48,492 bases of DNA from Candidatus Merdivicinus faecavium (GTDB lineage Bacteria; Bacillota; Clostridia; Oscillospirales; Ruminococcaceae), in the NCBI GenBank assembly GCA_018716285.1, contig DVKD01000037.1, positions 1 to 48,492 of the forward strand, read 5' to 3'. Under the pieces are notes generated by a model that was not told where the DNA came from, made no database searches, and saw nothing but the letters and a program-made list of their open reading frames with translations. Position 1 is the first letter of the stretch; every line of letters starts with the position of its first letter. The position numbers were made by a program, and so were the translations under genes. This document shows, piece after piece, positions 1 through 48,492 of this stretch.

Positions 1-215
1 AGCTCCGCTTTGCGCATCGCCTCCTCCACGACCTGGCAGATGTTCTCGCAGTGCCGCCGGGAGGCGATCTCCGGCACAACGCCGCCGTATTTGCGGTGCT
101 CCTCCACCTGGGAGGAAACGACGGAGGAGAGAACCTGCCGCCCGTTTACGACCACCGCGGCGGCAGTCTCGTCGCAGGAGCTTTCGATTGCCAGTATTTT
201 CACATCTTTTTCCAA
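1..215 (-). CDS. tsaD: tRNA threonylcarbamoyladenosine biosynthesis protein TsaD (N-terminal part)
   Basis: Only about the first 71 codons are in the window; the rest lies beyond position 1. TsaD transfers the threonylcarbamoyl group to A37 of ANN-decoding tRNAs, working with TsaB and TsaE in the cytoplasm. The translated start reads [20 protein letters not shown], the family's N-terminal ATP-binding signature, followed by an [18 protein letters not shown] stretch typical of TsaD. I chose the TTG at 215 because AAGGAG lies 6 bases upstream; a GTG at 203 (giving MKILAIESS) is the alternative. It is the last visible gene of the polA-GNAT-rimI-tsaD run, 12 bases after the rimI stop, and its ribosome site overlaps that stop. 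Function is certain by family; the start codon is the only doubt. Confidence 0.95.
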
Positions 216-227
216 AATGATTCTCCT

Positions 228-662
228 TTACAGCTTGATCCCCATTAAAACGGCGTCTTCCTCGGGGTTCTGATAAAAGCGCGGGCGCTTTCCCAGCTCA
301 GCAAACCCGGCTGAGTGGTAGAGCGCCTGCGCGGGGAGGTTGGACGCCCGGACCTCGAGGAAGATCCGGGTAATTTTCCGCCCGCGGCAGAATTCCTTGA
401 GCGCCTCGAGCAGCCCGGCGGCAACCCCCTGCCGCCGAAAGTCCGGGTGGACGCAGATGCGGTTGAGATTCAGTTCATCGAGCACCCAGGCGGCGTTAAC
501 ATATCCGCAGAGTATCCCATCGCACTCCGCCGCGAGAAAGCAGGCGTTTTTCTCCCGGAAGGTGTCCCGCAGGCCCTTGCGGCTCCACGGGTCGGGAAAG
601 CACCGGGCTTCCAGTTCCGCTGCGGCGGGGAGGTCGGTTTCTTCAAAGGGGCGGATGATCAT
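228..662 (-). CDS. rimI: ribosomal protein S18-alanine N-acetyltransferase RimI
   Basis: A 144-residue GNAT-fold acetyltransferase. RimI acetylates the N-terminal alanine of ribosomal protein S18. The acetyl-CoA binding motif is RRQGVAAGLLEAL around residues 70-82. It is followed by LEVRASNLPAQALYHSAGF (the LEVR-N-A-LY-GF pattern of RimI) and the RFYQNPEEDAVLM tail, all typical of this subfamily. The frame is open upstream, but ATG 662 has AAGGAAG seven bases before it and gives the usual family length. It starts one base after the stop of the preceding GNAT gene and is followed by tsaD, and rimI-tsaD adjacency is common in Firmicutes. Confidence 0.9.
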   Translation of the reverse strand: MIIRPFEETDLPAAAELEARCFPDPWSRKGLRDTFREKNACFLAAECDGILCGYVNAAWVLDELNLNRICVHPDFRRQGVAAGLLEALKEFCRGRKITRIFLEVRASNLPAQALYHSAGFAELGKRPRFYQNPEEDAVLMGIKL

Positions 663-663
663 G

Positions 664-1134
664 TCAAAGCTTCCTTTCCATGGGGATATAGGTGATGCCG
701 TCCTGGCACTGCTCGGGCGCTGTGGGGGAAAAGCCCAGCGCCCGGTAAAACGGCTCGCCATAGGGGGCGGCGTGGACGGTGACCCGCGTCTCGCCGGCCT
801 CCGCGCAGCAGGCGAGCATTTCCCGCATGAGGGCGGTGCCGGCCCCTTTGCGGTGCATTTCCCGGCGGACAAAGAGCAGGCTGATATGCCGCGCTTCCCG
901 CAGCGCGCCCACCCCGATGAGCCGTTTGCCGCAATAAGCGCCCCAAAAGGAGAGAATTCCGCTCGCAGTCATCCGGCGCATCTGCCCCGGCTCCAGGAAG
1001 TCGAGGAAGGCGGCAATCCCCTCCGGCGGGTAATCCGGGGCCTCGAATTCGAGGAAAACCTCCCGGCAGAGGGCGAGCGCCGCCGGGAGATGAGCCGCCG
1101 GAAGGGGCTTTATTTTCAGATCCATATGCCTCAT
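664..1134 (-). CDS. GNAT family N-acetyltransferase, substrate unknown
   Basis: About 156 residues with a GNAT fold. The visible signature is FVRREMHRKGAGTALMREML (acetyl-CoA pyrophosphate loop with R-x-x-G-x-G/A), and EPFYRALGFSPT near the C-terminus is the usual motif B. It resembles small uncharacterised acetyltransferases acting on metabolites or peptides; nothing in the sequence fixes the substrate. The ATG at 1134 overlaps the polA stop codon as ATGA, so translational coupling is likely. An in-frame ATG at 1125 is equally possible because GAAGGG lies ten bases before it. It sits between polA and rimI in one transcription unit. Confidence 0.8.
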   Translation of the reverse strand: MRHMDLKIKPLPAAHLPAALALCREVFLEFEAPDYPPEGIAAFLDFLEPGQMRRMTASGILSFWGAYCGKRLIGVGALREARHISLLFVRREMHRKGAGTALMREMLACCAEAGETRVTVHAAPYGEPFYRALGFSPTAPEQCQDGITYIPMERKL

Positions 1135-3692
1135 CCCTTCGCCTGATACCAGTTTTTGCCCTGGTGGATGTCGACGCACAGCTTGACCGGCAGGTCGGCT
1201 GCCCGTTCCATCTCTTCCTTGACGATCTCCATCACCCGGCCCGCTTCCTCCTCGCGCGCCTCGACCAGCAGCTCGTCGTGGACCTGTAAAATCAGCCGGG
1301 ATTTGAGCCCCTCGTCCCGCAGGCGGCGGTAGACCCGGATCATCGCAAGCTTGATGATGTCGGCGGCCGTTCCCTGGATGGGCATGTTCATGGCGACCCG
1401 CTCGGAAAAGCCGCGCAGCGCCGGCTTCTTGGAATGGATGTCGGGCAGGTAGCGGCGGCGGTGGAAGATGGTTTCCACATACCCGTTCTGCCGGGCGCTC
1501 TCGACCGCATTTTTCATATAGGAATCGACCCCGCTGTAGGTGCGGAGATAGTCGTCGATATACTGCTTGGCCTCCTTGACGGTGACGTGGATGTCCTGGG
1601 AGAGGGAAAAGGCCGAGATGCCGTAGACGATGCCGAAATTGATGGCCTTGGAACGGCTGCGCAGCTCGGCCGGCACCTCGTCAAAGGGGATGTGGAAGAC
1701 CTGGGAGGCGGTCATCCGGTGGATATCCGCGCCCTTTGCAAAGCCCTCGATCATATGCCGGTCGCCGGAAACGGCGGCCAGCACCCGCAGCTCGATCTGG
1801 GAATAGTCCGCGTCGACCAGGGTGCAGCCCGCTTTTGCCACAAAGAATTTGCGCATCTCCGCCCCGAGCTCGGTGCGGACCGGGATGTTCTGGACGTTCG
1901 GGTCTGAGGAGCTGATCCGGCCGGTGCGGGTCTCGGTCTGGTTGAAGGTGGAGCGGACCCGCCCGTCCGGCTGGATGCATTTTTTGAGCCCCACAACATA
2001 GGTGCTCGACAGCTTGGAGAGCTTGCGGTATTCAAGGATCTTGCCGACGATTGGGTGGTAGGGCAGCAGCTTTTCCAGCACATCCACATCGGTGGAATAG
2101 CCCGTCTTGGTCTTTTTTCCGGGGGGCAGGCCGAGCTCGCCGAAGAGGATCTCGGAGAGGTGGGCAGGGGAATTGGGGTTGAAGGGGCGGCCGGCCAGCT
2201 CCATCAGTTCGGCGCGGAGCCGTTCAATCTGTTCGTCGAGGATAGCCCCGAACTCGCTGATCCCGGCCTCGTCGACGAGAAAGCCCTCCTCCTCCATCGA
2301 CGCCAGCACCTCGCAGAGCGGGCGCTCGATTTCCCGGTAGAGGAACTCCATCCGCCGTTCCGCCAGGATCTCATTCATCGCGTCAAAGAGGCTGCCGAGC
2401 GCCGCCGCGTCCCGCAGCTCCTCCGGGAACTCCTCGATAGTGGGACAGTAGGAACGGCAGAGCTCCGGGATCGGGTACGTTTTGTCCGAGCTGCTCAAAA
2501 GGTAAGCCTGCAGTTTGACGTCTTCGAGCTCCCCCGCATAGGCGATCTGTTCCCGCATGGCGAAGCGGTAGACCGGCTTTGCATCATAGGTGATCTTCGG
2601 AAGGCCGCAGCCCAGCATTTCGGCCAGGATCTCCCGGATATTCCCCGTGTTGACCGCAAATTTCCGCCCGCCCAGATGGGTGCAGAGGCGGATCGGTTCG
2701 CCCCCTTCAAAGGTGAGGAGGAAGGTCCAGCGCCCGCACTGCTCCACGAACGGGAGAAGGGAGGACGGCTCGCGGACGATCTCGCAGGGGGGAAGCGCCG
2801 GCGCGGTCAGCGGGAGCTGTTCTTCCTCCTGTTCGGAAAGGCCGAGACTCTCGAGGACTGAGGTCAGCTCATATTTGCGCAGGAATTCCCGCAGCGCGCC
2901 GTCCTGCCGCTGCTTCTGCGACAGGAGCTCCGGGTTGAAGTCGAGCGGCACCCGGCGGTTGATTTCGCCGAGGGTATGGCTCAAAAGCGCCTCCTCCCGG
3001 TGCTCGGCAATGAGCTTTTTGATGCGGGGGGTCGCCTGGATGGAGTCGAGGTTGTCGAGGATATTTTGCAGGCTCCCATTCTGGGAGATGAGGGCCAGGG
3101 CGGTTTTCTCGCCGATCCCCTTGACGCCGGGGATGTTGTCGGAGGTGTCGCCCATCAGCGATTTGACCTCTATAAGCTGGCGCGGCTCGATGCCGTAAGT
3201 CTCCCGCACCTTCTCCGGCGTGTAGAGGACGTCGCCCTGGTTGGTGGCAAGGCTGACCGTCACCCGGTCGGAGACAAGCTGGAGGGAATCCCGGTCGCCG
3301 GTCGCGAGGATGCAGGTGCAGCCGGGGTGGCTGTCCGCGTAGGCGGAAACCGTCCCGAGGATATCGTCGGCCTCGTAGCCCTCGACGCCGATTACCGTCC
3401 CGCCGGCCAGCTCGACGAACTCCCGGCCGAGCGGCATCTGAGGCCGCAGCTCGTCCGGCATGGGGGAGCGGGTGCCCTTGTAGGCGTCGTAGAGCTTGTG
3501 GCGGAAGGTGGGAGCGCGCAGGTCGTAGGCCGCGACGACCACATCCGGGCAGTGCGCCGCAAGCAGCTTCTGGTAGGTCTTGGTAAAGCCGAAGAGGGCG
3601 TTGGTTTCAAAGCCGTCCTTGGTGGAAAGATGGCGGATGGCGTAAAAGGAGCGGTTCATGAGCGAATTGTAATCTATGGCAAGAATTTTCAT
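1131..3692 (-). CDS. polA: DNA polymerase I, 3'-5' exonuclease domain apparently inactive
   Basis: An 853-residue repair and Okazaki-fragment polymerase. Residues 1 to about 290 form the 5'-3' exonuclease (FEN) domain, with EGYEADDILGT, ATGDRDSLQLV and LMGDTSDNIPGVKGIGEKTA. The polymerase domain shows motif A (DADYSQIELR, about residues 625-635), motif B/O-helix (RSRSKAINFGIVYG, about 676-690) and motif C (QVHDELLVEA, about 802-811). The middle region (about 310-440) keeps the exonuclease fold outline, but the DxE of ExoI is replaced by a TFEGGEP-like sequence and the ExoIII Y-x3-D is not visible. Proofreading is therefore probably lost, as in Bacillus and Thermus enzymes. ATG 3692 has AGAAAGGA nine bases upstream. 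It heads the operon running to tsaD. Confidence 0.98.
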   Translation of the reverse strand: MKILAIDYNSLMNRSFYAIRHLSTKDGFETNALFGFTKTYQKLLAAHCPDVVVAAYDLRAPTFRHKLYDAYKGTRSPMPDELRPQMPLGREFVELAGGTVIGVEGYEADDILGTVSAYADSHPGCTCILATGDRDSLQLVSDRVTVSLATNQGDVLYTPEKVRETYGIEPRQLIEVKSLMGDTSDNIPGVKGIGEKTALALISQNGSLQNILDNLDSIQATPRIKKLIAEHREEALLSHTLGEINRRVPLDFNPELLSQKQRQDGALREFLRKYELTSVLESLGLSEQEEEQLPLTAPALPPCEIVREPSSLLPFVEQCGRWTFLLTFEGGEPIRLCTHLGGRKFAVNTGNIREILAEMLGCGLPKITYDAKPVYRFAMREQIAYAGELEDVKLQAYLLSSSDKTYPIPELCRSYCPTIEEFPEELRDAAALGSLFDAMNEILAERRMEFLYREIERPLCEVLASMEEEGFLVDEAGISEFGAILDEQIERLRAELMELAGRPFNPNSPAHLSEILFGELGLPPGKKTKTGYSTDVDVLEKLLPYHPIVGKILEYRKLSKLSSTYVVGLKKCIQPDGRVRSTFNQTETRTGRISSSDPNVQNIPVRTELGAEMRKFFVAKAGCTLVDADYSQIELRVLAAVSGDRHMIEGFAKGADIHRMTASQVFHIPFDEVPAELRSRSKAINFGIVYGISAFSLSQDIHVTVKEAKQYIDDYLRTYSGVDSYMKNAVESARQNGYVETIFHRRRYLPDIHSKKPALRGFSERVAMNMPIQGTAADIIKLAMIRVYRRLRDEGLKSRLILQVHDELLVEAREEEAGRVMEIVKEEMERAADLPVKLCVDIHQGKNWYQAKG

Positions 3693-3738
3693 CCAGCAAA
3701 ATCCTTTCTGGCGTCAGGCGGCAGCCCGGCCATATGCC

Positions 3739-3755
3739 CTGTGAAAAGTTCACAG
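3739..3755. repeat. 17-base palindrome in the polA leader
   Basis: CTGTGAA-AAG-TTCACAG is a perfect 7-bp inverted repeat with a 3-base centre. It lies between the polA start codon (3692) and the polA promoter (-10 at 3810-3815), and just upstream of the dusB -35 box (3775). It could be an operator for either gene or a short hairpin in the polA 5' leader; the sequence does not decide. Confidence 0.5.
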
Positions 3756-3774
3756 TTTCGTTTCCGGCCCTGCC

Positions 3775-3803
3775 TTGACAGTCCCACAGTTTTCCATTAT
3801 AAT
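3775..3803 (+). promoter_or_regulatory. sigma-A promoter for dusB
   Basis: Consensus TTGACA at 3775-3780 and TATAAT at 3798-3803 with a 17-base spacer, pointing at dusB. Transcription should start near 3810, giving a leader of roughly 100 bases. Confidence 0.85.
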
Positions 3804-3809
3804 ATATCC

Positions 3810-3838
3810 ATTATAGCATATTTTTCACCCCGATACAA
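3810..3838 (-). promoter_or_regulatory. sigma-A promoter for polA
   Basis: On the minus strand TTGTAT (3833-3838) and TATAAT (3810-3815) are separated by exactly 17 bases and point at polA. Its -10 box is only six bases from the -10 box of the divergent dusB promoter, so the two promoters should interfere with each other. Confidence 0.75.
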
Positions 3839-3913
3839 CGGAAATCGCGCGGATCTGAACTCCCAAAAGGGAAGTCTCAGCCGCTTACGCTGATAAAAAG
3901 AAGGAAGATTTTT

Positions 3914-4888
3914 TTGAACACCATCCAGATTGGAAACGTGACGATAAAGAAAACCGCCGCCCTCGCGCCGATGGCTTCGGTCGCCGACCGGGCCTACCGC
4001 GAAATCTGCAAGGAATACGGGGCGGCTTATGTGGTGGGGGAACTGACCTCGGCGAAGGCCCTGACCTTCTCCGACCGCAAGAGCGAGGAGCTCTTAATGC
4101 TCTCGGCCCAGGAGCGCCCCGCTGCCGCCCAGCTTTTCGGCAGCGACCCCGCGGACATGGCGAAAGCGGCGCAGGTCGCCCTCAAATACCGGCCGGACAT
4201 CCTGGACATCAACATGGGCTGTCCGGTCCCCAAAGTCGTCTCGGGCGGCGCAGGCTCGGCCCTGATGAAAACGCCGGAGCTCGCCGCCGAAATTGTCCGC
4301 GCCGTCAAGGCGGTCTGCCCGGTGCCGGTCACCGTCAAGATCCGCAAGGGCTGGAACGAGGATACGGTCAACGCCGTCCCCTTTGCCAGGCTCATGGAGG
4401 AGGCCGGGGCAGACGCCATCACCGTCCACGGCCGCACCCGCAGCCAGATGTACCGCCCTTCCGCCGACTGGACCATCATCAAGGCGGTCAAGGAGGCGGT
4501 CAGCATCCCGGTCATCGGCAATGGGGACATCCTCACCGCCGCCGACGCGGTGCGGATGTATGAGGAAACCGGCTGCGACCTGGTCATGATCGGGCGGGGA
4601 AGCTACGGCAACCCCTTCCTTTTTCGGGAGATTGCCCAGTATCTGGAGACCGGCATCCTCCCGCCGCCGCCCGATCTCGAGGAGAAGCTGGAGGTCATGA
4701 AGCGGCACATCCGGCTGACCGTCTCCTATAAAGGCGAGTACATCGGGATGCGGGAAAGCCGCAAGATCGCCGCCTATTACATCAAAGGCATCCCCGGAGC
4801 CGCCAAGTTCCGCAACGCCTGCGGCGCCCTCACCAGTCTCGACGACCTCGACGCCCTCATCGCCGTCCTCAAGATGCAGAAGCGGTAG
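3914..4888 (+). CDS. dusB: tRNA-dihydrouridine synthase (DusB-type)
   Basis: A 324-residue FMN enzyme that reduces uridines in the D-loop of tRNA. The N-terminal TIM barrel shows [13 protein letters not shown] (FMN site), [11 protein letters not shown] with the catalytic Cys, [24 protein letters not shown] and [13 protein letters not shown], all diagnostic of the DusB/NifR3 group. The C-terminal helical tRNA-binding part contains [18 protein letters not shown]. The start is TTG at 3914, with AAGGAAG before it; no ATG fits. It is divergent from polA and shares its control region. Length is normal for the family. Confidence 0.95.
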
Positions 4889-4926
4889 GGAGGGGCGCCT
4901 TCCAAAAACAGCTTGAGGTGAGCAAA

Positions 4927-5336
4927 ATGAAAAAAGAGTACCGCACCATCCCCGCGTCCATGAAGCAGATGGAGACCTACGGCTTTTCCTGGATGGATAC
5001 GGTTTTGAGACAGATGAAATTGCCGCGTCCGGCCTCACCGCGGAAGAAGCGTCGGCAGTCGACGCCCCCCGCATCCGGGAGTGCTTCCTCAACCTCGAGT
5101 GCCGCTACCTGTGGGAGCGCGAAATTGCCGAAGGCAGCGCGCATGTCGTGCTCTGCCTGGAAGTTGTGAATATCTGTGCCGACGAGGGCCGTCTGGACGA
5201 AGCCGCGCAGGGCAGATATGGCCCGGACGGCTATCTCTATGACGTGCATTACCCGGTCGACCCCGAAACATACGCCGGGAAATCGCACGACTGGCTCGCC
5301 GTTCTGCAAAAGTACCGGGATATGGGGGAGTATTGA
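4927..5336 (+). pseudogene. remnant of a flavin reductase-like gene (internal deletion and frameshift)
   Basis: Two reading frames must be joined to make sense. From ATG 4927 (GAGGTGA upstream) the protein begins MKKEYRTIPASMKQMETYGF and then goes out of frame at about 4985-5010. The other frame, from about 4999 to the TGA at 5334, reads YGFETDEIAASGLTAEEA, then PRIRECFLNLECRYLWEREI, HVVLCLEVVNICADEG and finally HDWLAVLQKYRDMGEY. The second part resembles the C-terminal half of flavin reductase-domain proteins (the NLEC and EVVN-ADE patterns). The central FMN-binding core found in intact members of roughly 190-250 residues is missing. I infer a decayed gene rather than programmed frameshifting, because a large piece is absent as well. 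A sequencing error could explain the frameshift but not the missing core. Confidence 0.7.
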
Positions 5337-5368
5337 CCCTTTCATTCTTATTTCAGGAGGGATTTTCC

Positions 5369-6268
5369 ATGAAATTCAGGCCCATCTCCAGCGATCTGCT
5401 CACCGCCCGCCTTGAACCGCCCAAACCGGGCTGCCGGCTGGTCCTCGACACCGACACCTACAACGAAATCGACGACCCGTTCGCGCTGGTCTACGCCCTC
5501 CGCTCGCCCGAGCTCCGGCTGGAGGCCGTCTACGCCGCGCCCTTCCACAACGACCGCTCGGACGGGCCGAAAGACGGCATGGAGCGGAGCTACGGACAGA
5601 TCTGCGAAATTCTGGAACTGCTCGGGGAAGAGCGCCCGGTCTTCCGCGGCTCGGAGCGGTGGATGACCGGCCCGGACGACCCGGTCGATTCCCCGGCGGC
5701 GCGGGACCTCATCGCGCGGGCCATGTCGTCGGAGGAGCCGCTCTACGTCGCGGCCATCGGCGCGCCGACCAACGTCGCCTCCGCCATCCTGCTCGAACCG
5801 GCGATCCGGGAAAAGATCACCGTCGTCTGGCTGGGCGGGCACGGGCTGCACATGCCCAAAACAGACGAATTCAACATGGCCCAGGATTATTACGCCTCCC
5901 GCGCGCTGCTGGAATCCGGCGTCCCGCTGGTACTGCTGCCCTGCAACGGCGTCGTCAGCCATCTGCTCATCACCATTCCCGAGCTGGAAACCACCCTGGC
6001 CGGGAAAGGGAAGTGCGGGCAGTACCTTTTGGACATCACTCGAGATTATATGCAGAAGCATCCCTGCGCCTCCAAGGTCATCTGGGACATCGCGACCATC
6101 GGCTGGCTCTGCAATGCCGGCTGGTACCAAAGCCGCCTTATCCCAAGCCCGGTTCTGAACCCGGATATGACCTATTCCGTCAGCGAGGACCCGGAGCGGC
6201 ACCCGATCCGATATATCAATTTCCTGTCCCGCGACCAGATTTTTGAGGATCTGTATCAGAAAATGTGA
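5369..6268 (+). CDS. nucleoside hydrolase family protein
   Basis: A 299-residue protein of the inosine-uridine-preferring nucleoside hydrolase fold, which cleaves the N-glycosidic bond of ribonucleosides. The metal-binding N-terminal motif is LDTDTYNEIDDPFAL, a longer variant of the classical DTDxGxDDxxAL. Later parts include VWLGGHGLHM, EFNMAQDYYASRALLESGVP and VIWDIATIGWL, where the Asp near the end matches the last calcium ligand. The base specificity cannot be read from the sequence. ATG 5369 has AGGAGG nine bases upstream; the longer frame upstream lacks a ribosome site. It lies downstream of the flavin reductase remnant and ends at a strong terminator. Confidence 0.88.
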   Translation: MKFRPISSDLLTARLEPPKPGCRLVLDTDTYNEIDDPFALVYALRSPELRLEAVYAAPFHNDRSDGPKDGMERSYGQICEILELLGEERPVFRGSERWMTGPDDPVDSPAARDLIARAMSSEEPLYVAAIGAPTNVASAILLEPAIREKITVVWLGGHGLHMPKTDEFNMAQDYYASRALLESGVPLVLLPCNGVVSHLLITIPELETTLAGKGKCGQYLLDITRDYMQKHPCASKVIWDIATIGWLCNAGWYQSRLIPSPVLNPDMTYSVSEDPERHPIRYINFLSRDQIFEDLYQKM

Positions 6269-6280
6269 CGAAAAAATGGA

Positions 6281-6321
6281 AAACAGCCCTCCCGTTGCAG
6301 CTGTCAGCGGGAGGGCTGTTT
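6281..6321. terminator. bidirectional terminator
   Basis: AAACAGCCCTCCCG (6281-6294) pairs perfectly with CGGGAGGGCTGTTT (6308-6321). It has A-rich sequence on the left and T-rich sequence on the right, so it can end both the nucleoside hydrolase transcript and the convergent recombinase transcript, whose stop codon abuts it. Confidence 0.9.
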
Positions 6322-7313
6322 CATTTCTTTTTGCGGTGATAATTTGCGAGCGGGTTGCTGGCCATCGCGTCTTCCTTCTGGACATCGGCGACATGGGTGT
6401 AGATTTCGGTGGTGTTGAGGTGCTCGTGGCCCAGAATTTCCTGCAGGACTTTGACGTCGACATTTCCGTACTGGTACATCATCGTCGCGGCAGTGTGACG
6501 AAGCTTGTGGGTCGAAAAGCCCATGTTGGAGAGCCCGGCCTTCTGAAGCAGTTCCGTGATGATCTGCTGGATGCGCCGCTGTCCCAGGCGGCGGCCCTGC
6601 CGGTTGAGAAAGAGCGCGTCCTGGTCGACAATTTTGGTATACTCTTTGCGCTCCTCCAGATAGTCTCGGAGGGCGTCCATACAGGCCTCATTCAAATAGA
6701 GGATCCGCTCTTTGTTGCCTTTCCCGAGGACGCGGAGGGTGTTGTCCCGGAAACTGGCGACGTTTAAGCCGGACATCTCCGAGAGCCGCATCCCGCAGTT
6801 CAAAAACAGGATCACCATACAGTAATCCCGACGGTAGTGCGGATCGGCCGGATCCAGCGCGCCCAGCAGTTCGTAGCACTGTTCCAGATTCAGGTACGCC
6901 GGCAGCGCCTTTTTGGTGGCCGGGAGCTCGAGGTTCTCGACCGGGTTCGTTTGGAGCAGGCGGACATTATTGGTCAGATATTTATACAGTCCGCGGATCG
7001 CCGAAACCTTGCGGGCGCGGGTATTGGCGTTGTTGGATTTTTCGGAAAAGACGTAGTTCAGAAACTCGTAGACGTCCGAAAGGCTCGCGGATCCGACCAG
7101 CTCGACGCTGGAATCTGAAATATCGATCTCCTCGAGCGGCGTGTCCCGCGGCACCAATCCCTTTTGCAGATGCAGGAAGCGCAGGTAGGTGCGCAGGTCG
7201 ATGTAATAGCCTTCGACCGTCAGCTTGGAGCGGCCTTTGATCGTCAGCATGTAAAAGAGATAGTCCCTTAAAAAGCCGGGACAATCGGTATAATCACTGG
7301 TGGTATAAGACAT
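6321..7313 (-). CDS. XerC-type tyrosine recombinase
   Basis: A 330-residue two-domain tyrosine recombinase. The N-terminal SAM-like core-binding domain (about 1-125) is followed by the catalytic domain. Catalytic residues visible are Arg176 (GMRLSEMSGL), a beta-strand Lys in GKGNKER (198 or 201), His269/Arg272 (THKLRHTA), His296 (LGHEHL) and the nucleophile Tyr305 (TEIYTH). This matches XerC/XerD-like proteins of Clostridia, which may serve chromosome dimer resolution or a mobile element. The start at 7313 has CAGGAGGGA eight bases upstream. An att-like palindrome (7343-7369) lies in its upstream region. Whether it is the housekeeping Xer or a paralogue is undecided, so no symbol is given. 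Confidence 0.9.
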   Translation of the reverse strand: MSYTTSDYTDCPGFLRDYLFYMLTIKGRSKLTVEGYYIDLRTYLRFLHLQKGLVPRDTPLEEIDISDSSVELVGSASLSDVYEFLNYVFSEKSNNANTRARKVSAIRGLYKYLTNNVRLLQTNPVENLELPATKKALPAYLNLEQCYELLGALDPADPHYRRDYCMVILFLNCGMRLSEMSGLNVASFRDNTLRVLGKGNKERILYLNEACMDALRDYLEERKEYTKIVDQDALFLNRQGRRLGQRRIQQIITELLQKAGLSNMGFSTHKLRHTAATMMYQYGNVDVKVLQEILGHEHLNTTEIYTHVADVQKEDAMASNPLANYHRKKK

Positions 7314-7342
7314 GCGGAATCCCTCCTGAAAAAGCGGCTCTC

Positions 7343-7369
7343 AATTTCGCGAAATAAGTAATTTAGCGA
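7343..7369 (+). repeat. att-like site A (left)
   Basis: AATTTCGC, ten bases, then ATTTAGCGA: two imperfectly inverted arms around a short centre, the layout of a tyrosine recombinase crossover site. It is close to site B (9220-9249) read on the other strand and shares ATTTAGCGA with site C (9709-9724). It lies in the upstream region of the minus-strand recombinase gene. It is not the canonical Firmicutes dif sequence. Confidence 0.5.
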
Positions 7370-7381
7370 GCAAAAGCGGGT

Positions 7382-7434
7382 GGGCGGCGGCGGCGGCTTT
7401 ACAATCTCGTCCGCAGACGCTGCCGCCGCCGCCC
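7382..7434. repeat. GC-rich 13-bp inverted repeat, possible origin structure
   Basis: GGGCGGCGGCGGC (7382-7394) is matched exactly in reverse by GCCGCCGCCGCCC (7422-7434) with 27 bases between. It lies about 180 bases upstream of rep inside the putative element. A strong cruciform or single-strand hairpin here would suit a replication origin or single-strand initiation signal, but that is inference. Confidence 0.5.
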
Positions 7435-7474
7435 GTCCGCGTTGCGCAAATTCTGCGGAGCCAAGGCGACCAAT

Positions 7475-7495
7475 CGCGGCGCGGCGGCTGAGGGC
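7475..7495 (+). repeat. 21-bp inverted repeat, left copy
   Basis: The sequence begins CGCGGCGCGGCGG and ends CTGAGGGC, and is found in perfect reverse complement at 9172-9192. It sits 140 bases upstream of the Rep start, so the pair brackets all three element genes. Confidence 0.8.
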
Positions 7496-7579
7496 GGTGT
7501 GCCGGTCAGCGCACACTGCAGCACCGTGCAAGGGCGCGGCCCGCAGGGCCTGTGCCCGCAGCCGGTGCGGACGGTGCGT

Positions 7580-7595
7580 ATACTTGACTAAGTAT
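7580..7595. repeat. palindrome just upstream of rep
   Basis: ATACTT-GACT-AAGTAT, a 6-bp perfect stem with a 4-base loop, ends 19 bases before the Rep start codon. It could be an operator for Rep autoregulation or a nick-site hairpin (CTTGACTA faintly recalls the CTTGATA nick of pC194-type plasmids). Position is seen; role is guessed. Confidence 0.4.
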
Positions 7596-7614
7596 CATAA
7601 AGCGGGAAATCGTT

Positions 7615-8376
7615 GTGCAGGGAAAGTATCGGCAGGACTACGCGGTCGTGAAGCGCTACGGCGTGTCCGGGCTGGAAAAGCTGGTGTATTTCAAAACGCC
7701 GGTGCGGCAGAAGGACGCCGGGCCGGTGAAGCGCGGCGAGGGCGGCGGCGAGAAGCTCGACAACAACATCGCCCGTGCGCGGGCGGTGGTCAAGGAACTG
7801 GCGCTCTGCAACGAGTGGGAGCTTTTCGGTTCGTTCACGCTCTCGCCGGAAAAGTACGATCGGGACGATCTGGCGCTGTTCCGGAAGGATTTCAGCCAGT
7901 TTCTGCGGGATTGCCGCAAGAAGTACGGGGGAAAATGGCAGTACCTGCTCATTCCTGAGCCGCACGAGAAAGGCGGCTGGCACATGCACGGGCTGCTCGG
8001 CGGTGTGCCGAGTATTGCCCTCCGGCCCTTCTCCGTCGACGAGAACATTCCGGAGCGGTTGAAAAAGTCCATCCGGGAGGGCTGTGCAATTTACGACTGT
8101 GAAGCATACCGGCGGCGGTTCGGCTGGGTTACGCTGTCGCCCATCCGCGACAAGGTGGCGTGCAGCAGCTACATCGTCAAATACATCAGCAAAGACCTGA
8201 CAAAGCGGGCAGAATCGGTCGGGCAGCACCTTTACTATGCGTCTCAGGGGCTGGCGAGGGCGGAGAAGATTTACGAAGGGAGCGTGCTACTTAAGGAATG
8301 CGACTATGAGAACGACTATGTGAAAATCCTGTGGAGCAACGGGGAAAACTATGGGAACGTGGTCTATCTCGACTGA
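7615..8376 (+). CDS. HUH endonuclease, rolling-circle replication-associated protein
   Basis: A 253-residue Rep of the HUH superfamily, which nicks one DNA strand and stays attached through tyrosine to start rolling-circle replication. Motif I is FGSFTLSPEKYD (about 71-82), the metal-binding HUH is GGWHMHGLLGG (His123, His125), and the catalytic Tyr region is YIVKYISKDL (Tyr186 with Lys189 and Tyr190). The N-terminal LDNNIARARAVVKELALCNE matches a family of small Reps I know from Clostridia genomes that has no assigned biology. The start is GTG 7615 with a weak GGGAAA upstream; an in-frame stop at 7585 rules out a longer form. The recombinase gene follows after 37 bases. Confidence 0.85.
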   Translation: MQGKYRQDYAVVKRYGVSGLEKLVYFKTPVRQKDAGPVKRGEGGGEKLDNNIARARAVVKELALCNEWELFGSFTLSPEKYDRDDLALFRKDFSQFLRDCRKKYGGKWQYLLIPEPHEKGGWHMHGLLGGVPSIALRPFSVDENIPERLKKSIREGCAIYDCEAYRRRFGWVTLSPIRDKVACSSYIVKYISKDLTKRAESVGQHLYYASQGLARAEKIYEGSVLLKECDYENDYVKILWSNGENYGNVVYLD

Positions 8377-8413
8377 GGGAAAGGCCGGAAGTTGACAGTT
8401 TCAGGAATGTGAA

Positions 8414-8950
8414 GTGGGTGAAAAGATGCAGGCAGAATACTATTTCAAGCGGGAGATCGAGCACATACTGGCGGCACTGATGCCCGCGAACCGGCTGGCG
8501 CTCGAAGTGTCGCTGGCGACGGGCCTTCGAATCGGCGACGTGCTGGCGCTCAAGGCCGAGGACGTGCGCAAAGGCCGCTGGACGGTGCAGGAAGCCAAGA
8601 CGGGCAAGCGGAAGGCCGTGAGACTGACCAAGGAGCTACAGGCGCGCTGTCTGGCGCTGGCGGGGCCTGTGTACGTCTTTTCGGGGCGGCTGGACGGGAT
8701 GCATCCGAGGACGCGGCAGGCGGTCTGGAAAGACCTGAACCGGGTGGCGAAGGTGTTCCGGCTCAAGGTGAACCTCACGCCGCACAGCATGCGGAAGGTG
8801 TACGCGGTTGAGCAATACCACAAGAGCCGCGACCTCAAGCGGGTACAGAAATTGCTCAACCACTCGAGCGAAGCGGTCACGATGCTCTACGCAATGGCAG
8901 ATCAACAGGTACGGAAGAAGCTGGGAGGTATTGGCGATGAAGAACTCTAA
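8414..8950 (+). CDS. tyrosine recombinase/integrase, catalytic domain only
   Basis: Only 178 residues, about half the usual integrase length, because the N-terminal arm- and core-binding domains are missing. The catalytic set is complete: Arg39 (TGLRIGDV), a Lys in EAKTGKRK (62 or 65), His124/Arg127 (TPHSMRK), His150 (LLNHSSEA) and Tyr159 (TMLYA). It probably inserts and excises the element by acting at the flanking palindromes. The start could be GTG 8414 (AGGA seven bases upstream) or ATG 8426 (GGGTGA upstream); the alternative shortens it by four residues. It follows rep, and the next gene begins within its last codons. Confidence 0.85.
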   Translation: MGEKMQAEYYFKREIEHILAALMPANRLALEVSLATGLRIGDVLALKAEDVRKGRWTVQEAKTGKRKAVRLTKELQARCLALAGPVYVFSGRLDGMHPRTRQAVWKDLNRVAKVFRLKVNLTPHSMRKVYAVEQYHKSRDLKRVQKLLNHSSEAVTMLYAMADQQVRKKLGGIGDEEL

Positions 8951-9146
8951 CCGGGCGAAAATCAATGTCATGCAGTGGGTGCTGCGCTCCATGATTGCGA
9001 CCTTTGACGGCGAGGAGGTGCCGGACAAGATTCGCGACTCGGCACTGTTTGTGGCTGACTGGCTCGAATCGGTAGGATGCGACCTTTCTCTAATTGGCAA
9101 TGAGGTTGTCGCTAGGTTCCTTGACAACGGCGACGATCTGCGGTAG
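8937..9146 (+). CDS. small hypothetical protein of the mobile element
   Basis: A 69-residue protein I do not recognise. It begins MKNSNRAKINVMQWVLRSMI and is mixed helical, with a basic N-terminus and an acidic C-terminus (ARFLDNGDDLR). ATG 8937 has GGGAGGT eight bases upstream, and the gene overlaps the 3' end of the recombinase gene by 14 bases, so coupled translation is likely. By position it may help the recombinase (a directionality factor) or Rep, but no helix-turn-helix pattern is clear enough to claim it. The strong ribosome site and the overlap support it being a real gene. Confidence 0.65.
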   Translation: MKNSNRAKINVMQWVLRSMIATFDGEEVPDKIRDSALFVADWLESVGCDLSLIGNEVVARFLDNGDDLR

Positions 9147-9149
9147 AAT

Positions 9150-9164
9150 GTAACTGCGAGTTAC
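9150..9164. repeat. short palindrome after the last element gene
   Basis: GTAACT-GCG-AGTTAC is a perfect 6-bp stem with a 3-base loop, four bases after the stop of the small gene and eight bases before the right copy of the 21-bp repeat. No T tract follows, so it is unlikely to be an ordinary terminator. Confidence 0.4.
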
Positions 9165-9171
9165 GCACTGA

Positions 9172-9192
9172 GCCCTCAGCCGCCGCGCCGCG
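9172..9192 (-). repeat. 21-bp inverted repeat, right copy
   Basis: Exact reverse complement of 7475-7495. Only 28 bases separate it from the att-like site at 9220. Confidence 0.8.
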
Positions 9193-9219
9193 CACCTTGT
9201 TTGCTTGTCTTGGCGGAGC

Positions 9220-9249
9220 GAATTTCGCTAAATTTATATTTTGCGAAAT
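9220..9249 (-). repeat. att-like site B (right)
   Basis: GAATTTCGCTAAATTT at 9220-9235, followed by TTGCGAAAT at 9241-9249, forms two inverted arms. Its first 16 bases are the exact reverse complement of site C at 9709-9724. Read on the minus strand it aligns with site A (ATTTCGC, spacer, ATTTAGCGA) with one base difference in spacer length. Confidence 0.5.
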
Positions 9250-9708
9250 AATGCCTACCTGGAAAATAGCCGGCTTCCCCGGGCGTTGTCAGCTGGGACA
9301 GCCGGTCGAGTTTTACGAGCACAGCAGATAAACTGCAAACCAGGTTCTCTCTATACGGCATATACAGTTCCCCGGGCGTTTCACGCCAAAGCATCCGACA
9401 CTGCCGCCGATTGCGTCGCGCTGTGCAAAACCCGCGGCCGACACGCAAGCCCGATCAAATGCCGGTCCGACAGACGATTCGCCAGCATCCGGGATCTCCC
9501 AACGCCACCGCAGAAGCGCAGGTCCCAGACGGTAACAGTAAAGCCGTATAAACCTTGCGGATCACAGAAGCTGCGAAAGCTTCAGCCGGCTCCGTCCAAC
9601 TGCTGCCGCGATGCCGGGGAATCGACCGGTCTTTGGCGCAATCACGCAGAGAAGATCATACAGAGACCGGCCTATCTGCGAATGGTTAGGAAGCCTGCTT
9701 TTTTCATA
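9250..9708. other. gene-free block between att-like sites B and C
   Basis: About 460 bases with no convincing gene. The only open frame runs through into the Nudix region on the wrong strand and has no ribosome site. CCCCGGGCGTT occurs twice about 100 bases apart (near 9278 and 9372). No promoter, tRNA or known RNA family was recognised. It is bounded by 16-bp inverted copies of the att-like sequence, so it may be leftover sequence from the element or a second decayed insertion. Confidence 0.5.
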
Positions 9709-9724
9709 AAATTTAGCGAAATTC
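9709..9724 (+). repeat. att-like site C inside the 3' end of the Nudix gene
   Basis: AAATTTAGCGAAATTC, the reverse complement of 9220-9235. On the minus strand it encodes the last residues and stop of the Nudix protein (GAA TTT CGC TAA = E-F-R-stop). Integration at the 3' end of a gene while keeping its coding sequence is a common habit of tyrosine recombinases. Confidence 0.5.
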
Positions 9725-10192
9725 AAATACGCTCTCCGCCGTATCCGATTTGGACCAGGCGGAATGCGCCTCGAAGACGCTGTCGTCTAAAAACAGCCGC
9801 AGATAGACGCGGAAATACGGGGCGAGCTTGTCGTCCGGCTGGTCGAGCAGCTCCTGCATGTCCATCCAGAACACTTCGCCTTCCTCTGTCCGTTCCAGCA
9901 GCTCTCCAGAAAAGTTTTCTGTTTTATACAAATATACGATGTACTGTTCCCCGTCGTCCAGGCAGTCCCAGTGGATGATGCCGCAGAGGCGGAGATCTGC
10001 GGCCGTCAGCCCGGTCTCCTCAAAGACCTCCCGGGCGGCCGACCCAGCGAAGCTCTCCCCTACCTCAACGTGACCGCCGGGGAAGGCGTAGCCGGTCCAG
10101 TACTTTTCCCGTTTCTGCACAAGGACCTTGCCGGTGGCGGGGTCTGTGACCATGCACATATTGGTCTGCTCCAGCGGTAATTTTCTGCCCAT
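9713..10192 (-). CDS. Nudix hydrolase (MutT/8-oxo-dGTPase-like)
   Basis: A 159-residue Nudix hydrolase cleaving nucleoside diphosphates linked to another group. The Nudix box is complete: GGHVEVGESFAGSAAREVFE then ETGL. YWTGYAFPGGHVE before it and the YIVYLYKTENFSGEL strand after it resemble 8-oxo-dGTP diphosphatase-type members, but the substrate is not proven. I chose ATG 10192 because AAGGAG lies six bases upstream; the longer frame has no ribosome site. Its final codons and stop coincide with an att-like repeat (9709-9724), so the present C-terminus (ESVFEFR) may have been supplied or preserved by an integration event. Confidence 0.85.
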   Translation of the reverse strand: MGRKLPLEQTNMCMVTDPATGKVLVQKREKYWTGYAFPGGHVEVGESFAGSAAREVFEETGLTAADLRLCGIIHWDCLDDGEQYIVYLYKTENFSGELLERTEEGEVFWMDMQELLDQPDDKLAPYFRVYLRLFLDDSVFEAHSAWSKSDTAESVFEFR

Positions 10193-10224
10193 TTTAACTC
10201 CTTTGCAAAATGCAAAATGCACAA

Positions 10225-10256
10225 AAGCAAGAGCCTGAACCGACAGGCTCTTGCTT
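10225..10256 (-). terminator. terminator after gatB
   Basis: AAGCAAGAGCCTG and CAGGCTCTTGCTT form a 13-bp perfect stem with a 6-base loop, ten bases after the gatB stop. The minus strand continues TTTGTGCATTTTGC, a modest T tract. It also separates the gat operon from the Nudix gene. Confidence 0.8.
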
Positions 10257-10266
10257 ATTTCTGCCA

Positions 10267-11703
10267 TTACCCTTCGAGAATCTTCAGCAGCATTTCCTTC
10301 ATCAGGGCGGGGTTCCCCTTTCCCTTGGAGGCCTTCATGCACTGACCGACGAGGAAGCCGAGGGCGTTGGTCTTGCCGCCGCGGTAGTCGTCGATCGACT
10401 TCTGGTTGGCCGCCGCGACGCTGTCGACGATGGCCTGCAGGGCGGCGGTGTCGGAGACCTGTTCAAGCCCCAGCTCCTTGACGAGGTCGGCGGGCGATTT
10501 GCCGGTCTTGCGCATCTCCTCAAAGACCTGCTTCGCGGCCGAGCTGGAGATGCGGTTTGCCTCCTGCATGGCGATAATCTCGGCGAGCTGCGCAGGATCG
10601 ACGCCCAGCTCGGTGATCGGCTTGCCCGTCTCGTTCATCAGGCGGGAGACGTCGCCGAGCACCCAGTTGGAGGCGCTTTTGGGTTTGATTTTTCCTGCCG
10701 CCAGGATCTGCTCGAAGAAATCCGTCTTCTCGCAGGTTTCGGCGAGGAGGGACGCGTCCTCCTCCGGGAGGCCCAGCTCGCGGATGTAGCGCACTTTCTT
10801 GCGGTTGGGCAGTTCCGGGATGGATGCCTTCAGCCCGTCGAGGTAGTCCTGCTCGAGCACGATGGTCAGCAGGTCCGGCTCAGGGAAATAGCGGTAATCC
10901 TGGGCATTTTCCTTGCTGCGCAGCAGGAAATTCTGCCCCTTCAGGTCATCCCAACGGCGGGTTTCCTGGGAAATCTCCCCGCCGCTTTCCAGCACCTCGA
11001 TCTGGCGGTTCGCCTCGTATTCGATGGCGCGGACTGCGCCGCTGAAGGTGTTGACGTTCTTCATCTCGACCCGGTTGCCGAAGGGCTCGCCGGGCTTATG
11101 GACGGAGACGTTGATGTCGCAGCGGATCGACCCCTCCTGCATCTTGCAGTCGGAGATGCCCAGGTATTCCAGGATGGATTTGATGGTGTCGAGGTAGGCT
11201 TTGGCCTCCGCAGTGCTGTGCAGGTCCGGCTCCGAGACGATCTCGATGAGCGGCACGCCGCAGCGGTTGAAGTCGACCAGCGTGCCGGTGAAGCTGTCGT
11301 CATGGATGAGCTTGCCCGCGTCCTCCTCAATGTGGATGCGGGTGATGCCGACCCGCTTCTCCGCCCCGTCGACCCAGATGTCGAGGTAGCCATTCTCGCA
11401 CAGCGGGATGTCGAACTGGGAAATCTGGTAGGCCTTGGGCAGGTCGGGATAGAAATAGTTCTTGCGGTCCTGCTTGCTGACCGGATGGACGGTGCAGTTT
11501 AAGGCGTAGCCCATCCGGGCGGCGTACTCCACCACCTTTTCGTTCAAGGTGGGCAGGGTGCCGGGCATGCCCATGCAGACCGGGCAGCACTGGGTATTGA
11601 CTTCCTTGCCGAAGGCGTTGCGGCAGCCGCAGTAGATTTTGGAAGCGGTATTCAGTTCTGCGTGGACCTCAAGGCCCACGACAAGCTCATAATCGTGTTT
11701 CAT
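10267..11703 (-). CDS. gatB: Asp/Glu-tRNA(Asn/Gln) amidotransferase subunit B
   Basis: A 478-residue subunit of the GatCAB complex that converts misacylated Glu-tRNA(Gln) (and Asp-tRNA(Asn)) to the correct aminoacyl-tRNA. GatB phosphorylates the substrate and binds the tRNA. Visible landmarks are YELVVGLEVHAELNTASKIY, the zinc-binding CGCRNAFG...CCPVC cysteines, PVCMGMPGTLP, KNYFYPDLPKAYQISQFD, and the C-terminal YqeY-like tail with GGKTNALGFLVGQCMKASKG. ATG 11703 has GGGGAG eight bases upstream; the slightly longer frame lacks one. It is last in ligA-gatC-gatA-gatB. Its presence suggests that the organism lacks a glutaminyl-tRNA synthetase, as is usual in Firmicutes. Confidence 0.97.
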   Translation of the reverse strand: MKHDYELVVGLEVHAELNTASKIYCGCRNAFGKEVNTQCCPVCMGMPGTLPTLNEKVVEYAARMGYALNCTVHPVSKQDRKNYFYPDLPKAYQISQFDIPLCENGYLDIWVDGAEKRVGITRIHIEEDAGKLIHDDSFTGTLVDFNRCGVPLIEIVSEPDLHSTAEAKAYLDTIKSILEYLGISDCKMQEGSIRCDINVSVHKPGEPFGNRVEMKNVNTFSGAVRAIEYEANRQIEVLESGGEISQETRRWDDLKGQNFLLRSKENAQDYRYFPEPDLLTIVLEQDYLDGLKASIPELPNRKKVRYIRELGLPEEDASLLAETCEKTDFFEQILAAGKIKPKSASNWVLGDVSRLMNETGKPITELGVDPAQLAEIIAMQEANRISSSAAKQVFEEMRKTGKSPADLVKELGLEQVSDTAALQAIVDSVAAANQKSIDDYRGGKTNALGFLVGQCMKASKGKGNPALMKEMLLKILEG

Positions 11704-11729
11704 ATCTTCTCTCCCCTTCATGCAGTCGG

Positions 11730-13193
11730 TTATGCGAGCGTGCGGCTCAGGTCAAAGCCGCCCAGCGTCTTTTCCCAGCAGGAGGCGGCCCGGAACAGGG
11801 TCGATTCGCTGAATTTCGGGCCGATGAGCTGCGCGCCGATGGGCATCGGCTTGCTGTCGAAGCCGCAGGGCAGGCTCATGCCGGGCAGGCCGGCGATGTT
11901 GACGGTGACGGTGAGGATGTCGTTCATGTACATCTTGATCTGGTCGTCGATATTCTCGCCCAGCTTGAAGGCGGTGTCAGGCACCGTCGGGGTGAGGAGC
12001 AGGTCGCACTTGTCAAAAGCGGCGGCAAATTCCTGCTGGATGCGCAGCTGGGTGAATTTCGCCTTCTTATAATAGGCGTCATAGTAGCCGGAGCTCAGCA
12101 CATAGGTGCCGAGCATGATGCGGCGCTTGACCTCCGCACCGAAGCCCTCGCTTCTCGTCTTTTCGTACATTTCGGTGAGGTTTGCAAAATCCTTGGCGCG
12201 GTAGCCGTACTTGACCCCGTCGAACCGGGCCAGGTTGGAGGAGGCTTCCGCCGACGCGATGATGTAATAGGCCGAGAGGGCGTAGTCGGTGCTGGGGAGG
12301 GAAATCTCGACGAGCTCAGCGCCCTGCGCTTCCAGTTCCTTTGCCATCTTCATGACCGCGTCCCGGACCTCGGCGGAGACGCCTTCGCCGAAATATTCCT
12401 TCGGCAGGCCGATGCGCAGGCCCTTGATATCCGGGGTGATCTCCTTCGCGAAGTCGGGGTATTCCCGCAGAGCGGAAGTCGCGTCGTGATTGTCCCGGCC
12501 GCAGATCGCGCCGTAAAGCATGGCGACGTCCCTGACGCTCCGGCCCATCGGCCCGATCTGGTCGAGGGAGGAGGCAAAGGCGACGAGGCCGTACCGGGAA
12601 ACCGAGCTGTAGGTGGGCTTTAAGCCCACAATGCCGCAGTAGGCCGCGGGCTGGCGGATGGAGCCGCCGGTATCCGAACCGAGGGCGAGGACCGCCTCCC
12701 CTGCCGCGACCGCCGCAGCGCTGCCACCGGAGGAACCGCCGGGCACCCGCTCGAGGTCAAAGGGGTTGCGGGTCTTCTGAAAATAGGAGGTTTCGGTGGA
12801 AGAGCCCATCGCGAACTCGTCCATATTGAGCTTGCCGAGCATGACGGCGCCGGCAGCGTTTAACTTCTCCATGACAAAGGCGTCGTAAGGCGGGACGAAG
12901 TTCTCGAGCATCCGGGAAGAACAGGTTGTCCGCACCCCTCTGGTGCAGATGTTGTCCTTGATGCCGATCGGGATGCCGGCGAGGGGATGGAGCGCCTCCC
13001 CTGCCGCACGGCGGGCGTCAATTTCCGCCGCCTGTTTGAGGGCTTCCTCCCCGCAGATGGTGACGTAGGCCGCGATTTCGGGCTCCTTCTGCTCCATGCG
13101 GGAGAGCACCGAACGGGTGACCTCCTCGCTCGAGCATTCCCGGGCGGCGAGCATGGCGGAGAGCTTCTCCGCTGTCAGCTGATATAATTCCAT
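11730..13193 (-). CDS. gatA: Asp/Glu-tRNA(Asn/Gln) amidotransferase subunit A
   Basis: A 487-residue amidase-signature protein, the glutaminase subunit of GatCAB that frees ammonia from glutamine. The Ser-cisSer-Lys triad is visible as Lys in GIPIGIKDNIC, and the serines in VPGGSSGGSAAAVAAG and LGSDTGGSIRQPA. Further family stretches are GIVGLKPTYSSVSRYGL and MLGTYVLSSGYYDAYY. It begins with ATG 13193, 20 bases after the gatC stop, with AAAGGGG about ten bases before it. Length and domain order are normal. Confidence 0.97.
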   Translation of the reverse strand: MELYQLTAEKLSAMLAARECSSEEVTRSVLSRMEQKEPEIAAYVTICGEEALKQAAEIDARRAAGEALHPLAGIPIGIKDNICTRGVRTTCSSRMLENFVPPYDAFVMEKLNAAGAVMLGKLNMDEFAMGSSTETSYFQKTRNPFDLERVPGGSSGGSAAAVAAGEAVLALGSDTGGSIRQPAAYCGIVGLKPTYSSVSRYGLVAFASSLDQIGPMGRSVRDVAMLYGAICGRDNHDATSALREYPDFAKEITPDIKGLRIGLPKEYFGEGVSAEVRDAVMKMAKELEAQGAELVEISLPSTDYALSAYYIIASAEASSNLARFDGVKYGYRAKDFANLTEMYEKTRSEGFGAEVKRRIMLGTYVLSSGYYDAYYKKAKFTQLRIQQEFAAAFDKCDLLLTPTVPDTAFKLGENIDDQIKMYMNDILTVTVNIAGLPGMSLPCGFDSKPMPIGAQLIGPKFSESTLFRAASCWEKTLGGFDLSRTLA

Positions 13194-13213
13194 TGTCCGT
13201 AATCCCCTTTCCC

Positions 13214-13483
13214 TTATTCGATGACCTTCGGCACGACGATGCAGCCGGCCTGCACCTCAGGCGCGTTCTGCAGCAGCTCGTCGCGGTTGGGCTTGTTGGC
13301 AACTTCGTCGCTGCGCAGCTGCATCGGGTTATCCGGGTCGATGAGGGCGCCGGAAGCGTCGAGGTCCGGCAGCTTTTCCACCAGCGCGACGATATTGGCC
13401 ATCTCCTTTTCGAACTTTTCCTCTTCTTCGGGGGTAAAGGTCAGCCGCGACAGGCTGGCCAGATGCTTGATGTTGATACTCAT
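13214..13483 (-). CDS. gatC: Asp/Glu-tRNA(Asn/Gln) amidotransferase subunit C
   Basis: An 89-residue protein that stabilises GatA and ties it to GatB. The family pattern is present: IKHLASLSRLTFTPEEEEKF near the start, then a hydrophobic helix (IVALVEKLPDLD), and the LRSDEVANKPNRDELLQNAP and CIVVPKVIE tail. ATG 13483 has GGAGGG eight bases upstream. It sits between ligA and gatA, a standard order in Clostridia. Confidence 0.95.
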   Translation of the reverse strand: MSINIKHLASLSRLTFTPEEEEKFEKEMANIVALVEKLPDLDASGALIDPDNPMQLRSDEVANKPNRDELLQNAPEVQAGCIVVPKVIE

Positions 13484-13503
13484 GTGAAGTTCCCTCCATA
13501 TCG

Positions 13504-15501
<1,998 letters not shown>

Positions 15502-15516
15502 TCAGCGTACAGAATT

Positions 15517-15525
15517 AGTATACCA
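15517..15525 (-). promoter_or_regulatory. extended -10 promoter for ligA
   Basis: On the minus strand TGGTATACT (extended -10) lies 43 bases before the ligA start. No good -35 box is found at 16-18 bases, so recognition would rest on the TG extension. Confidence 0.55.
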
Positions 15526-15604
15526 CAAAATTTCTCCCTGCGGTAGGGGGGAAAATCATCTTTTTGAAAAAATTGGGCCGATACATGGATTTTTGATTTT
15601 ACTC

Positions 15605-15633
15605 TTTACAATTCGACCGTTTTTGAGTATAAT
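15605..15633 (+). promoter_or_regulatory. sigma-A promoter for the glycosyltransferase
   Basis: TTTACA (15605-15610), 17 bases, TATAAT (15628-15633). Transcription should begin near 15640, leaving a structured leader of about 115 bases before the start codon at 15757. Confidence 0.8.
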
Positions 15634-15672
15634 GAAATTGTTAATTTTTCGCGAATTTATGATGGATTGAAG

Positions 15673-15697
15673 GGAAACGCTTCTGCTTTGCGTTTCC
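15673..15697 (+). promoter_or_regulatory. leader hairpin 1 of the glycosyltransferase mRNA
   Basis: GGAAACGC (15673-15680) pairs perfectly with GCGTTTCC (15690-15697), with a 9-base loop. No T tract follows, so it is not a terminator. It precedes the ribosome site by about 20 bases. Confidence 0.6.
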
Positions 15698-15716
15698 GTA
15701 ATATGCAGATTTTTGA

Positions 15717-15756
15717 AGGGAGGAGCGGTATCCTGTTTTCGATACCGCAGCACATT
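15717..15756 (+). promoter_or_regulatory. Shine-Dalgarno separated from the start codon by a hairpin
   Basis: AGGGAGG (15717-15723) is 33 bases from ATG 15757, too far for normal initiation. Between them GCGGTATC (15725-15732) pairs perfectly with GATACCGC (15741-15748) around an 8-base loop. Folding removes 24 bases and leaves nine between the Shine-Dalgarno sequence and ATG, an ideal spacing. Similar arrangements are known from a few genes such as phage T4 gene 38. Confidence 0.6.
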
Positions 15757-16938
15757 ATGAGAATTGCATTATTTACCGAAACCTATCTGCCCTATATCAG
15801 CGGCGTCGTCACACACGTAAAGCTTTTGAAAGAAGGACTTGAAAAACAGGGACACCAGGTCCTTGTCGTCGCCGCAGACCCCGATACCCGGCATCATTAT
15901 ATTCAGGACGGCGTCCTCCACTGTCCCGCAAAGACCTTAAAGCGCATTTATGATTACGGCCTCGCCGCCCCCTATTCCCACCGCCGCCTGAAGATGCTGC
16001 GGGAGTTTCACCCCGACATCATCCATATCCACACCGAATTCGGCGTCGGCCTTTCCGCCCTCCACATTGCAAAGGCGCTGCGGGTCCCGCTCGTCTACAC
16101 TCTCCACACCATGTATGACGAGTACATTTACTATATTGCCCCTCGTCATCTTGTCCCCATGATGACCCGGATCTCCCACCGGTACTTCCGCCTGTTTGCC
16201 AAAAAAGCGGCGCAGATCACCGGCCCTTCCCAGAAATGCACCGAGTATATTCAGAACGACTGCAAGCTGAATCGCAGCGTCAACGTCATCCCCAATCCGG
16301 TCGAGCTCGATAAATTCCAGCCGGAAAATATCACTGAAGAACAGAAGCACGCCTTCCGGAAGAAATACGGCATCCGGGACGACGAAATGCTCGTCTGTTT
16401 CTGCGGGCGGATCGGCCGGGAAAAGAGCGTCGACGTCCTGCTTGACTACTGGGCGCAGACGGTCAAGCCCGACGACAAGATGAGACTGCTCATCATCGGC
16501 GACGGTCCCTGCAAACCGGAGCTGGAGGAGCAGGCTGCCCGCCTCGGCATCTCGGACATGGTCGTCTTCACCGGGTCTGTCCCCAATACCGAGCTGCCGC
16601 CCTACTACGCGAGCTGTGACCTTTATGTCACTGCCTCCCTCTCGGACACCAACTCCATTTCGATGCTCGAGGCGATGGCGACCGGGCTGCCGGTTGCCCA
16701 CCGGTACGATAAGTTAAACGAAGGACAGGTCCGCAGCGGCGTCAACGGCTTTATTTACTATGACGCCAAGGGGATGTACGACATCTTCAAGCAGTATCAG
16801 AAAAAGACGCCGGAGGAAAAGCGCATCCTCGAACACTCTGTTCGGGAGTCGGTCAAGCAGGCCGGTTCGGAGAATCTCGCAAATTATCTATTAAATGTAT
16901 ATCGGAGAGCCGTCGCTTCCGAGAACGCAGAGAAATAA
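15757..16938 (+). CDS. family 4 glycosyltransferase, probably diacylglycerol-type
   Basis: A 393-residue GT-B fold enzyme. MRIALFTETYLPYISGVVTH, HIHTEFGVGLSALHIAKAL, VIPNPVELDKFQP, CFCGRIGREKSVDVLLDYW and EAMATGLPVA follow the GT4 pattern of Firmicutes glucosyl-/galactosyl-diacylglycerol synthases, which make membrane glycolipids from UDP-sugars. In the E-x7-E signature the first Glu is Asp (SDTNSISMLEAMA), a conservative change. I chose ATG 15757 because family members begin MRIALFTETYLP. An in-frame ATG at 15702 would add 18 residues (MQIFEGRSGILF...) but has no ribosome site. The acceptor is not proven. Confidence 0.85.
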   Translation: MRIALFTETYLPYISGVVTHVKLLKEGLEKQGHQVLVVAADPDTRHHYIQDGVLHCPAKTLKRIYDYGLAAPYSHRRLKMLREFHPDIIHIHTEFGVGLSALHIAKALRVPLVYTLHTMYDEYIYYIAPRHLVPMMTRISHRYFRLFAKKAAQITGPSQKCTEYIQNDCKLNRSVNVIPNPVELDKFQPENITEEQKHAFRKKYGIRDDEMLVCFCGRIGREKSVDVLLDYWAQTVKPDDKMRLLIIGDGPCKPELEEQAARLGISDMVVFTGSVPNTELPPYYASCDLYVTASLSDTNSISMLEAMATGLPVAHRYDKLNEGQVRSGVNGFIYYDAKGMYDIFKQYQKKTPEEKRILEHSVRESVKQAGSENLANYLLNVYRRAVASENAEK

Positions 16939-17024
16939 GCGCTGCATTTGGCGAAATTTGGCGAATAATTTGCCAAGAATTCTATCATGACATAAATTTT
17001 TAACGGATTTTTCCGAAAGATCCG

Positions 17025-17053
17025 TTGACAACACAAAACAGCTATGGTAAAAT
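17025..17053 (+). promoter_or_regulatory. sigma-A promoter for the FAD-dehydrogenase
   Basis: TTGACA (17025-17030), 17 bases, TAAAAT (17048-17053), with a TGG extension before the -10 box. The start of transcription should be near 17060, giving a leader of about 110 bases. Confidence 0.8.
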
Positions 17054-17099
17054 AGAGACGTTTGTAGCAAAGCCCATTTTCCAGGGCCCCGACTGCTCT

Positions 17100-17147
17100 G
17101 CGACCGCCGTGTACCGGTGCGGCCGTCGCGCACCGGGGTTCTTTTTC
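17100..17147 (+). promoter_or_regulatory. attenuator-like leader: terminator hairpin with competing stem
   Basis: CCGGTGCG (17114-17121) and CGCACCGG (17129-17136) form a terminator stem followed by GGTTCTTTTTC, only about 55 bases after the promoter and 25 bases before the gene. An alternative stem pairs GCGACCGCCG (17100-17109) with CGGCCGTCGC (17120-17129), with one C-C mismatch, and uses part of the terminator arm, so the two exclude each other. An additional small stem GCCC/GGGC lies at about 17072-17087. I do not recognise a known riboswitch class; the region could also produce an 85-base RNA. Confidence 0.6.
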
Positions 17148-17171
17148 TGCGAATTTTGAAAGGGGATTTTT

Positions 17172-18548
17172 ATGGAACTCAGAAAGCACTATGACGTTGC
17201 AATCATCGGCGGCGGCATCGGCGGCATCATGACCGCCTACCGCCTGATGGAAAAGCGCCCCGCTCTCCGCGTCTGCATCCTGGAAAAAGGCAGCCCGATC
17301 GAAAAGCGGATCTGCCCCATCGTCGCCAAAAAAACGGAAAAGTGCATCAAATGCAGCTCCTGCGCGATCATGGAGGGGATGGCGGGCGCAGGCGCCTTTT
17401 CGGACGGCAAGTACGTCATCTCGACCGAGTACGGCGGCTGGCTGACCGACTTTTTGCCGGGCGAGACCGTCCTCAACTACATTGAGCAGGCGGACGCCAT
17501 CCTGGTCAAGTTCGGCGCGACGACCGAGCGCTTCCTGCCCAGCAACGAATTGAAGCGGCTCTGCCTCCAGCACGATCTCCACATGAGCCAGGCGCAGCTC
17601 AAGCACCTCGGCACCGACGCCAATTTTGATACCATGAAAAAGCTCATCCAGTCGCTGGACGGCAAGGTCGACATCGCCGCCAACACCGAGGCCTTCGATG
17701 TCGGCCGGGACAGCCATGAAATCCGTTACCGTCATGCGGGCAGAGAGGGCGTCCTCACCGCCGAGACGATCGTCTTCGCGGTCGGCCGCGCCGGGAGCCG
17801 GTTTTTCTCCAAATGGTGCGCCGACCACCAGATCCCGCTCCAGAACAACCAGGTGGACATCGGCGTCCGGGTCGAGCTGCCCTCGATGATCTGGGAGGAG
17901 TTCTCCAAAAAGATCTACGAGCCCAAGATCTGGTACCGCTCCAAGCAGTACGGCGACGTTACCCGGATGTTCTGCTTCAACGAGCGCGGCAGCGTCGTCA
18001 CCGAAAACACCGGCGGCGTCCTGACCGTCAACGGCCACTCCTACCGGGACGAGAGCCGCAAGACCGGCAACTCGAACTTCGCCCTCCTGTCGACCATCCG
18101 CTTTACCGAGCCCTTCCGCGAGCCGATCGAGTACGCCCGCCATGTCGCGAGCCTTGCAAACCTCATCAGCGGCGGCAGCGTCCTCGTCCAGCGGCTCGGG
18201 GACCTGGAAAACGGCCGCCGGACCGATGCCGCCCGCCTCCGCCAATCGACCACCCGCCCGACCCTCAACGCGGTCGCGGGGGATCTGAGCCTCTGCCTGC
18301 CCAAGCGGCAGCTGGACAACATCATCGAGACGCTGCACGCCCTCGACCGCATCGCCCCCGGCACCGCCAACTATGACACCCTGCTCTACGGCATCGAGTG
18401 CAAGTACTATTCCGCCCGCCCGGACTGCACCGATTTTGCCGTCAACGGCTGCAAGGGCATCTACGCCATCGGGGACGGCGCGGGCTTCACCCGCTCCCTC
18501 TCCCAGGCCGCGGCCAACGGCCTCTATGTCGCCGACCAGCTGGTCTAA
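17172..18548 (+). CDS. uncharacterised FAD-dependent dehydrogenase (COG2509 type)
   Basis: A 458-residue flavoprotein. The N-terminal Rossmann signature is YDVAIIGGGIGGIMTAYRLM. It is followed by a cysteine group (RICPIVAKKTEKCIKCSSCA) that is characteristic of this COG2509 family and might bind a metal or be redox active. Later come FAVGRAGSRFF and, near the C-terminus, the FAD-closing GIYAIGDGAGFTRSLSQAAANGLYVA. The physiological reaction of the family is unknown to me. ATG 17172 has GAAAGGGG upstream. It is preceded by an attenuator-like leader and followed after 13 bases by a Nudix gene, probably co-transcribed. Confidence 0.85.
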   Translation: MELRKHYDVAIIGGGIGGIMTAYRLMEKRPALRVCILEKGSPIEKRICPIVAKKTEKCIKCSSCAIMEGMAGAGAFSDGKYVISTEYGGWLTDFLPGETVLNYIEQADAILVKFGATTERFLPSNELKRLCLQHDLHMSQAQLKHLGTDANFDTMKKLIQSLDGKVDIAANTEAFDVGRDSHEIRYRHAGREGVLTAETIVFAVGRAGSRFFSKWCADHQIPLQNNQVDIGVRVELPSMIWEEFSKKIYEPKIWYRSKQYGDVTRMFCFNERGSVVTENTGGVLTVNGHSYRDESRKTGNSNFALLSTIRFTEPFREPIEYARHVASLANLISGGSVLVQRLGDLENGRRTDAARLRQSTTRPTLNAVAGDLSLCLPKRQLDNIIETLHALDRIAPGTANYDTLLYGIECKYYSARPDCTDFAVNGCKGIYAIGDGAGFTRSLSQAAANGLYVADQLV

Positions 18549-18561
18549 AGGGGAAAAACGC

Positions 18562-19077
18562 ATGGAAGTATGGGATTTATATGACCTAAACCGGCAGATC
18601 ATCGGCGAGCACGTCAGAGGCAGAGAATTGCCGGAAAACGGATTTCATCTGGTCGTCCATGTGTGGATCCGGAACTGGCAGGGGCAATATCTGCTCACGC
18701 AGCGCGCCGCAAGCCGGCCGACCTTTCCGCTCATGTGGGAATGTGTCGGCGGTTCTGTTTTGAAGGGCGAAAGCAGCATTCAGGGCGCCCTCAGGGAAAC
18801 TGAGGAAGAAGTCGGTCTCCGATTTTCTTCCGGGGACGGCGCCCTTCTGTTTACAAAAGTCAGGGGGACGATTGGCGGAAAACGCTATAACGACATTGTA
18901 GACGTATGGCTTTTCCATTATGACGGAACCGTGAATTTGGAAAAGGCGAGCACCGACGAGGTCGCGCAGGTGCAATGGATGAGCCGGGAAGAAATATTCC
19001 GGCTTTATCAGGAAAACAAGCTGGTTCATTCGATCAAGGACTTAAGCTATTTCTTTCAGGAAATGGCCACATCATAA
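18562..19077 (+). CDS. Nudix hydrolase (isopentenyl-diphosphate isomerase-like subgroup)
   Basis: A 171-residue Nudix protein. MEVWDLYDLNRQIIGEHVRG at the start and HVWIRNWQGQYLLTQRAASR resemble the YfcD/IDI-like branch. The Nudix box is GGSVLKGESSIQGALRETEE then EVGL, complete with the RE-x2-EE catalytic residues. It lacks clear evidence for isomerase activity, so a general nucleotide or sugar-nucleotide hydrolase is safer. ATG 18562 has AAAGGGG eight bases upstream. It follows the FAD-dehydrogenase by 13 bases and ends before a strong terminator. Confidence 0.85.
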   Translation: MEVWDLYDLNRQIIGEHVRGRELPENGFHLVVHVWIRNWQGQYLLTQRAASRPTFPLMWECVGGSVLKGESSIQGALRETEEEVGLRFSSGDGALLFTKVRGTIGGKRYNDIVDVWLFHYDGTVNLEKASTDEVAQVQWMSREEIFRLYQENKLVHSIKDLSYFFQEMATS

Positions 19078-19090
19078 CTCCCGGATAGCG

Positions 19091-19126
19091 AAATCCCCCG
19101 TATGATGGATCTCATACGGGGGATTT
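19091..19126. terminator. bidirectional terminator
   Basis: AAATCCCCCGTATGA (19091-19105) pairs perfectly over 15 bp with TCATACGGGGGATTT (19112-19126), followed by GATTTATTTC. It separates the Nudix gene from the convergent glpK. Confidence 0.9.
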
Positions 19127-19175
19127 GATTTATTTCACTTGGAAAAAGCGGATGCTTACGCATTCGCCGGGAAGG

Positions 19176-20675
19176 CTATTCCCCGCTTTCCATCTCTACC
19201 CAATCCTTTGCGCGGGTAACCGCCTTGCGCCAGCCTTTGAGCAGGCGCTGCCGTTTTTCTTCCGGCATGGCGGGAAGATAGGTTCGTTCCACCTTGCCCA
19301 TTGATCTGAGCTCGTCAAGCCCGGACCAGAACTGCACCGCCAGCCCCGCCAGGTAGGCTGCGCCGAGGGCTGTCGTCTCCCGGATGACCGGACGGACGAC
19401 CGGCCGATCTATGATATCCGCCTGGAACTGCATCAGGAAGTCGTTTGCGGCAGCGCCGCCGTCCACCTTAAGGGCGGAGAAGCGGATGCCCGCATCCTCC
19501 TCGATCGCGTCCAGGACGTCCTTGGACTGGTAGGCGATCGATTCCAGCGAAGCGCGGATGATGTGGGCGCGCTTGGTGCCGCGGGTGATGCCGATGAGCA
19601 TCCCGCGCGCGAACATATCCCAATGCGGCGCGCCCAGCCCGGTGAAGGCCGGCACCATGTAGACGCCGCCCGAATCCGGGACGCGGGAGGCGTAATAATC
19701 GGAGTCCGCCGCGTCTGTGATAAAGCGCATTTCATCCCGCAGCCATTGAACGACTGCCCCGCCGGTGAAGACGCTCCCCTCCAGCGCGTACCGCACCTGG
19801 CCCGGACAGCTCGCCGCCAGGGTCGTGATGAGGCCGGTGTGGCTTTCAACCGGCGTCTCCCCGGTGTTCATCAAAAGGAAGCAGCCGGTCCCGTAGGTGT
19901 TCTTCGCCTCCCCTTTTTCAAAACAGGCCTGGCCGAAGAGCGCCGCCTGCTGGTCCCCGGCGACGCCCGCGATGGGGACGGCGCAGCCGTTGATCTGGGC
20001 CATTCCGAAGATGCCGCTCGACGGCTTGACCGCCGGGAGCATGCAGGCGGGGATGTCCAGCAGCCGGAGGATCTCCTCATCCCATTGGAGGGTGTGGATG
20101 TTGAAAAGCATGGTGCGGGAGGCGTTGGTATAGTCGGTCGCATGCACCAAACCGCCGGTCAGCTTCCAGATGAGCCAGGTGTCCACCGTCCCGAAGAGCA
20201 GCTCCCCTGCCTCCGCCTTTTCCCGCGCGCCGGGGACGTTGTCGAGGATCCACTTGATCTTGGTGCCGCTGAAATAGGCGTCAGGGAGCAGGCCGGTGCG
20301 TTCACGGATGAGGCTGCCGTACCCCTCGGTTTTGAGCCGCTCGCAGAGAGCAGCCGTCCGGCGGCACTGCCAGACAATGGCGTTGCAGACCGGCTTGCCG
20401 GTTTTCTTTTCCCACACGATGGTCGTCTCCCGCTGATTGGTGATCCCAATGGCGGCGATCTCCTCCATCGGGATGCCGCTCATCAGCAGCACGTCGATCA
20501 GCACCCCGTACTGGGAGGCATAGATCTCGAGCGGGTCATGCTCGACCCAGCCTTCGCGGGGATAGTATTGGGTGAATTCCCGCTGCGCGATGTTGACAAT
20601 GTTCTGCTCCCGGTCAAAGATCACCGCACGGGAGCTGGTAGTGCCCTGATCGAGGGCGATGACATATTTTTTCAT
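19176..20675 (-). CDS. glpK: glycerol kinase
   Basis: A 499-residue FGGY-family kinase making glycerol 3-phosphate. It starts [18 protein letters not shown] (phosphate 1 motif). [79 protein letters not shown] and [13 protein letters not shown] are all classical GlpK sequence. ATG 20675 has AGGGGG nine bases upstream. It lies 11 bases after the TPM-domain gene and so probably belongs to the same transcript as the membrane-stress-like trio. No glpF, glpD or GlpP antiterminator gene is nearby, which is unusual. Confidence 0.97.
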
Positions 20676-20686
20676 GCAGATTCCCC

Positions 20687-21475
20687 CTAAAATCTCCGGC
20701 TGCCGACGCTGTGCGACCGCCCGCTGGAGCCGATGCTCGACCCGCCCCGCGGCCCGCCGTGGGAGCCTCCGTTATCTGGGTTCCGCCGCGTCCGCGTGAC
20801 GGCCGAGCGCAGAAACTGGTCGTTGCGCACGCTCAGGCGCAGCTCTTCGTTGATGTAAGCGGACGCCTGCGTCGCCCTGCGCCGCTGTTTGTTGGCCGCC
20901 GCCATACAGGCGACCGAAATCCCCCCGGCCGCAGCGGCGATCAGCAGGAAAAACGGCAGCCGCCGCAGATTCCGCGAAAAGGCGGATTCCGTCGCGCGGG
21001 CCGCAACCCGGTCCGCTTCCTCAAAAAAGCTCTGGGCGGCGGCATAAAAGTCCCCGTCCGCAGCGCCTTCGTAGACCTCGTCGAGCATCCGGTCGATCTG
21101 GCTTTCATTGTAGATGTACTCGCCGCGCCCTGTCCCGCAGATCACCAGCTCGCGGTAATCCATGTTGATAAGGAGCAGCAGCCCGTCCGGCGCAAAAGCA
21201 TTGTAATCATAAAAATCCTGGGCATAATCGACCGAACTGAGCCCCTCATCGTCGTCAATGGTGACGACTGCATAGTCCATCTGGTACTTTTCCGCCAATG
21301 CGTCCGCCTGTTCGGCCAGCGCACTCCTTTCTGTTTCGCTGAAAAGGCCGGCATAGTCGTAGATCCGGTCGGCCGGGTCGACGGAAAGATCCATCGCCAT
21401 CGCTGAGAACGGCAGAATCCAGAGGGCAATCCAGGAAAAGAGGACAGCTGCCCCCGCAAATTTTCCCTTTTTCAC
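20687..21475 (-). CDS. TPM-domain membrane protein (YdjH/YgcG-like)
   Basis: A 262-residue exported, membrane-anchored protein. A signal peptide ([20 protein letters not shown]... ending near AMA, residue 27) is followed by a TPM domain (about 35-160) with [32 protein letters not shown] and [21 protein letters not shown] transmembrane helix follows (about 172-192, [20 protein letters not shown]), then a cytoplasmic tail rich in Arg, Gly and Ser ending SVGSRRF. The layout matches B. subtilis YdjH. Its ATG overlaps the stop of the preceding zinc-ribbon gene by four bases (ATGA), so the two are coupled. Biochemical role unknown. Confidence 0.8.
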
Positions 21476-22509
21476 AGCAGCAGCCCTCCTAAAAACAGGA
21501 TCAGCAGAACGGCCGCGAAGATCCCTCCGAACCAGGCGGCCGCCCGCCCTGCGGATATGGGCAGGTCGCCGACAATCTTCCCGGTCTGGCCGTTCATGGC
21601 AAAAAGGTAGTCTTTATCCTTGTAACGGCTCATCAGCATCCACACCGGGAGCAGGACGTTTTCGCACGACTGCCCGCCGATCTCGATATGCCTCTGCTGC
21701 ACGACAAAGCCGGTGTAACCGCTCACCGTGCCGCGCAGCGCGCTTTCCGCCGACTGCTCCACCCGGGTCTTTACCCGGGGGAAGACGGCCTCGCTCCCCT
21801 CGTCATACCGCTCCGCGAGGAATCCGGCCAGGTAGGCGGGCGTAAAATCGACCATCCTGGAAAAATCGTAGGGCTCGATGGAATCCATCAGCGCGTCGTC
21901 CATCTTGACGGAGCCGTCGGCCGGGATCTTGGCAAAACGCATCCGGCCCGCCCGGTCGATCTGGTAGTAGTCGGTTTTGGTGTAATGGTACTGGCTGTCC
22001 GACCAGGTGGTGATCCGCGTCCCTGAGGCGGAGAGACTCGCCTCCGTATCGCAGTCAAAAAGCCAGAAGGGCACATAGACCCCCGTGATCTTCTCCACCC
22101 GGTCCGGCGCGCAGAAATCCCGCGGCAGCAGCGGCTTTTTGGAGCAGAAGCGGCGGAAGGCTTCCTCCGCGTCCTCTTTCGATTTCTGGAACGGGATGAC
22201 CTTTGCGGGCCGGAAGGCGCCCTTGAGCTTGCCGGGAAAGATCGTCGCACTCTGGCAGAAGACGCAGAAGGAGGCGGCCGTCGTTTCGTCCGTGACGATC
22301 TGCGCGCCGCACTGCGGGCAGACGTACTCCTTCATGCTGGCTGTCTCTTCCGTTTCCGCCTTGTCCCCCTGTTTATCCGCTTCCAGCTTTTTGAGGGTCT
22401 CAAGGTCAAAGGAGCCGTGGCAGAACTGGCAGTCCCAGCGCTGTGTCTCCTCATGAAAGGTCAGCGGCGCGCCGCATTGCGGGCACTGGTAGGTTAAAAC
22501 ATCCATCAT
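21472..22509 (-). CDS. zinc-ribbon membrane protein (YdjG-like)
   Basis: A 345-residue protein with two N-terminal zinc ribbons (YQCPQCGAPLTF...WDCQFCHGSF and YVCPQCGAQIV...SFCVFCQ). A long soluble domain includes YVPFWLFDCDTEASLSASGT and PVWMLMSRYKDKDYLFAMNG, and a single C-terminal transmembrane helix spans about residues 323-343. This is the architecture of B. subtilis YdjG, which with YdjH sits in the membrane and works with the SPFH protein YdjI. Start: two adjacent ATG codons (22509 and 22506) after GGGGGAAT; either may be used. It lies between the SPFH and TPM genes. Confidence 0.8.
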   Translation of the reverse strand: MMDVLTYQCPQCGAPLTFHEETQRWDCQFCHGSFDLETLKKLEADKQGDKAETEETASMKEYVCPQCGAQIVTDETTAASFCVFCQSATIFPGKLKGAFRPAKVIPFQKSKEDAEEAFRRFCSKKPLLPRDFCAPDRVEKITGVYVPFWLFDCDTEASLSASGTRITTWSDSQYHYTKTDYYQIDRAGRMRFAKIPADGSVKMDDALMDSIEPYDFSRMVDFTPAYLAGFLAERYDEGSEAVFPRVKTRVEQSAESALRGTVSGYTGFVVQQRHIEIGGQSCENVLLPVWMLMSRYKDKDYLFAMNGQTGKIVGDLPISAGRAAAWFGGIFAAVLLILFLGGLLL

Positions 22510-22521
22510 ATTCCCCCGCTT

Positions 22522-23793
22522 TTACAGCTTGGCGCCGCACTCCGGGCAGAATTTCGCCGCCTCCTCAGAATGCCAGCCGCATTTGGGGCAGGTGCTGCCC
22601 TGCGGCCGCGGCTTGCCGCATTCGGAGCAGAATTTCCCGGTATTTTCGGTGCCGCAGGAACAAGTCCAGGCAGTTTCCTTTGCCGGCCTGGGTTTTCCGC
22701 ACTCCGAGCAGAATTTGCCGGTGTTTTCCGTGCCGCAGGAGCAGGTCCAGCTGTCCGGCTTGGCGGCAGGCTGCTCGGCCGCACGCTGCGCCATCTGCGC
22801 CATCTGCGCCTGATTGGACTGGCTTGCAGCCGCCATAAAGCCGCCGCCCTGCTGCATTCCCATATTCATGCCCATAAAGCCGTTGACCGCGCCGGCCCGG
22901 TTTGATCCGGCAGCCTCCAACCCGCGGGCGATTGCCCCCTGGACATACCCTTCCCGGACGCCGGGATCGGAGAGCATCGCGCCCTGGTTGCGGAGGTTGA
23001 TGAGCTTCTTGGACTCCTCATCGTAGGAAATCTGGATTCCGACCGACTCGATCTGCATGCCGCGCAGCTGCGTCCACTGCTCGTCAAGGGCGTTCGCGAG
23101 ATACTGGGAAAGCTTGAGCCCCTGCGAGGCGACATGGGAGATGCGGAAGTTGTCCGCCGACATCTGATTGATGGCCGACTGGAGGCCGGTCATAAATTCG
23201 GAGAGATAAAGCTGATAGATATCGCGGATATCCACATGCTCTTTGTTGCGCGGGATCGCCTCCGCGAAAAATTTGAGCGGCTCGACGATCCGGATCGAGA
23301 AATAGCCGTGCGCGCGGAGGTAAAGTTCCGCGTTGTAAAAGCTGTCGAAATAGTTGATCGGGTTGACCGTTCCGTAGGGGATATTCTTGATCTCCTGCAA
23401 ATTGATAAAGTAAACCTTCTGCTGGTAGGGAGTCACGCCGCCGAACTTGATGCGGTTGAAAGTTTCCCGCAGCGCCTCGCCCAATTCCCCATAGAAAAGG
23501 GAGGGAGCGGAGCCATCTTCGACCGTATAATAGCCGGGTTCTGCTGTAAAGTCAATCACCTTGCCGCCATCAACCAGCAGCATAAACTGGTTCTGAGCCA
23601 CATGGACGACCGAACCGTTGCTCACAAAGCCGTCGCTGCCCTTTTTGTTGGAGCCGCGCCGGTCGTTTCCCCGGACAGCCCTGCCCGAACAGAAAACGGT
23701 GGTGTCGCTCATGTTGTCTGCCTCTATCACTTCCAGCCACTGATCGGCGAGCCCGCCGCCAACCGCTCCCGTTACTGCGCGAATAATTCCCAT
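22522..23793 (-). CDS. SPFH-domain protein with C-terminal zinc ribbons (YdjI-like)
   Basis: A 423-residue protein. Residues about 20-290 form an SPFH/virion-core-like domain (VAQNQFMLLVDGGKVIDFTA, PSLFYGELGEALRETF, FDSFYNAELYLRAHGYFSIR). A Met/Gly/Gln-rich linker follows. The C-terminus carries two almost identical Cys4 modules (WTCSCGTENTGKFCSECGKP twice) and a third ribbon (CPKCGW...CPECGAKL). In B. subtilis the homologue YdjI recruits PspA to YdjGH at stressed membrane. ATG 23793 has AAAGGAG nine bases upstream; a TTG three codons earlier overlaps the ribosome site. First gene of the operon. Confidence 0.85.
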   Translation of the reverse strand: MGIIRAVTGAVGGGLADQWLEVIEADNMSDTTVFCSGRAVRGNDRRGSNKKGSDGFVSNGSVVHVAQNQFMLLVDGGKVIDFTAEPGYYTVEDGSAPSLFYGELGEALRETFNRIKFGGVTPYQQKVYFINLQEIKNIPYGTVNPINYFDSFYNAELYLRAHGYFSIRIVEPLKFFAEAIPRNKEHVDIRDIYQLYLSEFMTGLQSAINQMSADNFRISHVASQGLKLSQYLANALDEQWTQLRGMQIESVGIQISYDEESKKLINLRNQGAMLSDPGVREGYVQGAIARGLEAAGSNRAGAVNGFMGMNMGMQQGGGFMAAASQSNQAQMAQMAQRAAEQPAAKPDSWTCSCGTENTGKFCSECGKPRPAKETAWTCSCGTENTGKFCSECGKPRPQGSTCPKCGWHSEEAAKFCPECGAKL

Positions 23794-23838
23794 ATTGACC
23801 AACTCCTTTTATCAGATTGACGAAAATCTTATGATTTC

Positions 23839-23867
23839 AGTATACCATGAATCTGCAGGAATCTCAA
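23839..23867 (-). promoter_or_regulatory. sigma-A promoter of the ydjIGH-like/glpK operon
   Basis: On the minus strand TTGAGA (23862-23867), 17 bases, TATACT (23839-23844) with a TGG extension. Its start point would be about 40 bases before the ATG at 23793. Confidence 0.75.
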
Positions 23868-23992
23868 CAAGATTCTTTTGAATAAAGCTTGCACAATCTG
23901 TTGCATTTTTCCCATTCTTGCTGCTCCCGCATACTCAATGAAAATATTTCCTAATTTTTGAAAAAATATCGCTTTCCTTTCCGGTAGGACTG

Positions 23993-24001
23993 TGCTATAA
24001 T
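23993..24001 (+). promoter_or_regulatory. extended -10 promoter for the Gfo/Idh/MocA gene
   Basis: TGCTATAAT with the TATAAT at 23996-24001, about 47 bases before the start codon; no good -35 box at the right distance. The rest of the 254-base gap between the divergent genes (23794-24047) shows nothing else recognisable. Confidence 0.5.
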
Positions 24002-24047
24002 AAAATCGATTTTAACCGGCCAATGCCGGAAAATGGAGGTTATCAGT

Positions 24048-25025
24048 ATGATTCGGATCGCTTTATTGAGCAAATGGCACGTTCATGCGGAAGGCTACGC
24101 CAAGCAGTTCGCCGCAATCCCTGACGTTTCGATCACTGTCGTTTGGGATGAGGATCCTGCCCGCGGGAAAGCCTGGGCGGACGAGCTCGGCTGTGACTAT
24201 GAGCCTTGTCTGGAAAAGGCGCTTGCACGGGAAGATGTCGACGCCGTTTCCGTCTGCACCGCGACCGGGATGCACAAGGACGTCATCATCGCCGCCGCCA
24301 AGGCCGGCAAGGCTGTTTTTACTGAAAAGGTATTAAGCTTTACAGCGGGAGAGGCCCGGGAAATTGCCGATGTTATCCACGAAACCGGCGTACCCTTCCT
24401 CATTTCTCTCCGCCGCCGGACCGAGGCGCGGATCAATTACGTCAAGAAGCTGCTGGATGAGGGCGCGATCGGAACCGTCACCCACCTCCGCGTCCGCGAC
24501 GCGCATGACGGCGCTTCCTCCGGCTGGCTGCCCGACACCTTCTTCGATATCAAGCAGTGCGGCGGCGGCGCAATGATGGACCTCGGCGCCCATCCGATGT
24601 ATCTCTGCCTCTACCTTCTCGGGGAGCCGAAGAAAGTCTCCTCAACCTTCACCGAAATGACCGGAAAGGGCGCAGACGACAACTGCATCACCGTCCTGGA
24701 GTATGAAAACGGCGCAATTGCGACCTCTGAAACGGCCTTCGTCTCCAAGAGCTGCCCCTTCTCGATTGAGGTCAATGGCACGGGCGGCAGCATCTTCCTG
24801 AGCGACCTGTTCGGCAATGAGATCTTCCTCAATACCGGGGACGGCCTGCGCAGAATTGCCCCTGAAGAAGTCGGCCCGGAGCTTCCCCAGCCTGTGCCGC
24901 TTTTTGCGGAATGCCTGCGGGATGGCAAGGAAATGCCCTTTACAGTCGAAGACGCCGTTGCGCTCAGCCGGTTGATGGAGGCCGCTTACAAATCCGCAGA
25001 GATTGGCGCGCCGGTTCTTTACTAA
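24048..25025 (+). CDS. Gfo/Idh/MocA family oxidoreductase
   Basis: A 325-residue NAD(P)-dependent sugar or inositol dehydrogenase-like protein. The N-terminal Rossmann half runs from MIRIALLSKWHVHAEGYAKQ through VDAVSVCTATGMHKDVIIAA, and VFTEKVLSFTAGEA corresponds to the conserved EKP motif with Pro replaced by Val. The C-terminal half contains GGGAMMDLGAHPMYLCLYLL, the usual G-D-G-H catalytic region. ATG 24048 has GGAGG eight bases upstream; an in-frame ATG at 24033 lies before that site and is unlikely. The first glycine-rich loop is atypical (LLSKWHVHAEG instead of GxGxxG). Substrate unknown; it stands alone. Confidence 0.82.
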   Translation: MIRIALLSKWHVHAEGYAKQFAAIPDVSITVVWDEDPARGKAWADELGCDYEPCLEKALAREDVDAVSVCTATGMHKDVIIAAAKAGKAVFTEKVLSFTAGEAREIADVIHETGVPFLISLRRRTEARINYVKKLLDEGAIGTVTHLRVRDAHDGASSGWLPDTFFDIKQCGGGAMMDLGAHPMYLCLYLLGEPKKVSSTFTEMTGKGADDNCITVLEYENGAIATSETAFVSKSCPFSIEVNGTGGSIFLSDLFGNEIFLNTGDGLRRIAPEEVGPELPQPVPLFAECLRDGKEMPFTVEDAVALSRLMEAAYKSAEIGAPVLY

Positions 25026-25043
25026 TTCAAACATTACAGAGCC

Positions 25044-25454
25044 TTATTGCAAGCGCTGGAGGAAGCAATCCGCTTCTTTCAGTGCTTCCTTTACCTGCCG
25101 ATGCTTGATTTTGGCATAGGCCTGATCAAATGGCAGCAGTTCAGCGCCCGATAGCTCCTCACGGTTATAGCGGATTTCCTGCTGCGCGTCAAATTCTCCC
25201 AGAAAGACGGTGGTATATTTGATGCCGCCGCTCAGCGACAGGTACTCCGTTTGCATGCAGAACTCTTCCACAAGGCGCGGGCAGATTCCCGTTTCTTCCA
25301 TGACTTCCCGCAGGGCAGCTGTACGGGCATCTTCTCCTGGCTCTACATGCCCCTTCGGAAGGCCGAAATGCCCGTCCAATTCTGCGACGATCACATAATG
25401 GAGGATGCCCCCGATTCTGGTGAACAGGATAGCGCCGCTGCAATATTCTTCCAT
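25044..25454 (-). CDS. Nudix hydrolase, bis(5'-nucleosyl)-tetraphosphatase-like
   Basis: A 136-residue protein of the Ap4A hydrolase-like Nudix group. It starts MEEYCSGAILFTRIGGILHY, then GHFGLPKGHVEPGEDARTAA and LREVMEETGI complete the Nudix box. The LPKGHVE wording and short length are typical of diadenosine tetraphosphate pyrophosphatases. ATG 25454 has GGGAGG nine bases upstream. It lies downstream of the flotillin gene, separated by a terminator, and no promoter of its own is evident, so it may depend on read-through. It converges with the oxidoreductase gene with only 18 bases between the stops. Confidence 0.85.
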   Translation of the reverse strand: MEEYCSGAILFTRIGGILHYVIVAELDGHFGLPKGHVEPGEDARTAALREVMEETGICPRLVEEFCMQTEYLSLSGGIKYTTVFLGEFDAQQEIRYNREELSGAELLPFDQAYAKIKHRQVKEALKEADCFLQRLQ

Positions 25455-25472
25455 ATGGTCATTCCTCCCTGC

Positions 25473-25505
25473 AAAAAAGCCGCATGCTTAGAAAACGCAT
25501 GCGGC
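25473..25505 (-). terminator. terminator after the flotillin gene
   Basis: GCCGCATGC (25479-25487) and GCATGCGGC (25497-25505) pair perfectly; on the minus strand the stem is followed by TTTTTT (25473-25478). It ends the flotillin transcript 20 bases after its stop codon. Confidence 0.88.
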
Positions 25506-25525
25506 TCCTTTCGTATGTATGCGGT

Positions 25526-26944
25526 TTATGCTTCAGGGGCCGGCGGGTTCGGGCGGTTGGGGTCGGATTTGTCGACAAAGTTGCGCATCATCTGGGCAAG
25601 GTCGATGCCGGTCAGGTCGTTCAGGACCTCAAAGCCGTTCATCGCGATGTCGGAAACCGTTTTGGCAACCTTGGAAGCGCCGTCCTTGCCGCCGTTGTCG
25701 ATGACGGTGATCTTGTCGATCTGCTCCATAGGCTTGGAGACTGCGCCCATGATCTCAGGCAGCTTTTCGACGACCATTTCGACCACAGCCGCCTCACCGT
25801 ACTTCTTCATCGCCTCAGCCAGGCGGTCCTTGGCTTCTGCGTCGGCAATACCCTTGGCGCGGATCGCATCCGCTTCAGCGGCGCCCTTGGCCTTGATGGC
25901 GTCGGCTTCCGCCTGCGCTTCAAACCGGCGTGCTTCCGCTCTCGCCTGCGCTTCGACCTTGATCGCCTCAGCGCGGGCTTCCGCCTCCTTGATCGCCTTG
26001 ATCTTGTTGGCCTCCGCCTCGACCTCGGTGCGGTATTTTTCGGCGTCGGCGGGCTTTTTCACGCTGGCGACAAGCCGTTCTTCGACGACATGCGCTTCTT
26101 TCTGCGCGAGCTCGGCCTGACGGTCGGCGACCTGCTTGTTGTTTTCAATTTCCTGCAGCTTGTAGGCGACGTCGGCGTCGGCTTTTGCCTTATCCTGCTC
26201 CGCGCGGTACTGTTCGGTGCGGATGGTCTTGTCGCGCTGGCTCTCGGCGATCTCAGCCTGAGCGCTCAGTTTGGCTTTTTCACCCTCGCGGATGGCTTCG
26301 GCCGTCTTGACCTCCGTGTCCCGCTTGCGCTCGGCCGAAGCGATATCGGCGTCGGCTTTGGACTGCGCGATCTGCGGGATGGCGCGGTTTTCCAGGTAGC
26401 CGCCCTGGGTTGCGATCCGCAGGACCGTGTAGGACATCAGCCGCAGGCCCATCGCTTTGAGCTCATTTGTGATGCTGTCCTCAATCGAGGTTTCGAAGGC
26501 GACGCGGTCTTCGTTGATCTGCTCGACGGTCAAAGTGGAGACGATCCCTCTCAGCTTACCTTCCAGGATCTGTTCCACCACCGTGCGGATGTTTTGCGTT
26601 GTCCGTTCGGTGTTCCCGTTGCAGAACTGCTCGACGGCGAGCAGGACCATTGCGGGGTCGTTGTCAACTTTGACGACCGCGGTACCGGCGATATCCACGA
26701 AAATTCCCTGCTTGGAGGGGGCTTCGGTGATATCGGTGGTCATGGAAACCGACTCAAGCGAGATCAGGCAGCTTGTTTCCAGAAACGGCACCTGTATGCC
26801 GCCCTTGCCGACCAGGACACGCTTTTTCAGGCCGGTGATGACCATTGCCTTATCCGCCGGAACCCGCTTCCAGCAGATGAGCAGGAGCAGGACGACGACG
26901 ATAATGGCCGCGACGATCATGAAGAATGTGAATGGCGATGGCAT
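25526..26944 (-). CDS. floT: flotillin-like membrane scaffold protein
   Basis: A 472-residue flotillin. Residues about 7-25 form a hydrophobic N-terminal membrane segment (FFMIVAAIIVVVLLLLICW). An SPFH/band-7 domain follows (about 30-200, with VPADKAMVITG, GGIQVPFLE and GTAVVKVDNDPAMV). Next comes a long Ala/Glu/Lys-rich coiled coil (about 200-400) with repeated AEA/KAEA patterns, and a tail ending PNRPNPPAPEA. Flotillins organise membrane microdomains and bind fluid lipids. No nfeD-type partner gene is adjacent, unlike many bacterial flotillin operons. ATG 26944 has GAGGAGG upstream. The symbol is by homology only. Confidence 0.88.
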   Translation of the reverse strand: MPSPFTFFMIVAAIIVVVLLLLICWKRVPADKAMVITGLKKRVLVGKGGIQVPFLETSCLISLESVSMTTDITEAPSKQGIFVDIAGTAVVKVDNDPAMVLLAVEQFCNGNTERTTQNIRTVVEQILEGKLRGIVSTLTVEQINEDRVAFETSIEDSITNELKAMGLRLMSYTVLRIATQGGYLENRAIPQIAQSKADADIASAERKRDTEVKTAEAIREGEKAKLSAQAEIAESQRDKTIRTEQYRAEQDKAKADADVAYKLQEIENNKQVADRQAELAQKEAHVVEERLVASVKKPADAEKYRTEVEAEANKIKAIKEAEARAEAIKVEAQARAEARRFEAQAEADAIKAKGAAEADAIRAKGIADAEAKDRLAEAMKKYGEAAVVEMVVEKLPEIMGAVSKPMEQIDKITVIDNGGKDGASKVAKTVSDIAMNGFEVLNDLTGIDLAQMMRNFVDKSDPNRPNPPAPEA

Positions 26945-26967
26945 AACATTACCTCCTCATATGTTTT

Positions 26968-26981
26968 TGTTCAATTGAACA
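26968..26981. promoter_or_regulatory. 14-bp palindrome downstream of the flotillin promoter
   Basis: TGTTCAATTGAACA is a perfect palindrome located 6-19 bases past the -10 box of the flotillin promoter. A repressor bound here would block transcription, so it is a candidate operator; the regulator is unknown. Confidence 0.5.
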
Positions 26982-26986
26982 CCTTT

Positions 26987-27014
26987 AGTATAACACAACG
27001 GCGGATTTTGTCAA
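26987..27014 (-). promoter_or_regulatory. sigma-A promoter for the flotillin gene
   Basis: TTGACA (27009-27014), 16 bases, TATACT (26987-26992) on the minus strand. Confidence 0.8.
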
Positions 27015-27076
27015 TTCCTGTCAGCTGAAATGTCGCTTTTGCCAATCCAAACCATCCTTTTGCACCGCGAAAGCCG

Positions 27077-27105
27077 TTTACAAGCCGCCCGGATTGTGAT
27101 AAAAT
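27077..27105 (+). promoter_or_regulatory. sigma-A promoter for cinA
   Basis: TTTACA (27077-27082), 17 bases, TAAAAT (27100-27105). An ATG at 27104 falls within the -10 box, which excludes it as the cinA start. Confidence 0.75.
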
Positions 27106-27139
27106 GGAGACAGATTTCAACGGAAAGGCAGAGATTTTC

Positions 27140-28399
27140 ATGGAACAGGATACGCGCTGTGCGGAAATTTTATGTATCGGCACCGAGCTGCTGATGGGCA
27201 ATGTTGTCAACACCAACGCCGCCTATATCGCGAAGGAGCTGGCCGGGCTGGGAATCAACCTTTACCACCAGTCGGTTGTCGGGGACAACCCCGCCCGGCT
27301 GAAGGAGAGCCTCTCCCTCGCCTTTTCGCGGGCGGACATTGTCATCACGACCGGCGGCCTCGGGCCGACCTACGACGACCTGAGCAAGGAGACCATCGCC
27401 GCCTATTTCGGGCGGAAGCTCGTCCTGCACGAGCCCTCCTATCAGAGAATGTGCGCATATTTCGCGAGTATCGGCCGGGAAATGACCGAAAATAACAAAA
27501 AACAGGCGTACATGCCGGAAGGGTGCACCGTCTTTGATAACCCAAACGGCACCGCGCCCGGCTGCTGCATCGAGCAGGACGGCAAGACCGTCATGATGCT
27601 CCCCGGGCCGCCCCGCGAGATGAAGCCGATGTTCGATCACTGGTGCGTCCCCATCCTGCGGCGCGGCAGCCACACCAAGCTGGTCTCCAAAAACCTGCAT
27701 TTCTTTGGGATCGGAGAATCCACATTGGAGAATAAGCTGCACGACCTGATGGAGTCCTCCCTCAACCCTACCGTCGCGCCCTATGCCAAGACGGGCGAGG
27801 TCATGCTGCGGGTGACGGCGAGCGTGACCGACGAATCAGAGGCCGAGGCGCTGATGGCGCCGGTCCTCGCGCAGATCAGCGAGGCGGCCGGTGAATTCCT
27901 CTATGGCGTTGATGTCGGCGACCTGCAGACAGCCGCTGTCCATCTCCTGAAGGAAAAGGGCCTGCATGTTGCTACGGCAGAAAGCTGCACGGGGGGGCTT
28001 GTCTCCAAGCGGCTGACCGAGGTGAGCGGTTCCTCCGAAGTCTTCGAGTGCGGAATCTGCTGCTACTCCAACCGCATCAAGGCGGAACTGCTCGGTGTAA
28101 AGGAAAACACCTTGCGTACCTTCGGCGCCGTTTCCCGGGAGGCTGCGGCGGAAATGGCAGCGGGGGTCCGGCGTCTTTCCGGGGCGGACATCGGGATTTC
28201 TGTGACCGGGAACGCGGGGCCGTCTGCCTCTGAGGGCAAGCCGGTCGGACTCGTCTACATCGGTGTGGACAGTCTCCCCTACCGCGAGGTGATCGAGCTG
28301 CATATCCGGCGCACTGACGAGGATGCGCGGGAGTATATCCGCTGGCTCGCCTCCTCCAATGCTCTCGACCAGATTCTAAAAGCCGCAAAAAAATTTTGA
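27140..28399 (+). CDS. cinA: competence/damage-inducible protein CinA
   Basis: A 419-residue two-domain protein. The N-terminal MoCF-like domain (AEILCIGTELLMGNVVNTNA, ITTGGLGPTYDDLSKETIAA, MLPGPPREMKPMF) is linked to ADP-ribose pyrophosphatase activity. The C-terminal domain (ATAESCTGGLVSKRLTEVSG, CCYSNRIKAELLGV, SVTGNAGPSASEGKPVGLVY) is the nicotinamide-nucleotide amidohydrolase that recycles NMN to nicotinate mononucleotide. The usual TGIAGP motif reads TGNAGP here. ATG 27140 was chosen because the upstream ATG lies in the promoter; its ribosome site (GGAAAGG) is rather distant. Single gene, followed by the T-box unit. Confidence 0.93.
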   Translation: MEQDTRCAEILCIGTELLMGNVVNTNAAYIAKELAGLGINLYHQSVVGDNPARLKESLSLAFSRADIVITTGGLGPTYDDLSKETIAAYFGRKLVLHEPSYQRMCAYFASIGREMTENNKKQAYMPEGCTVFDNPNGTAPGCCIEQDGKTVMMLPGPPREMKPMFDHWCVPILRRGSHTKLVSKNLHFFGIGESTLENKLHDLMESSLNPTVAPYAKTGEVMLRVTASVTDESEAEALMAPVLAQISEAAGEFLYGVDVGDLQTAAVHLLKEKGLHVATAESCTGGLVSKRLTEVSGSSEVFECGICCYSNRIKAELLGVKENTLRTFGAVSREAAAEMAAGVRRLSGADIGISVTGNAGPSASEGKPVGLVYIGVDSLPYREVIELHIRRTDEDAREYIRWLASSNALDQILKAAKKF

Positions 28400-28407
28400 A
28401 AAAACCC

Positions 28408-28436
28408 TTGACAAACGAATTCTGGTTCGCTATAAT
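28408..28436 (+). promoter_or_regulatory. sigma-A promoter of the T-box/trpB2 unit
   Basis: TTGACA (28408-28413), 17 bases, TATAAT (28431-28436): a full consensus. It begins only nine bases after the cinA stop. Confidence 0.9.
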
Positions 28437-28442
28437 AAAACC

Positions 28443-28722
28443 AATCCGAATAAAACCGATGACTGAGAAGAGTAGCAGAGGATTTCCCCCTCTCAGAGAG
28501 CTGCGGGTGGTGTGATCGCAGCAGGGCGGGGCTTTTGTGAATGGACTCAGGAGGGCAGGACGAAAGGCAGTTGCCGAGTAGCGCCTGACGGGATCTCCGC
28601 CCGTTATCAAGGGAGCATATATTTTCCGTATATGAGACAAGTGGGCGTTTTACGTCAATTTGGGTGGTACCGCAGAAGCTAAGGCTTTTGTCCCAAGCAG
28701 TGGGGCAAAAGCCTTTTTTGTT
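28443..28722 (+). promoter_or_regulatory. tryptophan T-box riboswitch
   Basis: A complete T-box leader. Stem I has AGTA (28471-28474), the AGAGAG bulge region near 28495 and the GGTGGTGTG distal part. The specifier loop reads TGAA-TGG-AC with the codon UGG at 28542-28544, so it senses uncharged tRNA-Trp. The T-box sequence TGGGTGGTACCGCA is at 28661-28674 and the terminator follows. When tRNA-Trp is uncharged, its CCA end stabilises the antiterminator and the downstream gene is expressed. Confidence 0.93.
28681..28722 (+). terminator. T-box regulated terminator
   Basis: AAGGCTTTTGTCCC (28681-28694) pairs with GGGGCAAAAGCCTT (28702-28715), including one G-U pair, and runs into TTTTTTG. It is the off-state terminator of the T-box. 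Confidence 0.9.
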
Positions 28723-28793
28723 TCCCCACTGCACGGCGCGTCTTCCCCTCTTTCTCTCAACAGCGGAGCCGCTATTGAAAGGAGCGTTTCAAA

Positions 28794-30173
28794 ATGAAAA
28801 ACATCCCCCACAGAATCTACCTCACCGAAGACCAGATGCCTAAGCAGTGGTACAACCTCCGCGCCGATATGAAGGAGCTCCCCGACCCCATGCTCAATCC
28901 CCAGACCTTAAAGCCCATCGCCGAGGAGGACCTTTACCCCATCTTCTGCCGGGAGCTCGCCCATCAGGAGCTGGACAACACGACCCGCTATATCGACATC
29001 CCGGAGGAGATCCAGGATTTTTACAAGATGTACCGCCCCTCTCCCCTGATCCGCGCCTATGAGCTGGAAAAGGCGCTCGGCACCCCCGCCCGCATCTATT
29101 ATAAATTTGAGGGCAACAACACCTCCGGCAGCCACAAGCTCAATTCCGCCGTCGCCCAGGTCTACTACGCCAAAAAGCAGGGCCTGACCAGCCTGACGAC
29201 CGAAACCGGCGCCGGACAGTGGGGCACCGCCCTCGCCGAGGCGTGCGCCTTCTTCGGCCTCGACCTGACGGTCTACATGGTCAAGGGGTCCTACGACCAG
29301 AAGCCCTTCCGCAAATCCATCATCCAGACCTTCGACGCAAACGTCATCGCCAGCCCGAGCGACACCACCGAAGCCGGCCGCCGCATCCTCGCGGAGAACC
29401 CCGGCACGACGGGCAGCCTCGGCTGCGCCATCTCGGAGGCGGTGGAAAAGGCGGTCACGACCCCGAACTGCCGCTATGTCCTGGGCTCAGTCCTCAACCA
29501 GGTGCTGCTCCACCAGTCCATCATCGGCGAGGAGACCATCAAGGCGATGGAGCTCATCGACGAATACCCCGACATCGTCATCGGCTGCGCCGGCGGCGGC
29601 TCCAATCTGGGCGGCCTCATCGGCCCGTTCATGAAGGATAAGCTGCAGGGCAAGGCGGACCCCCGCATCATCGCGGTCGAGCCCGCTTCCTGCCCCTCCC
29701 TCACCCGCGGCCGATACGCCTACGACTTCTGCGACACCGGCAAAATCACCCCGATGGCCCGGATGTACACCCTGGGCAGCGGCTTCATCCCCTCCCCCAA
29801 CCACGCGGGCGGTCTCCGCTACCACGGGATGTCGCCGATCCTCTCCAAGCTTTATCACGACGGGTATATGGAGGCTGTCTCGGTGGAGCAGACCAGAGTC
29901 TTCGAAGCGGCGACCTTTTTTGCCAAAAAGGAAACCATCCTCCCCGCCCCGGAATCGGCCCACGCCATCCGCGCGGCCATCGACGAAGCCCTGAAGTGCA
30001 AGGAAACCGGCGAGGCCAAGACCATCCTTTTCGGCCTGACCGGCACCGGCTACTTCGATATGACCGCGTACAGCTCCTACCATGAGGGGACGATGACCGA
30101 CTACATCCCGACCGACGCCGACCTCCAGCGCGGCTTTGACGCCCTGCCGGTGATCCCCGGCGTGCAGGAGTGA
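28794..30173 (+). CDS. TrpB2-type tryptophan synthase beta chain
   Basis: A 459-residue PLP enzyme of the TrpB2 class, which joins indole and serine to tryptophan without needing TrpA. It has the long N-terminal extension of that class (IYLTEDQMPKQWYNLRADMK), then RPSPLIRAYELEKALGTPAR, FEGNNTSGSHKLNSAVAQVY with the PLP lysine, ETGAGQWGTALAEACAFFGL, IGCAGGGSNLGG (phosphate loop), HAGGLRYHGMSPI and FGLTGTGYFDM. ATG 28794 has AAAGGAG ten bases upstream. It is alone behind a tRNA-Trp T-box, with no trpA or other trp genes, which suggests indole salvage when tryptophan is scarce. Confidence 0.93.
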   Translation: MKNIPHRIYLTEDQMPKQWYNLRADMKELPDPMLNPQTLKPIAEEDLYPIFCRELAHQELDNTTRYIDIPEEIQDFYKMYRPSPLIRAYELEKALGTPARIYYKFEGNNTSGSHKLNSAVAQVYYAKKQGLTSLTTETGAGQWGTALAEACAFFGLDLTVYMVKGSYDQKPFRKSIIQTFDANVIASPSDTTEAGRRILAENPGTTGSLGCAISEAVEKAVTTPNCRYVLGSVLNQVLLHQSIIGEETIKAMELIDEYPDIVIGCAGGGSNLGGLIGPFMKDKLQGKADPRIIAVEPASCPSLTRGRYAYDFCDTGKITPMARMYTLGSGFIPSPNHAGGLRYHGMSPILSKLYHDGYMEAVSVEQTRVFEAATFFAKKETILPAPESAHAIRAAIDEALKCKETGEAKTILFGLTGTGYFDMTAYSSYHEGTMTDYIPTDADLQRGFDALPVIPGVQE

Positions 30174-30176
30174 CGC

Positions 30177-30428
30177 TTACGCCTTGTTCAGCCAGATCTC
30201 GCCTGCGATATAGGCGAGCGCGCTATCCCGTTGCAGAGCCGGAGACCCTGCGCCGCCAAAAGCGGCGTGCAGACAGAGACAGAGTTTTCCGTTCCGGCGC
30301 ACGATGGTTCCGGTAATCTCGCCGGGTTCCATGTCATCCTCCTCGACCACATTTTCGATACAGCCCAGGATCTCGTCGCTGATCTCCAAAGACAGGTCCA
30401 TCTTTTCCCCGCTCAGTTCGTATTTCAT
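30177..30428 (-). CDS. small acidic hypothetical protein
   Basis: An 83-residue protein I do not recognise. It starts MKYELSGEKMDLSLEISDEI, is acidic in the middle (NVVEEDDMEPGE) and has no membrane segment or cysteine pattern suggesting a metal site. ATG 30428 has GGAGG eight bases upstream, which supports it as a gene. It converges with trpB2, the stop codons being three bases apart with no terminator visible between them. Its upstream side faces the small Cys-rich gene and uppP. Function unknown. Confidence 0.65.
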   Translation of the reverse strand: MKYELSGEKMDLSLEISDEILGCIENVVEEDDMEPGEITGTIVRRNGKLCLCLHAAFGGAGSPALQRDSALAYIAGEIWLNKA

Positions 30429-30502
30429 GATTTTTCCTCCGTTTTCTCATCAAAACACCTTGCCCCGGAAACCGGCTGCCGGCCGTACCGAGGCATTTTG
30501 TT

Positions 30503-30691
30503 TTATTTTACTTCTTTTTGGGTGAAATGCGGGCACCCCGGCTGGTCGGGATCGACCCGGGTCTTCTCCCCCACCCTGTAGCTCCGGCTGAAAAACGGGC
30601 CCTTGAGCCGGCAGAACCAGCACTCCCCGCGGCGGTAAACCGTTTCGCGGCGGTCCTCCCAGCAGTGCGCGCACTCCCGGCACACCGGCAT
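30503..30691 (-). CDS. small cysteine-rich protein (possible zinc ribbon)
   Basis: A 62-residue protein beginning MPVCRECAHCWEDRRETVYR, with CRECAHC, GECWFCRL and GCPHF groups that could bind zinc or an iron-sulphur centre. Its ATG shares a base with the uppP stop (TGATG), so it is probably translated by coupling to uppP; no separate ribosome site is evident. A different frame over the same stretch (30450-30683) is a less likely candidate because it has no family-like pattern. Function unknown; the link to uppP may only be positional. Confidence 0.55.
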   Translation of the reverse strand: MPVCRECAHCWEDRRETVYRRGECWFCRLKGPFFSRSYRVGEKTRVDPDQPGCPHFTQKEVK

Positions 30692-31533
30692 CAGGACACC
30701 CGCAGCATCTGCGGCAGGAAGAAGTAGAGCAGCACCAGCACGCCCAGCGCGATGCGGTACCAGCCGAACACCTTGAAATCGTGCTTTTTGATATACCCCA
30801 TCAGGAACTTGATGGCCAGCATCGACACAACGAAGGCAACCACCATCCCGACCAGCAGGATGACCAGCTCCGCCGGCTGAAAATCGAAACCGAATTTCAG
30901 CAGCTTGATAGCGCTGCCGCCAAACATGGCGGGGATCGCGAGGAAGAAGGTGAATTCCGCGGCCGTCGTGCGGGAAATGCCGATGAGCAGTGCGCCGACG
31001 ATGGTCGCGCCCGACCGCGAGGTGCCGGGGAAAACTGCGGCGATGAGCTGGAAGAAGCCGATCAGCAGAGCCGACGTGTAGGTGATCTCCGCGATGCTGT
31101 TGACCCGCGCGCGCTTCCCCTTGTTGCGGTTTTCGATCCAGATGAAGAGCACGCCGAAGAGGATGAGCATGACTGCGACGGTGACGGGGTTATAGAAAAG
31201 CGCGTTCAGCTCGTCGTCCCAGAGCACGCCGACCACCCCGGCCGGGATGGAGGCGACCAGGATCTTGAACCACATGGAAAACTTTTCCTTGTCGATCCAG
31301 TCCTTCTGCCCGATGCGGAAGGGAAAAAGCTTGTTCCAGTACAACACAACGACCGCCATGATTGCGCCGAGCTGGATGACGACCAAAAACATCTCCCAAA
31401 AGGATTCGCTGACATCCAGCTTGACAAACTGGTCGAGCAGGATCATGTGCCCGGTGCTGCTGATGGGCAGCCATTCGGTGATACCTTCCACAATGCCGTA
31501 GAGGATAGCCTTCAAAATTTCGATAAAATCCAA
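30691..31533 (-). CDS. uppP: undecaprenyl-diphosphate phosphatase
   Basis: A 280-residue integral membrane protein that dephosphorylates undecaprenyl pyrophosphate, recycling the lipid carrier for peptidoglycan and giving bacitracin tolerance. The two signature loops are present: EGITEWLPISSTGHMILLDQ near residues 16-35 and VFPGTSRSGATIVGALLIGI near 165-184. Several hydrophobic helices occupy the rest. The start is TTG 31533, with AGGGAG six bases upstream. A promoter lies at 31570-31599. A small Cys-rich gene is coupled to its 3' end. Confidence 0.95.
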   Translation of the reverse strand: MDFIEILKAILYGIVEGITEWLPISSTGHMILLDQFVKLDVSESFWEMFLVVIQLGAIMAVVVLYWNKLFPFRIGQKDWIDKEKFSMWFKILVASIPAGVVGVLWDDELNALFYNPVTVAVMLILFGVLFIWIENRNKGKRARVNSIAEITYTSALLIGFFQLIAAVFPGTSRSGATIVGALLIGISRTTAAEFTFFLAIPAMFGGSAIKLLKFGFDFQPAELVILLVGMVVAFVVSMLAIKFLMGYIKKHDFKVFGWYRIALGVLVLLYFFLPQMLRVS

Positions 31534-31569
31534 TGCGCTCCCTCGCTTCCGAAAAATTTATCCTTCAAG

Positions 31570-31599
31570 AGTATAGCACAAGTTTATGCGAACCGTCAA
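31570..31599 (-). promoter_or_regulatory. sigma-A promoter for uppP
   Basis: TTGACG (31594-31599), 18 bases, TATACT (31570-31575) with a TGC extension, on the minus strand, about 30 bases upstream of the start. Confidence 0.7.
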
Positions 31600-31685
31600 T
31601 CCGATCTGCGCATTTTATGAAAACTTTATCTTTTCACCGTTTTGCACGCTTCGGCATAAGATGGGGCAGAGATGGGGGGATATGC

Positions 31686-32312
31686 TTGCTAAACGATCTG
31701 CTTCTGGTTCTGGCGCTGGTAGCCGACGCCTTTATCGCCTGTTTTGCCTATGGGACCGAAAAAATCCGCATCCCGTGGAGCTCCGCCCTGCTGATCGGGG
31801 GGATTGGGACAGGCGTGCTGCTGCTCTCGATCCTGACGGCGGCCCCTTTCCAGCAGATTCTCCCCGCCGCGCTCTGTCAGTCCCTCGGGAACTGGCTCAT
31901 CTTCTGCATCGGGCTGCTCAGCCTCTTCCAAAACGCCCTCAAGACGCTCCTACGCAGAGAACGCGCGGCACGCAAACGGCTGCGCTTCCGGTGGGCGGGG
32001 ATCTCCTTCGCGGTGACCGTCTATCTTGACGAGACCAAGGCGGACGCCGACCGCTCCAAGACCCTTTCCCTGCAGGAGGCGGCGACCCTCGGGGCGGTCC
32101 TCTCTCTCGATTCCTTCGGGATCGGCTTTGGCAGCGGGTTTCTCGAGCATCACTTTCTCTTCCTGGCGGCCGCTTCCCTTCTTCTACACACCCTCTGCAT
32201 CCGGCTGGCCTACCGGCTCGGCGCGCGGGCGGCAAGCAGGCTCCCGGGGGCCTGCTCCCTCTGCGGCGGGCTTCTGCTGATGGCGCTCGCTGCAACGCGA
32301 ATGTGGAGATAG
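31686..32312 (+). CDS. ytaF: YtaF-like sporulation membrane protein (MntP/DUF204 fold)
   Basis: A 208-residue multi-helix membrane protein. It begins LLNDLLLVLALVADAFIACF, with the conserved Asp of the MntP-like repeat. The second half repeats the pattern as LGAVLSLDSFGIGFGSGFLE, typical of the YtaF branch associated with sporulating Firmicutes. The transported ion, if any, is unknown. TTG 31686 was chosen because GGGGGGAT lies six bases upstream and this gives the usual family length; the frame is open further upstream without a ribosome site. It is divergent from uppP. The assignment hints that the organism forms spores or descends from spore formers. Confidence 0.78.
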   Translation: MLNDLLLVLALVADAFIACFAYGTEKIRIPWSSALLIGGIGTGVLLLSILTAAPFQQILPAALCQSLGNWLIFCIGLLSLFQNALKTLLRRERAARKRLRFRWAGISFAVTVYLDETKADADRSKTLSLQEAATLGAVLSLDSFGIGFGSGFLEHHFLFLAAASLLLHTLCIRLAYRLGARAASRLPGACSLCGGLLLMALAATRMWR

Positions 32313-32314
32313 GA

Positions 32315-32342
32315 AAAGGGAGACAGTTTCCTGCCTCCCTTT
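32315..32342. terminator. bidirectional terminator
   Basis: AAAGGGAG and CTCCCTTT (32315-32322 and 32335-32342) pair, with an inner CAG/CTG step and a TTTC loop. It lies between the convergent ytaF and esterase genes. Confidence 0.7.
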
Positions 32343-32355
32343 GATTTCTGCGGCT

Positions 32356-33138
32356 TTATTTCCCGATCGGCAGCCACTCGAGGACGGTCTGGATCTTTTC
32401 GTCCCAGTATTTCCACTGATGATCCCCGGGTGAATCCTCGTAGGTCAGGTCGTAGCCGAGGCTCTTCAGGTGGTCGCGCATCCGCAGGTTGCCCTCATAG
32501 AGGAAATCCTCGGTGCCGCACCACTGGTACATCTTGGGCAGCGGCTTGCCCGAGGCGGCCAGCTTTTCCGCCAGGTAAAAGAGGTCGTTGTCCGAGCCCT
32601 TGACCTTCGACAGGTCGCCAAAAACGCCCTCAGTGATGGGGTTGCGCTCCGGGCGGTCGGCCAGGATGGAAACCAGATCCACCGCGCCGGAGAGGGACGC
32701 AACCGCGCTGAAGGTGTCGCTGGCGCGGAGACCGAGCTTGAAGGCGCCGTAGCCGCCCATCGAAAGGCCGGCCGCGAAGGTGTCCTCCCGCCGGTCGGAC
32801 ATGCCGTTGAAGAAGGAGCGGCAGATCTCGGGCAGTTCCTCGGAGATATAAGTCCAGTAGCGGTAGCCGTACTGGGTGTCGGTATAGTAGGCGAGGTGGG
32901 TGGTCGGCATGACGACGGCGATGCCGTAATCATTGGCGTACCGCTCGATCGAGGTGCGGCGCTGCCAGATGGTCTGGTCGTCGCTGTAGCCGTGCAGGAG
33001 GTAGAGGGTCGGATACTTGCCGTCCCCTCCTTTGCCCTCCATGCCGATCTGTCCGGTCGTGCGCTGCGGGACAATTACATCCATCTGCACGCACATCCCG
33101 AGGACGTTGGAAAAGAAATCCACATGCATCAGTGCCAT
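32356..33138 (-). CDS. alpha/beta-hydrolase esterase (EstA/tributyrin esterase type)
   Basis: A 260-residue esterase of the esterase D/antigen 85-like group, probably cytoplasmic because no signal peptide is seen. The nucleophile elbow is AAGLSMGGYGA (Ser in GLSMGG). The acid is probably the Asp in QWCGTEDFLYEG and the His is in SPGDHQWKYW. The start MALMHVDFFSNVLGMCVQMD matches the family (HVxFxSxxLxMxxxxxVxxP). ATG 33138 has TAGGAG eight bases upstream and its own promoter. Substrates in this family are short-chain or aryl esters; the exact one is unknown. Confidence 0.85.
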   Translation of the reverse strand: MALMHVDFFSNVLGMCVQMDVIVPQRTTGQIGMEGKGGDGKYPTLYLLHGYSDDQTIWQRRTSIERYANDYGIAVVMPTTHLAYYTDTQYGYRYWTYISEELPEICRSFFNGMSDRREDTFAAGLSMGGYGAFKLGLRASDTFSAVASLSGAVDLVSILADRPERNPITEGVFGDLSKVKGSDNDLFYLAEKLAASGKPLPKMYQWCGTEDFLYEGNLRMRDHLKSLGYDLTYEDSPGDHQWKYWDEKIQTVLEWLPIGK

Positions 33139-33170
33139 AATTTTTCGCTCCTATCTGGTCTTTTTTCTCT

Positions 33171-33199
33171 ATTTTACCACAGTTTTTCCGGAAATGCAA
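33171..33199 (-). promoter_or_regulatory. sigma-A promoter for the esterase gene
   Basis: TTGCAT (33194-33199), 17 bases, TAAAAT (33171-33176) with a TGG extension, minus strand. Confidence 0.7.
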
Positions 33200-33210
33200 T
33201 CCATTTTTCA

Positions 33211-33230
33211 GGGTGAAACGAAGTTCACCC
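33211..33230. repeat. inverted repeat at the end of the UroD-family gene
   Basis: GGGTGAA and TTCACCC (33211-33217, 33224-33230) form a perfect 7-bp stem with a 6-base loop that overlaps the stop codon of the UroD-family gene and lies just upstream of the esterase promoter. No T tract follows on the minus strand, so it may be a weak terminator or an operator. Confidence 0.4.
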
Positions 33231-34283
33231 GCAATGTACCAGTCCGCGGAAACCGCCGGGGCGCCCGAGGTCCTGCTCCGCCCGTTCCCGGCTGAAGCCG
33301 AGGAGGGGGATGCCCTTCTCAACAGTGTTCCGGTAGATCGTCTCCATGTCGTTGAGATGCGGCTGGGAGAGATTGATACCGGTCAGGGAGGGGATGCGGC
33401 AGAGCGCTTCGATATAGTGGTCGCCGCGCCCGCAGAAATGGACAACTCCCCCGCCGAACCGCGCAAGCAGCTCCGCGTCGTAGGGCATCGCAAACTCCTC
33501 GTAAAGCGCCGGCGAGAGGTTCATGGCGCTGTCGTCCCGCAGCAGGATCCTGCCCCTGTGCATCAGGCTGCCCCAATGGCTGCCGAGCTCCCCCGCAGGA
33601 TAGAGGGCGAACCATTTGTCCAGGAAGGCGGCGTAAGTGTCGGTCGCCAGCCGCAGCATCCCGTGGACAAGCTCCGGCTCGTCGTACATGGCGTAGAACA
33701 TTTCCCCGCCCCACAGCAGCTCGCAGATGTCGAGCGGACCCTGGGCGTCGGGATGATAGACATGCACATAGCGGGAAATCTTGGGGTAGCCGGCAAACGC
33801 CTCGGCGAAAAACTCTCCCATCTCAAACACCTTGCGGCCAAAGCCGCCATTCAGGTCCGGCATTCCCTTTTCAAGGACTGCGCGGATCTTGTCGGTGTCG
33901 TTGAACGAATAGGTCGTCGGGAGAGTGTCCATTTCGTAGGGCATAGTAAAAATCTCCGCCCCGAAAAGGGAGGTAAGGATGCCGGTGCCGTAATTCGTGC
34001 GGACGTCGAGGACTCCGCTCCGCCCGGCAAGCGCGCGGGACACCCTTTCGAGCTGGCTTACGAGCATCAGCTCGTAATCTTCGACGGCGTCGTTGATGCT
34101 GACGCTGCGGTACGGGACCGTGGGTTCGCTCACCCGGGCGCGGCGGGGCGTAAAGATGCCGCCGGTGAAATTCCCGTCAAGGAAGTTCTGCCACTGCCGC
34201 CGGTAATCCTCCTCGGTCTCCGGGTCGATCCGATTTTCGATGTCGGCAAGAAGGTCTTGCGTTTCCTTTTGAAGTTTCAGCAT
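33225..34283 (-). CDS. uroporphyrinogen decarboxylase-family protein, likely methyltransferase-like
   Basis: A 352-residue protein of the UroD fold. It carries VRTNYGTGILTSLFGAEIFT, QGPLDICELLWGGEMFYAMY and LRDDSAMNLSPALYEEFAMP, the last resembling the active-site stretch of corrinoid-using UroD relatives. VVHFCGRGDHYIEAL contains an H-x-C that in MtaA/MtbA-type methyltransferases helps bind zinc. No heme biosynthesis genes are near, so a role in heme synthesis is unlikely. No corrinoid protein gene is adjacent either, so the partner is unknown. ATG 34283 has AGAGGTG upstream and a promoter at 34331-34359. Confidence 0.78.
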   Translation of the reverse strand: MLKLQKETQDLLADIENRIDPETEEDYRRQWQNFLDGNFTGGIFTPRRARVSEPTVPYRSVSINDAVEDYELMLVSQLERVSRALAGRSGVLDVRTNYGTGILTSLFGAEIFTMPYEMDTLPTTYSFNDTDKIRAVLEKGMPDLNGGFGRKVFEMGEFFAEAFAGYPKISRYVHVYHPDAQGPLDICELLWGGEMFYAMYDEPELVHGMLRLATDTYAAFLDKWFALYPAGELGSHWGSLMHRGRILLRDDSAMNLSPALYEEFAMPYDAELLARFGGGVVHFCGRGDHYIEALCRIPSLTGINLSQPHLNDMETIYRNTVEKGIPLLGFSRERAEQDLGRPGGFRGLVHCG

Positions 34284-34330
34284 AATGATTCACCTCTTGA
34301 TTTTGCCTGCCGGGCAAGCGTTTCGACCTC

Positions 34331-34359
34331 ATTTTATCAAAGTTTTTTGTATAAATCAA
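34331..34359 (-). promoter_or_regulatory. sigma-A promoter for the UroD-family gene
   Basis: TTGATT (34354-34359), 17 bases, TAAAAT (34331-34336), minus strand. Confidence 0.7.
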
Positions 34360-34444
34360 GCTTTTTTCAGATATTTTCTCTGAAATTCAGCCTTTTTTCC
34401 CCGCTTTTTCAGCTGCCGTTCAGATCGTTTTCACCTCCTTCCTC

Positions 34445-34450
34445 TATAAT
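34445..34450 (+). promoter_or_regulatory. possible -10 box for the VTC-domain gene
   Basis: TATAAT, 30 bases before the start codon at 34481. The best -35-like sequence (TTCAGA) is 19-20 bases away, so the promoter is weak or needs an activator. Confidence 0.4.
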
Positions 34451-34480
34451 AAGGCTATCAAGCCAAACGGAGGTGTACAT

Positions 34481-35122
34481 ATGAGCCCAATAAAATTCCG
34501 CTGCGAGTGGAAGCAGCAGATCAGTACCGCAGATTATCAGATTCTCCGTTCGCGGCTGCGCGCGCTTTTGAAATATGACCCGCATGCCGGGGGAAAGGGC
34601 GGCTACCGCATCCGCAGCCTGTATTTTGACTATGCAGAGGGCGCAACGCAGCCGGAAATGGCGGAAGTCCCCTACCGCCGCGATCTTTTCCGGCTGCGCT
34701 TTTACGACAACGACCTCACCCATATTTCCCTGGAAAAGAAAAGCGTGAACGGCGCCCTCTGCTGTAAGGCAGCATCGCCTTTAAGCTTCTCCCAATGCAC
34801 CAGCATCCTGCGCGGCAACTGGCGCTGGCTGCGGGACGCGGACGAGCCGCTGCTGCGGGAGTTTTACTGGCAGATGGAGCTCAACCGGCTTCGCCCGAAA
34901 ACAGTCGCCGACTGCTGGCGCGAGCCTTTTCTCTACCCGACGGGAAACGTACGCATTACCCTGGACAGCCGGTTCCGGGCCGGGCCTGCTGCCGACTTCA
35001 CCGCGCTCGCCCTGCCCGCCGGCTCAGCGCCGGACAGCTTCATGATGCTTGTTGTCAAATACGATGAAGTCCTGCCGGCCTTTATCCGCTCCGCCCTGTT
35101 CCCGACGGGGCCGGCTGAATAA
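34481..35122 (+). CDS. VTC-domain protein (polyphosphate polymerase-like)
   Basis: A 213-residue protein of the VTC/CYTH tunnel fold, related to the yeast polyphosphate polymerase Vtc4. The basic and acidic pattern is visible: FRCEWKQQISTADYQILRSR, GGYRIRSLYFDYAEGA, RRDLFRLRFYDN, HISLEKKSVNGALCCK, RPKTVADCWREPFLYPTGNV, RITLDSRF and LVVKYDEVLPAFIRSAL. The C-terminus stops soon after, without the SKY-x-x-CR ending I associate with many members, so it may be slightly shortened. In Firmicutes these genes usually sit with a DUF4956 membrane protein and CotH; here it is alone. ATG 34481 has GGAGGT upstream. Confidence 0.82.
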   Translation: MSPIKFRCEWKQQISTADYQILRSRLRALLKYDPHAGGKGGYRIRSLYFDYAEGATQPEMAEVPYRRDLFRLRFYDNDLTHISLEKKSVNGALCCKAASPLSFSQCTSILRGNWRWLRDADEPLLREFYWQMELNRLRPKTVADCWREPFLYPTGNVRITLDSRFRAGPAADFTALALPAGSAPDSFMMLVVKYDEVLPAFIRSALFPTGPAE

Positions 35123-35131
35123 ATAAAGCTT

Positions 35132-35163
35132 CCCCCTCCTTTTCTGTTTGAAAAAGGAGGGGG
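35132..35163. terminator. bidirectional terminator
   Basis: CCCCCTCCTTTT (35132-35143) and AAAAGGAGGGGG (35152-35163) pair perfectly over 12 bp, between the convergent VTC and aspartate kinase genes. Confidence 0.85.
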
Positions 35164-35167
35164 ATTC

Positions 35168-36493
35168 CTACAGTTCCTCATCAGCTGTGATGAAGATATC
35201 GTAAATCGCGCGGATGGCTTTCTCAAAATCTCCGCTGCTGACGCCGATGATGATGTTGAGCTCGCTCGAACCCTGGTCGATCATCCGCACGTTGACCCGC
35301 GCGTGGGCGAGGGCGGAAAAGATGCGGCCGGCTGTCCCGTGGGCGGCCTTCATTCCGCGGCCGACCACCGCGACGAGGGCCAGATCCGATTCCAGCTCGA
35401 TGGAGTCCGGCTGAACTGCCCGGTGAATGCCGGCGATGACCTGTTGCTCGTAGGCGACGAATTCCGCCTCGTGGACCAGCACCGACATCGTGTCGATGCC
35501 GGAGGGGATATGTTCAAAAGAGATGCCGTACTGCTCAAAGACGTCGAGCACCTTCCGGCCGAAGCCGACCTCGGTGTTCATCATATCCTTGTCGATGGTG
35601 ACGGCGCAGAAGCCCTTTTTGCCCGCGATGCCGGTGATGGTATAGCGCGGCTTGCGGCAGGTGCTCTCGACAATGAGGGTGCCGGGGTCGTCGGGCTTGT
35701 TGGTATTGCGGATGTTGATCGGGATGGCTTCCTTGCGGACCGGGAAAATCGCATCCTCGTGCAGGACGCTGGCTCCCATGTAGGAAAGCTCCCGCAGCTC
35801 GCGGTAGGTAATGGTCTCGATCGGGACGGGGTTTTCAACGATGCGCGGGTCGGTGACCAGGAAGCCGGAGACGTCGGTCCAGTTCTCGTACAGATCTGCG
35901 CGGACCGCGCGGGCGACGATCGAACCGGTGATATCCGAGCCGCCGCGGGAAAAGGTCTTGATGCTGCCGTCCGGCATGGCGCCGTAAAAGCCGGGAATGA
36001 CCACCTTCTCCTCTCCGCTTAAGCGGCCGGAAAGGAGGCGGTTGGTCTCTTCCGAAAGAAAACGGCCCTGCTCGTCAAAGAGGATGACCTCGGCGGCATC
36101 CAGGAAGGTAAAGCCGAGAAAATGCGCGATGAGGATACCGTTTAAATACTCGCCGCGGGAAGCGGCGTAGTCCCGCCCCCTGCGGGCGCTGAAATCCTCT
36201 TCGATCCGGCGGAACTCTTCCTCAAGGGAAAGGGAGAGGCCCAGCCCGTCGATAATGCTCTGATAACGCGCTTTGATCCGGTCGAACAGCTTATGGTAAT
36301 CCCTGCCGGCCGAGGCGGCCTCGTAGCACTGATAGAGCAGGTCGGTAACCTTTTCGTCGCTCGCGGTGCGCTTGCCGGGAGCGGAAGGAACAACGTAGAG
36401 CCGGGAGGGGTCCGCGTGGATAATATCGGCGACCTTGCGGATCTGGTTCGCGTCCGCCAGCGAGCTGCCTCCAAATTTCGCAACCTTTTTCAT
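35168..36493 (-). CDS. lysC: aspartate kinase (monofunctional, with ACT domains)
   Basis: A 441-residue aspartokinase, the first step of lysine, threonine, methionine and diaminopimelate synthesis. The kinase domain begins MKKVAKFGGSSLADANQIRK. SRGEYLNGILIAHFLGF and TFSRGGSDITGSIVARAVRA follow, and two C-terminal ACT repeats (ITGIAGKKGFCAVTIDKDMM and VAVVGRGMKAAHGTAGRIFS) give allosteric control. ATG 36493 fits the family start. An in-frame ATG at 36508 directly abuts the AAAGGA ribosome site, so neither start is ideally spaced. A strong hairpin and a sigma-A promoter lie upstream. No homoserine dehydrogenase is fused. The symbol is by homology only. Confidence 0.92.
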   Translation of the reverse strand: MKKVAKFGGSSLADANQIRKVADIIHADPSRLYVVPSAPGKRTASDEKVTDLLYQCYEAASAGRDYHKLFDRIKARYQSIIDGLGLSLSLEEEFRRIEEDFSARRGRDYAASRGEYLNGILIAHFLGFTFLDAAEVILFDEQGRFLSEETNRLLSGRLSGEEKVVIPGFYGAMPDGSIKTFSRGGSDITGSIVARAVRADLYENWTDVSGFLVTDPRIVENPVPIETITYRELRELSYMGASVLHEDAIFPVRKEAIPINIRNTNKPDDPGTLIVESTCRKPRYTITGIAGKKGFCAVTIDKDMMNTEVGFGRKVLDVFEQYGISFEHIPSGIDTMSVLVHEAEFVAYEQQVIAGIHRAVQPDSIELESDLALVAVVGRGMKAAHGTAGRIFSALAHARVNVRMIDQGSSELNIIIGVSSGDFEKAIRAIYDIFITADEEL

Positions 36494-36519
36494 AACCTGA
36501 TGTGGCATTCCTTTCGTAT

Positions 36520-36548
36520 CCGGGGCGAAAAACGGTTTTCCGCCCCGG
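36520..36548 (-). promoter_or_regulatory. strong hairpin in the aspartate kinase leader
   Basis: A 13-bp stem (36520-36532 with 36536-36548, one G-U pair on the minus strand) with a 3-base loop ends a few bases before the ribosome site. No T tract follows on the minus strand, so it is not a terminator; mRNA protection or translational control is possible. It does not look like a lysine riboswitch. Confidence 0.65.
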
Positions 36549-36573
36549 CTTCATTCTGTCATAACTCTGCTTT

Positions 36574-36602
36574 AGTATACCACAAGATGCAGAATCTGGC
36601 AA
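36574..36602 (-). promoter_or_regulatory. sigma-A promoter for aspartate kinase
   Basis: TTGCCA (36597-36602), 17 bases, TATACT (36574-36579) with a TGG extension, minus strand. Confidence 0.75.
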
Positions 36603-36628
36603 CCGTTCCGGCGCATTTTCCCGGGCTT

Positions 36629-37567
36629 TTACTCAGAATCCTTCTCTTTGGCATGATGATTGCCGTTGTCAAAGCTGACCGGATAGTGCAAAACGCCCCA
36701 CTCTTCCCCCGCGAACATCCGCGCATAGCGGTCCATCAGCCCGAGCACCTTCTCCTCCGCCAGGCAGATAATCTCCAGGACGCTTTCACAGCGGAGATGC
36801 TCCGGCTCATCCGGGCTGCGCCAGCCGCGCTTTTTGAGGTTCAGCGCATCCCAGGCAGGGATATGCGTCTTCAAATGGCTGGAAACATCGCTCCATTCCG
36901 GGCGGACCAGACCGGCGCAGCGGGCGGCCTTCTGAAGCTCCCGGCCCCGGCGGTAAAGCAGGTCCTCTACAAGCAGCATATCTGCAAAGGAGTGGGCGGT
37001 CTCTTCGGCGGGAAGGACCTCGCCGTAGACCTCCAGCAGGACGGTTTCATAAAGCTCCCCGATTATCCATTTCTGTCCGGTGGGAAGATGGTGGCCGTCA
37101 TAGGGATGGTATTCGGCGATGTCCCGCCCCTCCCAGCGGTCATAGAGGGCGATATCAATATCCGTCTCAATCTGGCAGTGGATTACGCCGCCGCCGATGT
37201 GGGGGTTGCGCTCCATTCCCTTGCGCTGGAGGGCATAGACATAGGGATGGATCTCGCTGTCCAGCGCATAATGGCAGAGGAAGCCGTAAAAATAGGCGAG
37301 CAGGACCTCCCTTTTTTCTCCCGACTGACGGCGGATATGCTCTGTCATCGCGGCAAACAGCCGGTCGGTCCATTCGCTGTGCATCCGGTTGCCCAGGCGG
37401 TGGAACGGGCCTCCCCCATTCCAAAGCTGGCGGAAAAACAGGATATCCGGCCCCTGGAAGCCCCATCGGAACGCCTCCGGACACCGCTCTGCAGCCTCCC
37501 GCACCGCGGCGGGCGCTTCCCGCTCCACCATCATGCCAAACAGATCATGGGTCAAAAAATCAGCCAT
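36629..37567 (-). CDS. zinc-dependent phospholipase C-like protein
   Basis: A 312-residue protein of the zinc-dependent phospholipase C fold. His/Asp residues in the right places are FLTHDLFGMMVE (N-terminal), FQGPDILFFRQLW, HRLGNRMHSEW, FLCHYALDSEIHPYVYALQR and HCQIETDIDIALYDRW. These form the three-metal site pattern of such enzymes. No signal peptide is visible, so unlike secreted toxins it is probably cytoplasmic, as in many uncharacterised Clostridia homologues. Substrate unknown. The ribosome site is weak (GAGGAAG). It follows the AlkZ-like gene by 19 bases and may be co-transcribed. Confidence 0.8.
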   Translation of the reverse strand: MADFLTHDLFGMMVEREAPAAVREAAERCPEAFRWGFQGPDILFFRQLWNGGGPFHRLGNRMHSEWTDRLFAAMTEHIRRQSGEKREVLLAYFYGFLCHYALDSEIHPYVYALQRKGMERNPHIGGGVIHCQIETDIDIALYDRWEGRDIAEYHPYDGHHLPTGQKWIIGELYETVLLEVYGEVLPAEETAHSFADMLLVEDLLYRRGRELQKAARCAGLVRPEWSDVSSHLKTHIPAWDALNLKKRGWRSPDEPEHLRCESVLEIICLAEEKVLGLMDRYARMFAGEEWGVLHYPVSFDNGNHHAKEKDSE

Positions 37568-37586
37568 GACAATCTTCCTCCATTTC

Positions 37587-38618
37587 TTATTTGAGATATT
37601 GCCCGCAGTAGCGCATCAGGCGGCTCGCGGGATTTTCAGCCTGGACAGCCGTAAGGATCTCCTCCCGGCGGAGCGCCCAGCTCTCCGGCGGGAGATTCAG
37701 GACAATGTCCTCCACATCAAAGGGTCCGTTGCGGAATTTGCCGACCACTGCGCCGCAGAATTCCCCGTCGATGAGCAGGTACTGCAGCACTTCAAAATCC
37801 GGGTAGCGGTAAACCTCCCGCAGCCAGTTCTCGTTGCATTTGACAAGATAATCGTTGCGGTGCAGAACAAAAACGCTTCTGGGCACATCCAGTTCTTCGC
37901 CCTCGAGGGAAGGCAGATCCTCCGGCAGCGCATAGCCGTCGCGGAACGGGACAAGCTTGCCTTCCGCAGCCAGCTCCTCAAAGGCTGTCTGGATTTTGCG
38001 GGCAGGCAGCTGATAAAAGCTCCGCGCCCCATCCACATAAGCGATGCCGTTTAAGCGGGTATAGCGGAGCAGGACGATACGTAGCGCTTCTTCCTGCGGG
38101 GGCATCTCAGCAGACAGATCGGGGAACACCTCCTCCATCGGGCGCCAGCAGCGGTCCCACTCGCTGTCAATCTGATCCTCGAGCACCAGGAAGCGCTGCT
38201 GCAGCCGGTGAAGCACCGCGGTAATTTCGCGGGCAAGCATGCCGGTGAATTCCCGGATCAGCCCAACGCTGAGCGGCCCCTCCCGCCTGAGCAGCGATAA
38301 AAGCTCCTCCTCCGCGTGGGTGGGGACGCCGGCCTTGCGGTAAAGAGCTGCAAAAAGCGGGAGTTCATCCGCAAACACATAGCCGATACTGCCTTTCTGA
38401 AACCTGCCCTTGACGATCCGCCGCTCCGTCCGCCAGGAAAAACAAGGGGCTGTACTGTCAAACTCCGTCCGGTGGCGCAGTTCGGGCGGGCTGCCGGGGC
38501 AGCACCAATAGGGAGTCGCCACAGGGGACATATCGCGAAACAACTGTTCCAGCTCATCGGGACCGGCCTTGGGGGAAAAATGCTGCCGGGCCATTCGTAA
38601 GGCTACCGCATTTTTCAT
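37587..38618 (-). CDS. winged-helix DNA-binding protein, AlkZ/YcaQ-like (HTH_42)
   Basis: A 343-residue protein resembling the HTH_42 family, whose members AlkZ and YcaQ are DNA glycosylases that remove bulky or crosslinked alkylated bases. Visible parts: an N-terminal LRMARQHFSPKAG, the middle LLSLLRREGPLSVGLIREFT (a winged-helix-like segment), EALRIVLLRYTRLNGIAYVD, and the DVPRSVFVLHRNDYLVKCNE and FEVLQYLLIDGEFCGAVVGK regions. It is shorter than E. coli YcaQ (about 410 residues) and I could not find the catalytic QxQ or QxD motif with certainty, so glycosylase activity is unproven. ATG 38618 has AGGAGCG upstream. Confidence 0.65.
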   Translation of the reverse strand: MKNAVALRMARQHFSPKAGPDELEQLFRDMSPVATPYWCCPGSPPELRHRTEFDSTAPCFSWRTERRIVKGRFQKGSIGYVFADELPLFAALYRKAGVPTHAEEELLSLLRREGPLSVGLIREFTGMLAREITAVLHRLQQRFLVLEDQIDSEWDRCWRPMEEVFPDLSAEMPPQEEALRIVLLRYTRLNGIAYVDGARSFYQLPARKIQTAFEELAAEGKLVPFRDGYALPEDLPSLEGEELDVPRSVFVLHRNDYLVKCNENWLREVYRYPDFEVLQYLLIDGEFCGAVVGKFRNGPFDVEDIVLNLPPESWALRREEILTAVQAENPASRLMRYCGQYLK

Positions 38619-38661
38619 GCAAACACGCTCCTATTTGACAAATTACAGGCTTTTCAATTAA

Positions 38662-38690
38662 ATTATACACAAAACCTCTTTACAAAGAAA
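38662..38690 (-). promoter_or_regulatory. promoter for the AlkZ-like gene
   Basis: TTTCTT (38685-38690), 17 bases, TATAAT (38662-38667), minus strand. The -35 box lies inside the inverted repeat at 38672-38697. Confidence 0.55.
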
Positions 38691-38697
38691 GAGGTTT
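38672..38697. promoter_or_regulatory. 10-bp inverted repeat covering both divergent -35 boxes
   Basis: AAACCTCTTT (38672-38681) and AAAGAGGTTT (38688-38697) are perfect inverted repeats six bases apart. They span the -35 boxes of the promoters for the MFS gene and for the AlkZ-like gene. A dimeric regulator bound here could control both; no regulator gene is adjacent. Confidence 0.6.
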
Positions 38698-38707
38698 CCT
38701 GTAAAAT
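38679..38707 (+). promoter_or_regulatory. sigma-A promoter for the MFS transporter
   Basis: TTTACA (38679-38684), 17 bases, TAAAAT (38702-38707). Confidence 0.75.
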
Positions 38708-38744
38708 TAAAATAACGTTAAAATTTTTCGAGAGGAGCCCTGTC

Positions 38745-39983
38745 ATGTCAAACGAAAAACTCACCAAAATCGAAAAAAGCTGGATTCTCTACGACGTCGC
38801 AAACTCCGCTTTTATCCTCCTCGTTTCTACGACCATCCCCATCTTTTTCCGCAGTCTCGCCGAAGCAGAAGGCTTTTCCCCCGAACAGGCGACCGGCATC
38901 TGGGGGACGGTGACTTCGGTGGCCGTCATCATCCTGGCGGTCCTCTCCCCCATTCTCGGAGCGATCGCAGACTACAACGGGATGAAAAAGAAAATGTTCA
39001 CCGCCTCCCTGCTGCTGGGCGTCGCCGGGCTGATCAGCCTGTCGGTGACGACCGAATGGGCCGCCTTCCTTGTATTATTTGTCATTGCCCGGATCGGTTA
39101 TACAGCCTGCAACGTCTTTTACGACTCAATGCTGACCGACATTACGACGGACGAAAAGATGGACATGGTCTCCTCCCACGGCTTTGCCTGGGGATACATC
39201 GGCAGCTGCATCCCGTTCATCATCGGGATCGTGCTGATCTTCACCCTCCCGTTCGGGCTGACGACACAGGCAGCGACCCAGCTCTCCTTCCTCATCACCG
39301 CGGTGTGGTGGATCGCGCTGACCGTCCCGCTGCTCAGGCGCTACAAGCAGACCTACTACCTGGAAGACCGCAAAGGCAAGGTTGCGGACGCCTTCCGCAG
39401 AATCGGCCAGACTTTCAAAAAAATCTGCAAGAACAAGCGGCTGCTCTTCTTCATCCTCGCCTATTTCTGCTACATCGACGGGGTCAACACCATCATTTCG
39501 ATGTCCACCTCCTACGGCGCGGAGGTTGGGATTTCGGACACCAGCATGATTTTAGCGCTACTGCTCACCCAGTTCATCGCCTTCCCCTGCGCGATCATCA
39601 GCGGCAGGCTGGCGAAGCGGTTTGGGGCCATCAAGCTGGTCAAATTCTTTATCCTCTGCTACATCGCGATCTGCCTGTTCGGCTACCAGCTGGACAAAGC
39701 CTGGGAATTCTGGCTCTTAGCTGTCGCGGTCGGCATCTGCCAGGGCGGCATCCAGGCGCTTTCGCGCTCCTATTACGGCAAGATCATCCCCAAAGAGGAA
39801 TCGAACGAGTATTTCGGCTTCTTCGATATCTTCGGCAAGTTCGCCGATTTCTTCGGCCCGCTCATCATCTCGATCTGCGCGTTTACGCTTGGTTCCTCCA
39901 CCTATGGGATCCTGGCGCTGGTTGTCCTCTTTGTCGTCGGCTTTGTTCTGCTGCTCCGGTCGGAAAAGCACGCAAAAGAGTGA
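38745..39983 (+). CDS. MFS transporter (UMF1/Atg22-like)
   Basis: A 412-residue membrane protein with about 12 hydrophobic helices. It begins SWILYDVANSAFILLVSTTI, the hallmark YD-x-ANSAF of the Atg22/UMF1 branch of the major facilitator superfamily. GAIADYNGMKKKMF after helix 3 is the MFS loop signature, and GICQGGIQALSRSYYGKIIP with EYFGFFDIFGKFADFFGPLI lies in the second half. Yeast Atg22 exports amino acids from vacuoles; bacterial substrates are unknown. ATG 38745 has AGGAG upstream. It is divergent from the AlkZ-like gene and shares a symmetrical operator-like sequence with it. Confidence 0.88.
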   Translation: MSNEKLTKIEKSWILYDVANSAFILLVSTTIPIFFRSLAEAEGFSPEQATGIWGTVTSVAVIILAVLSPILGAIADYNGMKKKMFTASLLLGVAGLISLSVTTEWAAFLVLFVIARIGYTACNVFYDSMLTDITTDEKMDMVSSHGFAWGYIGSCIPFIIGIVLIFTLPFGLTTQAATQLSFLITAVWWIALTVPLLRRYKQTYYLEDRKGKVADAFRRIGQTFKKICKNKRLLFFILAYFCYIDGVNTIISMSTSYGAEVGISDTSMILALLLTQFIAFPCAIISGRLAKRFGAIKLVKFFILCYIAICLFGYQLDKAWEFWLLAVAVGICQGGIQALSRSYYGKIIPKEESNEYFGFFDIFGKFADFFGPLIISICAFTLGSSTYGILALVVLFVVGFVLLLRSEKHAKE

Positions 39984-39993
39984 AAAACAAAAG

Positions 39994-40032
39994 AAAAGCA
40001 ACGGCATGGCTGCGCGCTGTGCCGTTGCTTTT
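39994..40032. terminator. bidirectional terminator
   Basis: AAAAGCAACGGCA (39994-40006) and TGCCGTTGCTTTT (40020-40032) pair perfectly over 13 bp, ending both the MFS transcript and the convergent arginine operon. Confidence 0.9.
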
Positions 40033-40041
40033 TGCTGCCGT

Positions 40042-40953
40042 TTATTTGCCGGCCATGAGCCGGACCATGACCGCTTTCTGGGCGTGGAGGCGGTTCTCCG
40101 CCTCGTCGAAGATTTCGTCCGCGTGCTCCTCAAAGACCTTGGCGGTGATCTCTTCCTCGCGGTGAGCGGGCAGGCAGTGCTGGACCATTGCGCCGGGATT
40201 GGCGGCGGCCATCACCGTGTCGTTGACCTGGAATCCGGCAAACGCCTCACGGCGGAGCTCCGCTTCCCCTTCCTGACCCATCGAGGCCCAGACATCGGTG
40301 CAGACGATATCGGCGCCGGCGGCCATCTCGAGAATGTTGGAGGAGATGGAGAAATTCTCCCCGTAGGCTTTGGCGAAATCGAGGACAAAGGGGTCGGGAC
40401 GGTAGTTGTCAGGGCAGGCGATGGAAACCTTCATCCCGACGGTCAGGCCGCCGACGATGTAGGAGTTTGCCATGTTGTTGCCGTCCCCGATGTAGCAGAG
40501 CTTGTGTCCCTCGAGGCTGCCCTTGTGCTCACGGATGGTCATGAGGTCGGCGAGAATCTGGCAGGGATGGCAGTAGTCGGTCAGGCCGTTGATGATCGGA
40601 ATGGAGCCGTATTTCGCCAGGTCCTCGACCTCCTTCTGGGCAAAGGTGCGGATCATAATGCCGTCCAGGTAGCGGGAGAGGACGCGGGCGGTGTCCTGCA
40701 CCGGTTCGCCGCGGCCGATCTGAAGGTCGCGGCTGCTCAAAAACAGCGCCTGCCCGCCCAGCTGGTACATGCCAGTCTCAAAGGAGACGCGGGTGCGGGT
40801 GGAAGATTTCTGGAAAATCATGCCGAGCGTTTTTCCGGCAAGATGGGGGTGGGCGATCCCGTGTTTCTGTTCATATTTGAGCTGGTCCGCCAGATTGAGG
40901 GTCTCGAGGATGTCCGCTTTGGACCAGTCGCTCAGCTTCAGCAGATGTTTCAT
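40042..40953 (-). CDS. argF: ornithine carbamoyltransferase
   Basis: A 303-residue enzyme making citrulline from ornithine and carbamoyl phosphate. FQKSSTRTRVSFETGMYQLG contains the carbamoyl-phosphate STRTR motif, DYCHPCQILADLMTIREHKG the HPxQ motif and NPGAMVQHCLPAHREEEITA the ornithine-binding HCLP motif. ATG 40953 has AAGGAGG eight bases upstream; the longer frame overlaps argD and is not needed. It is the last gene of the arginine cluster and ends before a terminator. An anabolic role is inferred from the operon; no arcA or arcC is present. Confidence 0.96.
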   Translation of the reverse strand: MKHLLKLSDWSKADILETLNLADQLKYEQKHGIAHPHLAGKTLGMIFQKSSTRTRVSFETGMYQLGGQALFLSSRDLQIGRGEPVQDTARVLSRYLDGIMIRTFAQKEVEDLAKYGSIPIINGLTDYCHPCQILADLMTIREHKGSLEGHKLCYIGDGNNMANSYIVGGLTVGMKVSIACPDNYRPDPFVLDFAKAYGENFSISSNILEMAAGADIVCTDVWASMGQEGEAELRREAFAGFQVNDTVMAAANPGAMVQHCLPAHREEEITAKVFEEHADEIFDEAENRLHAQKAVMVRLMAGK

Positions 40954-40972
40954 GGCAGTATTCCTCCTTATT

Positions 40973-42145
40973 TTACGCCAGCACATCCCAGAGGATCTGC
41001 AGGCCCTTCTTCAGTTCGTCGTCGGTAATGGTGAGGGGCGGCAGCAGCCGGACCCGGTCTTTGGCCGTCAGCACCAGCAGCCCCTTTTCGAGGCAGGCGT
41101 TGGCGACGTCTGCGGCCGTCTTCTTTTTGAGCTGGATGCCGAGCATCATGCCCTTGCCGGTGATGCCGGCGACATCCCCGCACATCGAGATGCAGGCGCG
41201 CAGTTTTTCGCCCTTCGCAGCGACCTCGCGCAGGAATTTCTCGTTGCAGACGGTGCGCAGCACGACGTTTGCGCCCGCACAGGCGACCGGGTTGCCGCCG
41301 AAGGTCGAGCCGTGGCTCGAATAGCCCATGACAGGCTTCAAACGCTCCTCAACCAGGACCGCGCCGATGGGAAGTCCGCCGCCCAGCCCTTTGGCGAGGG
41401 TGGTGATGTCGGGGCGGACGCCGTAATGCTCGGCCGCGAGGAATTTGCCGGTCCGGCCGACGCCGGTCTGCACCTCGTCGGCGATGACCAGGATGTCGCG
41501 CTCCTTGCAGAAGGCGAAGAGCTGGCGGACAAACTGCTCGTCGAGCGGGACGACCCCGCCCTCCCCCTGGATAAACTCGAGCATGACGGCGCAGGTGTCT
41601 TTGCCGCAGGCTGCGGCGACCGATTCCATCGAATTTGCCTCCGCGTAGCGGAAGCCCTCAGTGAAGGGGCCGAAATACTGATGGAAAACGTCCTGCCCGG
41701 TTGCGGCGAGGGTGGTCACCGTCCGGCCGTGGAAGGAGTTGACAAGGGTGACGATCTGGCTGCGTCCCGCGCCGTACTTGTCAAAGCTGTATTTGCGGGC
41801 GACCTTGATCGCGCCTTCATTTGCCTCCGCGCCGGAGTTGCCGAAAAAGACGGCGCCGTAGCCGGTCTGCTCGCAGAGGGCCTTGGCGAGCTCGTTGTCG
41901 GGGATGGTGTAATAAAGGTTTGAGATGTGCGCGAGCTTCGCCGCCTGCCCGGTCACTGCCTTGACCCATTCGGGGTGGGCAAAGCCGAGGGAGTTGACCC
42001 CGATTCCGCTGGTGAAATCGATGTAGGTCTTGCCGTTTACATCTTTACAGGTCGCACCCCTGCCGCTCTCGATGCAGACGTCGAAGCGGTGGTAGGTGTT
42101 CAGGATATTCTTCTGGTCCTGCTCCTTGATTTTCTGGAAATTCAC
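40973..42145 (-). CDS. argD: acetylornithine aminotransferase
   Basis: A 390-residue class III PLP aminotransferase converting N-acetylglutamate semialdehyde to N-acetylornithine. Landmarks: YIDFTSGIGVNSLGFAHPEW, FGNSGAEANEGAIKVARKYS, LVNSFHGRTVTTLAATGQ, ILVIADEVQTGVGRTGKFLA (PLP Asp) and TLAKGLGGGLPIGAVL (the PLP Lys). GTG 42145 has AAGGAG eight bases upstream; a GTG three codons earlier overlaps that site. It starts 12 bases after argB ends and argF follows after 19 bases. Confidence 0.95.
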   Translation of the reverse strand: MNFQKIKEQDQKNILNTYHRFDVCIESGRGATCKDVNGKTYIDFTSGIGVNSLGFAHPEWVKAVTGQAAKLAHISNLYYTIPDNELAKALCEQTGYGAVFFGNSGAEANEGAIKVARKYSFDKYGAGRSQIVTLVNSFHGRTVTTLAATGQDVFHQYFGPFTEGFRYAEANSMESVAAACGKDTCAVMLEFIQGEGGVVPLDEQFVRQLFAFCKERDILVIADEVQTGVGRTGKFLAAEHYGVRPDITTLAKGLGGGLPIGAVLVEERLKPVMGYSSHGSTFGGNPVACAGANVVLRTVCNEKFLREVAAKGEKLRACISMCGDVAGITGKGMMLGIQLKKKTAADVANACLEKGLLVLTAKDRVRLLPPLTITDDELKKGLQILWDVLA

Positions 42146-42157
42146 GCTGCTCACTCC

Positions 42158-43018
42158 TTATTTGAAGAGGGTGCCGACGCCCTCGTTTGAGAGAATTTCG
42201 ATGAGGATGGCGTGCGGGATCCGCCCGTCGATGATAAAGGTCTTGGCAACGCCGCGGCGGACCGCCTCGACGCAGCATTCAATTTTGGGGATCATGCCGC
42301 CCGAGATGATCCCCTGGCGGATGAGGGAGGGCACCTCGCTGACCTGCACCTCGGGGATGAGGGTCGATTCGTCGTCCTTGTCCCGCAGCAGGCCGCGAAT
42401 GTCGGTCATGAGAATCAGGCTTTCCGCGCCCAGCGCCGCGGCGATCTGGGCGGCGGCGGTGTCGGCGTTGATGTTGTAGACCTGGCCGTCGCGGTCGGTG
42501 GCGACCGTCGCGATGACCGGGATGTACCCTTTGTCCAGCGCATCGGTGATGGGGGCGACATTGACGCCGGTGATCTCGCCGACAAACCCGAGGTCTTCCT
42601 CCGCTTCGAGCTTCTTGACCTTGAGCATCCCGCCGTCCGACCCGCAGAGGCCGAGCGCCCTGCCGCCGTGGGACTCGAGCAGGGAGACAAGGGCTTTATT
42701 GATCTTGCCCGCCAGCACCATCCGCACGATCTCCGCCGTCTCAGCATCGGTGTAGCGCAGGCCGCCGACAAAGCGGCTGACGATGCCGACCCGCTTGAGC
42801 ATCTCGCTGATCTCCGGCCCGCCGCCGTGGACGAGGACCGTTTTGATGCCGACCAGCGAGAGGAGGACCATGTCGCTCATGACCGCGTTTTTAAGCTCCT
42901 CGCTGGTCATGGCGTTGCCGCCGTATTTGACGACGACGATCTTATTGTGGTACTTCTGGATATAGGGCAGCGCGTCGTTTAAAATCTGCGCTTTGACGAA
43001 ATTGGAGATATTTTCCAT
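42158..43018 (-). CDS. argB: acetylglutamate kinase
   Basis: A 286-residue amino-acid kinase phosphorylating N-acetylglutamate. KIVVVKYGGNAMTSEELKNA, KTVLVHGGGPEISEMLKRVG, FVGGLRYTDAETAEIVRMVL, DTAAAQIAAALGAESLILMT and EVPSLIRQGIISGGMIPKIE are the family's blocks. The N-terminal helix (ISNFVKAQILNDALPYIQKY) is the extension that in other species allows hexamer formation and arginine feedback inhibition, so this enzyme is probably arginine-sensitive (inference). ATG 43018 has AAGGAGG, which overlaps the argJ stop. Confidence 0.97.
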   Translation of the reverse strand: MENISNFVKAQILNDALPYIQKYHNKIVVVKYGGNAMTSEELKNAVMSDMVLLSLVGIKTVLVHGGGPEISEMLKRVGIVSRFVGGLRYTDAETAEIVRMVLAGKINKALVSLLESHGGRALGLCGSDGGMLKVKKLEAEEDLGFVGEITGVNVAPITDALDKGYIPVIATVATDRDGQVYNINADTAAAQIAAALGAESLILMTDIRGLLRDKDDESTLIPEVQVSEVPSLIRQGIISGGMIPKIECCVEAVRRGVAKTFIIDGRIPHAILIEILSNEGVGTLFK

Positions 43019-43030
43019 GACGCGGCCTCC

Positions 43031-44269
43031 TTAAGAGCGATAATCGCCGTTGATGCGGACATAGTCGTAGGTCAGGTCGCAGCCCCAGGCGGTGGCCGTT
43101 TCAGCGCCGTCGTTTAAGTCGACCAGGATCTTGACCTCGTCGGCGGAGAGGACGGTTTTGGCGGTCTCTTCGGAGAAGTCGATGCCCGCGCCCTTTTTGC
43201 AGACGGCGACGGCCCCGTTTTCGGAGGCGAAGGTCACGTCGACGAGGTTCACGTCCACCTCGGTGTCCGCGTAGCCGACTGCGCAGAGGACCCGTCCCCA
43301 GTTGGCGTCGGCGCCGAACATGGCGGCCTTGAGGAGGGAAGAATTGATGACCGACTTGGCGACGACAGCCGCCTGCTCCCGGCTCTCAGCGCCCGAGACG
43401 GTGCATTCGAGCAGCTTGGTGGCCCCCTCCCCATCGGCCGCGATCATCCGCGACAGGTTCATAAGGACGACGTAGAGGGCGTTTGCAAAGCGGGAGAAAT
43501 CCGCGTCCTGCCGGACAATCTCCTCATTGCCCGCGTCGCCGGAGGCGAGGAGGAGGACGGTGTCGTTGGTCGAGGTGTCGCCGTCGACGCTGACCATGTT
43601 GAAGGTGTCGTCCACCACCCGCTTGAGGGCGAGCCGCAGGAGCTCCGGGGAGATCGCGGCGTCGGTGGTGAGGAAGCAGAGCATGGTGGCCATATTGGGC
43701 ATGATCATGCCGGAGCCCTTGGCGCAGCCGCCGATGCGGCAGGTCTTGCCGCCCAGGGTGAATTCGACCGCAACCTCCTTCATGACGGTGTCGGTCGTCA
43801 TGATGGCCGAGGCGAAGTCGGCGTGGTTTTCCGGGGAAAGCGCCCCCGCGAGCTCTCCGATGCTCGCTTCGATCGGCTCGAGGGGCAGCGGCTGTCCAAT
43901 GACGCCGGTCGAGGCGACGGCAAAGGACTTTTCCGGAAGGCCGGTCGCCTTGGCGGCGATTCTGCACATTCCCTCGGCCTTTTCGATACCGTCGGCGTTG
44001 CAGGTGTTGGCGATGCCCGAATTGACAATGACGCCCCGGCAGGACCCGTCTGCGATATGCTCCTTGGTGACGGCGATGGGCGCGCCCTTGACCTTGTTGA
44101 GGGTATAGACCCCTGCGGCGGCGCAGTCATGGTCGGCGACCAGCAGCCCGAGGTCCTTTTTCGACTTGTTGGCGCGGATGCCGCAATGCAGCCCGGCCGC
44201 GGAAAAGCCTTTCGCGGCGGTAATGCCGCCTTCTACAAACGGGAACCCGTCAAATTGTACCAGTTTCAT
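43031..44269 (-). CDS. argJ: bifunctional ornithine acetyltransferase/N-acetylglutamate synthase
   Basis: A 412-residue self-cleaving enzyme that recycles the acetyl group from N-acetylornithine to glutamate. The cleavage site is in GSGMIMPNMATMLCFLTTDA, just before the Thr of NMATML, which becomes the nucleophile of the beta chain. The start GGITAAKGFSAAGLHCGIRA and the later DTFNMVSVDGDTSTNDTVLL are typical. ATG 44269 has AGAAGGAG upstream. Its presence means that no separate argA or argE is needed. It lies between argC and argB. Confidence 0.96.
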   Translation of the reverse strand: MKLVQFDGFPFVEGGITAAKGFSAAGLHCGIRANKSKKDLGLLVADHDCAAAGVYTLNKVKGAPIAVTKEHIADGSCRGVIVNSGIANTCNADGIEKAEGMCRIAAKATGLPEKSFAVASTGVIGQPLPLEPIEASIGELAGALSPENHADFASAIMTTDTVMKEVAVEFTLGGKTCRIGGCAKGSGMIMPNMATMLCFLTTDAAISPELLRLALKRVVDDTFNMVSVDGDTSTNDTVLLLASGDAGNEEIVRQDADFSRFANALYVVLMNLSRMIAADGEGATKLLECTVSGAESREQAAVVAKSVINSSLLKAAMFGADANWGRVLCAVGYADTEVDVNLVDVTFASENGAVAVCKKGAGIDFSEETAKTVLSADEVKILVDLNDGAETATAWGCDLTYDYVRINGDYRS

Positions 44270-44289
44270 CGATTCATTTCTCCTTCTGC

Positions 44290-45231
44290 TCAAAGGGTGA
44301 GCCCGGTTTCTTCGGGGCAGCCCAGCATGATGTTCATATTCTGGACGGCGGCGCCCGAAGCGCCCTTGCCCAGGTTGTCGAGGCGGCTGATGAGGGTGAG
44401 CTGTTCCGCGTTCCCGCAGACGAAGATCTCCAGAATATCCCGGCCGGCCAGGTTGTTGGCCCCCAGGAAGCCGCTCGCCGGCTCGCCGGCCGGCTGGACC
44501 CGGATGAAGGGCTGCCCGGCGTAATATTCCGCGTAAAAGGCGCGGAGGGCGTCGGGGTCCGCAGCCCTGTTCAACTGGGCAGAAAAAAGCGGGACCGAAA
44601 CGGTCATCCCCTGCGGGTAGTCGCAGATCATGGGATTGAAGAGCGGCTTGTGGGTCAGGCCGGCGAGGGCCGCCATTTCGGGAAGATGCTTGTGGGAAAG
44701 GCCGAGGCCGTACTGCCGGGGGGAATCCAGCTCGGGGTCGCGGTCCGGCGCGCCGTACTGGGCGATCGCCTTCTTGCCCGCGCCGGTGTAACCGGAGAGG
44801 GCGTGGCAGGAGACGAGGGCGTCGGGCAAAAGGAACCCGCCTCTCACCAGCGGCGCGACAAGCGCGATAAAGCCGGTCGCGTAGCAGCCGGGGTTGGCGA
44901 CCCGTTTGGCGGCGGCGATCTTTTCCCGCTGACCCTTTTCCAGCTCGGGGAAGCCGTAGGTCCAGCCGGGGGCGGTGCGGTGAGCGGTCGAGGCGTCGAT
45001 GACCCGGGTGTTTGGATTGTCGATCATGGCGACAGCCTCTTTCGCCGCCGCGTCAGGCAGGCAGAGGAAGACCAGGTCGGCGGCGTTTAGGAATTTCCGT
45101 CGTTCGTCGGCGTCCTTGCGCTTGTCCTCGTCAATCCGGAGCAGCTCGAGCTCCTCCCGGCGGCTCAGGCGCTCCTCGATCTGAAGGCCGGTGGTGCCTT
45201 CCCTGCCGTCGATAAAAATTTTCGTTTTCAA
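44290..45231 (-). CDS. argC: N-acetyl-gamma-glutamyl-phosphate reductase, type 2
   Basis: A 313-residue NADPH reductase of the short type-2 ArgC family. The N-terminus KIFIDGREGTTGLQIEERLS is the type-2 signature (instead of the GxxGYxG of type 1). The catalytic Cys is in RVANPGCYATGFIALVAPLV, and HALSGYTGAGKKAIAQYG and GLSHKHLPEMAALAGL follow. The start is TTG 45231, with CAGGAGGG eight bases upstream; the frame continues upstream into the methyltransferase region without meaning. It follows the methyltransferase gene by 25 bases. Confidence 0.95.
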   Translation of the reverse strand: MKTKIFIDGREGTTGLQIEERLSRREELELLRIDEDKRKDADERRKFLNAADLVFLCLPDAAAKEAVAMIDNPNTRVIDASTAHRTAPGWTYGFPELEKGQREKIAAAKRVANPGCYATGFIALVAPLVRGGFLLPDALVSCHALSGYTGAGKKAIAQYGAPDRDPELDSPRQYGLGLSHKHLPEMAALAGLTHKPLFNPMICDYPQGMTVSVPLFSAQLNRAADPDALRAFYAEYYAGQPFIRVQPAGEPASGFLGANNLAGRDILEIFVCGNAEQLTLISRLDNLGKGASGAAVQNMNIMLGCPEETGLTL

Positions 45232-45256
45232 CGGAAATCCCTCCTGATTTCGGTCA

Positions 45257-46042
45257 TCATTTCTTTTTGAGCACCAGCATGGTCGCCTGGTGCAGGACGG
45301 AAAACTGTTCCGGGGCCGTTTTTTCGAGCAGGGCGCGGTGCTCTTTCTCAAAAGCCGCCACCTGTTCGGGCGGCAGCGACGCCTCGATCCCGCGGCAGGC
45401 CCGCATCCGGCCGTTCCAGCTCTCCCTGGTAAACGGGACCTGCAGGTCAAAGGCTTCGGCCCGCTCGGTTTCGAACCATTCCCTTCCCCACTCCGGCGGG
45501 AAGACGGTCTCGCGCAGGTATCCCGCCCCTGTCCAGTCGGGATTGTAGCGGAGGACGAGCTCCTCGCTCGCCTTCGCGAGGGGGTCCTCCTCCGGCAGCC
45601 AGTTCATGGTGAGGATGCAGAGCCTTCCGCCCGGCTTGAGCAGCCCGGCAAGCCTCGGGAGCAGCCTTGCCCGGTCAAAATAGCAGAAGCACTGGCAGGC
45701 GGTCACGGCGTCGAAGCTCCCGTCCGGGAAATCGATCTCTTCCGCCGGGCAGGCCCGGTAATCGACAGACAGCCCGGCTTTGGCGGTCAGGCGTCTCGCC
45801 TCGGCAATCTGGTTCTCCGACAGGTCGACACCGGTGAAATGGGCGCCGTACCGCGCCATATGCCGCGGCAGCACGCCGGTCCCGGTCCCGAGGTCGAGTA
45901 TTTCCTGTCCCGGCAGGCCGATACCGGCGGCATACACCCGCTCGTAAAACTCCTCCGGGTAAATATCCCGGTATTTGGCGTAGCTTTTTGAGGTTTTGCC
46001 CCAGTCAAAAGCCTTTCCGTGGTCAATCGCCGCATTGTGCAT
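45257..46042 (-). CDS. class I SAM-dependent methyltransferase
   Basis: A 261-residue methyltransferase with motif I ILDLGTGTGVLPRHMARYG, motif II FTGVDLSENQIAEARR, the acidic FPDGSFDAVTACQCFCYFD and LKPGGRLCILTMNWLPEED. It resembles the UbiE/type-11 group but the substrate is not predictable. ATG 46042 has AAGGAGG upstream. It sits inside the arginine cluster between the GNAT gene and argC, with short gaps, and is probably co-transcribed without an evident biochemical link to arginine. Confidence 0.85.
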   Translation of the reverse strand: MHNAAIDHGKAFDWGKTSKSYAKYRDIYPEEFYERVYAAGIGLPGQEILDLGTGTGVLPRHMARYGAHFTGVDLSENQIAEARRLTAKAGLSVDYRACPAEEIDFPDGSFDAVTACQCFCYFDRARLLPRLAGLLKPGGRLCILTMNWLPEEDPLAKASEELVLRYNPDWTGAGYLRETVFPPEWGREWFETERAEAFDLQVPFTRESWNGRMRACRGIEASLPPEQVAAFEKEHRALLEKTAPEQFSVLHQATMLVLKKK

Positions 46043-46055
46043 AGCACGTCCTCCT

Positions 46056-46586
46056 TCACAGATCGAGATAAAAGGTAATGTCCTTTTTGCCCTCCTGAGG
46101 GGTGCCTTCGTACACCTTGGTATCCAGGCCGCCTATCACGAACCCCGTTTTCAGGTAGAACAGGCAGGCGCCGAGGTTGTTGTCCTGCGCCTGGGTGTAG
46201 ATGCCGCGGCAGCCATTCTCCGCGGCAATCTCCCCCGCCTTTTTGATGAGGGCGGCCGCCGCTCCCATCCGGCGGTAACGGCGGCTCACCTTCAGGTCGT
46301 AAAGGTACATATACCCGAACATCGCCTGCTGCAGGATCGCCAGCCCGATGCAGGCGTCCCCGTCGTAGGCGCCGAGGAAGACGCTGTTCCCCGCCATCCG
46401 TTCATAGTCGTAGTTTTCGTCCGGGAAGCACATTTCCGACGCTTCCGCAAACTTCTCGATGGTATACGTCCAGGTTTTGCCATCATACAGCGGGACCATC
46501 CGGCCGAAAAGAGAAAACGGCTCATTGGGGATATTGATGTCCGCGCTGCGTTCCCTGCCGATCCGGCGGATGACAAGCTCTTTCAC
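46056..46586 (-). CDS. GNAT acetyltransferase, streptothricin acetyltransferase (SatA/Sat4)-like
   Basis: A 176-residue GNAT protein. NEPFSLFGRMVPLYDGKTWT near the start, YLYDLKVSRRYRRMGAAAAL (acetyl-CoA loop R-R-x-G-A) and YTQAQDNNLGACLFYLKTGF then VIGGLDTKVYEG follow the SatA/Sat4 family closely. That family acetylates the beta-lysine of streptothricin antibiotics. Whether this copy gives resistance is unknown, and several intrinsic homologues do other work. GTG 46586 has AAGGG six bases upstream; the ATG at 46610 lacks a ribosome site. It lies between argH and the methyltransferase gene. Confidence 0.78.
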   Translation of the reverse strand: MKELVIRRIGRERSADINIPNEPFSLFGRMVPLYDGKTWTYTIEKFAEASEMCFPDENYDYERMAGNSVFLGAYDGDACIGLAILQQAMFGYMYLYDLKVSRRYRRMGAAAALIKKAGEIAAENGCRGIYTQAQDNNLGACLFYLKTGFVIGGLDTKVYEGTPQEGKKDITFYLDL

Positions 46587-46616
46587 ACGCAGCCCTTCCC
46601 TTCTCTGCATCTAAAG

Positions 46617-47996
46617 TTAATAAGCCGCGAGCTTCTCCCGCATCCAGGCGATCTGCCGCTCGACGCTCTCCCTGGCGGGGCCGCCCAAAGCGCCGCGCGC
46701 CATCGCGCAGGTCTCCAGCCGGATCGCGTCGAAGACGTCCGCCTCAAAGAGCCCGCTCAGTTCCTTGTAGGCGGAGAGGGGCAGCGTTTCCAGCGTCTTG
46801 CCGCTGTCGACGCAGATGCCGACCAGGGTGCCGGTGATCTTGTAGGCGTCCCGGAAGGGCATCCCCTTTTTGACGAGGTAGTCGGCGCAGTCAGTGGCGT
46901 TGATAAAGCCCTTCGCCGCGGCGGCCCGCATATTCTCCTTGAGGATCCGCGCGGTCTTCAGCATGGGGGTGAAGGTGGTCAGGCAGAGCTTTACGGTGTC
47001 CACCGCGTCGAAGATAGCCTCCTTGTCCTCCTGCATATCCTTGTTGTAGGCGAGCGGGAGGGATTTCATCATGGAAAGGAGGGTGACGAGGTCGCCGTAG
47101 ACCCGCCCGGTCTTACCGCGGACCAGCTCGGCGACGTCGGGGTTTTTCTTCTGGGGCATGATGCTCGAACCGGTGGCGTAGGCGTCGTCCAGCTCGATAA
47201 ACTTAAATTCCCAGGAGCTCCAGAGGATAATTTCCTCCGAAAAACGGGAGAGGTGCATCATGATGGTCGAAATGGCGGCCGCCAGCTCGATGCAGAAGTC
47301 CCGGTCGGAGACGCCGTCGAGGCTGTTCTGGGTGGGGGCGTCAAATCCGAGCAGGGAGCTCGTGAGCTCCCGGTCGATGGGATAGGTCGTCGCCGCCAGC
47401 GCGCCGCTCCCGAGGGGGGTTTCGTTCATCCGCCCGGCGGTATCCGACAGACGGCCGAGGTCCCGCAGCAGCATATTGGCGTAGGCCATCAGGTGGTGCC
47501 CGAAGGTGATGGGCTGCGCCCTTTGCAGGTGGGTGTAGCCGGGCATGATGGTCTCGGTGTGCTCCGCCGCCATGTCGCAGAGGGTTTCGGCGAGGGCTTT
47601 GACCTGCGCGGAGATTTCCTTCACCTCGTCGCGGAGGTACAGGCGGATGTCGAGGGCGACCTGGTCGTTGCGGCTGCGTGCGGTGTGGAGGCGCTTGCCG
47701 GTGTCGCCCAGGCGTTTGGTCAGCTCCGCCTCGATGAACATGTGGATGTCCTCCGCCTCCATGTCAAAGGAAAGGGCGCCGCTGTCCAGGTCGGCGAGGA
47801 TCCCCGTCAGGCCGGCGATGATCTTTTCCGACTCGGCGGGGTCGATGATGCCGGTCTTTCCCAGCATGGTGGCGTGGGCGATGCTGCCCATGATATCGTG
47901 GCGGTACATCCGCCCGTCGAATGAAATGGAGGAATTGAAGTCATTGACCCTGCTGTCCACTTCCTTTTTGAAGCGTCCGGCCCACATTTTCGCCAT
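46617..47996 (-). CDS. argH: argininosuccinate lyase
   Basis: A 459-residue member of the fumarase/aspartase superfamily that splits argininosuccinate into arginine and fumarate. [58 protein letters not shown] and the signature [20 protein letters not shown] with the catalytic Ser are all present. ATG 47996 has AGGAAGGA about 12 bases upstream, slightly long. It follows argG by about 100 bases containing an imperfect hairpin. Confidence 0.97.
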
Positions 47997-48037
47997 AGCT
48001 TTGACCAGTCCTTCCTGATTTGTCGTAAAATGGGAAC

Positions 48038-48076
48038 GGGCGGGCTGGCCGCTGTTATGCGAGCAGCCTCCCGCCC
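48038..48076 (-). promoter_or_regulatory. imperfect hairpin in the argG-argH spacer
   Basis: GGGCGGG (48038-48044) and CCCGCCC (48070-48076) enclose a partly paired interior. No proper T tract follows on the minus strand, so it is more likely an mRNA-processing or stability element, or a leaky attenuator, than a full terminator. Confidence 0.4.
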
Positions 48077-48097
48077 ATGCGATCGATTCAAATAAGC

Positions 48098-48492
48098 TTA
48101 CTTGCTGTTTTTCCGCTTCTCATCCAGCATGGCCTTGACCTGGATGGGCAGGCCGAAGAGGTTGATGAAGCCGGCGGCGTCCGCCTGGTTGTAGACGTGA
48201 TCCTCGCTGAAGGTCGCGACTTCCTCGTCGTAGAGGGTGTAGGGAGAGGTGACGCCGGCGTTGATGATGTTGCCCTTGTAGAGCTTCAGCTTGACCTCGC
48301 CGGTGACGGTCTCCTGGGTCTTGTCGACAAAGGCGGTGAGGGCTTCCCGCAGGGGGGTGTACCACTGGCCATTGTAGACCAGATCGGCGAACTTGAGGGC
48401 GATCTGCTGCTTGTAGTGCTGGGTCTCCTTGTCGAGACAGATGGTCTCCAGGACGTCGTGGGCATGGTAGAGAATGGTGCCGCCGGGGGTCT
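48098..48492 (-). CDS. argG: argininosuccinate synthase (C-terminal part)
   Basis: Only the last 131 codons are inside the window; the gene continues past 48492. ArgG joins citrulline and aspartate with ATP. The visible part, including [80 protein letters not shown] and [20 protein letters not shown], is the conserved tetramerisation and substrate-binding end of the family. It is the first arg gene visible in the cluster; the promoter must lie outside the window. Confidence 0.96.

What the first reader, a model, noticed from the sequence alone, without database searches (positions are those of the whole stretch)
7343..9249. Compact integrated element combining an HUH Rep with a catalytic-domain-only tyrosine recombinase
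About 1.9 kb holds only three genes: a rolling-circle Rep (HMH at residues 123-125, Tyr186/Tyr190 region), a 178-residue tyrosine recombinase with all catalytic residues but no DNA-arm domain, and a 69-residue protein. No capsid or mobilisation genes are present. A unit that both replicates by rolling circle and integrates by tyrosine recombination with so little baggage would be an unusual lifestyle, perhaps a satellite relying on another element. I know Reps of this family occur widely in Clostridia but know of no described biology.
Basis: partly seen in the sequence, partly recalled or inferred. Interest (0 to 1): 0.72.

Follow-up and report, generated by a model that had tools for sequence, protein, structure and literature searches.

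The report
Mini-plasmid lodged at chromosome's dif site
A 1.9-kb rolling-circle element sits in the site where this bacterium separates its daughter chromosomes, beside the cell's own recombinase gene; relatives of its small recombinase occur at the same kind of site in other bacteria and on free circular gut plasmids, which suggests a counterpart, in another group of bacteria, of the way the cholera-toxin phage inserts itself.

Summary
In detail: Rep (REP_ORF2-G2P; HMH 123-125, Tyr186/190), a 178-aa catalytic-domain-only tyrosine recombinase ("mini-Int") and a 69-aa ORF form a mobile unit, about 7344-9221. In four same-genus genomes that dif (identical in three, one base changed in one) lies 19-32 bp from xer with nothing between. 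In two near-finished relatives dif lies opposite dnaA. A mini-Int profile hit 14 of 394 genomes of the order; in 8 the gene is within 2 kb of xer, in 3 more near a dif-like palindrome, in 3 neither was seen. Seven free circular rat-cecum plasmids carry mini-Int with other Rep families. Five of 14 mini-Int elements scanned carry two dif-like sites 76-145 bp apart, one with a normal and one with a stretched spacer, resembling the folding attachment site of CTXphi; the window is not among the five, though its joined ends fold strongly. Best reading: a CTXphi/RS1-like Xer-exploiting element that also brings a minimal recombinase. The dif-inserted mobile element is well supported; single-strand integration and the mini-Int's role are inferred.

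The parts
6321..7313 (-). Host Xer-type tyrosine recombinase (330 aa), the dif-linked xer gene
   Evidence: PF00589 plus SAM-like N-terminal domain; orthologues of 76-92% identity in 5 same-genus genomes; only match in the own draft genome at E<=1e-3 is itself
7344..7372 (+). Xer-proximal junction: dif-like site ATTTCGCGAAA-TAAGTAA-TTTAGCGAGCA, read with a 7-bp spacer; outer bases of the right arm differ from dif
   Evidence: sequence; empty sites; sites of relatives
7376..7440 (.). GC-rich hairpin (22-bp stem), apex of the predicted folded end; could also be part of a replication origin
   Evidence: helices; inverted repeat I3
7475..7495 (.). Arm of a 21-bp stem that pairs with 9172-9192 when the ends are joined
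   Evidence: (I1)
7615..8376 (+). HUH rolling-circle Rep, REP_ORF2-G2P family
   Evidence: best matches in the phage collection are Inoviridae in the two records opened
8414..8950 (+). mini-Int: catalytic-domain-only tyrosine recombinase, catalytic residues intact
8937..9146 (+). 69-aa protein of unknown role; start overlaps the mini-Int end
9172..9192 (.). Other arm of the 21-bp stem
9222..9249 (+). Intact chromosomal dif site ATTTCGCTAAA-TTTATA-TTTTGCGAAAT
9250..9711 (.). Second, separate insert distal to dif; longest ATG ORF read there 48 aa, variable content in congeners
9712..9722 (+). Half-site TTTAGCGAAAT closing the second insert

Best explanation
A small rolling-circle plasmid-like or satellite-like element integrated at the host's chromosome-dimer-resolution site (dif). 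Shown by sequence: it separates a host xer gene from its dif, congeners have the empty site, and its recombinase clade recurs at dif in other hosts and on free circles. Inferred: Rep makes single-stranded circles; the att region of that strand folds so that two inverted dif-like sequences pair into one mismatched dif; the host Xer exchanges one strand at the bases shared next to an arm; replication completes the insertion. This leaves an intact dif at the mini-Int end of the element and a diverged, presumably unusable site at the Rep end. The mini-Int, an intact catalytic domain without the DNA-clamp domain, most likely joins the host Xer as a second, asymmetric partner and so helps a near-symmetric Xer/dif system accept the element. 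That last step is the least certain.
For: dif identity: 30 of 100 relatives have the 28-bp site at <=3 mismatches, one locus each, reversed-pattern control 0; of the 29 loci other than the window, 25 have the xer start within about 270 bp; it lies opposite dnaA in G026 and G057, the 2 of 3 genomes searched where both lie on one contig. Mobility: empty sites in 4 same-genus genomes; Rep in 0 of 6 same-genus genomes. Recurrence: 14 of 394 genomes hit at E<=1e-20; mini-Int within 2 kb of xer in 8 of 14. One and only one AAA-N6-TTT 11-6-11 palindrome in 11 of 14 mini-Int loci, none in 3 (L120, L123, L124); none in 5 of 5 loci with other short recombinases. Free circles: 7 plasmid records. Two-site att, unbroken in circles L091, L092, L096 and at joined ends of G198, G144 (pair score 17-18, reached by 0 of 200 shuffles of each). 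Single-strand folding of the natural circles: z -4.1, -9.1, -5.3; joined ends: window -7.9, G198 -10.5, G144 -9.2, G266 -9.3, G151 -6.4, G154 -3.9, G031 -2.6. CTXphi att as described in PMC4246890 (passages).
Against: The two-site scan finds no pair in 10 of 15 sequences: window, G031, G154, G266, G151, L090, L093, L094, L095 and the Rep-only circle L100; in G266 and G151 both kinds of site are visible in a looser listing. An earlier scan without the core motif separated less well: L091 scored 17, and one shuffle of L094 also reached 17 (10 shuffles per circle). The window's fold rests on GC-rich stems that could be a replication origin. G198's internal control also folds well (z -4.7) and the native L116 stretch is weak (z -2.5, 2 of 200 shuffles as good). 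No reads, circular junction or biochemistry; one draft genome. Nothing shows that host Xer acts on the element or that mini-Int is needed: inovirus-like inserts at the same locus (G008, G011) showed no mini-Int match in the stretches read, so Xer alone may suffice.
Confidence: 0.57

Rival explanations
1. mini-Int is the sole integrase: a minimal stand-alone tyrosine recombinase that recognises dif-like arms and integrates double-stranded circles; host Xer is not needed and dif is only a conserved target.
For: Catalytic residues invariant in 10 aligned members; element sites follow dif arms that differ between hosts; the recombinase is constant while Rep families vary.
Against: No core-binding domain, which most characterised relatives use to clamp DNA (recalled); two sites with unequal spacers suit ordinary double-strand exchange poorly; inserts without a detected mini-Int use the same locus.
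Confidence: 0.22
2. mini-Int is a multimer resolvase or copy-control recombinase of free circles; insertion at dif is an occasional by-product of dif-like plasmid sites used by host Xer.
For: Seven free circles carry it; three show the dif-like pair and four do not.
Against: Integrated copies at dif in several genera; empty sites.
Confidence: 0.12
3. The window copy is an inert remnant of an older dif-integrated phage or plasmid.
For: Junction site at 7344-7372 differs from dif; no two-site pair found in the window; p69 has no convincing relatives.
Against: Rep and mini-Int frames intact with their motifs; ends still form a 21-bp stem; absent from the 6 other same-genus genomes searched, so probably recent.
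Confidence: 0.09

Closest known systems
CTXphi-type IMEX and its satellite RS1 (PMC4246890, passages)
   Same: Insertion at dif; small Rep-bearing unit (RS1 content recalled); in five scanned relatives two inverted dif-like sites, one with a 6-bp and one with a 9-12-bp spacer, in foldable single strands.
   Different: Host has a dif-linked Xer, only one Xer being found in the own draft; the element codes for its own catalytic-domain recombinase; Rep families vary; the window copy did not pass the two-site scan.
LME-1 at the XerL/dif site of Legionella (PMC9765430, abstract and passages)
   Same: Mobile element at the dif of a single-recombinase system; modified dif at one end, wild-type at the other.
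   Different: Other bacteria and another element; the passages seen describe use of the host recombinase and mention no mini recombinase.
XerS/difSL and XerH/difH single-recombinase systems (PMC5357621, passages)
   Same: One Xer acting on one dif; XerS is genetically linked to difSL.
   Different: Other bacteria; the Xer here is named by sequence only.
Gut inoviruses Dulem virus 69 and bajarodino virus 5
   Same: Among the best matches of the window Rep in the phage collection (32% and 38% identity).
   Different: They carry Zot and further genes; the window unit has none of these.
Rat-cecum circular plasmids pRGI/pRGF (PMC3913684, passages)
   Same: Circles of 2.2-3.8 kb with a mini-Int of 37-54% identity.
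   Different: Rep_1 (5), RepL (1) or Rep_OBD/RepB_C (1) instead of REP_ORF2-G2P; hosts unknown.

Membership tests
IMEX (integrative mobile element exploiting Xer) | Integrated at the host dif site | tested here: met
IMEX (integrative mobile element exploiting Xer) | Carries a dif mimic as attachment site | tested here: met
   dif-like site 7344-7372; relatives and three free circles
IMEX (integrative mobile element exploiting Xer) | Integration by the host Xer machinery | not testable with these tools
   needs biochemistry or genetics; the element also codes for its own recombinase
CTXphi-type IMEX | Two inverted dif-like sites about 90 bp apart, one with a 5-7-bp and one with a long central region, folding as ssDNA | tested here: inconclusive
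   met in 5 of 15 sequences by strict scan, window not among them; window ends fold strongly (z -7.9) in another layout
CTXphi-type IMEX | Integrated form has an intact dif at one end and a changed site at the other (in the passages seen for LME-1 and GGI, PMC9765430; recalled for CTXphi) | tested here: met
   intact dif at 9222, diverged site at 7344; same polarity relative to Rep and mini-Int in G031, G144, G151, G154, G198, G266. That the changed site is unusable is inferred
Single-recombinase Xer/dif system (host locus) | One Xer with a linked, single, terminus-proximal dif | tested here: met
   one xer-like match in the own genome (draft, 95% complete); single site; opposite dnaA in 2 relatives. 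Against generality: A. senegalensis (G151) has a second, XerD-like gene next to xer
Rolling-circle (HUH) replicon | HUH and catalytic Tyr motifs in a Rep family | tested here: met
   nicking not tested
Inovirus satellite | Depends on a helper phage for transfer | not tested
   only circumstantial: tandem arrangement in G154
Integron | Cassettes with a foldable attC next to a recombinase gene | tested here: not met
   joined ends of 5 dif-distal inserts do not fold beyond shuffles (z -1.3 to 0.5)

The most novel reading that the evidence does not exclude
A widespread family of tiny gut plasmids and satellites inserts single-stranded DNA into dif of bacteria with a dif-linked Xer, and brings a catalytic-domain-only recombinase that turns a one-recombinase Xer system into a two-recombinase one for the purpose; recombinase and folded att are the constant module onto which unrelated Rep genes are swapped.
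Probability: 0.34. Interest if true: 0.8.

Novelty: new variant of a known kind. Interest (0 to 1): 0.64.

Why it matters
It would extend CTXphi-like ssDNA integration to a group of gut Clostridia with a dif-linked Xer, and to plasmids rather than phages. It poses a clean question: can a recombinase without the DNA-clamp domain act only in partnership with a host Xer? It also gives dif markers for many of these genomes and a reading for seven unexplained circular rat-gut plasmids. In the rows shown by searches of the held paper library (listings capped, at worst 12 of 1,369 papers) I saw no title or abstract on such elements in Clostridia or on a mini-recombinase of an Xer-exploiting element; most subscription papers are not held.

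Tried and rejected
Integron-like cassettes: variable inserts lie distal to dif in the window, G003, G005, G006 and G035, and the two ends of the window's insert looked complementary, but joined ends did not fold beyond shuffles in any of the five, so the idea was dropped. Element ending at the 9712 half-site: rejected, since the intact dif at 9222 separates two inserts. Viral-contig scans with Rep (four loci, 33% over residues 111-195) and with mini-Int (none confirmed) added nothing. The first structure model, from three sequences, was poor (pLDDT 50) and was not used; the second, from 12, was (pLDDT 87). p69: no convincing relatives. The G070 loci (L082, L083) and the Subdoligranulum Rep stretch (L099) were fetched but not placed at dif; L082 and L083 have no palindrome of the dif type, L099 was not scanned. 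Of the 14 mini-Int genomes, G256, G282 and G119 gave neither xer nor a dif-type palindrome on the stretch read; G282 and G119 are contigs of 4.2 and 3.3 kb. On re-check I widened the palindrome count from the 10 loci, which were chosen after the sites were known, to all 14 plus five controls, and scanned the Reps not scanned before. Confidence and novel-case odds were lowered by 0.01 after these checks.
Full report
WHAT IS THERE. The window is contig C22 of an unnamed 2.66-Mb draft genome. Between 7344 and 9221 lie a HUH Rep (PF23343), a 178-aa tyrosine recombinase and a 69-aa ORF, all on the + strand. The recombinase is a catalytic domain only: Pfam coverage starts at residue 13, the open frame is 184 aa, a profile of 12 relatives matches PDB Xer proteins in their C-terminal domains (XerD 1a0p 132-278, XerH 5jjv 184-356), and the AlphaFold model (mean pLDDT 87) finds integron integrase, XerH, lambda integrase and XerA chains as best folds (TM-score by query length 0.67-0.73).

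THE TARGET IS dif. The gene left of the unit (6321-7313, minus strand) is a full-length Xer. In same-genus genomes G001, G003 and G005 the sequence 19-32 bp before its start codon is ATTTCGCTAAA-TTTATA-TTTTGCGAAAT, and in G006 the same with one base changed; no Rep or mini-Int lies there. In the window that exact site is 1.9 kb away at 9222-9249, and a diverged copy stands at 7344. G002 (no orthologue found) and G004 (contig ends inside xer) could not be judged. Across 100 relatives the site occurs, at one locus each, in 30 genomes; the reversed control pattern in none. Of the 29 loci other than the window, 25 have the xer start within about 270 bp (two with a mechanically over-extended start), two about 1 kb away, and two show no xer on the stretch. 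In G026 dnaA is at 419 and the site at 2,048,765 of a 3,756,698-base contig (54.5% round); in G057 they are 1.67 Mb apart in a genome of about 3.3 Mb; in G019 they lie on different contigs. I therefore read it as the chromosomal dif. The own genome has a single Xer-like match, but it is a draft.

THE SAME RECOMBINASE CLADE RECURS AT dif. A profile of 10 mini-Ints searched in 394 genomes of the order hit 14 at E<=1e-20. In 8 (G000, G031, G083, G144, G151, G154, G198, G266) the gene lies within 2 kb of the xer gene. G334, G246 and G302 have the palindrome within about 1 kb but no xer on the fetched stretch; G256, G282 and G119 show neither. Scanned with one criterion, 11 of the 14 loci have exactly one AAA-N6-TTT 11-6-11 palindrome and 3 have none; 5 of 5 loci with other short recombinases have none; of ten further loci without mini-Int, the seven with a hit include six whose dif was already known and G011, where it lies 23 bp before xer. 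The arms differ between hosts (ATTTCGCTAAA, ATTATACAAAA, ACTCAACAAAA, CTTGCACAAAA and others).

DIFFERENT Rep GENES, FREE CIRCLES. Partner Reps are REP_ORF2-G2P in the window, G144, G154, G198, G246, G256, G266, G302 and G334; Rep_1 in G083, G119 and G151; Rep_OBD/RepB_C in G282; without a Pfam match in G031. Seven circular plasmid records carry a mini-Int of 37-54% identity, with Rep_1 in L091, L092, L094, L095 and L096, RepL in L090 and Rep_OBD/RepB_C in L093. That they come from rat cecum rests on their pRGI/pRGF names and the title of PMC3913684 (recalled link; the paper's passages were read); it reports that 38 of 40 tested circles gave the expected PCR product, and I do not know whether these seven were tested.

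att ARCHITECTURE. In several elements two dif-like sites occur: one with a 6-bp spacer and a right arm changed at its outer bases, and one with a stretched spacer. Free circles show both unbroken: L091 (1020 and 1165), L092 (2321 and 2406), L096 (1752 and 1828). Joined ends of G198 and G144 give the same pair. A core-motif scan of 15 sequences (14 with mini-Int plus the Rep-only circle L100) finds the pair in these 5; 0 of 200 shuffles of each reach the score. It finds none in the window, G031, G154, G266, G151, L090, L093, L094, L095 and L100; in G266 and G151 both kinds of site are visible with more mismatches. G083, G334, G246, G302, G256, G282 and G119 were not scanned. A first scan without the core motif was less clear-cut: scores 17-18 for L091, L092 and L096 against shuffle maxima of 14-17 over all eight circles. 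Folded as single-stranded DNA the natural circles give z -4.1 (L091), -9.1 (L092) and -5.3 (L096); the native G151 stretch is weak, -2.5. Joined ends: window -7.9, G198 -10.5, G144 -9.2, G266 -9.3, G151 -6.4, G154 -3.9, G031 -2.6; internal controls, in the same order, -1.1, -4.7, -1.9, -0.5, 0.7, 0.6, -1.7. In the folds of L091, L092, L096, G266 and G198, as I read them, an arm of one site pairs with an arm of the other and 2-4 spacer bases next to an arm are paired. PMC4246890 (passages) describes the CTXphi site alike: attP1 with a 12-bp central region, attP2 with 5-7 bp, 90 bp apart, inverted, folding as ssDNA, integration irreversible. In the window the layout differs: a 21-bp stem (9172-9192 with 7475-7495), a 9-bp stem, the dif-like site as a side hairpin and a GC-rich apex. 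Part of this could be a replication origin.

POLARITY. In the window, G031, G144, G151, G154, G198 and G266 the intact dif lies downstream of mini-Int and the changed site upstream of Rep. Relative to xer the window copy is inserted the other way round, which a near-palindromic dif allows.

PHAGES AT THE SAME PLACE. G008 has Zot and a REP_ORF2-G2P Rep between a half-site and dif. G011 has such a Rep and Zot beside xer and its dif-type palindrome. G154 has a mini-Int/Rep unit next to Rep_trans and Zot genes. The window Rep's best matches in the phage collection include Inoviridae. An inovirus-satellite origin is plausible, not shown.

MECHANISM. Shown: location, empty sites, recurrence, circles, foldable two-site att in some relatives. 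Inferred: ssDNA integration by host Xer, an unusable junction, mini-Int as partner. The alternative that mini-Int acts alone remains open.

NOVELTY. Xer-exploiting elements, dif of single-recombinase systems and LME-1 at XerL/dif are known (PMC5357621, PMC9765430, PMC4246890; passages). PMC3025954 (passages) predicts dif in 97 of 100 Firmicutes chromosomes and speaks of XerS, not of such elements in the passages seen. The rows shown by nine library searches, all capped listings, hold nothing on such elements in Clostridia; the one Clostridia inovirus paper opened (PMC10061712, term search only) has no hit for dif site, integrase, tyrosine recombinase, integration site or satellite.

Noticed in passing
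window 9250-9722; L046 (G006), L043 (G003), L044 (G005): Distal to dif the window and three congeners carry different inserts closed by the half-site TTTAGCGAAAT: a GNAT acetyltransferase in G005 (E 7.9e-13), a weakly nucleotidyltransferase-like gene in G003 (below Pfam's cut-off), no clear gene in the window and G006. They look like dif-targeted cargo without a recombinase.
   Followed up: partly
L119 (G154) 4844-12573: xer, dif, then a mini-Int/Rep unit directly followed by Rep_trans, Zot and a large exported-looking protein: possibly a satellite and a filamentous phage side by side, reminiscent of RS1 and CTXphi.
   Followed up: partly
L081 (G008) 1478-10519: A Zot-bearing inovirus-like stretch lies between a dif half-site and an intact dif; no mini-Int match in it.
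   Followed up: partly
L080 (G011) 5838-10150: REP_ORF2-G2P Rep and Zot genes beside the xer gene; palindrome ATTGCACCAAA-CTTACA-TTTGGTGCAAT at 6850, 23 bp before xer, is the likely dif.
   Followed up: partly
L049 (G083) 8261-12160 and L116 (G151) 3757-7738: Repeated mini-Int fragments and att sites, with a run of N in G083: apparently remnants of earlier insertions at dif.
   Followed up: no
L045 (G001) 8490 and 6382-7344: A perfect half-site also lies past the 3' end of xer, and two NUDIX genes stand in tandem distal to dif.
   Followed up: no
L084 (G035) 4238-5044: A 0.78-kb insert between dif and a half-site that repeats dif's right arm and flanking bases; a 127-aa ORF without a Pfam match above cut-off.
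   Followed up: no
L048 (G031) 7223-7305 and 11150-11232: An 83-bp direct repeat (94%) including a dif arm flanks the unit; the 322-aa partner Rep-like ORF has no Pfam match.
   Followed up: partly
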